This document shows, piece after piece, positions 1-64,000 of a stretch of 64,000 nucleotides of DNA (positions are counted from its first letter, which is position 1; every line of letters starts with the position of its first letter). Position numbers and translations under genes: made by a program. The notes under the pieces are model-generated. The model saw nothing but the letters and a program-made list of their open reading frames with translations, had not been told where the DNA came from and searched no databases. The stretch is from Tillus elongatus (lineage: Eukaryota > Arthropoda > Insecta > Coleoptera > Cleridae), in contig OZ023267.1 in the NCBI GenBank assembly GCA_964006375.1, positions 83,995,406 through 84,059,405 of the forward strand, read 5' to 3'.

Positions 1-2275
<2,275 letters not shown>

Positions 2276-2489
2276 ATGCTGACTACACTTTGGGGTCCCT
2301 TTTATTTCTTGGAATTTTTGGTACCAGTTTATCCTATACGAACCAACATTTAGCGTGGTACTCAAAATTTTCCTTTTCGGAGCATATTTTTTGAAAAAAA
2401 AATTAAAATAGCTTATAGCATGAACTTTGGGGACATGTCTCAAATGATGGTATCCGTTAATACAACGAATGTATCTAAAAACATTCTAA

Positions 2490-4673
2490 ACATCTTAAAA
2501 CATTTCTGTATAACTAGTTCAGTGAGATGACCAACATGTGTATTTTTTTTTAACATAGAGTTCAATTATTTGAATTGCTATTGATTCCAACAAGTAACAC
2601 AAAATATGGTAGGTTTACATATAATTTCTTAGATGTAATGAACAAAAGACATTTCTGTATAACTAGTTCATTGAGATGACCAACATGTGTATTATTTTCA
2701 ATTTTTCTAAAACATATAGAGTTCAGTTATTGTTCATTGCTATTTATTCCAAAAAGTAACAAAAAATATGGTAGTTTCACATATAATTTCTTAAATGTAA
2801 TGTACAAAACACATTTCTGTAAAGCTAGTTCATTGAGATAACCAACATGTGTACTATTTTTAATTTTTTAAAAGCATATAGAGTTCAATTATTCTGAATT
2901 GCTATGTATTCCAAAAAGTAACACAAAATATGGTGGGTTCACATATAATTTCTTAAATGTAATGGACAAAAGACATTTCTCTATAACTAGTTCATTGAGA
3001 TGACCAACATGTGTATTATTTTCTTCTTTTTTTAAACATATAGAGTTCAATTATTGTGAATTGCTATTTATTCCAAAAACTAACACAAAATATGGTAGTT
3101 TCATATACAATTCTTTAAATGTAATGTACAAAAGACTTTTCTGTATAACTAGTTCATTCAGATGACCAACATGTGTATTATTTTTATTATTTTTTAAACA
3201 TATAGAGTTCAATTATTGTGAATTGCTATTTATTCCAAAATGTAACACAAAATATGGTAGTTTCACATATAATTTCCTAAATGTAATGGACAAAAGATAT
3301 TTCTGTATAACTAGTTCATTGAGATGACCAACATGTGTATTATTTTTCATATTTTTAAAACATATAGAGTTCAATTACTGTGAATTGCTATTTATTCAAA
3401 AAAGTAAGACAAAATATGGTAGGTTCACATATAATTTCTTAAATATAATGGCCAAAGACATTTCTGTATAACTAATTCATTGAGATGGCCAACATAAGTA
3501 TTATTTTAAATTTTTTTAAACATATAGAGTTCAATTATTGTGAATTGCTATTTAGTCCAAAAAGTAACACAAAATGTAGTAGTTTCACATATAATTTCTT
3601 AAATGTAATGTACAAAAGCCATTTCTGGATAACTAGTTCATTGAGATGACCAACGTGTGTATTATTTTTAATTTTTTTAAAACATATAGAGTTCAATTAT
3701 TGTGAATTGCTATTTATTCCAAAATGTAACACAAAATATGGTAGTTTCACATATAATTTCCTAAATGTAATGGACAAAAGATATTTCTGTATAACTAGTT
3801 CATTGAGATGACCAACATGTGTATTATTTTTCATATTTTTAAAACATATAGAGTTCAATTACTGTGAGTTGCTATTTATTCAAAAAAGTAACACAAAATA
3901 TGGTAGGTTCACATATAATTTCTTAAATATAATGGCCAAAGACATTTCTGTATAACTAATTCATTGAGATGGCCAACATAAGTATTATTATACATTTTTT
4001 TAAACATATAGAGTTCAATTATTGTGAATTGCTATTTAGTCCAAAAAGTAACACAAAATGTAGTAGTTTCACATATAATTTCTTAAATGTAATGTACAAA
4101 AGCCATTTCTGGATAACTAGTTCATTGAGATGACCAACATGTGTATTATTTTTAATTTTTTTAAAACATATAGAGTTCAATTATTGTGAGTTGCTATTTC
4201 TTCCAAAAAGTAACCCAAAATATGGTAGTTTCACATTTAATTTCTAAAATGTCATGGACAAAAGACATTTCTGTATGACTAGTTCATTGAGATGACCAAC
4301 ATGTGTATTATTTTTCATATTTTTAAAACATATAGAGTTCAATTACTGTGAGTTGCTATTTATTCAAAAAAGTAACACAAAATATGGTAGGTTCACATAT
4401 AATTTCTTAAATATAATGGCCGAAGACATTTCTGTATAACTAATTCATTGAGATGGCCAACATAAGTATTATTTTACATTTTTTTAAACATATAGAGTTC
4501 AATTATTGTGAATTGCTATTTAGTCCAAAAAGTAACACAAAATGTAGTAGTTTCACATATAATTTCTTAAATGTAATGTACAAAAGCCATTTCTGTATAA
4601 CTAGTTCATTGAGATGACCAACATGTGTATTATTTTTAATTTTTTTAAAACATATAGAGTTCAATTATTGTGA
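2490..4673. repeat. 162-bp satellite array, about 13 copies, with a 3-unit higher-order repeat
   Basis: The block CATTTCTGTATAACTAGTTC recurs at about 2501, 2650, 2812, 2974 and onward every ~162 bp, followed by GAGATGACCAACATGTGTAT, CATATAGAGTTCAATTA and CACAAAATATGGTAG. From about 3275 a variant pattern repeats every ~485 bp (three monomers): the marker CCTAAATGTAATGGACAAAA is at 3275 and 3760, and a diverged version lies near 4240. The array stops directly at a (TA)n run. No coding potential is seen. Confidence 0.9.
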
Positions 4674-4836
<163 letters not shown>

Positions 4837-5796
4837 TAAATTTCGTTATGTTCATATTACTCGTGTTTTTCAAGTATCTGTTTTGCCGATCCCACCCACC
4901 AATTAGCCCAGATATTCAGGAGTATACTGCGTGTTGGTATTATATCGAGAGCTTGCCATTGTATTCTTTGCTTTGAATATTACTTGGATGGGTTAGGGTG
5001 TATGAATGAGTTTTAAAAATTAGCCAAAGTGGAGGCTAAGTGCATACTTACTTGTTGATGTGCCTACATATATACAGGGTGAGCCAAACTCGATCACGTG
5101 TTAGAAGTATATAGTGAACCAGAAAAGATAGAAATCTCAAAGCTAGGTTATGTTCATAGCAGGTCATGATCTTCAGTTACAACATATTACAACTGACACC
5201 AACTTTGTTTTTCAAATTAAATAGCCTGTGTATTTTGAAATTTTCAGATACCCCGTAAAATTCTTAACGTTTTTTATATTATGTATCTTTTACCTCTCTC
5301 AAGCAGTAAGGAGATAAGAATTATTATTTAGAAAATTTGGCAACCTGCATCTATTAATAAAATACATATTTTTCCGTAACCAGCGTAGGTGGAGGTCTGA
5401 GTTTTTGGTTACTGTTTGCTTATAGGTTGCTAATAAGTTGCTATATGATGAAAATCAGATTATTGCATACAGGCTGTCTACAAAAATGGGCTTTTGGTAG
5501 AACATATGCAGGCAGGTAATACGAGATTTTCAAATAGATGTTATACCTATTCTCAGCGGTTTATGACTCATAAGAAAAAAAATTGCAAGTAATGGAAACA
5601 TTTCTTATTATCAATATGCCATGCTTCCAAACAGTCGACAACAATTGTCAAAAGGTAACTACCTGTTTGAAAGTCTGTTGTTATACTGATTTTGCGTGAT
5701 CTGTTTTCTGGAAATGACAAATTCTTATACAAATGAGTAAATTTTCACCTTGTTCTTCTTCATGCATGGCCAGTGTAACAAGATTATTTCTATAGC

Positions 5797-6462
5797 ATGC
5801 AGAAACTTCAACGAGCAGTATCCAAACGCAGTCCAATGAATGAGAAGATGTTCAAGAGGTTAAAAGATAGATTCATGAACAACGGTTACGCACAGAAGCT
5901 GGAACGGCAAATTAAACCTGTAGCAGGTAACGAGGACAATAAGATAATTCTCTTGATGTATTTTTCTGCAAATCCTCATGCGTCATTTCGATCCGCTGGA
6001 AAAGACTTAGGAATAGCTTGGAAATCTATAGAAAAAAATGTGCATAAACATGGAATGCATAATTATAAATTTGTTGCACTCCAAGCCATCGAGTTAAATA
6101 ATCCTCCAAAACGTTTCGATTTCTATGAGATAACCCTTATTTGTACACAAGAAAATCCAAATGGCTTGAGGAAAATTATTTGGGTCGACGCAAGAAAATT
6201 TACCGGGAAATGCATTTTTAATCGGAGTAATTCAAATTACTGGGCCGCAGAAAATCCACACTTCGTTAGATAAATGGGATTTCTACACAAATTTGACTTA
6301 AAGGTCTCCTGCTTGATGATGAACGGTCGAATAATATTTTACTTTACCAACAACAATTTAAATTCAGGTAAATATCTTGAAATATTTCACACCACAGTGT
6401 CTGACTTCCTCGACGACTTAAATATTAAAATACAGAACGAACATCGATCAAAAACAGTTTAG
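5797..6462 (+). pseudogene. Mariner-like transposase, N-terminal half, broken
   Basis: Two in-frame pieces separated by a stop at 6271-6273. The first (158 residues) has an N-terminal helix-turn-helix-like region followed by a degenerate first catalytic region (WVDARKFTGKCIFNRSNSNY, then ENPH), which matches the mariner pattern around the first catalytic aspartate. The second (62 residues) resembles the next segment (FYFTNNNLNSGKYLEI). The C-terminal half with the last catalytic residue is missing. A related C-terminal fragment lies at 18970-19430. Clearly inactive. Confidence 0.65.
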
Positions 6463-6539
6463 TTGCACTTCTATAAACCGCCTATTTTACATTTTGCATC
6501 GACATTTTCTCTTAATAATGCTCTCTCCCTTCCAGCACT

Positions 6540-6725
6540 TTTATATGCTCTGCTCCAGGTCCCCCAGCTTGTCTAGGGATTGAAGGGACCAAATTTTTCT
6601 TGTCGTTTATGCACAAAACACTCTACCAAGCAGACTTAAGCGACCTTACCTGATCTGATCTAACCTGACCTACCCCGACCTAACCCGACCCGATCTGACC
6701 AGAAAATATTGGACACAACCGAAGA
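6540..6725. repeat. GACCT/GGTCA-rich repeat, inverted partner of 19745-19905
   Basis: This holds a run of imperfect CTGACC/CCGACC motifs and the block TTTATGCACAAAACACTCTA. The reverse complement of that block is present at about 19802-19821, in the same order relative to the GGTCA-rich run. It is probably part of an unrecognised transposon shared by the two mariner fragments. Confidence 0.55.
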
Positions 6726-7450
6726 GCGCGCAAAAACATACATTTTACAAAAAAAAATGTTACCTTAAACTTAGCGTATGTGACCAACAACGAACTAATA
6801 ATAACTCGCAAACAACAAATTCCCACAATATAAGAACGAACTTCCACAATATAAACCTAATATGAAAGTGCATGTAAGATAGTAAATTTCATCTATGAGC
6901 AGTCGATTTATCTAAAACTGGCGTTTAATATGCAATATCACCAATAATTGTGTAATTTTTGAATATTAACTGGCAAACCAGATTTTTTCAGCATTATTTG
7001 ATCAGAAACCAGGTGCTAAGGAATTAGAGATTTGCATTATTTCGCAGAGTTTAGACATTTGACTCGAAATAATTTGGTTTTTGCTTATAAGTCAAACACC
7101 CCTTAGAATAGGTATAACATAATATGGTACTTTTAGACGGAAACTCAATTGATCCTGCTATTTCCATTATAAAATACAGGTGTTCCATTTGAAAATCTCG
7201 CATTACATGATCTTCCCATTTTTTGTAGGCACCTTGTATACAATAATTATATTTTCATGATGTATCATGATATATTGACATATTGACAATGAGCAATCAA
7301 AATATAAGATCTCCACGTATGCTGGTTACGGAAAGAGTAATCTTTTCCTTAATGGATGCAGGTTGTCAAATTTCCAAAATAATAATTTTTATCTCCTTAA
7401 CGGCTTGAGATAGGTGTAAGATATATAATATCCCCGCCCACTACAATATT

Positions 7451-7454
<4 letters not shown>

Positions 7455-7525
<71 letters not shown>
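7455..7525. repeat. (TA)n microsatellite
   Basis: Uninterrupted alternating TA run of about 70 bp at the right edge of the mariner-like element. Confidence 0.95.
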
Positions 7526-7529
<4 letters not shown>

Positions 7530-7821
7530 CATACAGAATGTTTAACAGCTGTGTATTTCCCAGGAAATGTTTATTTTGTTCCTTTCTGCCGTACAGACCA
7601 TACAATCTCGAATGAGATAAAATGTGAAGAGATAGGGGCAATTAAAATCTCACAGCAGGTTAGGGAATCTGTGACAGTTCATCTACATACATACTACTGC
7701 ACTACAGGTTCTAACGCATTTCACAGTTTTATTTTTCTCATGGTTTTTGCAACGTACTAATTATAATATGCAGACTCGTACTTAGATGGTCGTTGGTTTT
7801 TATTAGGGATATTTATTATAT

Positions 7822-8890
7822 TTGTGTGAGGATATCTTCTGCCAAAGGACCAACAGTATTCTGCAGGCCCCGGCAGATACCGAAATAACTTGTATGTATT
7901 ATAAGTTGATCACATCCTGCCTTGAGAAACGCATAAATGCGCACTGCGAACGAATCAACGTAATTGCGAGTCAGAAAAATGGATGTGCCAAAGGATCTAT
8001 GGGAAGCAAAGAACAGCTAATAATTGATTCGGTTGTATGCAATCAAGCTTACAATGGACGAAGAAATGTCTTTGCTGCGTACGGGGATTACAAAAAGGCA
8101 TTTGATTCAGTTCCACACAAATGGATTATAAGTGTGCTGAAGATCTATAAGATATATATCCTGAAGTTCCTTGAACACACAATGTGTACCTGGAGAACAT
8201 AAATTAAGTTACGGGTGCAAACGAATAATCACATCGTAATCAGGACGATACCAATGAGAAGAGGTATATTTCAAGGCGACTCGCTAAGCCTATTGTGGTT
8301 CTGCCTCGCATTGAATCAACTATCAAACCGCCTGAACTCCACCAGATATGGCTTCAATATAAAAAGAAATGGCAGGGAACAAATCAGGCTTAATAATCTG
8401 CTGTATATGGATGATCTTAAGCTGATGGCCTCCACCTGGAACAACTCCTTAAACTCGTGAAAGAGTTTTCCAGAGATATTGACATGCAGTTTGGGCTTTA
8501 CAAATGTCGCACCTTATGTGTGGTGAGAGGAAAGATACAACCACGTGTATATGAAATGCTGAACGGCTAGCAAATTGCCTCGATGGATGCGGAGGAGTGT
8601 TATAAATACCTAGGAATACAGCAAGCGAGGAAAATAAACCACTAGGTAATGAAAAACGAGCTGACAAATGAGCTTACGAAACGAGTAAAGCAGGTGCTAC
8701 GATCACATCTTAACGGCAAAAGCCTGACTAAAGCTCTTGATACATATGCATGTTCTGCACTTAGCTATTAATTTGGGATTGTGAACTGGAGTAAAACGGT
8801 CATCGAAAATCTACAAGGGAAAGTGGGAACGAGAGGAAGCGAAAAAAATTGAAAATTTTGATGGATTTCTCAGCAGGTATAATCTGCAAA
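7822..8890 (+). pseudogene. R2-like non-LTR retrotransposon reverse transcriptase, broken
   Basis: Reverse transcriptase motifs occur in order across several frames: GDYKKAFDSVPH (first catalytic Asp), RRGIFQGDSLS followed by WFCLALN, and LLYMDDLKLMAS (YMDD catalytic box). Downstream (8460-8890) recognisable thumb or post-RT peptide runs on with stops. The QGDSLS and YMDDLKL wording is typical of R2-like elements. Stops at about 8200, 8458, 8568 and 8643 make it non-functional. The N-terminal zinc fingers and the endonuclease are not seen. Confidence 0.7.
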
Positions 8891-8984
8891 ACGAGTAATC
8901 CGCACACGAATAATCGAGAGTATATGTTATTATTCTGTATGGTAAATATTTTTAAGTGCATGAGCTTTTATTCTAGGTAATTCA

Positions 8985-9795
8985 AGTCTTAACCCTTATT
9001 TTGCGAACAAGGTTCCTCATTAGCGTTGTATGGCGACGATACAGCGATAGCAACTCAACATAAAAGCATAGTCGAATCCAGGAATATTTTATAAAATTCT
9101 TTAAATAAAGTTGCAGCATGGTGCAAAGACTGTGGAATTACAACAAATTCTTCAAAGAGTCAAGCTAAAATCTTCACACTTTTAAGAGGGCCGCCGCTGT
9201 TGGAAATAACTAATGAAGCAATCCCTTGGGATGACAAAAAGAAATACGTTAAATATTTGGACCTATATTACAATCGCACCTTGACTTGGAAGCATCATAT
9301 TAAGGATAAAACGGAGCAGGCTTATTGACATCTAAAAGTGCTATATCCCATTATAATTAGAAAATCCTCATTGAATCTTGAATGCGGAACTCTTATCTAC
9401 AAAAGCATCATCAGATCAGTTGTCACATACGGCTGTCCAATATGGGGAACAGCAAGACAGTCAACAATAAATATGGCACAATCCTTTCAGAACAAAGTGT
9501 TACTAATTAATACCGGTGCACCGTGGTTCATTAGGAACACGCAAATACATCGTGATATAAACATACCAGTGATCAGTCACTTTATACAAATAAGTGCAGT
9601 CAACTTCCTTAACAACATAACCGAATGTGCCGGAGTAGTACACTGCAAACTAGGTGCAAGAGTAGAAGAGAGAAGATTAAGAAAAAGATCACAAATATTT
9701 TCTATGCATGAATGTGTGTGTGTGTGTGTGTATGGATGTGGGCATGTGAATGCAAACCATTTAATAATGCTGCGAATTAAGCGAACAAACTGATT
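8985..9795 (+). pseudogene. Jockey-like non-LTR retrotransposon, RT C-terminal fragment
   Basis: An alternate-frame peptide at about 9025-9070 contains ALYGDDTAIA, a variant of the YADD box. Further decayed sequence leads to an open stretch at 9338-9793. That stretch reads like the post-RT region of jockey elements (LIYKSIIRSVVTYGCPIWG, then LINTGAPWFIRNTQIHRD). Several stops and frame changes are present, and it ends in a (TG)n stretch near 9715-9732. Confidence 0.7.
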
Positions 9796-11460
9796 TGAAC
9801 TTGTAACTAACAATAGCATAGTTAACTCTTATTTTTATTGTTTCTTATTTTAAGCTATAGCTCATGACTGTTAAAAGAACCATGAATAGCATACTTGTTG
9901 CTAAACTGGTTTGATCTAAAAAAAACATTGTCTTAAGTACCATAATTGATTTTACTTGTTTTAAGTCCAGTGGCGTCTTATGCGTTTAGGGCCAAATATG
10001 AAAAAATTTCCTAGCCAAATTTTGCTGGATACATTTTTAAGAATTCAGAGTTCTGACGCTGCTAGTTTTTGACCCTGTGTAAATAACACAGAGATAGCAA
10101 AAAGTATAAAAGCGCACTTATATTTCGTTAGATATTCGTTATTCAGAAAAAAATGTTTTCACAAAAGTTTTTCAACATATTTTTTGCTACAAACTGGCGA
10201 CATTTAATATCCCCTAGCCTAAACAACTTCGTTGCTATGGCAACTCTTTTTTGGGAAGATATGTTTTTGCATTTTTTTAAGGAACATGATAGAGCACTGT
10301 AAAAATTTAATCGAGTACCATGAGCAAAAAATTTGGAAAAAAGTGTCTTAAAAATCGCCTCCTTCAGTTGGACTTCATTAATCAATTTTATTTATCAAGT
10401 TACCCAGTAAAAAGATATGATTTGTAATACTTTAGAGAGCTTCACATCAGAAAATTGAAAAATTACATAAATTAGTAATTATTATTATTATGACAAAATT
10501 GAGAGAAAACTTAATAATTGAAATTTTAATGATGTTAGGACACGATGAGAGGAAATGTAGGTATAAAAAGTGTGCGTGCTTTTTCATGAAGTAATCGGCT
10601 ACAAATTAATCAAGGGTATATTTCCGAATTAAGAAAAAACTGTCAGTATCAAAGATAAACGAAGAACAGGAAGACGAAAACGGGTGTAGATGGTAATAAA
10701 GCATTAGATGTATTGGTGTCATTTCATAAAACCCCTCATTTGTCTATAAATAATGTTACTACATTACACAATGTTTTACAAAAATCTGTGGTAAATTTGC
10801 CAAAAAAAAAAAATGAAAAATTTCATCCAAAATACAGCTGTATATATGTATAACATTGTGAGATGTACGAGAGGGTCACCAACTCTGTGCGAAACCAGGT
10901 AGTACGAGTATGTTGTCACGACAGCTGCAATTTACACAAAATGTTATAAGTAGAGACTGTATACAACCAACCAACAATTTTGTAAATTTTCGGCCCTGGA
11001 TCCGCACTGGGATGGCGACCCTGTCGTATATCCAACGAAGTTCTAGGAGGCTGTCTGCCTTAGCCGTATTACTTTATAGGTGTCTTCTGGCTGTAATTCG
11101 TATAGCGCACTAACGAGCTCTACTTAGACGGAAACCTGTCTGCGTTTCTAATTATGGTTAGAATACGTTTAGTCTTACATGTATCTATTTATCTATTTTT
11201 GTTTATTTATTTGCCAACAGCAATTAATACAAATTTACATTTAACTTTACAACAGATGTGAATAAAGTACATAAGTATATTAATAATTGTGCGTGCTTCG
11301 CCTTATAGTTTTGATGCATCCACTACAACAAATTTAACATTAGACCTCTGACCGTCCTTCACTACACACTCACCTCTATTCCAATGTATAACAAATGAGC
11401 TATATTCGTCAACAATAATCGATCAAAGCGTTCTATCCCTCTCAGACGCTTTGGTATCAA
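9796..11460. other. Mostly unassigned AT-rich spacer
   Basis: No convincing gene is present. At about 10500-10860 short peptides such as NKALDVLVSFHKTPHLSINN resemble the N-terminal linker of mariner-type transposases, but the frame is badly broken, so this is only a suggestion. The rest shows no recognisable structure. Confidence 0.4.
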
Positions 11461-11473
11461 ATATTATAATGTT

Positions 11474-11835
11474 GTGTATGTGTGTGTATTTTGTTTCTTT
11501 AACGTCGGCCTATTTCCGCGACTATGGCCAATCACCGACGCCAGGGAGCAGTTTCACCTCACTATCTTGGTAATTTTGCTGAACCCCTGCCTTTCTGTGA
11601 GGAGGGTAGGGATCTTTAACGTGCCCAACATCGCATGGACACGGGACCGACGGCTTTACGCCCCCTCCGAAGGGCGGAACGTTCAGACATTCGACTTGCT
11701 CAAATACAATGCCAGAACCTCGGTTGATGTTAATGTTACAGTTTGTACTGAAAAAGTGAAAGGAGTACCCTGGGACCCAGTACCCTTCGGTTCAGAGGCA
11801 CACGTTCTTACCCCTGAACCACCGAGGTTCTAAGT
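11474..11835 (-). repeat. tRNA-derived SINE, copy 1
   Basis: Read on the minus strand, the 3'-coordinate end is tRNA-like (A-box-like TGGTTCAGGGG at 11818-11824 and below). It is followed by a body containing the block GGGATCTTTAACGTGCCC in inverse orientation, and by a (CA)n-type tail at about 11475-11490. A 13-bp target-site duplication ATATTATAATGTT flanks it at 11461-11473 and 11836-11848. The B box is damaged by a small deletion (GGGACCCAG instead of GGGATCGAACCCAG on the + strand), so this copy should not be transcriptionally active. Confidence 0.85.
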
Positions 11836-12158
11836 ATATTATAATGTTATATTGCTCTTATTATATACAGTTAAAAGCAGCTACCCTCGCTTATACACAT
11901 ACTTATACTTACGCACAGACACCCGCTACTCCCGACGCTCGCACAAGCGGCCCACAGTCACATGCATATACTCACACATCCATATACCACACATATTCAC
12001 ACGCTTCGCTACGAACACACTGGCACACACACACGCATACGCACACCCACATATACGCCGCTCTTCCATACCTATTCATTCGTATATTGAAGCTGTCTTT
12101 ATATACAATAGTTTTTTCAAAAATGATCTATTAAGATTGCCAGTTTTTCGTAATTTTG

Positions 12159-12272
<114 letters not shown>

Positions 12273-12536
12273 CTTAAGTTTTTTCACGAAATTTATAATT
12301 CTTTTTTACGATCCTCAATTTGGCTGGTAGATGATTATAATAATCTTGGTCCAAGAAAGTCAATAGTTTTCCGAGAGATATTTTTTACATCTTGATGTCA
12401 GTACATTTTTATTTGTCACCGGCCTTGTTGCGTATTAATGTTATGTTTGTTTTTGTAATAATACGTCCTCGTGGGTTACCTGTACAAGCGCAAGAATATA
12501 CAACCCCTTAATATTCATAACGCCTGTATTTGAGTT

Positions 12537-14426
12537 TTATAACAGTTTTGTAGAATAACTATCTGTTTGTTTAATATGATATAAAATATAGTATAAAATA
12601 AAATAAAGAATAAAATTCTGTGTTATGCAAAGCGGTTTTAATATCGACTTATAGGCTGATCCCCAGCAGGATATTCCGTATGTTAATTTAGACGCTGCCA
12701 GACTATCATAAACGTTAAGCAGAGTATTAATAGACATTATCACGCGCAAAAGGTAAAAAAACATGAAGAAGTTTACTTAGCCTAGTATTTAGATATTATT
12801 GTGAGCTGGCCATTTTAAATGTTTATCTATCATAATACCAAGGTACTTTAGACTCTCTACAGTCTTGATAGGTTCAATGTGTCCAGATATAACTAGATCT
12901 TGCATTGTTTCAAGTCCATCGTATGTTCGCGAGAATACAAAATATTTGGTTTCCTTGACGTTAAGGTACAAACTGTCATGATTTAGCTTAAGGTTGAGCT
13001 CATTGATCAATAATGCTATCCCGCGAATTATCTCAGGCTAGTTATTTCCATCGCAAAGAAGAACGGTATCGTCTGCGTATGAAATCACGGATACATTATC
13101 GTCTTCAAAAGTTGTCAGAACACCATTGATATATATTAGAAACAAAACTGGACTGATAATTGTTCCTTGTGGGACTCCTCTTTTAATTGTCAATGGTTTG
13201 CTCGTGTGTTTATCCAATTTCACTAGTTATTCCTATTTTTAAAATAATTTTCAAATAACTCCAAACCAAAGCCTATAAAATCTATATTTTCCAATGTACT
13301 CAAAAGAGTTTCATGAGACATAGTGTCAAAAGCGTTCTGAAGATCTTGAAAGACTCCTATTACTTTTCTATTGTTTTCAAAACTATATATAATTGTTGTA
13401 TGTAGTTTATGTATGTAGTTTATGGAGGGCATTTTCTGTTGACAAACCTGTTCTAAAACCATACTGATTCTGGGAGAGAATACCAAATTTGTCAAGAAAG
13501 CTAATCACTCTTTTTTTGATACACTTTTCAAAAATCTTTGCGAACGTATTTATTAAACTAACAGGTATATAATTTTCCAATGTCAGTTGGTTCCCTGTTT
13601 TGTGTATTGACAGAACAACATCTTTTTTAAATTGCAATGGAATTTTTCCTGTCTAAAATATTTTATTTATTATAATTACCACAGCCCCTACTACAAACTG
13701 GTGTGTTATTTTAACATAGTAGGATGTTATGTTATCCTCTCCAGGTGCAGAATTATTTTTTAGGATGTTAATAACTTTTATGACTTCATTGTTTGTAACG
13801 GGGCTTAAATTTAAAAAAATGGGACAAACTTTGTTACTTTTATAACTTTGCCCACTTAAATTATGGTTTCATGTATTAAGTCCTTGCCTGAAGCCGACAA
13901 AAAACTCATTGAAGGCTTCAGCAATTAGTGAACTGCTTTCAGTGGCTCAGCCATCCGATAATTTTATTGATGTAACTTTTTGCCTTTCTTTCTTCTGTGC
14001 GTTTGCTATTTCGTTTATCGTAGGTACTCCAGACCCTGCATTTATCTTGTCTGTCAATATAATTCGGTTTTTATAGTAATCATTCTTTGTCTCCCTAATC
14101 AGATTTGATAACTTATTCTTATAGATTTTCGAGTCTCTAAAGTTGGGCTATTCTTATCTTTAAGCCACTTTAATCTCAATTTGTAGCTTACTTTAATCGA
14201 CCTGATTAACCCGTGAGTAATCCAAGGTTGCTTTTTTTGGACTATGGTGGTAATTTTTGTTGCTCTGTTCATGGCGCTAGTAAGGTGGTCTGTAAAGTGG
14301 TCAGACATCATCTGTACATCATCCATGCCCTGAAAAACATCACAGTCTTCTAATTCTAAGTAATAAATAAATTTTTCCTTGTCAACAATTTTTTGTTTTA
14401 ATCTTGGTGTGCGCTTCATCAAACTT
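12537..14426 (-). pseudogene. APE-type (jockey/CR1-like) non-LTR retrotransposon, linker and RT
   Basis: Minus-strand fragments read in order from high to low coordinate. A linker (14440-14099) contains KQPWITHGLIRSIK and YKLRLKWLKDKN. The RT fingers (13637-13407) contain NYIPVSLINTFAKIFEKCI. The palm (13495-13223) contains VFQDLQNAFDTMSH. Next come RGVPQGTIISPVLFLIYING and SVISYADDTVLL (YADD box) at 13223-13038, then the thumb at 13010-12789 (KYLGIMIDKHLKW), then the post-RT region. Stops and frameshifts separate the pieces. Its endonuclease domain is at 18215-18947, displaced by a DNA-element insertion. Dead copy. Confidence 0.8.
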
Positions 14427-17400
14427 CCCATATAGCACAAGATATTCTCAGAACATTTTCAAAAGGTGAGAACGTTATTTTTTTCAGAATATTTGTTTTG
14501 GAATATTCTAATAACATTTATGGAATGTCAATGTGCCGTCTTGAATATTCTGAGTACATCCATTCAATGGCATCCTAAGAACATTCTTCAATATACTGAG
14601 AATATTCTTATAGATCATTATTTAGAATATTCGCTGAGAATGTGCTTGAGATGTCCCTGTAATATTATAAATAACTTTAAGATGTAATGAAAAAGATTTA
14701 TAATAATGAGTATGGTAGGTATATAGCGGTAAGAATTCTAATAGGTACCTTTTATAATAGGTAATTATTGTGCATGTTTGATTATGTTACCATTAAGATT
14801 CATTTACGCAATAATGCACTAATATAATATACTACAATTACGTTTTGAAAATTTAATAATTTATTTTTGTCAATTAGGAATATAATACACATATTATTTA
14901 TTTCATATATAAGTAATAAAGGTATACCTGTGTTGACAAACTATAGATGAAACATTTGCACAATCTACAGTTCGGAATGAAAACTAACCTTTTTACACTA
15001 TGCTTTGATGGCTTTGAGGAATGGAAAATGCATAAATAGAAAATATTTGTAAATCCGCGACAACATAAATCGTAAAACCAGCCCTCCGCAGTTGCGTAAA
15101 GATTCTTACTGCAAACTTGCCGACTGCAAATGCAAGACGCCAGGCGCATGGCTACAGCAAGACAATGAACGACATCGTGACGTGAGAAACTAGTTTCGGC
15201 TTTGCTTTTGGCCTTTAGTGAGTGATATTTTGCTTCTGTCCAATTTAGAATTTAGCATATTATAGCATATTATTTTGGTTTGCTTTCAAGTTCCACAGAA
15301 GTAACGTGACCTAAAAGGTAAGCTTACTGTTTTAGATTTAACAATCGTTTCATAACCTACTATCAAGTTCACTTTTCACACCTTTTTACACTGCTATTTA
15401 TATATAATCATTTCTCTTTTTTCTCACACAACATGTGCGTTTAATCCTATTGCTTACATACATGTCAAATTATGTTATTGCAGTTTATTTCTACATTCTA
15501 AAACATGATGTATTTTCTACTGTTTCAGCTTACATCAGTTACACCGAAAGTATAAATTGCTGCAGTACCTCTACAATGTTGATGCTCACAACCGCTTTTC
15601 TGTACATCAGCCCTAAGGATTCTGCTTTGCTTTCGACTTCCACAGAAGGTATGTTACCCGAAGCGATCAAGTACGACTCAGCTCCTGTTTTTCTGGGTTT
15701 ATCGCATGATCACGGTGACCTCACCACGGAGGCGCTTACAGCCACTGATTAATACATGTCACCAGGATTTGGGTTTATTTCCACACAAGTAACGTTGCCT
15801 AAATAAATTGAGGGATCACTGAGTTGCTCTGTCTTTGCAACTAGGGGACGTTCAGAATGCCTGTACCATGGAGGTGCTTACCACCACTTCCCTATACACC
15901 TGCCACAAGGTTTTCAGTTTCCTTTCAACTTACATGCAAGTTCCATTACACAATATAAAATGCTAACTAAACTATAAATAAATTCTCATCTTACCTGAAT
16001 AACGTTAGTTGTGTGGAAAAATAGTTCCTTCACCTGTTGTTTTGATTAATGTCATCTTTACTGGTAAATACACATTGTTTTTCATCTATATATTAACAAG
16101 AAAAAAGGCACTATTTTCACAAAACCGATAGGTTCCAATAGGTGAGATAAAGGCAGTTAATATGGCAGTGAACATTTGTCTGTTTTCTCTATGTTTCAGC
16201 AAATTTATTACCATATTTCATACGAAATATGCACTGCGTCCGATCTCAAATTCAATAATTCATGGAAATACAAACTGGAAACTTTTGAATGCACTATATA
16301 ATCTAATTAACACACAGCATCACATAGGTGACACAAGATATGTCTTTCTTCTTGTTAATATAGAGCTATCTCTTGAGGCAAATATTCATGTGTCTTAATT
16401 AAGTATTTAGGTGCCCCTGAATTCAACTCATTGATTTTAGAATGTTGTCCCCATTTGACCGAATCTGTATATTCAATAGTTTCCGAGATACCTGTATATG
16501 GTGGTCTATTCATGAAGTGACACTTGGTATTTGGCTATTAAATTTTGTGGCAATTCCAAGAATTGTTATCTTTATTTTATTTTTATGTTGTTTAAGTTTC
16601 AAATTGTTTTAATAAATTTTATTAACAGACATTTCTTTGCAATTTATAAGTACATACCTAACCTGAATAAATGTGAAATATATACTCGAGCTGTTGACTT
16701 ATTAAGTATCTGAACATGAGTTTACAGGTGTGTGTGTGTAGCCACTGGAATAATGATGGTAACCTACACAAGGGTGAGTGATTGAAGTTAAAATTCTACC
16801 ATATATTGGGCTTATATGAAAATATATACAAGGCCAGTTAGATAGAGGAAAATCAGTAAATTTTGCAGATAAATAAAATATTTCATAGCTTTGGATTTCC
16901 TTAATTTCTGTATTATTCAAAAAATGTATACAGGGTGTTTTGCATAAGAACCGACAACGTAGGTAAATCTAAAATAAGGTGATTTAATGCAACATTTGTT
17001 ATAAGTGCGGTTTCAAATTAGGAAAAAAATCAATATCTCCATAATACTTTAACTTAGAAAAACAAAATTTAGTACCCGTTCTGAGTGCGCCAAGAGTATT
17101 AATCAAAAGTAAGTATAGAGTTCAATTCAGGCATTCTTAAAATGTCACAATTTTTTAACATATTGGTGGATTTAATAAATTCTTATTTCATTTTATGGGG
17201 AATTCAACTTAAAATTTTGCTACTCCTGTTTATTTTAAAAAAACTTTGTTTTTAAGAAAAACACAACCAACTAGAAAACATATTTTATCCATATTACTAA
17301 AGATCATGAAAAATTCAGTATTTGCCGATAAACGTATGTTTATGTCAAATTTGACCATCAGGAAAAAATTGTGAATAAGTATAATTTATTAGAAAACGAG

Positions 17401-18205
17401 CAACAAATTAAAAAAAATGCTACCGATAAGTTATACAAATTCTTCAACATGTTAATTTCATAGGCATCTATTGATTATTAATGATTTTAAGTTTTAAGTA
17501 ACATTGATGAAATAGGGGTCTTTAGTAGTTCAGATTTTTCCTGAAAACGACAGAAGTTTTTTTTTGAAAAGTAACGTGGTAAAAAGTTTTAGCTTTTACT
17601 TCCCCATAAAATGAAATAATAATTTTTAAATTCCGCCAATATGTTAAGAAATCCTGTCACATTTTATGGGTTCATCACTCCTATTCAACACTTTGAAATG
17701 CTTCAATTGAACTCCACGCACCAACGATTAATACTCTTGGTACACACAAAACGTCTACCAAATTTGGTTTTTCTAAGTTGAAGTATTACTGAGATATTGA
17801 TTTTTTTCGAAATTTAAAACCCCACATTGAAGGCCTATGACTTCTCAGGGATGCACCTTAGTATAGGGGTAAGTTGCATTAAATATCGATATTTTGGGTT
17901 CTCTTACACGCCCCTACTCTGTGCCGGTTCTTATACAAAACCGCCCTGTATCTTTTAAAAAACAAACATTTTTAGAAGATTTATTGAATGTTCGTGGGAC
18001 ATTTTCAGAACATACTGGGAGCTCCTAAGACTATTATAAATAACATTTTGAGAACCTTATTAATATGACAGAAACTGTCCAATTGTCATGTTCATAGAAT
18101 GTTCTATGAATATATTTTGTACCTTGTGAGAATGTTCTGGGGATGTTTGAATATTCTTTCGAAACATTCCTAGTATATTCTCAGAATGTGTTTGTGCTGT
18201 CTGAG
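14427..18205. mobile_element. 3.8-kb DNA element with CCCANACAGCACA-type inverted ends, copy A
   Basis: The left end reads CCCATATAGCACAAG and the right end reads TGTGCTGTCTGAG. Both are followed inward by GAATATTCT/AGAACATTC-rich subterminal sequence. A second copy in the opposite orientation is at 33368-36529 (ends CCCAGACAGCACA and TGTGCTGTATGGG), and the two share long internal blocks. It sits inside a non-LTR retrotransposon, separating its endonuclease from its RT. No transposase-like ORF is seen, so it is presumably non-autonomous. No convincing target-site duplication was found. Confidence 0.65.
16927..17953. repeat. ~1-kb foldback unit inside element copy A
   Basis: Begins TATACAGGGTGTTTTGCATA and ends CCGCCCTGTATC, with long imperfect inverted arms. 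For example, AAAACAAAATTTAGTACCCG on the left is mirrored near 17750-17780. Equivalent foldback units lie at 25427-26531 and 33650-34732. It contains no ORF. Confidence 0.75.
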
Positions 18206-18214
18206 TTGAGGCTA

Positions 18215-18947
18215 CCTTCTGCATTATTCCGCAGAGCAAAATTTACAAAGCAGCTGTAGTGGTGAGTGATACTAGTCTGCAATACATACAGTCTAATGGA
18301 TATTTCCTACTTCCTGTATTGCTTTGCAATGCTCTTGCTCAACCCAACTAACACATCATCTATACATGTTTTAGAATCCTTGGTTACTCTAGTAGGTAAC
18401 TTTATTTGTGACTCATATCCATATTTCTCAAAAATGTTGAAGTACCTTATATTAGTAGGGGTTGTTACATTTAATATGTCAATACTAATATTTCCAGCTA
18501 TTATGTTAAATTTTCATTTCTTTTTTTATCTAAAAATACTCAAATCATCTAAAAAATGTCTGCGCTTTATAATGGTGACTGATACACACCGATAATACTA
18601 ATAGACTTTTAATAGAATTTTACCGTGGATCTAATAGATATAACTTCACTGATCTTTATTTTGCGCATTTGTGACTTGTAGGTTTTTACGTACATAATAA
18701 CACCATCGTTTTGATTGGATTTACCATCACTACACACCATATGAAAACCCCCAATCATGCAAATATTTATATCAGGCACAGACCAGGTTTCACTCAGAAT
18801 TATGCAGTCAAATTTATATATTTCATAATATTTTAGTAACACTAAAACCTCATCGAAATGTTCCCTTATTCTTCTCACGGTCATGTAGATAACTAAGAAA
18901 CCCACCCCATTGGCAAGCAGTGATTTCATTATTAAAATAGTATGCAT
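18215..18947 (-). pseudogene. Endonuclease domain of the APE-type non-LTR element
   Basis: The minus-strand peptide from 18947 includes NVR-like VRRIREHFDEVLVLL, CIILSETW and NQNDGVIMYVK, which are typical of the apurinic-endonuclease domain of jockey/CR1 elements. In another frame toward 18280 it includes IIAGNISIDIL and LPTRVTKDSKTCIDDVL (the GDFN-like and PTR..IDH-like motifs). It is frameshifted. The remainder of the same element resumes at 14426 on the far side of the inserted DNA element. Confidence 0.75.
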
Positions 18948-18969
18948 GTATGTTTGGGCTGGTATACTA

Positions 18970-19430
18970 GACAGCAGTATTATTGGGCAGTTCTTTATTG
19001 TGGTAAATCTAGCATCTGAAAAATATGTAAATTTATTAAAAGATGAAATTATACCCGCCGCGGTTGCAGTGTGCCTAGATAATGCAGTTTGGTTTTAGCA
19101 AGATGAAGCTCTTAGTCATTTTTTACAGATGCTTGCGGCAATATTTGAATGAAGTTTTCCCAGAAAAGTTGATTAAACGAGGTGGTGCTCTTAAACAGCC
19201 TGCAGGCTCCCCTGATTTGAGACCATGTGATTTTTCTTTGGAGCCACTTAAAGAATGTTGTCTATGAAGACAGGCCAATAAATTTGTCAGATCTAAAAGC
19301 TAGAATTATTGGCGAAACAAGACGGATTGTGCTTTCTAGCTTAGTTAATGCAATAAATTCCTTTGAAACGCGAGTTCAATCATTTTGTACTGATAAAAAT
19401 TTACAACAGTTTAAACATTTAATTAGTTAA
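18970..19430 (+). pseudogene. Mariner-like transposase, C-terminal fragment
   Basis: Three frame-shifted pieces. The first contains LLKDEIIPAAVAV and the second ends PAGSPDLRPCDF, matching the SPDL.PCDFFLW block that contains the last catalytic residue of insect mariner-like transposases. The third contains INLSDLKARIIGETRR, the usual following helix. Frame changes and a stop near 19098 show it is inactive. Confidence 0.65.
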
Positions 19431-19744
19431 TAAGTATTATTGCTCTTTTATTTTAGTTTTCTTTTGTTAGTTTATTTTAGAACTAATGTTAATTTTGGTA
19501 ATAGTGGAGATGAGAGGCAAACTAGTTTTAGAAAGATAGATTGCTGATAGATAAAGCTTATTACTTTTTATGCACTTGGTACTTTTTTTGTTTTCACGAA
19601 ATTCGTTTTTACGTTGTGAGGATTTGTCGTTGCCGAGTTATTGATATTACTGGTTCGTGGCTGGTCATATACGGTAAGTTTAAACTAACATTGTTTTTTA
19701 ATGCATGTTTTTATGTTTTCTTTGGTTTCCGCATACGTTTTTTT

Positions 19745-19905
19745 GGTCAGGTCAAGTGAGGGTCAGGTTAGATCAGGTCAGGTCATTCATCCATGCTCAG
19801 TAGAGTGTTTTGTGCATAAACAACCCTTCAGGTCCCAAATAGGCTAGGCGACCTAGAGCAAATAGGCCTGCTGAAGGGGGAGAGAACAATATTAAGAGGA
19901 AGTGT
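19745..19905. repeat. GGTCA-rich repeat, inverted partner of 6540-6725
   Basis: This contains the reverse complement of the block at about 6620-6640 (TAGAGTGTTTTGTGCATAAA) next to a run of GGTCAGG-type motifs. The order matches the partner in inverse orientation. Confidence 0.55.
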
Positions 19906-21157
19906 TGATGCAAAATGTGAAAAAGGCTGCTTATAGAAGTCCACCTAAGCTGTCTATCAATTGTGCTTCTACATTTCCTTCTTCGCCCGGACACCTATTA
20001 ACTTCAAGTCTCGTAACTTTTAGGGGGGTTTATTTGACGACACTTATCTTGTTGCTTCTGCATGCGGGGGTACTTTTAAGTGTGTTTATAGAAACAGATT
20101 TCAAAAATTACGTGTGCAGCTCATCTGCATAGTTACCTTAAAAACGCTATATAGTATTTTCTAAGCTGGTAATGTCTAGAATATTCTGATAAAGCTATGT
20201 TCCGAGGCAAGCTGTGCCTAATAAGAGATGCACTGTTATTGACGATCTTATGTTCAGCAATACTGTTATAGACACATGTCGACTTTCGTTCAAATCGTAG
20301 TTAAGGAGATATTCAATATATGTTCTAGAAGCTTTATTAAGCTTTCACATTCATTAAAATATTATAAAACAATTACAGTTTTCCTTTTTAACAATGTATA
20401 TATGCTATAAAACGAATTAGCTGCTAAGAATATATGTATTTATACAAAGGTTAAAGAGAAGTACTAAACCAAAAAGTCTTAGTTATATTTGTTTAAGTAA
20501 ACTATTAACAGAGTACCCAAATTTTCCACAAAACAAGTTAAATACAATCGAAACTCTTTTGTGAAAAGTACCAGGTCGCTGATTTACATGTCAATAATTA
20601 ATTAAAGCACCGACCTTCTGCACAGAAAAATATATTTGATCCCTACTCACAAATTGTCATCGCTTTAACGAATTTGGTTTTAATTTTAAAACAGATGTAT
20701 CCAGACAAAGCACGCCATTGATAATCAGCATTTCATAGCCCAAATAGTATTGATGCTGGATAAAGCCATATAACTTAATGTACCTAAATACTAAGATACA
20801 CATTTTATTTCAGTTTTCTCATAAAGTAGCGTTTAATAGGAATGCAACAGTAAATATTCAGTCGTTTCCCCAACATCCATTTTCAAGCTTATAAATTTTT
20901 ACCATATCGTTTTATTAGAATTTACTTCTATTCGGATGTGAACGATGTTTGCGTTATAGGGGTGAGAAACATTTATATTATGATATATGGCTTCCATATT
21001 TCTTTTCCCATTTGCCACATTAATTTTTTATATGCGGACATTCTAAGTCAGGCGTTTATGAATAAATAGTCATAAAAGTATTTTTTTTTATATGTCAGCT
21101 TGCAGAAAATAATGGTTATTTATCCAAATTATTTAAGGTTCAAGTGGGGGATGAAAA

Positions 21158-21160
<3 letters not shown>
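19906..21160. other. Unassigned AT-rich spacer
   Basis: Only short, low-quality ORFs. I see no motif, repeat or conserved peptide that supports a gene here. Confidence 0.5.

Positions 21161-21161
<1 letters not shown>

Positions 21162-21238
<77 letters not shown>
21162..21238. repeat. (TA)n microsatellite
   Basis: Uninterrupted TA run. Confidence 0.95.
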
Positions 21239-21240
<2 letters not shown>

Positions 21241-21876
21241 GTTCTGGGGCAATTCCATAAATGCAGATCCAGTGTTTCGCGTACAAAAAAATGCATAAGA
21301 ACGATATTTAATATGACACAAACAATATCATGTAAAACAATTTTTAAGCAAAATACCACACTTACTTTGCCATCACTGTTTATATTTGAGTGTGCCATGT
21401 ACGTAAAAATATTATTATCATGAATTTGCAAACTTACAAAGCAATCAGTGCCATGACACAAGGAATAGATCACATCTAGAAAATGTAAATACCAGACTTA
21501 CTTTGGTCCAAATAAATGTACAATATCATTTAATAAAAAATTATAATAAACTATCAGACAATATAAAGGAATCACCTAATAAAAAAATTGGAAGTGTCTT
21601 AAGGAAAATGTTGCTTGGTAAAACTCCAAAAATGCATTCTTAGACAATCAGCGTTAGCAGACACAAAATCATCTGTGATAAAACTTTATTTGTAAACCTC
21701 TGTGATATCTTTAGTTTCTAGTTGTGTGTATACTTTTTAAATAATACTTAATGTAGTTTGTGCTTTGTAATGTATGCTAGTTTTTTACATTGGACGTTTC
21801 TATACAGCTAGGTGTAAAGTTTATATAATTTTAATTTTTTATTTGTTTATTTTAGCATCTGTTGTGTTTGTGAATT

Positions 21877-21879
<3 letters not shown>
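21239..21879. other. Unassigned AT-rich spacer
   Basis: No coding signal or recognisable repeat seen between two (TA)n arrays. Confidence 0.5.

Positions 21880-21964
<85 letters not shown>
21880..21964. repeat. (TA)n microsatellite
   Basis: Uninterrupted TA run. Confidence 0.95.
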
Positions 21965-21968
<4 letters not shown>

Positions 21969-22220
21969 TGATGTTCTACTTAGTAATGTGGGTGTAATTT
22001 GTGTAGATTTTAATTTTATGTAAATATTTATGTAATTTTTATGTTTAAGTGTTTTATTTGTGGAGTTTTAGACTCAAATATTTGTATGCTTGATATTATA
22101 TGTATGAAATTCAAATTTTAGATCGTTGGGCGCCTTTAAATTTCTTTATATATAATAATTATATTGATTATTTGATTATTGGATTCACTATATTACTTAA
22201 TTTGAATCAAAAATCAATAA

Positions 22221-22222
<2 letters not shown>

Positions 22223-22300
<78 letters not shown>
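22223..22300. repeat. (TA)n microsatellite
   Basis: Uninterrupted TA run. The stretch to the next gene (22301-22663) is AT-rich. It may include the leader of the following gypsy element, but no LTR boundary is recognisable. Confidence 0.95.
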
Positions 22301-22303
<3 letters not shown>

Positions 22304-22663
22304 TAAAATTTTGTTAATTTTTTAAGAATTATATCCAATGTTAAAATAAATTTATGTTTATATGAGTATTTGAATAAATTTATCTTTTATTTATTTTATT
22401 TGCTTCTTACTTGTCCACGACTTTAGATTGCCTCCTTTATGCGCAGGTCTGTGGTGGGTTGCAATTGAAAATTCTTACCTTTAATCCCTTTTCAGACCTA
22501 AATTTTCTGTACAATCTTTTATCAAAATATGTACCTTGTTAGGCAATGAAATATGCAATGTACAACAATTTAAAAACATTTTAAATTCTATATTAATATT
22601 GTAACAAACCCCCATCCCCGTTTACGCCATCCACGTGCCGCCCATGGTCAGAGCAGGTGTTAT

Positions 22664-23254
22664 TTGCATGTGAGCAAGATAATCGCACACCTACTCATTT
22701 TTTTGTGTGACAGTGTCTCTACGTTTTCAGAACTACTCACCAAGGCACGTTTAGCTGAGGAGACATTTCTTCCAGAGAGAGATATGCCGGCAGAGTCAGA
22801 TAGGGGTGTTGTACGTCCGAAATGTGCATATTGCAAAAATTTTGGCCACACCAAGGAAGACTGTCGCAAGCTTATAGCGAAGAATAACTTGTCTTCTTCA
22901 CAGCAAGGAAGAATGGTTAGTAGTAGTGTTAAAGATAGTGCATCTACCCGGGTAGCACCTATGTCTTGTTATGGTTGTGGAAAACCGGGATATATAAAAG
23001 CAAATTGTCCAGATTGCAAGAAGCCTCTTGCCTCTATGGATTTTTGTAATCTAGACGTAGACCACAATATTAAGATATACCCTAGTGCTCGACCATTGCT
23101 TTTTGTTGACATCTCAGGTGCACATGGATCAGGAATTATCGACACAGGTTCTAAACAGAGTGTTGCAGGTTACAAAATTTTCCAGATACTCTCTGATAGT
23201 GGCACTAGGTTCGAAACTCAGACCGTTTACTTAAAGTTTGCTGATGGAGCTTGA
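22664..23254 (+). pseudogene. Ty3/gypsy gag end (zinc knuckles) and aspartic protease
   Basis: Two CCHC zinc knuckles lie in order: CAYCKNFGHTKEDC and CYGCGKPGYIKANC. They are followed by the protease active site GIIDTGSKQSV (DTG). The N-terminal capsid-like part of gag is missing upstream, and a stop at 23252-23254 ends the frame before the protease flap region resumes at 23273. It belongs to the pol pieces that follow. Confidence 0.85.
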
Positions 23255-23272
23255 AGACGAGAGAAAATTTTA

Positions 23273-24451
23273 GTGGGAACAGCTGATGTTTTCTTGCAGG
23301 GAAAGAGAATCTCAACGGAATTTATTGTTCTACCAGAAGCTACCGGTAATAATACTCTTTTTGGAATGGATTTCATTGAGAAGGCTCAATTGCTATTGGA
23401 TTTTAATCACAGAACCTGGAGTTTTGCCGATGAGCCAGGTATGACGTACGAATTGGTATATGAACAAGCCGCAGAGAATACATGTGTTGTTGATATCAGT
23501 TTTATTTCAACCTTGAGATCAGATGAAGGACAAACTCTTTCCACAGAGCAGAAGCAACAGGTGGATGACTTGCTTGATAAGAATCAGGATATCTTCTGTC
23601 CAGGGGGAGAGGCAACTCCTTTTGCTGAACATGTTATTGACACAGGAGATCACCCACCAATATCTGTTCCTCCATATAGGATGTCCCCAGCAAAGAAGGC
23701 TGTCTTACGGAAGGAGCTAGATCGCATGTTGGAAGCCAACATTATTGAAGAATGTGAAAGTGCGTGGGCTGCACCCGTGGTGCTTGTGCCTAAGAACGAC
23801 GGAACCACACGTGTCTGTATCGATTACCGCGCTTAGAACAAAGTGACACTGAACTCAAGTTATCCGTTACCGCGGATGGATGATCTAATTCACGCGGCCA
23901 CAAGAACCTTTTTTATGACCACCCTAGACTTGAAATCAGGGTATTATCAAGTGAAAGTGCGCGAACAAGATCGCGACAAAACTGCTTTCGTGACTCCGTT
24001 CGGTATTTTCCGGTATCTGCGCATGCCAATGGGGCTTAAAACTGCACCTATGACTTTTCAACGTCTCATGGACCGTTTTCACGCTGGAATCGGGGATATT
24101 CTAGTGCTCGCGTACCTGGACGATTTAATTGTTTTGTCAATTTCTTTTGAAGCACATTTAAAGGACTTAGAAACTGTTTTTGAAAGACTCCGCTTGTTTA
24201 AATTGTCTGTGAATCGCGATAAGTGTACGTTTTGCTCCTCGAAGGTACGCTACCTAGGTTATCTCATAACGCAGCAAGGGATTCAAGTGGACCCAGAGAA
24301 GACCTCTGCCATCGTCAATCGACCAGAGCCAAGGAATGTTAAAGAAGTTCAGTTATTTCTACAAACTTGTTCATGGTACCGACGTCACATACAGAACTTC
24401 GCCGAAGTAGCACGTCCACTATGTGAACTGACCCGTAAGAAGGCTGGTTAG
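23273..24451 (+). pseudogene. Ty3/gypsy protease end and reverse transcriptase, one in-frame stop
   Basis: The first piece (23273-23836) contains the protease C-terminus (LFGMDFI) and the start of RT (PYRMSPAKKAVLRKELDRML, APVVLVPKNDGTTRVCIDYR). A TAG ends it just after that motif. The second piece continues in the same frame with TLDLKSGYYQVKV, FGIFRYLRMPMGL and the catalytic YLDDLIVLS box, then the thumb (GYLITQQGIQVDPEK). One nonsense codon separates otherwise well-preserved RT, suggesting a fairly young but dead copy. Confidence 0.9.
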
Positions 24452-24453
24452 GT

Positions 24454-25174
24454 GTGGGGTTCACGCCAGCAGGAGTCATTCAATCAGCTCAAGTATCTGC
24501 CCCTGTCCTACAGCAAAGTGATGGAACTAAGCCCTATATCATAAAATCAGATGCCAGTGATTATGCAATTGGTGCTGTTCTCCTACAGGGGGAGAGCCCT
24601 GGGATACATCCAGTCGAATATGCCAGTCGTTTACTAACAAGCAGCGAGAGGAATTATTCATGTACAGAGAGAGAGAGAGAGAGAGAGGCCCTCGCCGTTG
24701 TATGGGCACTAAATCGTTTCAGAGGATACACTGAAGGTTCGTTCCCCTGTGACAGTTACTACAGATCAGCAAAGTCTGAAATGGTTAATGAACTTGAGGA
24801 GTCCAACAAGAAGACTTGCTAAATGGGCCCTCATGATACAGACATACAATGTTCAGATTGAACGTATCCCTGGTAAGAGGAATGTGGTGGCTGACACATT
24901 GTCAAGGCCACCTATTGATGATGAGAAGCGAGAGAGGGTTATTAACTCTTCTCTACTTAGCATAGAATTTCCAGGATTTAGCCATTCAGAACTACGTCAG
25001 CAGCAATTAGAAGACCTTGAAGTAGCAAAAATCATCAAGAGTTTTGAAACTTCTGAGAGCGATGACTTATCCAAATGGACCGAACGAGGGTACATCCTTT
25101 CTGATGGCATTTTATATAGGTATTTACCGGAAATTGACTCGGAAGAGCCGGTCTTAGTAGTGCTATTTCAATAG
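24454..25174 (+). pseudogene. Ty3/gypsy RNase H and connection region
   Basis: The RNase H motif IIKSDASDYAIGAVLLQGE is present, followed by the CTE..ALAVVWAL motif. That motif is stretched by a (GA)n tract at 24666-24687, which adds an extra Arg-Glu run in frame. The frame then shifts, and VTTDQQSLKWLM and IPGKRNVVADTLSRPP continue at 24749-25174. The shift and the stop before 24454 show decay. Confidence 0.85.
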
Positions 25175-25177
25175 CGT

Positions 25178-25395
25178 TTGCGAATCCTGCAAGAGTACCA
25201 TGATAGAGACATTGCTTCACACTATGGTGTAGAAAAAAACTACCGTAGAATCCCATCACGATATTACTGGGTTGAAATGCGTTCATTCATTGCTAATCAT
25301 ATCAAAGATTGCCCTGATTGTCAGCGTTACAAAGCCTCTAATCAGAAGCGGGCAGGCCTAGTACAAACCCCAGCTTATGCTCACCGGTTCGGTTG
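25178..25395 (+). pseudogene. Ty3/gypsy integrase zinc-binding domain, truncated
   Basis: Contains the H-H-C-C zinc-binding pattern (HDRDIASHYGVEK, then CPDCQRYKA), as at the N-terminus of gypsy integrases. It is cut near 25395 by the partial CCCANACAGCACA-type DNA element, so the DDE catalytic core is absent. Confidence 0.85.
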
Positions 25396-26750
25396 TATTT
25401 TCTTAATTTCTGTATCATAAAAAAAATGTATACAGGCTGTTTAACATAATAACCGACACAGGGCAGGGGCATATAGGTAAACGTAAAATATGCTGATTTA
25501 ACGCAACTTAACCCATATATTAAGTTGCACCCCTGAGAAGTTATAGGCCTTCAGTGGGGTTTCAAAGTTCGAAAAAAAATCAGTATCTCTGTAATACTTT
25601 AACTTAGAAAAACCGAGTTTAGTACCCGTTTTAAGTGTACCAAGAGCATTATTCAATGGTTAGTAGAGTTCAATTAAGGCATTTGAAAGGGTTTATTAGG
25701 GGCGATGCACCCTTAAAATGTCATAATTTTTAACAGATTGGTGGATTTAAGAACATATTTCATTTTATGGGGAATTTTACTCTAAAACTTTGTTACTCCT
25801 GTTATTTTCAAAAAACTTTGTTGTTTTCAAGAAAAACACGAATAAGTAAAGAAACATATTTTATCAATCTTCCTAAAAATCATCGAAAATTAAATATTTG
25901 CCAATAAACTTATGTATAGGTCAAATTTGACAATTAGGAAAAAAGTGTGAATAATTATAATTTTTTAGAAAACAGACAACTCAAATAACAGAAATAAAAA
26001 AATTGCTATCGATAAGTTATAGAAATTCTTCAACATGATAATTTCACAGGCATCTATTGAATTTTTGATGATTTTAAGTAACATTAATAATATATCTGTC
26101 TTTAGTTATTCCGATTTTTCTTGAAAACGACAATCGTTTTTTGAAAAATAACACGAGTAAAAAAGTTTTATAATTTACTTCCCCATAAAATGAAATAATA
26201 ATTTTTTAGATCCGCAATAGGTTAAGAAATTCTGTCACATGTTATGGGTTCATCACCACTATTCAACCCTTTGAAATGCTTCAATTGAACTCTACTCACC
26301 AACGAATAATGCTCTTGGTACACCCAAAACGTGTACAAAATTTGGCTTTTCTAAGTTGAAGTATTACTGAGATATTGATTTTTTTTTCGAAATTTAAAAC
26401 CCCACTTTCAAGGCCTATAACTTCTTAGGGATGCACCTTAGTATAGGAGTAAGTAGCGTTAAATCACCATATTTTAGGTTACCCTACATTCCCCTGCTCT
26501 GTGTCGTTTCTTATGCGAAACACCCTGTATATCTTTTTTAAAACACAATGTTCCCATGAGTATATGTATGAACATTTTGAGAAGATTCATTGAATGTTCG
26601 TGGAACATTTTCAGAAGATACTGGGACCTCCTAAGAATATTATAAATAACATTCTAAGAACCTTATTAGTATGACAGAATCTGTCCAATTCTCATGTTCA
26701 TAGAATGTTCTATGAATATATTTCGTACCTTGTGAGAATGTTCAGGTTTG
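25395..26750. mobile_element. Partial copy of the CCCANACAGCACA-type element with ~1.1-kb foldback
   Basis: 25427-26531 is a foldback unit (TATACAGGCTGTTTAACATA start, AAACACCCTGTATAT end) homologous to 16927-17953 and 33650-34732. The downstream part (26560-26750) matches the subterminal region of copies A and B (TTCATAGAATGTTCTATGAA). The left part stops abruptly in gypsy integrase, and the right terminal motif is missing. Confidence 0.7.
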
Positions 26751-27366
26751 AATATTATTTCTGTCTGGGCTTACCTCTTGGCTACTAAAGCATGTGCACA
26801 AGAAACTGTGGGTATACACTGTTGTTTTGGTTACATTACTGGATTGTTATTCAAGTTTTGTCAATGTTTTTTCATTATAACACTAACCATGATTGTAAGG
26901 CTGGTGTTCTATTCGGTCTCTACAGTTAAACAACTCCTCCTTATATTTGTGTTCTCCTAAAACTAGCAGATTGTTTCTCCTTTGCTCCAATGGTTGCTGT
27001 TAATTTACAATCTTAGTCAAAACAAGCACTTCCTTTAATGCTCATGAATTAAAAAGCCACTGCAATTAAATCGGTAAGTACAATAGCAGTGTTCATATAC
27101 GCGCTAACTTCAAATTTTAACTGTCTCCATTTACATTATATATAACCTAACAGTTGAATTTTCTTTCTTAAACCAATTGTTAATCACTTTCACATTAAAT
27201 CCACAATATCTTAATTGTCCCTGTTTACATTATATCTAACCTAACATTTGAAATTTCTTATAATTAATTAGCTCATTTTCTCTACCAAAATACATAACTT
27301 TAATGTTCACTTAGTGCAATATACCACTTTTAATAGCAAACTCTATATCAATACTTAGGCTTCTTA

Positions 27367-27369
<3 letters not shown>
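26751..27369. other. Unassigned AT-rich spacer
   Basis: Contains two similar segments around 27120-27160 and 27220-27250 (CATTATATNTAACCTAACA). No gene is supported. Confidence 0.4.

Positions 27370-27445
<76 letters not shown>
27370..27445. repeat. (TA)n microsatellite
   Basis: Uninterrupted TA run at the start of the LTR homology. Confidence 0.95.
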
Positions 27446-27447
<2 letters not shown>

Positions 27448-28504
27448 TGTACATAATACAAGTTTCATATAAATTTAAATGTAAAACAAAAATGGAAAAC
27501 CCTTACGGAAGCTAGTTTGATGACGTTAAGCTCCGATTATTGGTTAAATTATGTAAATCGTTAGACCTACATATTGGGGGGTCAGCTTAGCAATGGGGTT
27601 GCAATCATTGGACCACTGGTGAGTAGTAAGTACGATACTTACGGTTTACACGTGATGTATATGGGTTCTCTGTAGATTGTGTACATATCCACATCGTTCG
27701 ACATTTTTTTCTAAACACTAAAAGATAAAAACAAAATAAAAACATTAATATACAAGCATATTCTCTGTTATTGTTAGTCAGTGTTATTTGGATAAGCAAT
27801 GACAGATATAAAGCCATAGTTTGTTAAAATAAGCCTTAATTAAACTTTTGAGATTTATAACTAGCAAATTTGGGAAGTATCTCAGGTGAAATGGATTTAA
27901 AAGAGCCAAAAATCTATATGCAAATAGCTTAAACTCTTAATCATGACATTCAAATTAAAGAATTATGCTCTAAAACAATTACCTAAATGTAACGAAAACC
28001 CAAACACTTTGTATAATATATATGTAAGAGTTCTTTTTTGTGTAAACAATGGACTGGAGTTTATTAAAGACAGTGTTTTTGTGTTGTAAGACTTTTCAAA
28101 TCAAGATTGCAGCATATAGACTCATTTTAGTTTTAAATTTAGTATTTGATTGTTTATAAGTAAGGTTAGGCTAAATGTCATTTTAATAATGACGATCTAG
28201 AATAATAAGATTCAAACTTACCGGGCTTTCTGTTTCAAAGATGAACAGCTGTCAAAATAATATTTATGTCACGAAAGAATGCTTGGAAACAAAACAGGAT
28301 ATGAGATTCCAAAGGAAATTGGAGAAGATTTTCGTTTTTGGAGAGTTGATTGTTGGTTGTTAATAAAAATAAGAAGCGAGAACAGCGTCATATTTTGCTT
28401 CCCAAAGAAATTAAATATTTTAAAGTATATTGTGTGTATTTTACCACTGAAACAAACAGAATGTGTTAAATGAATGTTTTAAAGTAATAACTACAATAGA
28501 AACA

Positions 28505-28508
<4 letters not shown>

Positions 28509-28589
<81 letters not shown>
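28509..28589. repeat. (TA)n microsatellite in LTR
   Basis: Uninterrupted TA run. The homologous position in the 40.4-42.4 kb LTR copy has no comparable array, so it expanded after the copies split. Confidence 0.9.
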
Positions 28590-28591
<2 letters not shown>

Positions 28592-29236
28592 AGAATAACC
28601 GCATACACAAATACCACAACGAGCCAGGAATCAAGGTTTGAATTCCATTTTACTTTGTTTAAATCAGAACAAGGGGGCAAATTGCTTCAAATAAAGACAG
28701 TCAATACTGTCAAACATACATCAATCAGCAAAAGCATTCATGGGAAAATAAGATTTTCTACATTAACAGAAATCTTAATTGCATTTTTACAACAGTTCAA
28801 AGTTACAAACTTAGAGGGCGTGAGGACCGCAGTATAAAAGTTCGAAAGGCCATTTTAAATATTTGCAAACCAATCAAAATTCTATCAATAATTTTAACCA
28901 TCTATTTTGTTAATAAGATTTGTACTAGAGGATCCGATTAAGTTTGAATTTAAAATTCTGTGAAATAAAACTTGTTATAAAAAATTATTGAAGACATAAT
29001 TCTTTGCATAAATGATAAAGCCTAAAGTCAGATTAATTGCATATTAGCAGGCTATTTTTCTCTCTATTTAGCAGAATCCACTACTGAGGGAAAGAAGAAA
29101 GAGCTAGGGCACAGTAGTAAGTAAATTAATAAAAGGTAAATTTGATTTCAATAAATTGTCATAATTATCTATAATATTTGACTGACGAATAAGAGGGATA
29201 TGCAACCCATAGTACACTGAAGTTAATTTTTAATAT

Positions 29237-29239
<3 letters not shown>

Positions 29240-29326
<87 letters not shown>
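29240..29326. repeat. (TA)n microsatellite in LTR
   Basis: Uninterrupted TA run near the 3' part of the LTR. The homologous region of the other copy (near 40730) has only a few TA units. Confidence 0.9.
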
Positions 29327-29329
<3 letters not shown>

Positions 29330-29594
29330 GTCTAAATTTAAACACCAGAGTCATAAACATTTATTCAGCAAACAAATACATTATAAAATCTACAGGGTCA
29401 TACATAAACATTGTGTAAACTGTCAATATAAAAAGTTTCTATTTACATTTTTTAAATACCACAAATAAAAGTAGAATCATCCTAAATTGTACCCATTAAA
29501 ATTTAAACTATATAAAATCTTTATACAATACAAGAAAATAATTCAATTATAAATAAATATAATATAATCATAAAGCCAATTAAAATAATTGCCT

Positions 29595-29690
29595 CCGCAA
29601 CATTCGGGCACAGCGAAAATAGGGGAAAATAGCCACAACGTCCAAGCACGGCAAAATGGGGGATAAAGCTGCAACATCTGGGCACAGGAA
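29595..29690 (+). repeat. Three ~37-bp repeats in the gypsy leader
   Basis: Related units start at about 29597, 29635 and 29670 (GCAACATTCGGGCACAG, ACAACGTCCAAGCACGG, GCAACATCTGGGCACAG) just before gag. Function unknown. Confidence 0.5.
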
Positions 29691-29771
29691 TTCTCAATAT
29701 TGGTAGAACCATAACTGAAAAACAAAAATTTAATTACTGACCGTCCTAACTAAATAAATTTAAGCAAAAAA

Positions 29772-30157
29772 ATGTCGCAACAAAAACAAACAACAGCTAG
29801 AAAAACAAAGAAGACTGAAGAAATACAACAGGCGGAACAATTTGATGAAGGAGACACGGGAGAAGAGAAAACAGAAGAAATGTTAGAAAAAGAAACAATA
29901 TCGCAGGAGGAAATACCAGATAAACCGGAGGAGAGTGAAGAAACTGAAACGGTAGAACCGAACACACAAGAAGAAACGCCAAGTAATAAACATAATTTAT
30001 TTCAACAAATGACAAATATGTTTCTACAGAATTTGAATAAGTTGGAAGAAAATTTAAGTAATAAAATGGCGAAGCAAGAAGATATGAAAAATCTAGAAGT
30101 ATTTATACAGAATGTAACAACAGAAATCAAACAGGATATGAATAAATTACAAGAAAA

Positions 30158-30159
<2 letters not shown>
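29772..30159 (+). CDS. Gypsy gag, N-terminal acidic/coiled-coil part, truncated
   Basis: The ATG follows AAAAAA and opens a strongly acidic, lysine- and glutamate-rich protein of about 129 residues. It ends in heptad-like leucine segments (NMFLQNLNKLEENLSNKMAK, then DMNKLQEN), a coiled coil typical of some insect gypsy gags. The frame then runs into a (TA)n array and an inverted duplicate of itself, so the rest of gag is absent here. The missing part (capsid-like region, NC, pol) is found on the minus strand from 46767 downward. Confidence 0.65.
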
Positions 30160-30228
<69 letters not shown>

Positions 30229-30423
30229 TTGTAATTTATTCATATCCTGTTTGATTTCTGTTGTTACATTCTGTATAAATACTTCTAGATTTTTCATATC
30301 TTCTTGCTTCGCCATTTTATTACTTAAATTTTCTTCCAACTTATTCAAATTCTGTAGAAACATATTTGTCATTTGTTGAAATAAATTCTGTTTATTACTT
30401 GGCGTTTCTTCTTGTGTGTTCGG

Positions 30424-30427
<4 letters not shown>
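29953..30427. repeat. Near-perfect ~205-bp-arm palindrome centred on (TA)n
   Basis: Arms 29953-30158 and 30223-30427 are inverted copies, and I could see a single mismatch (near 29992 and 30387). The loop is the (TA)n at 30160-30222, itself self-complementary. The arms are gag coding sequence, and a second (TA)n begins directly at the outer end of the right arm. Confidence 0.9.
30160..30222. repeat. (TA)n microsatellite (palindrome centre)
   Basis: TA run between the two inverted gag copies. Confidence 0.95.

Positions 30428-30519
<92 letters not shown>
30426..30519. repeat. (TA)n microsatellite
   Basis: TA run beginning exactly at the outer end of the palindrome's right arm. Confidence 0.95.
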
Positions 30520-30522
<3 letters not shown>

Positions 30523-31255
30523 AAGTCATTCTGGCACCAAAATTGCACAATACCGGTAAGTGTGACACCCAAATTTACACTCTGACACCCGGTTTTGGGT
30601 GCCATACTGTTTTGCATTGGAAATGTGTTTAACCATTAGCTAATAGCATCTACATGTCAAAAAACGTAAAATCTGTTTGGTGCCAGATTTACCTGTATGC
30701 GATACATAATATACTGATTGATACAACAGAATTTTAACCAGGTGGCGCTCTGCTATATACCGACGATACACGTTTTTAAAACTTGTCATTGTGGCATATA
30801 GATAAATACTCGCTATAGTGGCACCCGAAATCTGACAACGTTGGTCTGACGCGTTCCTGTAGCTGCTCTAGTATACGGCAGACAGTACAGTAGTAAATAT
30901 CAATCGATATAAACCTGAAAAGCTGTTTGTATCTGAGGCGAGAAATATCTTTCCTATATTTATGTTAAACATAGAGAGACAAATGATTTAGTAAATGTTG
31001 TTATTGTTATTTTGTTTGGCTTAGGACCGTTAGATCCATTAGCCACTTAGACTTTTATTATTCTAGTTGTGATTTAGTAAATAATAGCTATTGATATTTG
31101 ATATGTATAAAATTAAAATACTGGCATTTTGTTCTTTTTCTCACTGAGTAATTAAAAAACCATTTATTATCATTATATAAGTAAAGGAGATGAGTATGTG
31201 AGAAAAAATAGTACATACAATTTTTATTTTGAACTAAAACACTTTTAATTTTTCT
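30520..31255. other. Spacer with GGTGCCA/TGGCACC motifs
   Basis: No gene is seen. Motifs such as CTGGCACC, GGGTGCCATA, TGGTGCCAG and GTGGCACCCG recur between 30530 and 30830. Similar motifs cluster at 40105-40290, next to the other gypsy piece, suggesting related host or element sequence on both sides. Confidence 0.4.
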
Positions 31256-31266
31256 GGCCAAACACT

Positions 31267-31628
31267 GTGTGTGTTTTTTTTTGTTTCTTTAACGTTGTCC
31301 TATTTCCGCGACTATGGCCAATCACCGACGCCAGGGAGCAGTTTTACCTCACTATCCTGGAAATTTTGCCGAACCCCAGCCTTTCTGTAAGGAGGGTAGG
31401 GATCTTTAACCTGCCCAACATTGCATTAATACGGGACCGACGGCTTTATGCCCCCTCCGAAGGCCGAAACGTACAGACATTCAACTTGCTGAAATACAAT
31501 GCCAGAACCTCGTTTGATGTTAATTTTACAGTTTCAACTGAAAAAGTGAAAGGAGTACCCTGGGATCGAACCCAGTACCCTTCGGTTCAGAGGCACACGT
31601 TTTTGCCCCTGAACCACCGAGGTTCTTT
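31267..31628 (-). repeat. tRNA-derived SINE, copy 2 (12-bp TSD)
   Basis: Same family as copy 1, minus orientation. On the minus strand the head has an A-box-like TGGTTCAGGGG and a B-box-like GGTTCGATCCC, giving an internal pol III promoter. The body has the inverse of GGGATCTTTAACNTGCCC. The target-site duplication TGGCCAAACACT lies at 31255-31266 and 31628-31639. Confidence 0.9.
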
Positions 31629-31676
31629 GGCCAAACACTAAAAAATTGGTTTTTTGCTATTAAAACATACCAAAGA

Positions 31677-32040
31677 GTTTGTGTTTGCATTTTTTGTTTC
31701 TTTAACGTTGTTCTACTTCCGCGACTAGAGCCAATCATCGACACCAGGGAGCAGTTTCCTCTCACTATCCTGTAAAGTTTTCCGGATCCCCTCCTCTCTG
31801 TAAGGGAGATTATGGATCTTTAACGTGCCCTACATTGCGTGGAACACAGGCCTGACGCCTTAACAAAGAGCGGACCGTGCGGACACTCAACTTACTCAAA
31901 CATAATGCCAATCTCGAACCTTGAAGTTGATTTACAGCATATACTGAAAAACAAATTTGATGTGTCTACTGGGAATTGAACCCGCGACCCTTCTGTCCAG
32001 AGGCACACGTTCTGGCCCATGGACTACAGAAGCTGCTTCT
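31677..32040 (-). repeat. tRNA-derived SINE, copy 3 (diverged)
   Basis: The same architecture with many substitutions. The head still has a clear B box (GGGTTCAATTCCC on the minus strand) and GGCACACGTTCTGG-type head sequence. The body keeps GGATCTTTAACGTGCCC. It lies about 50 bp from copy 2. No duplication could be identified, so it is probably older. Confidence 0.8.
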
Positions 32041-33027
32041 AAAAATTGGGGCTGGTTTGTTTTCGTATATACAATCCTATTGTATCTGTAAATATAAATA
32101 ATTAGAAAACAGTCAGATCAGAATACCTACTATTCTACTATAAGATTTGTTATTTAGTTAAGTCTTACTTGTTTTCTCTAAACCCACTTATTTTTAAAAT
32201 GCGCCCATGTCTAATTAAAAACCTATCTGGCATTATTACTGTACTATATATAATATGCCAAGCAAAAAGTTATTAATTGGACATGACAAATCTTCAATTT
32301 ATAGTCAATTTTATAATAGTAGCCCATGTGTGTATGTCGAACAATTTTTAAATGCGACTTTTTTCGAGGGGTTTAATCCAATGAAATCCTTTTTCGACAC
32401 AAAATTCTTGTAACTCCCAAATTGAGTTATAAAAAAACCACCTAAATAGAAGACTTGCAGATGCCTTTTATTTGCGGAAAACGTATAACATTATTTATTT
32501 ATTATTTGTTATTGTCCTTACTTGGTGAAACTGTTCCATAATAAATACAATTGTAAATTCAGAGAAGAGGTCTCTACACTTGTAATTATTATTTGCCTAG
32601 CAAATCGAAATACGAAATTTGCTTTGTAATGGATTTAAGTAATCCCAAAATCTTGTGATTCGTGACTGAATTTACTAGTTTAAAAATAAGCTATCACAGC
32701 CCTTAAAGCTATAAAGACAAATAAAATAAAAAAGAATAATTATTGAAGCGAGGCAGGGTGCGAAAAATTGACACCACTATATCTCTTTCTAACGCGCGAT
32801 TTTTGGTAGCGCAGCATCTCTCTCACGCTGATTCATAGTTTCAACAAAGAGGTAGATTTCGTTTTTCTTATAAATACACATATTGTATTATAGATTTTCT
32901 TCTGTAGCCTTGTACTGAACTACTTGTTCCTGGTTGAGTGTTGATGTTGAGTGGTTTAGTGAGTGTGAGTGTTTAGTGCGCTGTACAAGAAGTCGCAAGC
33001 AGGTGGTCGTGTTTATTAAAACAAAAG
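32041..33027. other. Spacer, possible 5' region of a spliced gene
   Basis: No ORF or recognisable repeat. The last ~150 bp are less AT-rich, with several GTGAGTG/GTTTAGTG motifs just upstream of a candidate first exon at 33028. That would fit a 5' UTR, but I found no clear TATA or initiator. Confidence 0.3.
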
Positions 33028-33070
33028 ATGAGTCAAAGAAGCAAAAGAATTTTAAATCTAGCATTGCAAG
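33028..33070 (+). CDS. Candidate first coding exon of a spliced gene
   Basis: ATG followed by 14 codons (peptide MSQRSKRILNLALQ plus one base), ending exactly at a consensus donor GTAAGT at 33071. Short first exons beginning with a basic MS.RSK.IL.LAL-type peptide are something I recall from families of multi-exon insect genes of unknown function, but I cannot name the family. The phase (1) matches the next candidate exon. Prediction only. Confidence 0.4.
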
Positions 33071-33649
33071 GTAAGTGCTATTACATTTTCTTTTTTTATT
33101 CCGGTGTTTATCATTATTTGGTGCACCTAGATCCTACTGAATATCTGTTTCCCCAACTTTCCTTGATGTAGATAGGTAGGTACCTACTCTATTTTAATAT
33201 CTAGGCTATACGCGACCGTCGTTTTTTTTTCTTAGTTGTTACGAATATGTAAATTAATTTCTTATATTGTATGTACGTATTTACTTTTGTTAGATGAAAT
33301 TACATATGTCAATACTGGCGGTCAGTTTTACTTTTGTCCAAAACATACTACGGTTCTAATATAGTAACCCAGACAGCACAGACACGTTCTGAGAATATAC
33401 CAGGAATGTTTGGAAAGAATATTCAAACATCCCCAGAACATTCTCACAACGTACAATATATATTCATAGAACATTCTATGAACATGAGAATTGGACAGAT
33501 TCTGTCATACTAATAAGGTTCTTAGAATGTTATTTATAATATTCTTAGGAGCTCCCAGTATCTTCTGAAAATGTTCCACGAACATTCAATGAATCTTCTC
33601 AAAATGTTCATACATATACTCATGGGAACATTGTGTTTTTAAAAAAGAT

Positions 33650-34732
33650 ATACAGGGTGTTTCGCATAAGAAATGACACAGAGCAGGGGCATGTAGGGTA
33701 ACCTAAAATATGGTGATTTACCGCAACTTACTCCTATACTAAGATGCATCCCTAAGAAGTTATAGGCCTTCAAAGTGGGGTTTTAAATTTTGAAAAAACA
33801 ATCAATATCTCAGTAATACTTCAACTTAGAAAAACCAAATTTGGTACACGTTTTGGGTGTACCAAGAGCATTATTCGTTGGTGAGTAGAGTTCAATTGAA
33901 GCATTTAAAAGGGTTGAATAGTGGTGATGCACCTATAATGTGACAGAATTTCTTAACCTATTGGCGGATCTAAAAAATTATTATTTCATTTTATGGGGAA
34001 GTAAATTATAAAACTTTTTACTCATGTTATTTTTCAAAAAAACGTTTGTCGTTTTCAAGAAAAATCCCAATAACTAAAGACACATATATTATTAATGTTA
34101 CTTAAAATCATCAAAAATTCAATACATGCCTGTGAAATTATCATTTTGAAGAATTTCTATAACTTATCGATAGCATTTTTTTAATTTCTGTTATTCGAGT
34201 TGTCTGTTTTCTAATAAATTATACTTATTCACACTTTTTTTCTGATTGTCAAATTTGACCTACACATAAGTTTATTGGAAAATATTTAATTTTCGATGAT
34301 TTTTAGTAAGATTGATAAAATGTTTCTTTACTTATTCATGTTTTTCTTGAAAATAACAGGAGTAACAAAGTTTTAGAGTAAAATTCCTCATAAAATGAAA
34401 TATGTTCTTAAATCCACCAATCTGTTAAAAAATTATGACATTTTAAGGGTGCATTACCCCTAATAAACCCTTTCAAATGCCTTAATTGAACTCTACTTAC
34501 CATTGATTAATGCTCTTGGTACACTCAAAACGGGTACTAAACTTGGTTTTTCTAAGTTAAAGTATTAGAGATATTGATTTTTTTCGAAATTTGAAAACCC
34601 ACTGAAGGCCTATAACTTCTCAGGGGCGCAACTTAATATAGGGGTAAGTTGCGTTAAATCAGCATATTTTACTTTTACCTATATGCCCCTGCCCTGTGTT
34701 GGTTCTTATGCGAAACACACTGTATACATGTT
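33650..34732. repeat. ~1.1-kb foldback unit inside element copy B
   Basis: Starts TATACAGGGTGTTTCGCATA and ends TATGCGAAACACACTGTATA, with roughly 500-bp imperfect inverted arms meeting near 34170-34200. Homologous units are at 16927-17953 and 25427-26531. Confidence 0.8.
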
Positions 34733-35729
34733 TTGAATGATACAGAAATTAAGAAAATGCAAAGATATGAAATATTGGATTTCTCTTCAAAATTTACCAA
34801 TTTTCCACGCTTTAACTGGCCTTTTATATATTTTCGTATAAGCAAGTCCGAGAGGCTAGAATTTCAACTTCAATCACTCACCCTTGTTTAGGTTGCCATA
34901 TTGTTCCAGTGGCTACACACACCTGTATACTCAAGTTCAGATATGTAATAAGTCAACAATTCGAGTATTGCACGTTTATTTAGATTAAGTATGTACTTAT
35001 AATGAATACAAAGAAATGTCTGAATCAAATATTAATAAAACAATTAAAATTCCAATAACATAAAAATCAAATAAATAAAGATACAGTTCTTGGAGTTGAT
35101 AAAAAATGTAATAGCCACATACAAAGTTTCCGAGATGAATAATGACGGTTACCCCCACTGAAGTTACTTGAAATTTGGCTTGACTATTGATCCTACAGGC
35201 TTTCAGTATGGCATTAAAAGAATTGTGTTACACAATAGTACTTACACCTTTATAGAATATAACTAAATTGGACAGAACATGCCACAAAATCACACTAACT
35301 TGCACTGAAACAAAACTACAACTGTCATCGATCAGACCTTTTGACCATTCCCTTGTATGGTTGCCTTCTGCTCTGCTTCCGCGGACTTGATTTTAACATC
35401 TAAAGCTATTTCAATATCCCAATGCCCAATGTTTGTCACCAACAGCATGGATATTCTGGTTGTAAAGGCATACTTTGGCAAAGTGATTCCGTATCTGATA
35501 AATTGCAAGTTTTATTGTACATTCATCTTCCTACCATATGTCCAGGCCCACATTTTCTGCACTGTATAGTGATACTTCTTACAGCATTAACTTCTTTCAC
35601 AGGAGTAAAAAGCCTGAGATGTTGGCTTAGACAATTCTATAGATTTGGTGTATTTTTGTACTTTTCCAGTCCATCCACATCAAACTGTGGTGGTTTATAT
35701 TGCATTACTTAGGTACTATTGAACATAAC

Positions 35730-35731
<2 letters not shown>

Positions 35732-35780
<49 letters not shown>
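35732..35780. repeat. (TA)n microsatellite
   Basis: TA run of about 49 bp inside element copy B. Confidence 0.95.
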
Positions 35781-35784
<4 letters not shown>

Positions 35785-36529
35785 CAATGTAGGTGTACGT
35801 AATTAGTAAGATGATTCAGTCTCAAGCAAAATTGACGAACCCATCATGAGTGTAAACTACAGGAGATGCTTTAAAACTTCTTTCTTTTCTAGGTATGTCT
35901 TAGTTCTTGATAACCTCACACCATGTTTTAGTTGCTTCTGTACTCTGGATCTATGTTGTTTGCAATTGCATAGTTCTCCGTATTCACATCACATTATTAT
36001 TTTTAATTAATTATGTTAGAATATAACCTTATAACACGTTGTAACCACAGACCATTCTTTTGACATTACTTTTTATTTACGTATAGCGGCCATCTTGCCA
36101 TCTTCCCTTCCCGGCGGCAAGGACATGCGCTCTGTGCCTAAAGAATTGATGTCTAAATATACAATTTCGGATGTGTTTACCATAGACAGGTAACAGAATC
36201 AAACATGCAAAATAGTTACAATTATAATTCTCACCACTATACCGTAATTATCATTTATCTTTTTCATTAAATTTTAAAGTTATATGATATTAGAAGTACA
36301 ACTCAAGCACATTCTGAGCGAATATTCGGTATATAATAATCTATTTAAATATTCTCAGTATATTGATGAAGAATTTTCTTAGGATATGATTGAATGAATA
36401 TACTCAGAATATTCAAGATTGAAGTTTGTAATTCCATAAATGTTATTAGAACATTCCGAAACTAATATTCTGAAAAAAGAATGTTCTCACATTGTGAGAA
36501 CATTCTCAGAATATCTTGTGCTGTATGGG

Positions 36530-36995
36530 TAATTATGCAGTTTGCATTGTTAGCGATTTTTTGTATAGAAACTTTGCTCATTGTGAATCCAATGAGAGTA
36601 ATTTTATATATATTTGTGTTTAGTTCAAGCATAAATTAATTACCTATACTAGTAGCATATTATTTTTTTACTTACTGTACACTGCAAAGCATAAGTAATA
36701 TAACTATATATAACAAATGTGTCATTTTTTTCTTCTGCCACTACTACACTCGCGAAGCAAATAGGAAGAAATTTTAAGTTTTCTTTTTGTTTGGCAATAT
36801 TAAGCTATATTTTGACACTTATTTGTTACCTAAATAAACATGATGATTGGTCCTTGTCTAAGAGTGCTTTAAAATTAAACGTTTTTCAAACTGTTAGTCT
36901 GGATACACGTCCCACCCGGCATAAAACTTAATCACTTAGTTAGCCGGCATCCTCAAATAACTATTATTATTAATTTCAATAATATGCTTGTCTGT
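36530..36995. other. Unassigned AT-rich spacer
   Basis: Nothing recognisable. Confidence 0.4.
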
Positions 36996-36998
36996 TCT

Positions 36999-37260
36999 TT
37001 TGTTTCTTTAACGTCGCCCTATTTCCGCGATCATGATTAATCACCGACACCAGGGAGCACTTTCACCTTCCAACCTATGATTTTTTTAAGTCACTGTTTG
37101 TAAGTAGGGTAAGGATGTTTTAAGTAGCGAAGAACACATGGGACATGGGACGATCAGCTTAGCGCCCCATACAAATGGCGGGAGTGCAGGTATTTAACTT
37201 GCTCAGGCACAATGTTACATCCTCAGCAGTAGTTGTTACTTTTCAGTATGTACCGAATTT
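36999..37260 (-). repeat. tRNA-derived SINE, copy 4 (head missing)
   Basis: Contains the family tail-side block (TTGTTTCTTTAACGTCGCCC, then ATCACCGACACCAGGGAGCA) and diverged body. It stops before the tRNA-like head, so it lacks the internal promoter. Confidence 0.7.
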
Positions 37261-37555
37261 TAGTAATAATTTAGCAATAGGAATCGTCAAATGTTTTAAA
37301 AAATTATAATGTTACATTGAAATGGGTACCTACATTTACAATTACACTACTTGTCGGATACGCGATAAATTATATTAAATTTAAATAAAATTTATAAAAA
37401 TATAAGAATTAAAAAGAGGGTACCAGTGCTTATGTAGTCTACTACTGTAATAAAAAGCAGTCTTTACGAGATTCTTAAAATAAGGTCGTTAAATTTGTTT
37501 TAATAAAATTTTTCTTTGAGTCTATGTGGTAATAAACAAAGTGATCAATTGTCAG

Positions 37556-37650
37556 ATTCTGATGAAGATGGGGGATGCTTGAATGCCACCTCCGACAGTG
37601 ATACATCATATGTTCCCCCATCCACTAATTCAAGCTCTGTCTCAAATTAT
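37556..37650 (+). CDS. Candidate second exon of the spliced gene
   Basis: Open 95-bp stretch coding an acidic, Ser/Asp-rich peptide (SDSDEDGG, then TSDSDTSYVPPSTNSSS). It is bounded by an AG acceptor (GTCAG at 37551-37555) and a GTGAGT donor at 37651. It joins the first exon in phase and ends in phase 0. The polypyrimidine tract is weak. Low-complexity acidic coding sequence of this sort is common in chromatin- or transposon-derived proteins, so no function is assigned. Confidence 0.4.
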
Positions 37651-38386
37651 GTGAGTGGGTATTGATAATGCGATTGTTAAATAATGACACCAATTCTAAC
37701 CTTTTTTGTGTAAAATACCTACATATATAAATTCTTTCACCTATGGTGCGGTCTCAGAATTTTCAAAAAATGTTTTAAAAAATTAGACAGTGGTTTATAG
37801 TTTTTTTCTACTAAAATAACTTGATGAAAAGTACGTCCAAATTAAAAATATTATAGTTAACTTTTTTGTTTAAAAACTGTGTACACTAGCTGTTTTCAGT
37901 ATAAAAACACTTGGGTTCATAGACTTTTACCTAGTTTACTTTTATAAACAATAGTAAAATTATTTATACATAATCCTTAATAAAGTACTTCATAAACATG
38001 TTTCTTCTAACGTACCTAGAATATTGTTAAATACAGCACTGTGTATTCGCTCTGTATTCAACAATATAGCAGTTGTTTTTGATTTTCCAAAAAAACAAGA
38101 TAGAACAAGGTAATAATTTATGTTTGTCTGATAATAAAACTTCGGCATATAACATTTGCTAAGCATTTTTTTAAATTGATAATTTGTGAATAATGTTTGA
38201 AAATGATACCAAACTGTAACAAAATAATATTTAAAACTTTCCCAAAGAGTATTTACACAGTGTATATGCACGAATTTGCTAATCAGACGAGGACGACTTA
38301 TTAGTGCAGATGGTTTTTCACAGAATGTATAATAAACATTTGGCTCAACTTTTTGTGGTCATTATATAATTACGAGAAAATGACAG

Positions 38387-38751
38387 TGTGTGTGTTGTGT
38401 GTATTTTTGTTTCTTTAACGTCGGCCTATTTACGCGACTATGGCCAATCACCGACGCCAGGGAGCAGTTTCATCTCACTATCCTGGAAATTTTGCGGAAC
38501 CCCTGCCTTTCTGTAAGGAGGGTAGGGGTCTTTAACATGCCCAACAACATGGACACGGGACCGACGGCTTTACGCCCCCTCCAAAAGGCGGAACGTGCAG
38601 ACATTCAACTTGCTCAAATACAATGCCAGAACCTCGGTTAGAGTTAATATTTCAGTTTGTACTGAAAAAGTGAAAGAAGTACCTTGGGATCGAACCCAGT
38701 ACCCTTCGGTTCAGAGGCACACGTTCTTACCCCTGAACCACCGAGGTTCCT
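38387..38751 (-). repeat. tRNA-derived SINE, copy 5 (12-bp TSD, most complete)
   Basis: Minus orientation, with intact A-box-like TGGTTCAGGGG and B-box-like GGTTCGATCCC in the head, conserved body and a TG/CA-rich tail. The target-site duplication AGAAAATGACAG lies at 38375-38386 and 38752-38763. The clean duplication and intact boxes suggest a recent insertion. Confidence 0.9.
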
Positions 38752-38795
38752 AGAAAATGACAGAAACAAATGACATTAAACAAATTTTTCAATAG

Positions 38796-38873
38796 GAATT
38801 CCGAGGTTCAATATTTGGCAACAAAAATAGTTCACCAATGGATTTTATAAAACGAGAATCAGAAGCCTCCTTG
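38796..38873 (+). CDS. Candidate third exon of the spliced gene
   Basis: 78 bp (26 codons) open in phase 0. It is bounded by an acceptor TTTTTCAATAG at 38785-38795 and a donor GTAAGG at 38874. The encoded peptide includes GSIFGNKNSSPMDFIKRESE. It is consistent in phase with the 37556-37650 exon. A SINE lies just upstream in the intron. I found no later exon in the window. Confidence 0.4.
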
Positions 38874-40413
<1,540 letters not shown>

Positions 40414-40419
40414 GTTTTC

Positions 40420-42457
40420 AAGGTTTATTGTAATAATTTTATATTTATTTTATATTATTTAGATTATTATTTGTATAATTTTATGTTATCTCATATAAAT
40501 AATCACCCTGTAGATGTGTAAACCTTTTTGGTTGGTTTTGTATTTTTTCTATTGGTACAATTTTAGGGATGATATTATTTTATTGATTGTAATTTTACAT
40601 GTAACTAGAAACCTTTTTATATTGATAATTTACACAATGTTTATGGATGCCCTGTAGATTTTATAGTGTATATTTTTTAGCTGAATAAAATGTTTATGAC
40701 TGGTGTTTGAATTTTAATTTAGATCAGTATATATATTTGTCATATTAAAGCTAGCTTCAGTGTAATATGGGTTGCCTACCCCTCTACTATATTATAGGTA
40801 TTTATGCCAAATAAATTGTAATCAAATAAGTAATGTACTTACTTTGTCTCAGTCGTGGATTCTGCTAAATAGGGGGAAAGAAATAGCCTGCAAATATGCA
40901 ATGAACCTTATTTTTGGGTCTTATTAAATTTTCTCAAAGAATTATGTTTTTAGAAAAATTTTCATAACAACTTTTATTGGACACAATTTTTAAATTTAAA
41001 CCTAAACGGATCCGTTGTTATAACTCTCAATCTTACTCATTATCTAAATGATTAATATTATTTCACAGAATTTCGGCTGATTTTCAAATGTTCGTTACAA
41101 ACTAAAATGGCTTTCCGACCTGCGATCCTGACTCCCTCTAAGTTCTTAACTTTGAACTTTGGTGAAATGTAAACTAAGATTTCTGTTTATGTATAAAATC
41201 TTATTTTTCCCATGAATGCTTTTGCTTGACGGTTGATTGACAGAATAGACTGTCTCTTAATTAAAGTAATTTGCCTCCTTGTGCTGATTTAGATAAAATA
41301 AAATAGATTTCAAACCTTGGTTCCTCGCTAGTTGTGGTAGGTATCTTTAAATGTGGTTATTCTTGATATATATACTGTTTATCTTGTAATTTATTACTTT
41401 AAAACTTCTGTTTGTTTCAGTGATACAATGGATCTTCTTTACACGAAATATACTTTAACAATATTTAAATTCTTTGGGAAGCATGAATGACGCTACTCTG
41501 GCGTCTGAATTTATTTAACAACCAACAATAATTCATAACAAAAGCGGAAATCTTACCCAAATTCATCTAATGTTGTTTCCTGTTTGATATCAACGCATCC
41601 TCTCTTAGATTTAATTAATACATTTTTGACAGGTATTCACCCGGTAAGTTTAAATATCATTATTCTTAAAATGACATTTGGCCTAATCTTACTTCTTAGA
41701 CAATCATAACCGACAATAACTTTCAAAACTAAAATAAGTTTATATTTGTTGCACTCTTGATTTGAAAAGTCCCACAACACAAACACTGTCTTTGGTAAAC
41801 TCCAGTTCATTGTTCACATAAAAAAAAAGAACTTATACCTAGGTACATTATACAAAGTGTTTGTTTATTCATTACCTTTAGGTAATTGATTTAGAACATA
41901 ATTCTTAGGTATGTATTTCATGCTTAAGAGTTTGATCTATTTACATATATATTTTTGGCTCTTTTAAATTCATTTAAACTGAGATACTTTTAAAATTTGC
42001 TAAAATTTCAAAACTTTAATTAATGATCATTTTAACAAATTATGGCTTTATATCTTTCATTGCTTATCCAAATAACACTGACTAACAATAATAGAGAATA
42101 TGCTTGTATATTAATGTTATTATTTTGTTTTCTGTTTTAGTGTAAAGTAAAATATGTCGAACGATGTGGATATGTATACAATCTACAGAGAACCCATATG
42201 CATCACGTGTAAACCGTAAGTATTGTACTTACTACTGACCAGTGGTCCTACTATAACCCCCCTAACCCCCCATTGCTAAGCTGACCCCCCATTTTTGTAG
42301 GTCTGACTATTTACATTATTGAAACAATAATCGGAACTTCATCATACTAGTTTCCGTAAGGGTTTTCATTTTTGTTTTATAGAAATTTATATGGCCTTTG
42401 CATTATGTACACTCTAATGTACTAACAGTTTATAATGTGCAATTTCCCAGAATAACA
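40420..42457 (-). repeat. Gypsy 3' LTR (about 2 kb), inverted copy of 27446-29590
   Basis: Lies directly downstream (minus strand) of the integrase ORF, as a 3' LTR should. A plausible LTR start on the minus strand is TGTTATTC at 42457, preceded by a G-rich tract (GTGGGG), a candidate polypurine tract. Homology with 27446-29590 runs nearly the whole length. Confidence 0.65.
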
Positions 42458-42544
42458 CCCCACAATTTTGCATGCATTATTTCGATTCTCGAAAGTAATG
42501 CAAGCAAAATTTACATACGTGCGGTTAATTTATTTTCATTGTTA

Positions 42545-43025
42545 TTAATAGAAGTTGAATATATCTTGTATATTGAATATTCCTCTAATTTTTCCTGTGA
42601 TTGGGTCTTTGATTTCACAACTATTAACTGGGTTTTCGGTTGTGATCTCGTATGGACCCTCAAATGGCATCATTAATTTGGCACTGATATTTTTCTTATA
42701 GTTCGAGGTTCGCAATGCCCTTATGATTACTAAATCTCCTCTTTTAAATGTCGATTTCTTAGATTTCTTTTTCAAAAACCTTTTTACACATTTACCTGCT
42801 CTTCTCTCATTTAATTTATTGACCATTTCTACTACTTCTTCGTAGGTTTTACTATTTTGTTGGAGCGATTTTCTTTCAGGCATGATACCTTTGAATAGAT
42901 AAATCGGTGATTGTCCAGTCATTGTAAGTGGACTATTATTAAGTAATTCCTCTATTATACTTAGCTTATGTTGCCACTTTCGGTGATCGCTGTGTACCAT
43001 TATCCTCAAATACTTGTTAAGTTCT

Positions 43026-43123
<98 letters not shown>

Positions 43124-43625
43124 AGAAATGTTTGATTGTGTATGACGAATACTTGTAAATCGTAATGTCACTTGGTTTTGTTGACAAAATCATTTAAAAC
43201 GTTCTGACTGGAAACATGGTGCATTGTCAACAATACAGAACTCTGGACTGCCTACGGTTTGAAAATAATTTCTCAATGAATCACTTAACGTTTGTTCTTA
43301 CACATGGATATAACTTAACAAATTTCGAAAATAGATCTACTACGACTAATATGTGCTTGTTGCCTTGATAGCTAGGTATTAGATCAGATAAGAAATCTAT
43401 GGCTATAATCTCCAATGGTTCCCTTGCTATGATTGATTTAGGGCTATTTTGATATCTGAGATTCTTCCATTTTCCCAACTGACATGTGGCACATTTTCTC
43501 ACTCGTTCCTTAATTACTTTGTAGTCGTTTATTGTAATATAATTTTTTTGAAATGTCAGCCATAGTTTTCTAGCACCCATATGACAGTTTTCTGTATGTA
43601 GTTGATCAATGACTTTATAGGCCAA
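42545..43625 (-). pseudogene. Gypsy integrase, broken and carrying an in-frame (TA)n
   Basis: The minus-strand piece 43625-43281 has the zinc-binding domain (HTENCHMGARKLW, then CATCQLGKW) and the first catalytic Asp region (EIIAIDFLSDL). Decayed frame at 43270-43180 contains VDNAPCF around the second Asp. The piece 43171-42545 contains RHTQSNISEI, then a Tyr-Ile run encoded by (TA)n, then QELNKYLRIMV with the expected catalytic Glu, and a C-terminal KRGDLVIIRAL chromatin- or SH3-like region. Stops and the microsatellite insertion make it non-functional. Confidence 0.85.
43028..43120. repeat. (TA)n microsatellite inside integrase coding sequence
   Basis: 93-bp TA run that keeps the integrase reading frame open on both sides, inserting about 31 Tyr-Ile residues just before the catalytic Glu region. 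Confidence 0.95.
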
Positions 43626-43829
43626 GTTATTAGTAATTACATATTTCTCATCGTCAATCGGTCCTTTTACATTTATATTTTGGCAAATTCTATAGCCTCA
43701 TTTTTCTTTCTCGGATAGGTTTAATTGATCTTGCGTTATCTGATGTAGTGAAAAGATTCCTTGTTTATCCTTCAGTATATTCATTCCTATTCTTATTCTC
43801 TTTTCTTGTTCTTTCTTGTTGATATCATT

Positions 43830-44741
43830 TTACCTCGTTAAAGCGTCTGCTATAATATTTAGCTTTCCCGGTATATACTTGATGGTAAATTTGTATTCTT
43901 GTAGCAATAAGGCCCATCTATGTACTCGGTTGTTCACTAATTTGTTATTCATTATATGTATTAACGACAAATGGTCTGTTTCTATTATGAATTCATTTCC
44001 GAGCAAATAAAATCTTAACTTCGTCACACAAAATATAATGCTCGCCAATTCTAGCTCGGTAACGGAATATCCCCTTTCATGTTTCTTTGTCACCCTTGAA
44101 ACGAACGATATTGGAACCTCTATGCCATCTTGATCTTGCAAAAGAACTCCAGCGAATCTATTTAGCGAAGCATCAGTTCTCAGAGTAAATGCTTGATCAT
44201 ATCTAGGATGATATACCTCTAAATTCTTCGTAAATTCCTTTTTTATTTTGCAAAAAGCCTCTTCATGCTCGACCCCCCATTTCCATTTGACATCCTTTTT
44301 CAGTAATCTCAACAAAGGTAACATTTTATTTGAGAGATCTGGAATCAATCTTTTAAAATAGTTCAGTACCCCGAGAAATCCTCGTAATGCCTTTAAGTTT
44401 CTTGGTCGATTATATTCCAATATACTCTTGACTCGATCTTCGTCCATTTTAACTCCTTTGTCGTTCAGTTCGTATCCCAAATATTTGACTTGCATTTTGC
44501 AGAAATGGCATTTCTCTAAGTTTACCTTTAAACATTCTCTGTCTAACGCTCTCAAAACAATGTCTACATGTCTGTAATGATCTTCAATGGTCTTGGAGTA
44601 AATTAATATGTCATCGACATAATGTAGTACAAAATCTTCAAATTTGTCTAAGATTTTGTGTAATGCTTTAACCAGAGCAGAACAAGCTGATTGAATTCCA
44701 AATGGGGTTACAGCAAATCGATATACTGAACCATCTATCAT
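43830..44741 (-). pseudogene. Gypsy RT (palm to thumb) and RNase H
   Basis: 303 residues on the minus strand. In order: FAVTPFGIQSACSALVKALH, the catalytic box FVLHYVDDILIYSKT (YVDD), thumb VKYLGYELNDKGVKMDEDR, and a tether. RNase H follows with TLRTDASLNRFAGVL, YSVTELELASIIFCV and IIETDHLSLIHI, ending in the IPGKLNIIADALTR connection motif. It is separated from the upstream RT fingers by one in-frame stop near 44775. Well preserved otherwise. Confidence 0.9.
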
Positions 44742-44774
44742 AAAGCCTGTGTACTCTCTACATGATTCTTCCAG

Positions 44775-45758
44775 TTATATCAACCAAAAACTATGTTTTA
44801 AATCTACTTTTGAAAAAATATTTGCACCCGTTATACTTCCGAAAATACTTTCTATTCCTACTGGTGAACTATATTGTGGAATTGACAATTTATTAACATT
44901 TCTAGCGTCTAAACACAATCTTATTCCCCCATCTGCCTTTTTTACTACAACTATTGGGTTTATATATGGAGTATCACTTCTTTCTATTATTCCTTGCTCT
45001 AACATGTTATTTATTTCCTGGTGTACTTGCTTCTGATATTTATATGGAATCGGATACGTTTTTGATTTAATATTTGCTATCTCTTTTACTTTAAATTGAT
45101 GCACATGACCAACAGCTACTCGACTAGTTTCATCGAACAAACTTTCATAATTACATAATATATTCTTTATTTTTCTATCATATTCTTTATTTTCATTTAT
45201 TATTTCTTTTATATTATTTTCTTTATATTCTTTCATATAATCTATACTATTTATATAATTCATATTTTCATTTTCAATACTTTTTTCTTCACATTTATTC
45301 ACAACTTCGTCAGTCATATGCACTATTTCATTGTCGATAATTACAATATTCCTTTCGTAATCTATAGCATTATTTTCATTTAATATATCTGCTCCCATTA
45401 CTACATCAAATTCCAAACCTTCTATTATTAATAAATTAACGTTGATTTCCTTTTCACTTTCGTTAAATTGTAATTTTCCCATTATTGCCTTCGATACTTC
45501 ACAAATATTTCTTCCCCTCGCATTTATTAGTGACACTTTTGGTATATTATAACTTAATTTGTTTAATTTTAATTGGTCTATTATATTGCTACTGATGATT
45601 GACGCATTTGATCCAGAGTCCACCATTATTTTCACCATTTTGTTTTGGAAGTTTGCTTTTACAAAAACTAATTTATTTTTATTTTCAAGGATTTTCTCAT
45701 TTTCTAATTTTATAAATTCTCTCGGGTGACTATACTGTATGACATTATTTACAAACAA
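44775..45758 (-). pseudogene. Gypsy protease and RT N-terminal part
   Basis: 327 residues on the minus strand. The protease active site IMVDSGSNASIIS (DSG) is near residue 46, with flap and VVMGADILNENN downstream. The RT start follows (TYPIPYKYQKQVHQEINNML, then PIVVVKKADGGIRLCLDARN, then FSKVDLKHSFW). The frame stops at a TAA just past the last motif, where the palm should continue, so this copy is interrupted by nonsense. Confidence 0.9.
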
Positions 45759-45766
45759 AGGGGCGC

Positions 45767-46339
45767 TTATTCTAAAAAATTTTGGCTGGGTCCATGTATC
45801 TGTGCTGCGACTTCAATTCGGTTTTGCTCTTCAATTTGTTGTGGTATATTATTTGCCATTGCACAATTTCTTATTTGGCCGCCTGGATTAGGGTATTGAC
45901 GGTTATTGTTGTCATTTGTCCTGGGTATCTGTGTTCTTCCTTGTTGGTAATTGTTGTTATACCTGTGTTGCCTCTGATCTTGTCTAGTGTTGTAATTAAT
46001 GCCTTGGTCATTTCTGTTTCTATCCCTGTTTTGATACTGATAATTTCTTGGGTTTACATTGTTGTTCGATACCCCAGGTCTTGCTTCATTCTGGTTGTAT
46101 CGTGGCCTATTTTCATACGTGTTACCTCCATATGTTGGATTTTCTTGATAATTTGGTCTTCTGTAGTCTGGTTTGTTTTCACCCTTATTTCTTATATTTC
46201 TTGTTCTTAGGGTTCTTTCAATTCTTGTCAAATATGTTAACAGTTGCTCTATCGTTTTGATATTATTTATCGCAATTGTCTCCGTAATCTGGTTTTCGAA
46301 ATGTCTGGAGATATACATGACTATTTCTTCTTCCTCCAT
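45767..46339 (-). pseudogene. Gypsy gag C-terminal part, Asn/Arg/Gln-rich nucleocapsid
   Basis: 190 residues. The start is capsid-like (FENQITETIAINNIKTIEQL), followed by a low-complexity basic tail rich in Asn, Arg, Gln and Tyr with no CCHC zinc knuckle. Such zinc-less basic nucleocapsid regions occur in some insect gypsy gags. It ends 8 bp before the protease frame opens. A frameshift separates it from 46389-46767. Confidence 0.75.
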
Positions 46340-46388
46340 TCTCAGGTGTAGGTACTGTACTGTATTGTATAAATGCAGACAATAGTTG

Positions 46389-46767
46389 CTAAAATCTTGA
46401 TTTCGATTGTAATTGATGGAATCCTCCCCAGTAAAATTTCATAAAAAGATGTTCAAATTCTTCTACGTTGTGGATTTCATTTTCTCTACTGGAAAACCAT
46501 AGTAAAGGATTTCCTACCAGCTGCATCCTTATCACGTCTTTTACATCGTTGATATCAGTTATATATCGTACTTTGTTTCTTATGCTTTTGATAAACACTC
46601 TGGGGTGTAATTTGTTTATATTTCCATCAAGTTTTGTTCCTGTATCCATATTTAGTGGCATACTGTAGCTTCTGGTGTATTGGCTGTTTATTTTGTTGAT
46701 GATTTCTTCTCTCGTCTTGCCAATTTGCTCCTCTGTTTTCTTTTTTATGTGTGTTATTTCCGCCTAT
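46389..46767 (-). pseudogene. Gypsy gag capsid-like middle part, 5' truncated
   Basis: The minus-strand frame runs from about 46767: a coiled-coil-like segment (KKTEEQIGKTREEIINKIN) leads into the capsid-like region (LHPRVFIKSIRNKV, NPLLWFSSRENEI, FEHLFMKFYW). No N-terminus is present: homology to the gypsy element stops at about 46767. The fitting N-terminal gag fragment lies at 29772-30159 on the opposite strand. Confidence 0.75.
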
Positions 46768-47791
46768 ACGTCCGGTTGATACTAGCTCACTCTCTCAGTT
46801 ATACACGCTTCCCTTTAACAGGTGGCGGGTCAACAGGTGCGCATTACGACCGGCATTTAAATTCTGCCGCCGTGGCCAATTTAGAACCCCTGGCTTCATT
46901 GAAAGTCGGATTGCTAGCAGGAAGACCTTTACAGTATTCGAAGAGAAGAATTGATTGTGCATCCGTCAGGATGGCTCTCTGGTTTGACCGGTGCTTAACA
47001 TTTCTGTAGGGAACAAGGGTTTACTGACTGTCTGCAAGAGTCTCAACGTGTAGGCATAAGAAAAATAAAAATAAAAATTAAAATCAACGAGAAAGAATTA
47101 TACAGCAGAAGCACACAATCCAGGAATAAACGGGTGCCTGCCCTGCCCTTTAGGAGCACTACATGGGCCAAATAACAAGATTTCCCGGCCATGAATAACC
47201 AAATTAATGCCCGTACCATTCGCTGCCCCAGGCATTCCTGCTCATTATTAACACACTGACCACAACAAATGGGCCACCCCACACACCTTAATGTAAGCAT
47301 AACTTAGTGACTATAACAATGAAACGGCCCTCATATAATAACTTAAATGTAACTTAAATACTAAGGCAACTAGTGGCAGAAAATGTCAAACATGTTTCAC
47401 TAATCACAAATGTACAATAGTTTAACTCACCCTCCTGTCCAAATGCATGACCTCTCGTCACTCATGTCCCGTCAAATGACGACAAACACCTCTCGATGTC
47501 CTGCTTCCCAGAAAACTTTGATTTGAGTTTTTTCACTAACACCCTTACAGAATGTTCTGTCAGACGGCATTCATGTATTGTGACTCTGGCATGATACTTG
47601 AAACTCATACCTCTAAACATGGGACGTGGTCAGGATGGGTCATAGCCGTACAGGGATCGTGACCAGTTCACGCCCGCGAGAGAAGGCCCTGTTCCTTCCC
47701 CTATTTACCGCCTTTTCTCTTTTTTATTATACACCGCACGAAGAAATTCGACAGGGCACGTACACACCTCACAGTTGTCCACGCAGTTTAT
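46768..47791. other. Unassigned spacer between two LTR elements
   Basis: Base composition is more balanced than the surroundings. ORFs are short and not recognisable. It may be internal or 3' remnant sequence of the LTR element whose gag starts at 47792, but no pol motif is visible. Confidence 0.4.
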
Positions 47792-48659
47792 TTAATTCGA
47801 CTCTTTGGAGTTTCCCGACGCCGGAGTGAACTGTATTGCATTCACATGGCGGGAATGGCGATTCTCAGGCACGGAATAGGGCGCAGCTCGGGCAGGTCTC
47901 GCATGGTGGACCCGCATGTGCTCGTCTCGGTTCAACCCCATCGGGGAATTTATTCGGAACATCACTATGTTTTCCTGATACTTTAAGAACTCAGCCGCTT
48001 TGGTTAGGGATACCTGATCTGTTAAATGCCATAGCGACTGTACTTGCACCGGAAAGTGGCGCATGAATGGTTCCACCAAGCTTACCTCTAGAATTGGGGT
48101 GGTAAGAAGCCTAGCCAAACTGACATAGTAGGCAAAATGTTCCGACATACTGCGTTTCTCTGACCAAATGGTCGTTTGTATAAGATGCCTAAGCTTGTCT
48201 TGTTCAAGCGAAGACCAAAATGTATTTAGAAAATTGCGGCGGAAGTCTGCGTACTCAACCCACTGCGAATTATATATGCTTGCCCAGTTTCTAGTTGGGC
48301 CTTCTAGGCACCCCAGCACCAAGTCGAGTTTTTGTGACTCAGATGTGCGCATCTTAGTAAAGAAGTATCGAGACAGATCCTCCAAGAAGTGAACCGGGGT
48401 GTCTCTCGGGGACTGGAGAACTTGAGAGGTGGCTCAAGATGCGAGACCACTATCTGGGAAGCGGGAATAGATGCCGTGGGACTGCGGTCACCACGGGGAG
48501 TGCCTCGGAAGTTCTGCGTATTTGCACGAATTTCGTTCCTCAGGGACTCAAAGCCTTCTCTAGATGATCGAGGCTGCTGCTGCAGCTCGAGTGACATTTC
48601 AGTAAATGTATTTATGCCTTGCGACAGAATCTCACGTTGGGTTTCATACGCAACCGTTT
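47792..48659 (-). pseudogene. LTR retrotransposon gag, interrupted by the virus-like element
   Basis: Minus-strand frames 48597-48304 and 48385-47792 together resemble a gypsy-type gag: an N-terminal Gln/Arg-rich region, then EDLSRYFFTKMRTSESQKL, NWASIYNSQWVEYADFRRNF, and MSEHFAYYVSLARLL with HFPVQVQSL. A frameshift near 48390 separates the two frames. The reading frame also extends upstream to the 48660 junction. The 5' side of the same locus is at 60537-61010, displaced by the 11.9-kb insertion. Confidence 0.7.
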
Positions 48660-48665
48660 GTCTTT
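48660..48665. repeat. Target-site duplication, left (GTCTTT)
   Basis: GTCTTT directly abuts the left terminal inverted repeat, and the identical six bases follow the right terminus at 60531-60536. Six-base duplications are the hallmark of Polinton/Maverick-type integration. Confidence 0.9.
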
Positions 48666-48710
48666 AGTAGATAGTGCGACACCTGGGCTCACCCTCTCCA
48701 CTTTTTTTCT

Positions 48711-48741
48711 GCGCATGCGTGATGACGTCACGCGCATGCGC
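48711..48741. other. Near-palindromic terminal hairpin, left
   Basis: GCGCATGCGTGA, then TGACGTCA overlapping at the centre, then CGCGCATGCGC: a 31-bp imperfect palindrome 45 bp from the terminus, with a perfect TGACGTCA (CRE-like) core. The same palindrome is in the right repeat at about 60455-60486. It could fold as a hairpin at a replicating end or bind a bZIP factor. Both roles are inference. Confidence 0.7.
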
Positions 48742-48749
48742 TGTAGGGT

Positions 48750-48870
48750 GACATTTGACAGCTGGCCTGTCAGCTGTCAACGTCAGGTGTCAGACCTGTC
48801 AGTTGTCAGCTGTCAGATGTCAGATCTGCCCTGTGTGACAGCTGTCAAATGTCAGATGACGTCACAAGCG
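48750..48870. repeat. TGTCAG/CAGCTG iteron-like cluster, left end
   Basis: Dense imperfect repeats of CTGTCAG, GCTGTCA and GTGTCAGA motifs, many centred on CAGCTG. The mirrored cluster is at 60325-60445 in the right end. The same CAGCTG core recurs near rep (53015-53085) and in the 13-bp array (56915-57600). Confidence 0.8.
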
Positions 48871-49539
48871 TTCCAAGATGGCTGCCCTGTGATAGACAGC
48901 CGCAACCCGGGTCTCTATGGAACTGTCTTATGTCAGATGTTCCGTCTGACCTGTACAGAGAGATATCTACAAGTCAGGTCTCCATGTGTGTTTGTCGAAT
49001 ACCAGCTGTCTGATTGTTTATTAAGGTTATGTTCGTATACAGACTGATTACCAAGCATCTGTTTGTTTATTAAGGTTATGTATTTGTTTATTAAGGTTAT
49101 GTTCACACACGTGTTGATTACCAATCATCTGTTTGTTTATTAAGGTTATGTTTGTATTTGTTATGTCGTCAACGTGTTATCTGTTTGTTTATTAAGGTTA
49201 TGTTTGTATTTGTTTCTTAAGGTTATGTTCACACACGTGTTGATTACCATTCATCTGATTGTTTGTTAAGGTTATGTTTGTATTTGTTATTTGAATGCAA
49301 ACAGACATGATAATACAAGAGTGTACTTACATACAACAAGAGACGTCATCCTTCTTTCACAGCTTAACACACACACTACTGAACAGGTGTCTTCTGTGTT
49401 GAGGAAACAGACAGACAGACAACTGATTGCCATTGTTAAAGCTTGTACATGCTGTTTGAAAGGATATAACACACGTCATGACAGTTCGAAGTCTTTGCTT
49501 AGACTGACAGATGTATGTGTATTTGAAAGAAAAGCATTC

Positions 49540-49640
49540 GCCTGAAATTAGATTTGAACCCACGAACCTCGAATCGGGCATAGACAGCTTTCTCAGATAT
49601 ACACTGTCCCTAAACCAATAGCTCCACAGACGCACACGAT
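49540..49640 (-). other. tRNA-like segment in left terminal repeat
   Basis: On the minus strand: a D-arm-like GAGCTATTGGTTTAGGGACA (A-box-like) and, about 50 bases on, a B-box-like GTTCGTGGGTTCAAATC. The partner in the right repeat (59635-59725, +) gives a better D-arm pairing (CTAT...ATAG). Acceptor and anticodon stems are not convincing, so I call it tRNA-like only. It could act as a pol III promoter or be a captured tRNA or SINE head. Confidence 0.45.
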
Positions 49641-50410
49641 AAAAGTTTGTTCGCTGTTGTATATAAAACAAAACCTGTTGTTGTTTACATATGAGGTTAG
49701 GTGTTCGTATACATGTTGATTACCAATCATCTGATTGTTTAGTAAGGTTATGTTTGTATTTGTTTATTAAGATTAGGTGTTCGTATACAGGCTGATTACC
49801 CTGCCATCCAATTGTTAGTAAGGTTATGTTTGTACTTGTTATTTGAATGCAAACAGACATAATAAGAAGAGTGTACTTACATACAGCAAGAGACGTCATC
49901 CTTGTTTCACGACTTAACACCCACTGAACAAGTGTCTCTCTCTTGTATTAAGGAAACAAACTGATGTAAGAGAGAGAGAGAGAGAGGCCTTACAAAAGGA
50001 TAAACAACGTTTTACAGTTGTTAACCTTGATCCTGTTTGAGCTTGTCTGTGTATCTGTTTAATATACACAAGAGAGAGGTCCTCTTAAAGGTAAACAACG
50101 TGTCAGTTGATGACCTTGGCGAATGTTATCTTGTGTTATATCTGTTGAATCACCCCTGCAGTCGTGTTTGCGCTTGTCTAGAATACAGACAAAACCCAAA
50201 GGATGACATCATCACATTATTTGTGTTTGTAGAAAAGGCCCCCGCTAACACCTTAAATCGTTCCTATTTCCCATAAGATTCTATGTATTTTAGCCTAATA
50301 TAGAGCTTTTGACACGGTTTCCCATAAGAAACAACGTAATTGTAGACACACACACATTTAGTAAGGTTTCTGTGAAAACAAATATAGTTTTAAAAACAGC
50401 TATTGTGGCA

Positions 50411-50511
50411 GCATATATACATTGGCTACACACACTCTAAAGCTCATTCACAATTCAGTTGTCGTTGAGAAAAGACGTGCTTCAGTTTACTCTACCCAAA
50501 TCTGTTTCAAA
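50411..50511 (+). promoter_or_regulatory. Promoter and 5' UTR of the KilA-N gene
   Basis: TATATA box at 50414-50419. Two initiator-like sites follow: TCATTC at 50444-50449 (32 bp downstream) and the arthropod-type TCAGTT at 50455-50460. The AATTCAGTTG around the latter also occurs at the capsid gene's initiator. The first ATG after either start is 50512. Confidence 0.55.
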
Positions 50512-51447
50512 ATGGCTACATTAAGTGATGTGTGTTACCAGCAAATTAAAGACAACTTCTGGTATGGTCTATTTGGAGACTTTCAACTTATTATCGATAA
50601 AAACACTGGCTATTTTAATGCAACTAAACTGTGTAAGATTGGTGAGAAAAGATTCAGACATTGGTTGGAAAATAAAAAAACTAAAGAGTTGATTGCCTAT
50701 TACAACAGTCGGCTAAAGGAAGAGTTAGGGTTTCAGCACAACGACATGACAAGTGTTTCAACTGAGGGAGCCCACTTAGAGTTATCGCCAGGGAGCCGGA
50801 CTACTAGCCCCCTTAAAACGGAAGCAACAACTCAAGTAATACCAACAACAGCTACATATCTGGTGGACTTTGGTGGGAGACAGGCTGAAAACAACTTGAT
50901 ATCTGGTACATATGTGTGTAAAGATTTAATATTAAATTTGGCTTGTTGGATATCCATTCGGTTCTATGACAAATGCACCCAAATTATTTCTGATTTTTTC
51001 CTAAACGTATTTGATCAGAAATACAGGGACAGCCTAGATGCGATTGAAGTAAAATTAATGGAGATAAATGATGAGGTGCAGCGTATGCGAGAAACAAATG
51101 CTAAAGTCACAGAATATCTTGAAGATATATCCCCAAAGCCAAGTAACCGGGGAAAAATAAGTGTGTTTGGTTTACTTGCAAGAAACGAGAAAGACGCCCC
51201 CTATCCATATCATGCCGTAAGAACACAAAAGAAAAGTTTCCCCAGGGCTGTGAGGAACTTTAAAAATAAACACCCCGACGCCCAAGTGATCCTAAACAAG
51301 CTGTACGATCCAAATTCAGTAAATCTCTTTAACAGAATCAAGACTGAAGTGAAATACCTTACAGCACATAGAAACAACCTACGTATAGCAGATGTACCAC
51401 AAGATAAGTTTGTTCAGGATATTATTGCTTTAAGACATACTTTTTAA
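50512..51447 (+). CDS. KilA-N / MSV199-type protein with DUF3627-like C-terminus
   Basis: 311 residues. I chose ATG 50512 because upstream in-frame codons include no ATG and a TATA/initiator pair sits just before it. Residues ~17-60 form the first half of a KilA-N fold (LFGDFQLIIDKNTGYFNATK). After a Ser/Thr-rich insert of about 60 residues comes the second half (TYVCKDLILNLACW, then CTQIISDFF). A short coiled coil follows, then a C-terminal domain starting SVFGLLARNEKDAPYPY, like the DUF3627 domain paired with KilA-N/MSV199 in insect large DNA viruses. KilA-N proteins bind DNA, so a role in regulation or replication is likely. An AATAAA lies at 51459-51464. The gene is intact here, and its partner in the right arm is a deleted remnant. 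Confidence 0.8.
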   Translation: MATLSDVCYQQIKDNFWYGLFGDFQLIIDKNTGYFNATKLCKIGEKRFRHWLENKKTKELIAYYNSRLKEELGFQHNDMTSVSTEGAHLELSPGSRTTSPLKTEATTQVIPTTATYLVDFGGRQAENNLISGTYVCKDLILNLACWISIRFYDKCTQIISDFFLNVFDQKYRDSLDAIEVKLMEINDEVQRMRETNAKVTEYLEDISPKPSNRGKISVFGLLARNEKDAPYPYHAVRTQKKSFPRAVRNFKNKHPDAQVILNKLYDPNSVNLFNRIKTEVKYLTAHRNNLRIADVPQDKFVQDIIALRHTF

Positions 51448-51786
51448 TTGTATTACAAAATAAAAACACAGTAATTTTAACAAAGACTTTTATTTGATTC
51501 TAAGTACAAGTATGTAAACTCTTGGAATACATTTATAGAATTATTAACATTAGATGGTTCAGTGTTGCGTTGGTGCTGTTGTTGTTGTTGTCGTTGGTGC
51601 CTCTTCATGGCTGTGGGTTTACTAGGTGATAACACTAGCTTCTTTTAGTTCTTCCAAGATTGACTGAATTTCGTTGTTATGAGCATTATTACCTGCAACT
51701 TGGGAAGCCACTAAAAGTCTAAGTCTGTCAACCAACTCGTTTATGTCATTCCAATACACATAGGCTATTTGTTTGTTATTTTGTAT
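51416..51786. repeat. Inner continuation of terminal repeat, left arm
   Basis: Inverted match to 58690-59070. It covers the last ~30 bp of the KilA-N gene, both poly(A) signals (AATAAA at 51459 on +, and TTTATT at 51486-51491 for the minus strand) and the last ~160 bp of the DUF8207-type gene. Homology ends sharply at 51786, where the rep-flanking inverted repeat begins. Confidence 0.85.
51627..51786 (-). pseudogene. 3' fragment of the DUF8207-type gene, duplicate
   Basis: The minus-strand peptide from YMIQNNKQIAYVYWNDINEL to the stop is identical to the C-terminus encoded at 58690-58860. The 5' nine-tenths of the gene is absent, replaced at 51787 by the rep cassette repeat. This shows the gene end was once part of the terminal inverted repeat. 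Confidence 0.85.
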
Positions 51787-52037
51787 CATAGGATCCTGGA
51801 CACTCCATTTAAATACATGTAAATTTTGTAGTCTACTATGGACAGTCAAGTCTACCTCTGGACATTTAAGTCAACCCTGGACATAATTATAACGGTGTTT
51901 AAATGGAAATAGATTGAATTATTTTGCGGGGAGTCAGGTATGGACAAGGTGTTGTTAATAATAAAAACAGTGGTAAAATATAAAAATATAATATATTTAC
52001 TCAAGTGTACACTACAGCAAGTTAACTAATTTCAAAA
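51787..52037. repeat. Rep-flanking inverted repeat, left arm
   Basis: Begins GGATCCTGGACACTCC and matches, inverted, 53385-53636 with very few differences. It includes the last codons and stop of rep. The outer ends of both arms read ATAGGATCCTGGAC in the outward-to-inward direction. Confidence 0.9.
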
Positions 52038-52830
52038 TTGTCTCCCTTTGCAATTCTGCCTTTTTATTTAGACCCAGCTCCATTAACTGTTTGATCAGCT
52101 GTTTCTTTTGAACTTGTTTTTCTCTGTACGCCTTTCTGATTGCAATTCCCTTTTCTGTTTGGTAAAACAGTCTTCTCTTTTCATTAGCTTCCTGTCTTCT
52201 ACGAATACCCGAAGCTCCTCTGGTGCACTGGCAAGTCTCTTTATTGTGCAACTCGTTCACTGATGCGTAAACTAATACGTTTTTAACTCCTTTTGATGCT
52301 AAACATGATATTTCATCTCTTACAGAAGCACACATTTTTCCTCTGCCATGCAGCCAAGAATCACAGTACACTTGCCTAGAATAGTGCGAATGCGGCGTTC
52401 CACGAAGACCATCGCCATCTCTTTGAAGGGGTTTCTGCCCATCTGCACAAGCAATATACCTTAATACTCCAACAGCATGATCTAGACAGATTATTTTCTT
52501 GAAAGTTGTTTTAGGATGCAAACGTCGCCCTACACGTTGAAGCTTCTTTTTAAATCCCTGAACCGTAGACCCATTTGTAAAAAGTATCAAAGCGTGCATA
52601 TGTTCATGCGCCACACTTCCATCATCTGCTTCTAGATGACATCGACAAATTGAATACCACTTAATATTTGGTACACAAACTAACAAATTAAAATCTTGTT
52701 CATTTAACAGAAGATTAAACCACTGCGTAACACACACCTCGTAATCTTTGGCCATCTCTTGTGGTGAAATCGCCTTAATGTCATTAACATTTAGTAAACT
52801 CAGATAATCAGCTTTTGATATGGAAGTCAT
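52012..52830 (-). CDS. HUH-type Rep-like protein (putative replication initiator)
   Basis: 272 residues, ATG at 52830. Residues 75-84 read HEHMHALILF: H77-M-H79 is the HUH metal-binding pair, preceded by a hydrophobic strand (FNLLVCVPNIKW) and a Cys/His cluster (ICRCH). The candidate nucleophile is Tyr125 in GVLRYIACADGQK, in the position of the Rep YxxK motif. The Lys is not at the usual +4 but four residues further on (K133), so the motif is atypical. The C-terminal third is basic and helical. There is no Walker A, so no superfamily 3 helicase is fused. HUH endonucleases nick an origin and join 5' ends, so a role in starting rolling-circle or rolling-hairpin replication is the obvious inference. 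A TATAAT box lies at 52903-52898. Moderate confidence, as homology could not be searched. Confidence 0.6.
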   Translation of the reverse strand: MTSISKADYLSLLNVNDIKAISPQEMAKDYEVCVTQWFNLLLNEQDFNLLVCVPNIKWYSICRCHLEADDGSVAHEHMHALILFTNGSTVQGFKKKLQRVGRRLHPKTTFKKIICLDHAVGVLRYIACADGQKPLQRDGDGLRGTPHSHYSRQVYCDSWLHGRGKMCASVRDEISCLASKGVKNVLVYASVNELHNKETCQCTRGASGIRRRQEANEKRRLFYQTEKGIAIRKAYREKQVQKKQLIKQLMELGLNKKAELQRETILKLVNLL

Positions 52831-52937
52831 CTTGTAAGAACGATGTGAACAGAATGAATGTCCAGAGAATACTAACCGTGTACACCTAGACTATTCCATT
52901 ATATGGTGCATCTTTAATGATCGCATACTGTCGTCAA

Positions 52938-53090
52938 ACATCGGTGCTGTTCGGATCCGACAAAACATCGGTGTTGTTCGGATCAGACAAACGACCAGTC
53001 AACCAACTAAGACAGACAGCTGTCTAGCAGGACAGACAGCTGTCACACAGCTGTCTAACAGCTGTCTAACAGTACAACGTTCATCTAGCG
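52938..53090. repeat. Candidate origin region: direct repeats and CAGCTG cluster next to rep
   Basis: Two ~26-bp direct repeats (ACATCGGTGCTGTTCGGATC and ACATCGGTGTTGTTCGGATC) lie about 110-160 bp upstream of rep. They are followed at 53015-53085 by repeated GACAGCTGTC and CAGCTGTCTAAC motifs like those of the element ends and the 13-bp array. Repeats beside a Rep gene suit binding sites, but this is inference. Confidence 0.5.
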
Positions 53091-53384
53091 AACTCTAAAA
53101 GAAAAAAAAACTAAGTCAACCACAGGAAATGAAATAACGTTCATCTGTCACGGGCTATCTCGGAAAACTAGGTCACTAACCGAAAACGAGAGCTGTCGAC
53201 ATGCTCAAACACGTATAATGATGATGATGTCATCCTACCAGATATGACAACTGCCAACAGCTGTATTCTAGACAAGCTCAAACACGAATGCTGGGATGAT
53301 GTCATCCTACGGAAATAACACCCAGATTACATTCCAAGGTCACAAACACCAACTGACAGATCTCATTTTACTGTAAAGACAGAC

Positions 53385-53636
53385 AATTTTCAAATTAGTT
53401 AACTTGCTGTAGTGTACACTTGAGTAAATATATTATATTTTTATATTTTACCACTGTTTTTATTATTAACAACACCTTGTCCATACCTGACTCCCCGCAA
53501 AATAATTCAATCTATTTCCATTTAAACACCGTTATAATTATGTCCAGGGTTGACTTAAATGTCCAGAGGTAGACTTGACTGTCCATAGTAGACTACAAAA
53601 TTTACATGTATTTAAATGGAGTGTCCAGGATCCTAT
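53385..53636. repeat. Rep-flanking inverted repeat, right arm
   Basis: Inverted copy of 51787-52037. It carries a duplicate of the last ~9 codons and stop of rep (on the + strand), then the downstream sequence, ending GTCCAGGATCC. Confidence 0.9.
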
Positions 53637-53950
53637 AGAAATAACACAGTTGTTTAATGACATCCACTTGAACCAAACAAAACATATAGACGCTGTTGTT
53701 GATTGTTAACACACACACACACGTCATGACAGCTCGAAGTCTTTGCTTAGACTGACAGAGCTGTGTAATAAAAGACAGACAGACAATTGATTGCCCAACA
53801 AGTATCATATAGAACCTTGTTTGAGCTTGTACAGCTGTTTAACAAACACGTCATGACAGCTCGAAGGCTTTGCTTAGACTGACAGACAGAAAGGGGTTAA
53901 TAAAAATGCAACAAAATAAAAATAAAACAACTGTTTTACATACAATAAAA
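53637..53950. other. Spacer with terminal-repeat-like fragments
   Basis: Two copies of CACGTCATGACAGCTCGAAG followed by CTTTGCTTAGACTGACAGA (about 53722 and 53850). Both resemble 49470-49515 in the left end and 59755-59790 in the right end. No ORF. A minus-strand AATAAA (TTTATT at about 53952) would terminate the capsid gene. Confidence 0.6.
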
Positions 53951-54004
53951 ATTTATTAGGATTAATTAAGTTGTACATATTGATACATAAATGACATACT
54001 ATTA

Positions 54005-55210
54005 TTACATAATGGCTCTAACGATGCCCGTTAGAGGTTTATATTCCATTACACTGTCATGAATAACCAAACAATAAACACGCGTATTTTTAGGGAAGTT
54101 GGCGTGACTCATAAACTCCACCTTAATGTCCACCGTTGAAGACTTGATTGACTCGTTCTGGTGCTGACAGTCAATCACAAATAGAGCTCTGTCTTTAAAC
54201 TCGTCATAATTCAAGATAGTCTCCGACATGTTTTTATAACAGAAGCTTTTTTGAAAATCTGTATACATGTTATAGGCTTCTGCATATTTCGATTTCTCAA
54301 AATCCATATTCATAGATTCATAAGGGTAGCATTCTGAATTTAGAAACACTCGAAGGTCCAACATACCAATGTTATCGAAATAGTCTGACCTCTTCTTCAC
54401 GTTATCCTTACGATCTGTTTGAAATGCTATAATCACATATCGAGGTCTTTCCAAGTTGGTTGCAGTTTTAACAGCCCACACATCTCTGTTGATATCTCTG
54501 AGTGCTGGTAACTCATATATGTCCCATTTGCGGTATGCGAGAAATATAGAGGTGTCTTTGGCTATTTTATCCATCAGTTCCAATTTCATTTTATCATTGG
54601 GAAATACATGTTTTACCTTTAAAAACATATTGGTTACGGTAATTTTTGCTCGTGCCGTACCTGTGCTGTAATAGCCGTTGGAATCGTTTCGACTTCTTGT
54701 AAAGCGGAAAGTATGTTTGCCACAGAGAACTCCTTTGAAATGACGAAAGAAACTGAAGAGGAACCAAACAGGTATGAGCATGTGAAACTTGTTATCATTT
54801 AAGGTGATGTGCTCCGACGACACATTCAGACCGGCGTTGCTAAGAGATTGGGCTTCATTCTTACTGAACGATAGCAGACTTTTGATGATGGTTGTGGTGT
54901 ATGGGTCTCGCACTCGTTCCACTTCCTTGTTATTTAACTCATAGGTCATTGATTCAAACAGAGCTGCTCCTCCATTATTTGACAGATAACAAGCACCAGT
55001 GGCATTTTGGATTGCTACAGGTTCCAGAGCACCTTCGATTATTAGAGCTGACTCGGCCAGACATACGAACGCATCTTGTTGGTTGATGGCTATTTCAATT
55101 TCATCGCTGTTACCAAACGATTTAGTTGGTGAATAGTAAGAGCGCAGCTCTTCTCGATCGATGCCATCATCAAACACGGGTTCTTTGAATATTTCTAGTT
55201 TTGACGACAT
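54005..55210 (-). CDS. Double-jelly-roll major capsid protein
   Basis: 401 residues. The start is ATG 55210: the upstream extension of the frame has no ATG and lies before a TATA/initiator. The N-terminus (MSSKLEIFKEPVFDDGIDRE, then NSDEIEIAINQQDAFVCLAES and LFESMTYELNNKEVERVRDP) closely resembles the double-jelly-roll-like domain proteins I recall from insect genomes and Polinton-like viruses. The length suits a compact double jelly roll. It would form the hexon-like capsomer of an icosahedral particle. The frame is intact. It is encoded on the same strand as, and just downstream of, the minor capsid gene, with its own promoter between them. Confidence 0.8.
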   Translation of the reverse strand: MSSKLEIFKEPVFDDGIDREELRSYYSPTKSFGNSDEIEIAINQQDAFVCLAESALIIEGALEPVAIQNATGACYLSNNGGAALFESMTYELNNKEVERVRDPYTTTIIKSLLSFSKNEAQSLSNAGLNVSSEHITLNDNKFHMLIPVWFLFSFFRHFKGVLCGKHTFRFTRSRNDSNGYYSTGTARAKITVTNMFLKVKHVFPNDKMKLELMDKIAKDTSIFLAYRKWDIYELPALRDINRDVWAVKTATNLERPRYVIIAFQTDRKDNVKKRSDYFDNIGMLDLRVFLNSECYPYESMNMDFEKSKYAEAYNMYTDFQKSFCYKNMSETILNYDEFKDRALFVIDCQHQNESIKSSTVDIKVEFMSHANFPKNTRVYCLVIHDSVMEYKPLTGIVRAIM

Positions 55211-55277
55211 GATAACCCAGGCTTTGCAGGAACTCAATATTATCGGGACGAAGCGTACCCTTTGACGTGTCTGACTC

Positions 55278-55314
55278 AACTGAATTTGATGTGGTAGATG
55301 CACTTGCTTTTATA
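55278..55314 (-). promoter_or_regulatory. Promoter of the major capsid gene
   Basis: On the minus strand TATAAAAG runs 55314-55307 and an arthropod-type initiator TCAGTT runs 55283-55278. The initiator A at 55281 is 33 bp from the TATA start. This gives a ~70-nt 5' UTR before ATG 55210 and rules out longer N-terminal extensions. It implies host RNA polymerase II transcription. Confidence 0.65.
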
Positions 55315-55332
55315 TCCTTAAAGGCCAACATA

Positions 55333-56043
55333 CTAAGCAACTTTTATAAGTTTCAAGCGAACAGACACCTCTTCACCTTGAAAGTTGACAGGAACTGAAT
55401 CTTGGTCGACGATGTCGATGCTTATATTGGAAATCTCTTGCTTGTTCACCGGCAAGTAAATTAAATTTTTAGGTTCTATGTCGATTGCGTAGCCAGGATC
55501 AACCATCGGAGCAAACTCATACAGCGTATGTGAGGGTTGTCCGTTATAATAGGAACCAGACACAATATTGATTTCGATGCGAATCTGTCTAACATCCACT
55601 ATATCAACAGGTAAATCAGATTCATAAAAGGTGTCCGGCTGAAGAACTTGTTTTGAAAAGCCCAACATTCGCCCAATCGAACCATCAAATTCAAAACTGA
55701 CATTTGTATAACACTTTAGTCTACATTTGATGGTGTTCGGATTAGGTCTCAGAATCAGAGCCTGTTGCTTTTGTTCGTGTGTTGCTGTAGCACCAACAAG
55801 TTCATTTTGAAGTAACTCTTCCAAGTGTGTTATTTCATAAGCACCGGTGGGTATCGTGATGGTTCACCAACCGGTTCCTTCTTTTACATGAAATTTGTTT
55901 TTACCTTCATAGATGTTGGGTATGTTGTTGTAGGTGTGAAAGCCTATCAAGGCAACAGCATAATTACCATCCAAAACAATTGGTGGATGGTAGTCTGACG
56001 ACAGATGGGAGCTGCGGCCTTTCAACACAAAGGTGTGCGCCAT
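55333..56043 (-). pseudogene. Minor capsid (penton-like, single jelly roll) protein, one in-frame stop
   Basis: From ATG 56043 the frame reads through an N-terminal conserved segment (HTFVLKGRSSHLSSDYHPPI, then YAVALIGFHTYNNIPNIYEG) to a TGA at about 55862. The same frame continues, open, to 55333 with the rest of the family pattern (RMLGFSKQVL, INIVSGSYYNGQ, LYEFAPMVDPGYAI, YLPVNKQEISNISI). I know this pattern from capsid-associated proteins of insect Polinton-like elements. A minor capsid or penton role is inferred from that. A single nonsense codon breaks it, unless it is read through. The ATG at 56154 is in frame but lies too near the TATA box to be used. Confidence 0.7.
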
Positions 56044-56154
56044 GACTGATACACACAGGCTACTGTTTGAGTCTTTTATTGCAATGGTTTTTGCAGATAC
56101 AACCCATAACCGGAGCGCTGTTTCTTGAGATACATGCCTTTGTCTCACTTGCAT

Positions 56155-56199
56155 TCATATATATACACACCCCAAAAATATAGTTTAGTTTAAGTTAAG
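56155..56199. promoter_or_regulatory. Shared divergent promoter, minor capsid (-) and packaging ATPase (+)
   Basis: A TATATATA tract at 56157-56166, readable on both strands, is the only TATA-like site between the two divergent genes. For the ATPase it lies about 40 bp before ATG 56200, giving a very short leader. For the minor capsid it leaves room for a leader before ATG 56043. Confidence 0.45.
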
Positions 56200-56895
56200 A
56201 TGCGTACCAGCAAACACGCTTCTGCCTTACCCATTACAAATATAGACGATGTTGTTACGGACACAGCTCAACAACAACTGAGGCATGGTCCTCTCTTTCC
56301 AAACACAGTTCGCTGTATCATATGTGGTCCGAGTGGGTGTGGTAAAACTAATGTCATGCTGAGTTTGTTGTTTGAAGCAAACGGTTTAAAATTTGATAAC
56401 GTGTATGTGTATTCAAAGTCTCTGTATCAACCGAAATACAAGATGTTAAAGGAGGTGATGAATGCAACAAAAGGTGTTGGTTACTATCCTTATAGAGAAA
56501 ACGATGAAATATTAGATCCGGCAGATGCCAAGGACAACTCTGTGTTTATATTTGATGATGTAGCTTGTGACAAACAAGATAAAATAAGAGCATACTTCAG
56601 TATGGGCAGACATAAGAATATTGATTCATTCTATCTCTGTCAAACATATACACGAATACCCAAACATCTGGTACGTGACAACACCAATGTTGTTGTGTTA
56701 TTCAAGCAAGATGAAACCAATTTAAAACACGTGTACGACGATCATGTAACCACCGATATGGACTTTAAACAATTTAAAACTATCTGCTACCAATGCTGGA
56801 AAGATAATAAGTATGGTGTGTTGGTGATTGTGAAGGAAAACGATGTATACAAAGGTCGCTATAGAAAAGGATTCGATAGATATATATTATTCTAA
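56200..56895 (+). CDS. A32/FtsK-HerA-type DNA packaging ATPase
   Basis: 231 residues, intact. Walker A GPSGCGKT at residues 43-50, after a strand (TVRCIIC). Walker B VFIFDD at 115-120 after a conserved Asp/Asn. A further conserved FYLCQTYTRIPKHLVRDN contains the sensor-like Gln of the family. The length and motif spacing match packaging ATPases of adintoviruses, Polintons and Polinton-like viruses, which pump the genome into the capsid. Divergently placed from the minor capsid gene, it completes a capsid assembly and packaging module. Confidence 0.85.
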   Translation: MRTSKHASALPITNIDDVVTDTAQQQLRHGPLFPNTVRCIICGPSGCGKTNVMLSLLFEANGLKFDNVYVYSKSLYQPKYKMLKEVMNATKGVGYYPYRENDEILDPADAKDNSVFIFDDVACDKQDKIRAYFSMGRHKNIDSFYLCQTYTRIPKHLVRDNTNVVVLFKQDETNLKHVYDDHVTTDMDFKQFKTICYQCWKDNKYGVLVIVKENDVYKGRYRKGFDRYILF

Positions 56896-56914
56896 CGATG
56901 ATAGACAGGACAGT

Positions 56915-57600
56915 CAGCTGTCTAACACAGGTGTCTAACACAGATGTCATACAGGTGTCTAACACAGCTGTCATACAGCTGTCATACAGCTGTCTAACAC
57001 AGCTGTCTAACACAGCTGTCTAACACAGCTGTCTAACACAGCTGTCTAAGACAGCTGTCTAACACAGCTGTCTAACACAGCTGTCTAACACAGCTGTCTA
57101 ACACAGCTGTCTAACACAGCTGTCTAACACAACTGTCTAACACAGCTGTCTAACACAGCTGTCTAACACAGCTGTATAACACAGCTGTCTAACACAGCTG
57201 TCTAACACAGCTGTCTAACACAGCTGTCTAACACAGCTGTCTAACACAGCTGTCTAACACAGCTGTCTAACACAGCTGTCTAACACAGCTGTCTAACACA
57301 GCTGTCTAACACAGCTGTCTAACACAGCTGTCTAACACAGCTGTCTAACACAGCTGTCTAACACAGCTGTCTGACACAGCTGTCTGACACAGCTGTCTGA
57401 CACAGCTGTCTAACACAGCTGTCTAACACAGCTGTCTAACACAGCTGTCTAACACAGCTGTCTAACACAGCTGTCTAACACAGCTGCCTAACACAGCTGT
57501 CTAACACAGCTGTCTAACACAGCTGTCTAACACAGCTGTCTAACACAGCTGTCTAACACAGCTGTCTAACACAGCTGTCTAACACAGCTGTCTAACAAGA
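56915..57600. repeat. 13-bp tandem array (ACAGCTGTCTAAC)n, about 50 copies
   Basis: The unit ACAGCTGTCTAAC repeats almost perfectly from 56990 to 57595, with diverged units before that (ACAGGTGTCTAAC, ACAGCTGTCAT). Variants include TGACAC blocks at 57370-57410. Each unit holds the palindrome ACAGCTGT. It lies between the ATPase stop and the next gene, with no room for another promoter except inside the array. The same core occurs in the element's ends and near rep. Confidence 0.95.
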
Positions 57601-57636
57601 CAGCCAGACATCGTGATAAATAAGAAGGCATGTACC

Positions 57637-58861
57637 ATGAAGGAGTCAGTGTATGTTAAACCACCACACAACCTGTATCGCTCAAACAAATTATTAGACC
57701 AGCTGGTAATACCGACCAGTTGTAGCACAATGGAAGTGTTGGGTAAGGAAGAGCGAAAAGTTAAGAAAAGGATTTTACAACTTGCTGACAATATTCGAAA
57801 AAAACATTTAATGCTTAAACTTAACAGAGCTGAGAATGATGATGCTCTGCAACGTTTATATAAACCACTTGTTGAGCCCCTAAGTGAAATATCTAAAAAC
57901 ACAGCAGCACTGCAGCAGCAGCAGCAGCCCCCACAACCACCAAAGGCTGAACAAATCAAAGACGAAGTCGATATACCAGAAACGAAACCCCAAGTAGAGT
58001 TCCTTAAAGACCATGAAGTTTTTGAAGCTGAACCAAGGGAAGAGGCTGAGGAGACAAGTTCCGATGAGGATATCCCAACATTTGAAGAGCTTGAGGCAGA
58101 CCTACAAACTGTCACATCCAACCCTGCATATCAAGAATTTTTGGAGCAATATCCTGAACGAGTTCGATATTATGTAGACAAGTATTTTACTGAACCACCA
58201 AGGCTCGCTACCATTGATCAAACGTATGGTGCTCGCTACGCTAAAGATACCGGTAGCTGGAGTGTTGGTAACAAACACTTAGACTTTACTGATGCTGAGA
58301 TTCAACTGGGCCAAAGGAGATACCCGCAAACACAAGGTTTGCTAGAATTGTTATTTATGAAAAGACCCCGGGGGTATACTTATGACGATCTTCAACACTA
58401 TAGAGATATTCTAGAAGCAACTAGTGTGCATAAAATGAACTATGATCCTAACGCCCGAACCAAGGGTTGTTCCTCTGAAAAGTATCTGACTCTAATAAAA
58501 CCAGTGATAAATCCACGAGGTCGTAGATCCTCAACTCCTCAAGGTTTTGGTTACACCTACGAGGAAGACGATGACGACAGCAACGTCAGACATCTTAACA
58601 AAAAAACAAAAGACTGAACTTAAAACTCACAGTGATAAGAGCAGCGATAGCAACGGCATGAGCCCTAACAACAACATCAGCACCAACAACTATATGATAC
58701 AAAATAACAAACAAATAGCCTATGTGTATTGGAATGACATAAACGAGTTGGTTGACAGACTTAGACTTTTAGTGGCTTCCCAAGTTGCAGGTAATAATGC
58801 TCATAACAACGAAATTCAGTCAATCTTGGAAGAACTAAAAGAAGCTAGTGTTATCACCTAG
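57637..58861 (+). pseudogene. DUF8207-type protein, split by a frameshift at an A7 run
   Basis: From ATG 57637 (context ACCATGA) there are 326 codons to a TGA at 58615-58617. An N-terminal coiled coil (VKKRILQLADNIRKKH) is followed by a Gln/Pro run and an acidic region. The conserved domain comes next (TYGARYAKDTGSWSVGNKHL, GLLELLFMKRPRGYTYDDLQ, KYLTLIKP), matching the pattern I recall as DUF8207 in insect proteins. The family's C-terminal motif (YWNDINELVDRLRLL ending in IEEL-like ILEELKEASVI) lies in the +1 frame, ending at 58861. The shift coincides with AAAAAAA at about 58602-58608. Function is unknown, but its linkage to capsid genes suggests a virion or assembly role. AATAAA at 58993-58998. 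Confidence 0.7.
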
Positions 58862-59070
58862 TAAGCCCACAGCCATGAAGAGACACCAACGACAACAACA
58901 ACAACAGCACCAACGCAACACTGAACCATCTAATGTTAATAATTCTATAAATGTATTCCAACAAAGAGTTTACATACTTGTACTTAGAATCAAATAAAAG
59001 TCTTTGTTAAAATTAATGTGTTTTTATTTTGTAATACAATTAAAAAGTATGTCGTAAAGCAATAATATCC
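58690..59070. repeat. Inner continuation of terminal repeat, right arm
   Basis: Inverted match to 51416-51786: the end of the DUF8207-type gene, the intergenic poly(A) region and the last codons of a KilA-N copy on the minus strand. Confidence 0.85.
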
Positions 59071-59125
59071 TGACAGTAGTCCGGCTCCCTGGCGATAACT
59101 CTAAGTGGGCTCCCTCGGTTGAAAT
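59017..59125 (-). pseudogene. KilA-N gene remnant with large internal deletions
   Basis: On the minus strand, 59125-59076 matches 50757-50804 of the KilA-N gene (the segment encoding STEGAHLELSPGSRTT). It is followed directly by sequence matching 51418-51447, the gene's last codons. About 610 bp between those parts and about 570 bp upstream (50191-50757) are missing. It shows that the right arm once carried a full copy. Confidence 0.85.
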
Positions 59126-59634
59126 ATTTAGGGTATCAGTATTCCGATACCCTTGTATTCTAGACAAGCTCAAACACGACTGCAGGGGTGATGTCATCCA
59201 ACAGATATAACACAAGATAACATTCGCCAAGGTTAACAACTGTAAAACGTTGTTTACCCTAAGTGGGCCTCTCTCTTGCGTATATTAAACAGATACACTG
59301 ACAAGCTCAAACAGGATCAAGATTAACAACTGTAAAACGTTGTTTATCCTTTGTAAGGCCTCTCTCTCTCTTACAGCAGTTTGTTTCCTCAATATAACAG
59401 AGAGAGACACTTGTTCAGTATGTGTTAAGCAGTGAAACAAGGATGACGTCTCTTGCTGTATGTAAGTACACTCTTGTATTATGTCTGTTTGTATTCAAAT
59501 AACAAATACAAACATAACCTTACTAAACAATCAGATGATTGGTAATCAACATGTATACGAACACCTAACCTCATATGTAAACAACAACTGGTTTTGTTTT
59601 TTATATATACAACTGCGAACAAACTTTTAACGTG

Positions 59635-59725
59635 TGCGTCTGTGGAGCTATTGGTTTAGCGATAGTATCTGAGAAAGCTGTCTATGGCCGATTCGAGGTT
59701 CGTGGGTTCAAATCTAATTTCAGGT
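59635..59725 (+). other. tRNA-like segment in right terminal repeat
   Basis: Inverted partner of 49540-49640. The D-arm-like AGCTATTGGTTTAGCGATAG pairs CTAT with ATAG around a typical loop. The B-box-like GGGTTCAAATC is at about 59704. The remaining cloverleaf is not convincing. Confidence 0.45.
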
Positions 59726-60454
59726 GAATGCTTTTCTTTCAAATACACATGCATCTGTCAGTCTAAGCAAAGACTTCGAGCTGTCATGACCTACGTATGT
59801 TATATCCTTTCAAACAGCATGTACAAGCTTCAACAATGGCAATCAGTTGTCTGTCTGTTTCCTGAACACAGGAGACACTTGTTCAGTATGTGTTAAGCTG
59901 TGCAACAAGGATGACGTCTCTTGCTGTATGTAAGTACACTCTTGTATTATGTCTGTTTGCATTCAAATAACAAATACAAACATAACCTCAACAAACAATC
60001 ATATGACAAACAGATAACACGTTGACGACATAACAAATACAAACATAACCTTAATAAACAAACAGATGATTGGTAATCAACACGTGTGTGTGAACATAAC
60101 CTTAATAAACAAATACATAACCTTAATAAACAAACAGATGCTTGGTAATCAGTCTGTATACGAACATAACCTTAATAAACAATCAGACAGCTGGTATTCG
60201 ACAAACACACATGGAGACCTGACTTGTAGATATCTCTCTGTACAGGTCAGACGGAACATCTGACATAAGACACTTCCATAGAGACCCGGGTTGCGGCTGT
60301 CTATCACAGGGCAGCCATCTTGGAACGCTTGTGACGTCATCTGACATTTGACAGCTGTCACACAGGGCAGATCTGACATCTGACAGCTGACAACTGACAG
60401 GTCTGACACCTGACGTTGACAGCTGACAGGCCAGCTGTCAAATGTCACACGACA

Positions 60455-60486
60455 GTGCATGCGCGTGACGTCATCACGCATGCGCA
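60455..60486. other. Near-palindromic terminal hairpin, right
   Basis: GTGCATGCGCGTGACG followed by TCATCACGCATGCGCA: the inverted partner of 48711-48741, with TGACGTCA at the centre, 44 bp from the terminus. Confidence 0.7.
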
Positions 60487-60530
60487 GAAAAAAAGTGGAG
60501 GGGGTGAGCCCAGGTGCCGCACTATCTACT

Positions 60531-60536
60531 GTCTTT
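60531..60536. repeat. Target-site duplication, right (GTCTTT)
   Basis: Identical to 48660-48665 and directly abuts the right terminus of the virus-like element. Confidence 0.9.
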
Positions 60537-61009
60537 CTAATATTATGTCAACATTCCTGCCATCAAGTTACCTTCCCTAGATACATATCTTGGCGGCGAA
60601 TTTACAGTCTGGTTATCAGTGCGGGTTTCCATTGCTGCCTGTTCTTCCTCCATGCATGCTTCATCGATGACCAAAAAGGCTCCACTCGTCTCGCGTGATC
60701 CGTCGTCCATCGTGTTTTCGTTTCCTGAAACAGTCATTCACTGGTAGTATTCTATAAAATTAATTCAATTGCGTCTCTCTCTCCCTCTCCCTCTCAAAAC
60801 CTCAACTTTTAAATCATGGCTATCCTTCCACATGCAACAGTGTAAGCCGCTTTAAGCGACTTAGAATTTGTAGTAACCCAGAAAAACTGCAAGCGTAATT
60901 AATTAATTGCAAAGATACTGCAACATTACGTTAATTTTACTGCAAATACGTTAATTTTACTGCAAATAAACTTGCTATCCTGGTCACGGCTCGAAAGTGT
61001 AATATTTTC
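60537..61009 (-). other. 5' leader and gag start of the target LTR element
   Basis: A minus-strand ORF at 60737-60543 (64 residues, acidic, with DEACMEEEQAAMETRTD) ends just at the insertion site. It may be the start of the gag that continues at 48659 and below, but the frames do not match directly. Upstream, 60900-60985 has a 20-bp direct repeat (ACGTTAATTTTACTGCAAAT, twice). I could not identify a primer-binding site. Confidence 0.45.
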
Positions 61010-63045
61010 CTCCTTTCAACCCCTTATTTATAACACAAACGCCCCTTTTACATAATGACACTTTAATGTAACGTATAAAACACTTTTATTAGTAACGAAA
61101 TTCGGTATAGCAAGTGAACAGACGTTCTATCACCTCCGCCACTGGGCTCCGATGCTACTCAACATATACACGCACAGTGATAGAGGGAGTGAGAATCACT
61201 TACCTTGTAAACGTCTTCCACCTGCGTCTTACAGTCATCTGAGTCACTATTACGAGTAACTTTGGTCTATGATCGTCCACTGGAACCTACGTAGTAGTAG
61301 TCGAAAGTTCTAAGCCATTAATTGAGGGGGTTCGAGAGAGACAGAAAAAGGAAACACAATCGTTCTTTTAACTGGATATATTGCATAAAACACAATCCCA
61401 TTCAATACAAAAGTTAAATTGCCCAGCTACACACCTCGGCGCTTCTTTGAAACAGATGATTCTGAACTAAATCCCCCTTATCGCTACTACCAGATGTGGA
61501 AATGCAACACCCGTTCTCTACTATCGAAGGCGAACAGCTGATGGTGTATCTCAGGAATTCCACGACTCGGTGTCCCATGTTCCAGTGGCGTACGGTTTTT
61601 GAAAATAAGATTCAAGTAATATTTATATTTTGTTTTCAGGTTTTCCTGTTTTTTTTTTGTTTCATTTTTTTGTTTTACTGGAAATAAGACACACGATACA
61701 GTGGAAGCCTGATGTACACCTACCTGGCGTGTTGCACACTTCCCTTCACGTTGATGCATGAATGTTTCCTTTTTTTGACTTGCACTATTACGCGCCTAGG
61801 CTGCGTTTCCCATTTTCTATTATGTTTAATATGTTTGTTTCGCGTGGCTCTTTGGGGCCTACTCTATGGGCTGCTTTTGTAACGGAAATTTACACTTTAA
61901 GAAGCGGGAAATTCACCTAGGCGTCGTTTGTTTCACACAGAAAAATTACATAGCACGCTGCAGTGTACGTGATGGGAAGGTTATCCTATGTTTTTATATT
62001 TTTCAAAAGCTCGACTACTGATGAGAATAACCCTAGACTCCCGTTCACTTCCCTTGATGCGGAAAACATATACGCGCGAACTGAAATGACTTATGGACCT
62101 CCAGGCTGCTATTTCACACCAATTATGCCTAATTTGTTTGTAAATCGCGTTGACTTTCACGTCATTGGGGCCCTATGGGTCTTGGTCGGAAATTAGCACT
62201 TCATGGAGTGAAACTTCGCCTGGATGTCCCTCGAAGACATAACTGCGGGTTGGACATTGTACAAATTTTGTCACGCATTAGGGGAAGCAATACCATGCCA
62301 TGAAGGCTCATTTTATGGACCTTACTAAACTACAAAAATGCATACCACATCATACCAAGGGAATTCTTTGATTTCAATCTCAGATTCAGTATTCTATTTA
62401 TAACATGTTTCCCTTTCATATTTGGATTCTAGTTTCAGATTCAGTATTTTATTTCAAGATATATTCCACTTTCATGATTCATTTCAAATTCAATTTCTGT
62501 TTCAAGACATATTTTTCCCTTATATTTGGTTTTTAAGTCTCACATTCAGTCTTTTCTTTCAGGACATATTCCCCCCCTTATTTGGCGTACAGGTAAACCT
62601 ACAGGACTCATGATCAGGTTGTACATGTTAAATTTTGACAATATTTAAATGTATTAATGATTTCCTTTAAGAATAATTTTCGATGCACCAAGTTTAATAC
62701 AAGTATTGAACCCTGCACTACTACGACTGCCCCTATAGCACCCCCTTGCTCCTAGATAGCACTTTCAAGGCACGCAAATTTTGTTCAAGGCCGGGAAATT
62801 TACAGGACCACTGGCATGAGTCATAGTAATGTTCAACTCATCGTCTGATGCATCCATTTCCGGTCTGTCAGGCTGCTGCATGGTCTCCACTCTGGGACGG
62901 CTGCTCGTGTCCTGGGTTTCTGAATATCGCGAAAAGAAAGACCAGCCGAGTTTTCCTGCTTCGACACTAGTGCTCGGATTCAGGCACTTAGCGTTTACCA
63001 CAAGATATTCTCTTCTAGGCAAGGTAGGTTCCCGGTGAAGGACAC
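61010..63045 (-). repeat. LTR-like repeat, inverted partner of 1-2125
   Basis: Reverse-complement match to 1-2125 with substitutions and indels. On the minus strand its end (AATATTACA) is followed by leader sequence and gag of the LTR element interrupted at 48660/60531, which suggests it is that element's 5' LTR. The small ORF at 62765-63022 (minus) lies inside and is not recognisable. Confidence 0.55.
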
Positions 63046-64000
63046 TCTTCGAAGACCAATTTCAGCCTGCAATCGTCCGCGTTTTTATATCGGTTTCATT
63101 CCCCTTCCCGTGTAATGAACTATAATGCAGGCCCTGTTGTTAAAGTCCACAGCATATCAAACGTTTGTACCATAATCGACCTTATTCCGTCCCGCTCGTG
63201 ATTTGTAGCGTGGCTCCCCTTTTATCATGTGTACACGTCCCACATAGAAAATCTCCTGTACATACTGTTTTCAGAGCTTATTATTATTATTTTTGATTTA
63301 TTTAAATTATAATTGTCAACACTCATTACTCAACTTGTGAAACCCATTCTGCGGGTTTACCTGTGCACCCTTACTTGTTGATTTTTCGCTTGTTGCCGGC
63401 ATTTATATTTATGCAATGACACCTTAAATATATGTAAATTATACAACAATAATAATATGCTACGTACACAATATTAATAAGCAAAACAGAATAATGTCCT
63501 AATTGTGCATATGACACCAAAGCAACATTAAATTATCTTATGTTAATATAAATGTACATGAAATATTTCGCGTCCCGTTTTATTTTTATATGTGAACTTA
63601 TTTGACATACGACTGTAATACAAGTTAAAATTACTTTCCCTTTTCAAATTAGATTTAACAACTGCCTCAGGTGTTGCAGGTCAGTCCCATAGTGGACAAT
63701 CAGTCTGTATTTAATTTGTGCAAACCTTGTGGTCATGTGAGCATGCCGGGAAAAATATTTGCAATGAATATACTTCTGTGCCTCTTACATATTTACAATG
63801 AAAATATCGACTGATACATGACGTTCATGAGCCTGTCCATTTAAGAACTACATTCGTGGCAATTTCGGAAGAGTAAATGATAATGCAAAAATAATTATCT
63901 CATAGCTAATAATACTGGTGGATGCGATTACGATTATATTTAAAAGTCCAGACGGCGAAAACGTTCTCTCTCTATCGGAATCTCATCAGTCGCCTTTCTG
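63046..64000. other. Unassigned flank
   Basis: No gene, repeat partner or motif recognised. Possibly host sequence outside the LTR element. Confidence 0.4.

What the first reader, a model, noticed from the sequence alone, without database searches (positions are those of the whole stretch)
48666..60530. Capsid-encoding virus-like transposon with a Rep instead of a polymerase B
Seen: clean 6-bp duplication, long inverted ends, major capsid, minor capsid, packaging ATPase, KilA-N, DUF8207-type protein and an HUH protein, all in 11.9 kb. Known: Polintons and adintoviruses normally carry protein-primed DNA polymerase B and an rve integrase. Inference: this lineage keeps the particle module but has swapped, or never had, the polymerase, using Rep-primed replication by host polymerases. 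That combination would be a distinct class of Polinton-like element.
Basis: partly seen in the sequence, partly recalled or inferred. Interest (0 to 1): 0.95.

Follow-up and report, generated by a model that had tools for sequence, protein, structure and literature searches.

The report
Polymerase-free capsid element with hitchhiking transposon
A virus-like element in what looks like an insect genome makes its own particle proteins but has no DNA polymerase, and the replication-type gene seen inside it belongs to a separate small jumping gene that landed in this one copy.

Summary
The feature is real: an 11,865-bp element (48666-60530) with a 6-bp target duplication, long inverted ends, a double-jelly-roll capsid gene, packaging ATPase and KilA-N gene, and no polymerase B or integrase. 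The explanation 'Rep instead of PolB' fails. The HUH gene sits in its own 1,843-bp inverted-repeat unit (51791-53633, TA-flanked), one of at least 142 HUH genes in this 1.72-Gb genome; five places read are 2.5-2.65-kb palindromes with no major capsid gene in the 10 kb read. None of 29 sister capsid loci carries it within 1.5 kb of the capsid gene. The capsid family is recent and abundant (103 scored copies of 7,308 candidates, 99-100% identical, no stops). One sister, read in two pieces, shows TIR - KilA-N - 375-aa ORF - repeat array - ATPase - pX-like ORF - minor capsid - major capsid - TIR, with no PolB, integrase or HUH gene. So this is a capsid-only Polinton-like lineage, probably copied and inserted in trans; PolB genes exist elsewhere in the genome, but a helper with the same ends was not shown. 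Unexplained: HUH units and capsid element share CAGCTGTC repeats, so Rep acting in trans is not excluded.

The parts
48660..48665 (.). left copy of 6-bp target-site duplication GTCTTT
60531..60536 (.). right copy of 6-bp target-site duplication GTCTTT
48666..50187 (+). left terminal inverted repeat (outer 445 nt 99%, inner part with indels); contains CAGCTGTC-type motifs; outer 445 nt rich in palindromes (fold z -4.4)
59154..60530 (-). right terminal inverted repeat
50512..51447 (+). KilA-N + DUF3627 protein (start taken from the ATG of sister L053)
   Evidence: 97% nt in sister L053
51414..51790 (+). inner inverted-repeat arm: KilA-N 3' end plus inverted 3' end of the gene at 58547-58861; ends where the HUH unit begins
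58693..59124 (-). partner arm on the right side, with a remnant of KilA-N (59075-59124)
51791..53633 (-). nested HUH unit (1,843 bp; arms 51791-52052 and 53372-53633; flanking TA at 51789-51790 and 53634-53635)
52012..52830 (-). HUH-endonuclease-like protein, 272 aa, no helicase domain found
53015..53067 (.). CAGCTGTC repeats upstream of the HUH gene, shared with the capsid element
54005..55210 (-). major capsid protein, double jelly roll (PF21738)
55333..56154 (-). probable minor capsid gene, interrupted by an in-frame stop in this copy (open pieces 55336-55863 and 55867-56154)
56200..56895 (+). packaging ATPase (Pox_A32-like)
   Evidence: 98% nt in L053
56915..57597 (.). 13-bp CAGCTGTCTAACA tandem array, 53 copies
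57613..58861 (+). gene of unknown function, split here into two frames (57613-58617, 58547-58861); one 375-aa ORF in sister L053

Best explanation
Two mobile elements lie one inside the other. (1) The host element is a capsid-only, Polinton-like provirus or transposon that encodes a particle (major capsid, probable minor capsid, packaging ATPase, and in 24 of 30 fetched loci a pX-like protein) and a KilA-N protein, but no polymerase, integrase or Rep. It most likely multiplies as a helper-dependent element: a Polinton-type integrase acting in trans would give the 6-bp duplication and AG..CT ends, and a polymerase from a helper or the host would copy it (inferred). (2) The HUH gene belongs to a small inverted-repeat transposon that inserts at TA, often as a head-to-head palindrome with two HUH genes. 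A deletion form of it sits at the inner end of the left terminal repeat of this one copy. Shown: anatomy, independent distribution of the two elements, absence of HUH beside the capsid gene in sisters, no PolB or integrase frame in the sister read. Inferred: supply in trans, and how the HUH transposon moves.
For: HUH separate: 142 scored HUH genes of 719 candidates, 138 without stops, with 30 head-to-head pairs and no tail-to-tail pair; five complete palindromes of 2,518-2,649 bp with arms 98.7-99.8% identical, none with a major capsid match in the 10 kb fetched; 34 of 35 ends (26 of 27 distinct flanks) are preceded by ATA, fitting a TA duplication at YATATR; the right arm of the host element fits the empty target; a similar short form, 1,865-1,866 bp with 262-nt arms, occurs twice in L018; in another capsid-element copy (L016) a HUH unit sits elsewhere, at the 5' end of the minor capsid gene; 0 of 29 sister loci have the unit within 1.5 kb of the capsid gene. 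Capsid-only lineage: the sister on C1, read as L053 and L025, has KilA-N, 375-aa ORF, array, ATPase, pX-like ORF, minor and major capsid, with terminal-repeat sequence on both sides and no long unassigned frame. Recent: 103 scored capsid genes (7,308 candidates) without stops, mean 3.5 differences per 1,206 nt among 30. Possible helper: 77 scored PolB candidates of 809, many with open frames above 1,000 aa.
Against: No helper with the same ends was shown: the terminal-repeat search did not complete. The one PolB place whose flanks were read (L054/L055) matched no part of the element. Only one capsid-PolB pair lies within 30 kb among 103 x 77 listed, about what chance gives (0.28 expected, my arithmetic). 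Only one sister was read widely, its outer ends were not read, and not all its frames were scanned with Pfam (one search scanned three of them). Capsid variation gives only weak evidence of constraint: 6 sites separate the window copy from all 29 others, 4 synonymous and 2 not. The shared CAGCTGTC repeats and the 81-nt match between the HUH upstream region and the terminal repeat show a link between the two elements that plain nesting does not explain. Listed copies are the best-scoring ones, so divergent PolB-bearing relatives could be missed.
Confidence: 0.8

Rival explanations
1. The HUH protein is the capsid element's own replicase: Rep nicks the ends and host polymerases copy the element.
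For: No PolB in the element; catalytic-type residues conserved in the HUH family; its upstream region shares an 81-nt block and CAGCTGTC repeats with the element's ends and array.
Against: The HUH unit is absent within 1.5 kb of the capsid gene in 29 of 29 sister loci and absent from the one sister read widely; it has its own TA-flanked inverted repeats and lives at many other places.
Confidence: 0.04
2. A split (two-part) Polinton: one set of elements carries PolB and integrase, another carries the capsid module, and both share ends and are packaged together.
For: Capsid copies and PolB copies are both numerous, and the listed ones are rarely neighbours (1 pair within 30 kb of 103 x 77).
Against: The PolB flanks read at C4:44.3 Mb show no shared end or gene; PolB elements were not read whole, so they may hold capsid genes of another lineage.
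Confidence: 0.2
3. An ordinary internally deleted adintovirus: PolB and integrase were lost in a recent deletion, and full-length copies remain in the genome.
For: Polinton-type ends and duplication; PolB genes occur in the genome.
Against: The sister copy has the same gene set without them; the many near-identical capsid copies show an established family.
Confidence: 0.2
4. The HUH gene is cargo of a Tc1/mariner-like non-autonomous transposon, moved by a DDE transposase supplied elsewhere; HUH itself does not move it.
For: TA target, palindromic target preference YATATR, long repeats with 20-bp internal repeats.
Against: HUH frames have no stop in 138 of 142 listed genes; no DDE gene with these ends was looked for.
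Confidence: 0.4

Closest known systems
Polintons / Mavericks / adintoviruses (Eupolintoviridae)
   Same: 6-bp target duplication, long inverted ends, DJR capsid, packaging ATPase; pX-like ORF in sister copies (resemblance by eye, recalled)
   Different: no protein-primed PolB and no rve integrase in the window copy or the sister read
Meldviruses lacking PolB and integrase, and adabscoviruses without a discernible replicase (PMC11071296, section 16 and passages read); polinton-like viruses, which mostly lack pPolB and RVE-INT (PMC11071308, passages)
   Same: particle module without PolB and integrase; in adabscoviruses no recognisable replicase either
   Different: PLVs are said there to carry other replication proteins; here an abundant integrated family with Polinton-type ends
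Mriyaviruses (PMC11253617, passages)
   Same: DJR capsid viruses without DNA polymerase, with a HUH endonuclease
   Different: 35-45 kb viruses, thought to infect unicellular eukaryotes, in which HUH is a conserved own gene; here HUH is in a nested foreign unit
Rep-bearing inverted-repeat transposons (geminivirus-like in Tuber, parvovirus-like in lower animals; PMC3198968, passages)
   Same: Rep gene between terminal inverted repeats, multi-copy
   Different: here a helicase-less HUH protein, TA-flanked, often head-to-head palindromes with two HUH genes
Tc1/mariner elements with long inverted repeats
   Same: TA duplication, short single-gene form, repeats inside the ends (comparison recalled)
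   Different: the encoded protein is HUH-like, not a DDE transposase

Membership tests
Polinton/Maverick (Eupolintoviridae) | 6-bp target duplication and terminal inverted repeats | tested here: met
Polinton/Maverick (Eupolintoviridae) | protein-primed DNA polymerase B | tested here: not met
   no frame or Pfam match in the window copy; no such frame in sister L053/L025
Polinton/Maverick (Eupolintoviridae) | rve integrase | tested here: not met
   same calls; an integrase in trans was not tested
Polinton/Maverick (Eupolintoviridae) | DJR major capsid and packaging ATPase | tested here: met
   PF21738 258.6 bits, cut-off 27; Pox_A32 37 bits, cut-off 22.8
Polinton/Maverick (Eupolintoviridae) | single-jelly-roll minor capsid | tested here: inconclusive
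   no Pfam match; model of one piece pLDDT 42.5
Polinton/Maverick (Eupolintoviridae) | Ulp1-type maturation protease | tested here: inconclusive
   no Pfam match in the pieces scanned
HUH endonuclease superfamily | HUH motif and catalytic Tyr in the following helix | tested here: met
   H77 120, H79 121, Y125 120 of 121 sequences; strand 73-84, helix 116-127 in the model
HUH endonuclease superfamily | Lys of motif III (Yx2-3K) | tested here: not met
   Cys at the third place after Tyr125 in 120 of 121; the fourth place varies, Lys in 53 and Ala in the window protein
HUH endonuclease superfamily | HUH fold | tested here: inconclusive
CRESS / parvovirus Rep | SF3 helicase domain | tested here: not met
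   272 aa, no Pfam match
Helitron | no inverted repeats, insertion between A and T, Rep-helicase (recalled) | tested here: not met
   long inverted repeats and TA flanks; no helicase match
Tc1/mariner | TA duplication | tested here: met
   34 of 35 ends; one comparison with an empty target
Tc1/mariner | encodes a DDE/D transposase | tested here: not met
   the ORF found in the unit is HUH-like; supply in trans not tested

The most novel reading that the evidence does not exclude
A two-element partnership: the polymerase-free capsid element and the HUH transposon share the CAGCTGTC repeats because the same HUH Rep works on both. The transposon would supply Rep in trans to start copying of the capsid element (by host polymerases) and would in return travel in its particles, with the head-to-head palindromes as inverted-dimer products of hairpin-type replication.
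Probability: 0.12. Interest if true: 0.92.

Novelty: new variant of a known kind. Interest (0 to 1): 0.65.

Why it matters
An abundant, recently active, particle-encoding family without any recognised polymerase or integrase raises a testable question: who replicates and inserts it. It suggests helper relations between mobile elements inside one animal genome, like those of virophages or satellites. The TA-flanked, often palindromic HUH transposon would itself widen the range of HUH mobile elements in animals. The case also warns that a Rep gene inside a virus-like element can be a passenger.

Tried and rejected
Rejected: Rep as PolB replacement in the element. Set aside: judging from contig lengths alone that the HUH unit is discrete (117 HUH contigs, median 1,361; 56 capsid contigs, median 3,382), since internal repeats of one element could give the same. 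Set aside: no shared named species between HUH (Psylliodes) and capsid (Sitophilus, Onthophagus, Phaedon, Zygogramma, Monomorium, Vollenhovia), as absence from a protein list is weak and one search showed 120 of 172 rows. Weakened on checking: the sum of codon differences (261 synonymous, 58 not) counts the same few sites many times; one search finds 23 variable sites, 6 of them separating the window copy from all others.

Led nowhere: PDB sequence searches with HUH and capsid profiles, PHROGs and NCBIfam (only weak or general matches besides KilA-N-type and ATPase families), viral, phage and prokaryote collections, protein search with the 334-aa ORF (none of 1,126 candidates), Rfam and tRNA scans (only sub-threshold microRNA-like hits, nearly all in the repeat array), model of the minor capsid piece. 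Fold search in the virus library gave Glossina hytrosavirus proteins of unknown function (E 2.3e-4), not followed. In some searches my KilA-N coordinates were one base out of frame; KilA-N protein identities and its GC3 are not used, only DNA comparisons. My notebook entry counts 28 of 29 ends; the right count is 34 of 35. The motif counts outside units included further HUH pieces in L016 and L018; corrected counts are. The presence of capsid-element DNA beside HUH units (6 of 11 loci holding units: L012, L014, L015, L016, L018, L020) has no genome-wide background, so no enrichment is claimed.
Full report
What is there. The element at 48666-60530 is bounded by the 6-bp duplication GTCTTT and by inverted ends that start AGTAGATAG. 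The outer 445 nt differ at 6 sites, the middle part has 39 mismatches and many gaps, and an inner pair of arms has 4 mismatches in 377 sites. It encodes a KilA-N/DUF3627 protein, a DJR capsid protein, a packaging ATPase, a probable minor capsid protein (broken here by an in-frame stop) and a protein of unknown function (split in two here). No PolB or integrase frame was found. Between ATPase and the unknown gene lies a 53-copy array of CAGCTGTCTAACA.

The HUH gene is a passenger. The gene is flanked by its own inverted repeat (262-nt arms, 4 mismatches). In the own genome 142 HUH genes were scored out of 719 candidates, 138 without stops, 89-100% identical; they form 30 head-to-head pairs and no tail-to-tail pair. 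Of 12 regions fetched around HUH copies, 11 hold units. Ten units with two clear ends were compared besides the window's: five are complete palindromes of 2,518-2,649 bp with arms 98.7-99.8% identical; four are 1,994 or 1,865-1,866 bp; one, in L019, lies inside further copies. The window unit is 1,843 bp. 34 of 35 ends, in 26 of 27 distinct contexts, follow ATA, and the base before that is C or T in 26 of 27 contexts. The right arm of the window element gives a matching empty target for a TA duplication, so I read the target as YATATR with TA duplicated. A second capsid-element copy, L016, carries HUH units (one whole, one piece) at the 5' end of its minor capsid gene; beyond them no capsid-element sequence was found on that side. 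Thus the unit moves independently of the capsid element.

The capsid family. 103 capsid genes were scored (7,308 candidates), all listed ones 99-100% identical to the window's and free of stops. Thirty were fetched with 1.5 kb on each side, one of them the window copy. In the other 29 there is no HUH unit; only L024 matches it, through the CAGCTGTC array. 3' of the capsid gene the sequence runs into terminal-repeat-type DNA (listing cut at 700 characters per locus). A pX-like 177-aa ORF, seen in L025 and L026, lies before the minor capsid gene; its core was found in 24 of 30 loci and not in L023 (the window), L024, L030, L031, L037 and L044. The 30 capsid genes differ by 3.5 of 1,206 nt on average; the window copy is the outlier, 9-14 differences. 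Six sites separate it from all others, 4 synonymous and 2 not, which is only weak evidence of constraint. One sister was read further as L053: terminal repeat, KilA-N, tail-to-tail 375-aa ORF, an array with 75 hits of the motif, ATPase; its other part (L025) holds pX-like ORF, minor and major capsid and terminal-repeat sequence. No PolB, integrase or HUH frame was seen. Its outermost ends could not be read.

Who copies and inserts it. PF03175 finds PolB at many places (77 scored of 809 candidates, many frames above 1,000 aa), so PolB genes exist in this genome. Only one of 103 x 77 listed capsid-PolB combinations lies within 30 kb (about 0.28 expected by chance, my arithmetic). At one PolB place the flanks show no sequence of the element. 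The 6-bp duplication and AG..CT ends are those of Polinton integrases (recalled). Supply in trans is therefore my best explanation, but a helper with matching ends remains to be found.

The unexplained link. CAGCTGTC occurs 57 times on the + strand of the window element and once in the other 52,135 bases. The motif (either strand) stands inside all ten other HUH units examined, near the middle of the palindromes; in L014, L015 and L019 it runs at 13-bp spacing, as in the capsid element's array. Further than 400 nt from any HUH-unit match it occurs 34 times in L014, twice each in L016, L018 and L020, once in L009, and not at all in L010, L012, L013, L015, L017 and L019; so apart from L014 the neighbourhoods hold little of it, capsid-element DNA or not. 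The sister without a HUH unit has the array. The window unit also shares an 81-nt block at 86% with the right terminal repeat, and its upstream region aligns with the KilA-N upstream region (score 90, maximum 25 in 100 shuffles). Either sequence has been exchanged between the elements, or one protein binds both. I keep the second as the novel case.

Known versus new. PLVs and meldviruses without PolB and integrase are in print (PMC11071308 passages; PMC11071296 section 16 and passages), and so are particle-encoding genomes without a discernible replicase (adabscoviruses, same preprint, passage), DJR viruses with HUH (mriyaviruses, PMC11253617 passages) and Rep-bearing inverted-repeat transposons (PMC3198968 passages). 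I saw no description of a capsid-only, high-copy animal family with Polinton-type ends, nor of TA-flanked palindromic HUH transposons, in the listings; most listed papers were not opened, the library is incomplete, and two relevant papers were not held. Host: the record is unnamed; the nearest named relatives are beetles, so 'insect, perhaps beetle' is inference.

Noticed in passing
L017:645-4468: Tandem array of six 719-bp partial HUH units (end plus HUH C-terminal part plus upstream block), suggesting rolling or slippage amplification of the unit.
   Followed up: no
G000 C4:101.72-101.74 Mb, C5:117.39-117.40 Mb, C2:60.86-60.87 Mb, C1:258.26-258.27 Mb, C8:44.45-44.46 Mb and C8:59.44-59.45 Mb: PolB genes occur as inverted pairs about 12-13 kb apart, so PolB elements too may be large palindromes.
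   Followed up: no
window:51790 and 58693: The inner inverted-repeat arm of the capsid element ends within a few bases of the HUH unit's end, as if a break at the unit's end had been repaired by copying the other arm.
   Followed up: partly
window:48666-49110: The terminal repeat is rich in palindromes and folds far better than shuffles (z -4.4).
   Followed up: no
window:43830-46339 and 47792-48597: Retrotransposon-like frames (reverse transcriptase and gag-like by eye) to the left of the element.
   Followed up: no
window:52012-52830: Closest fold matches in the virus library are uncharacterised Glossina hytrosavirus proteins (E 2.3e-4), a possible viral relative of this HUH family.
   Followed up: no
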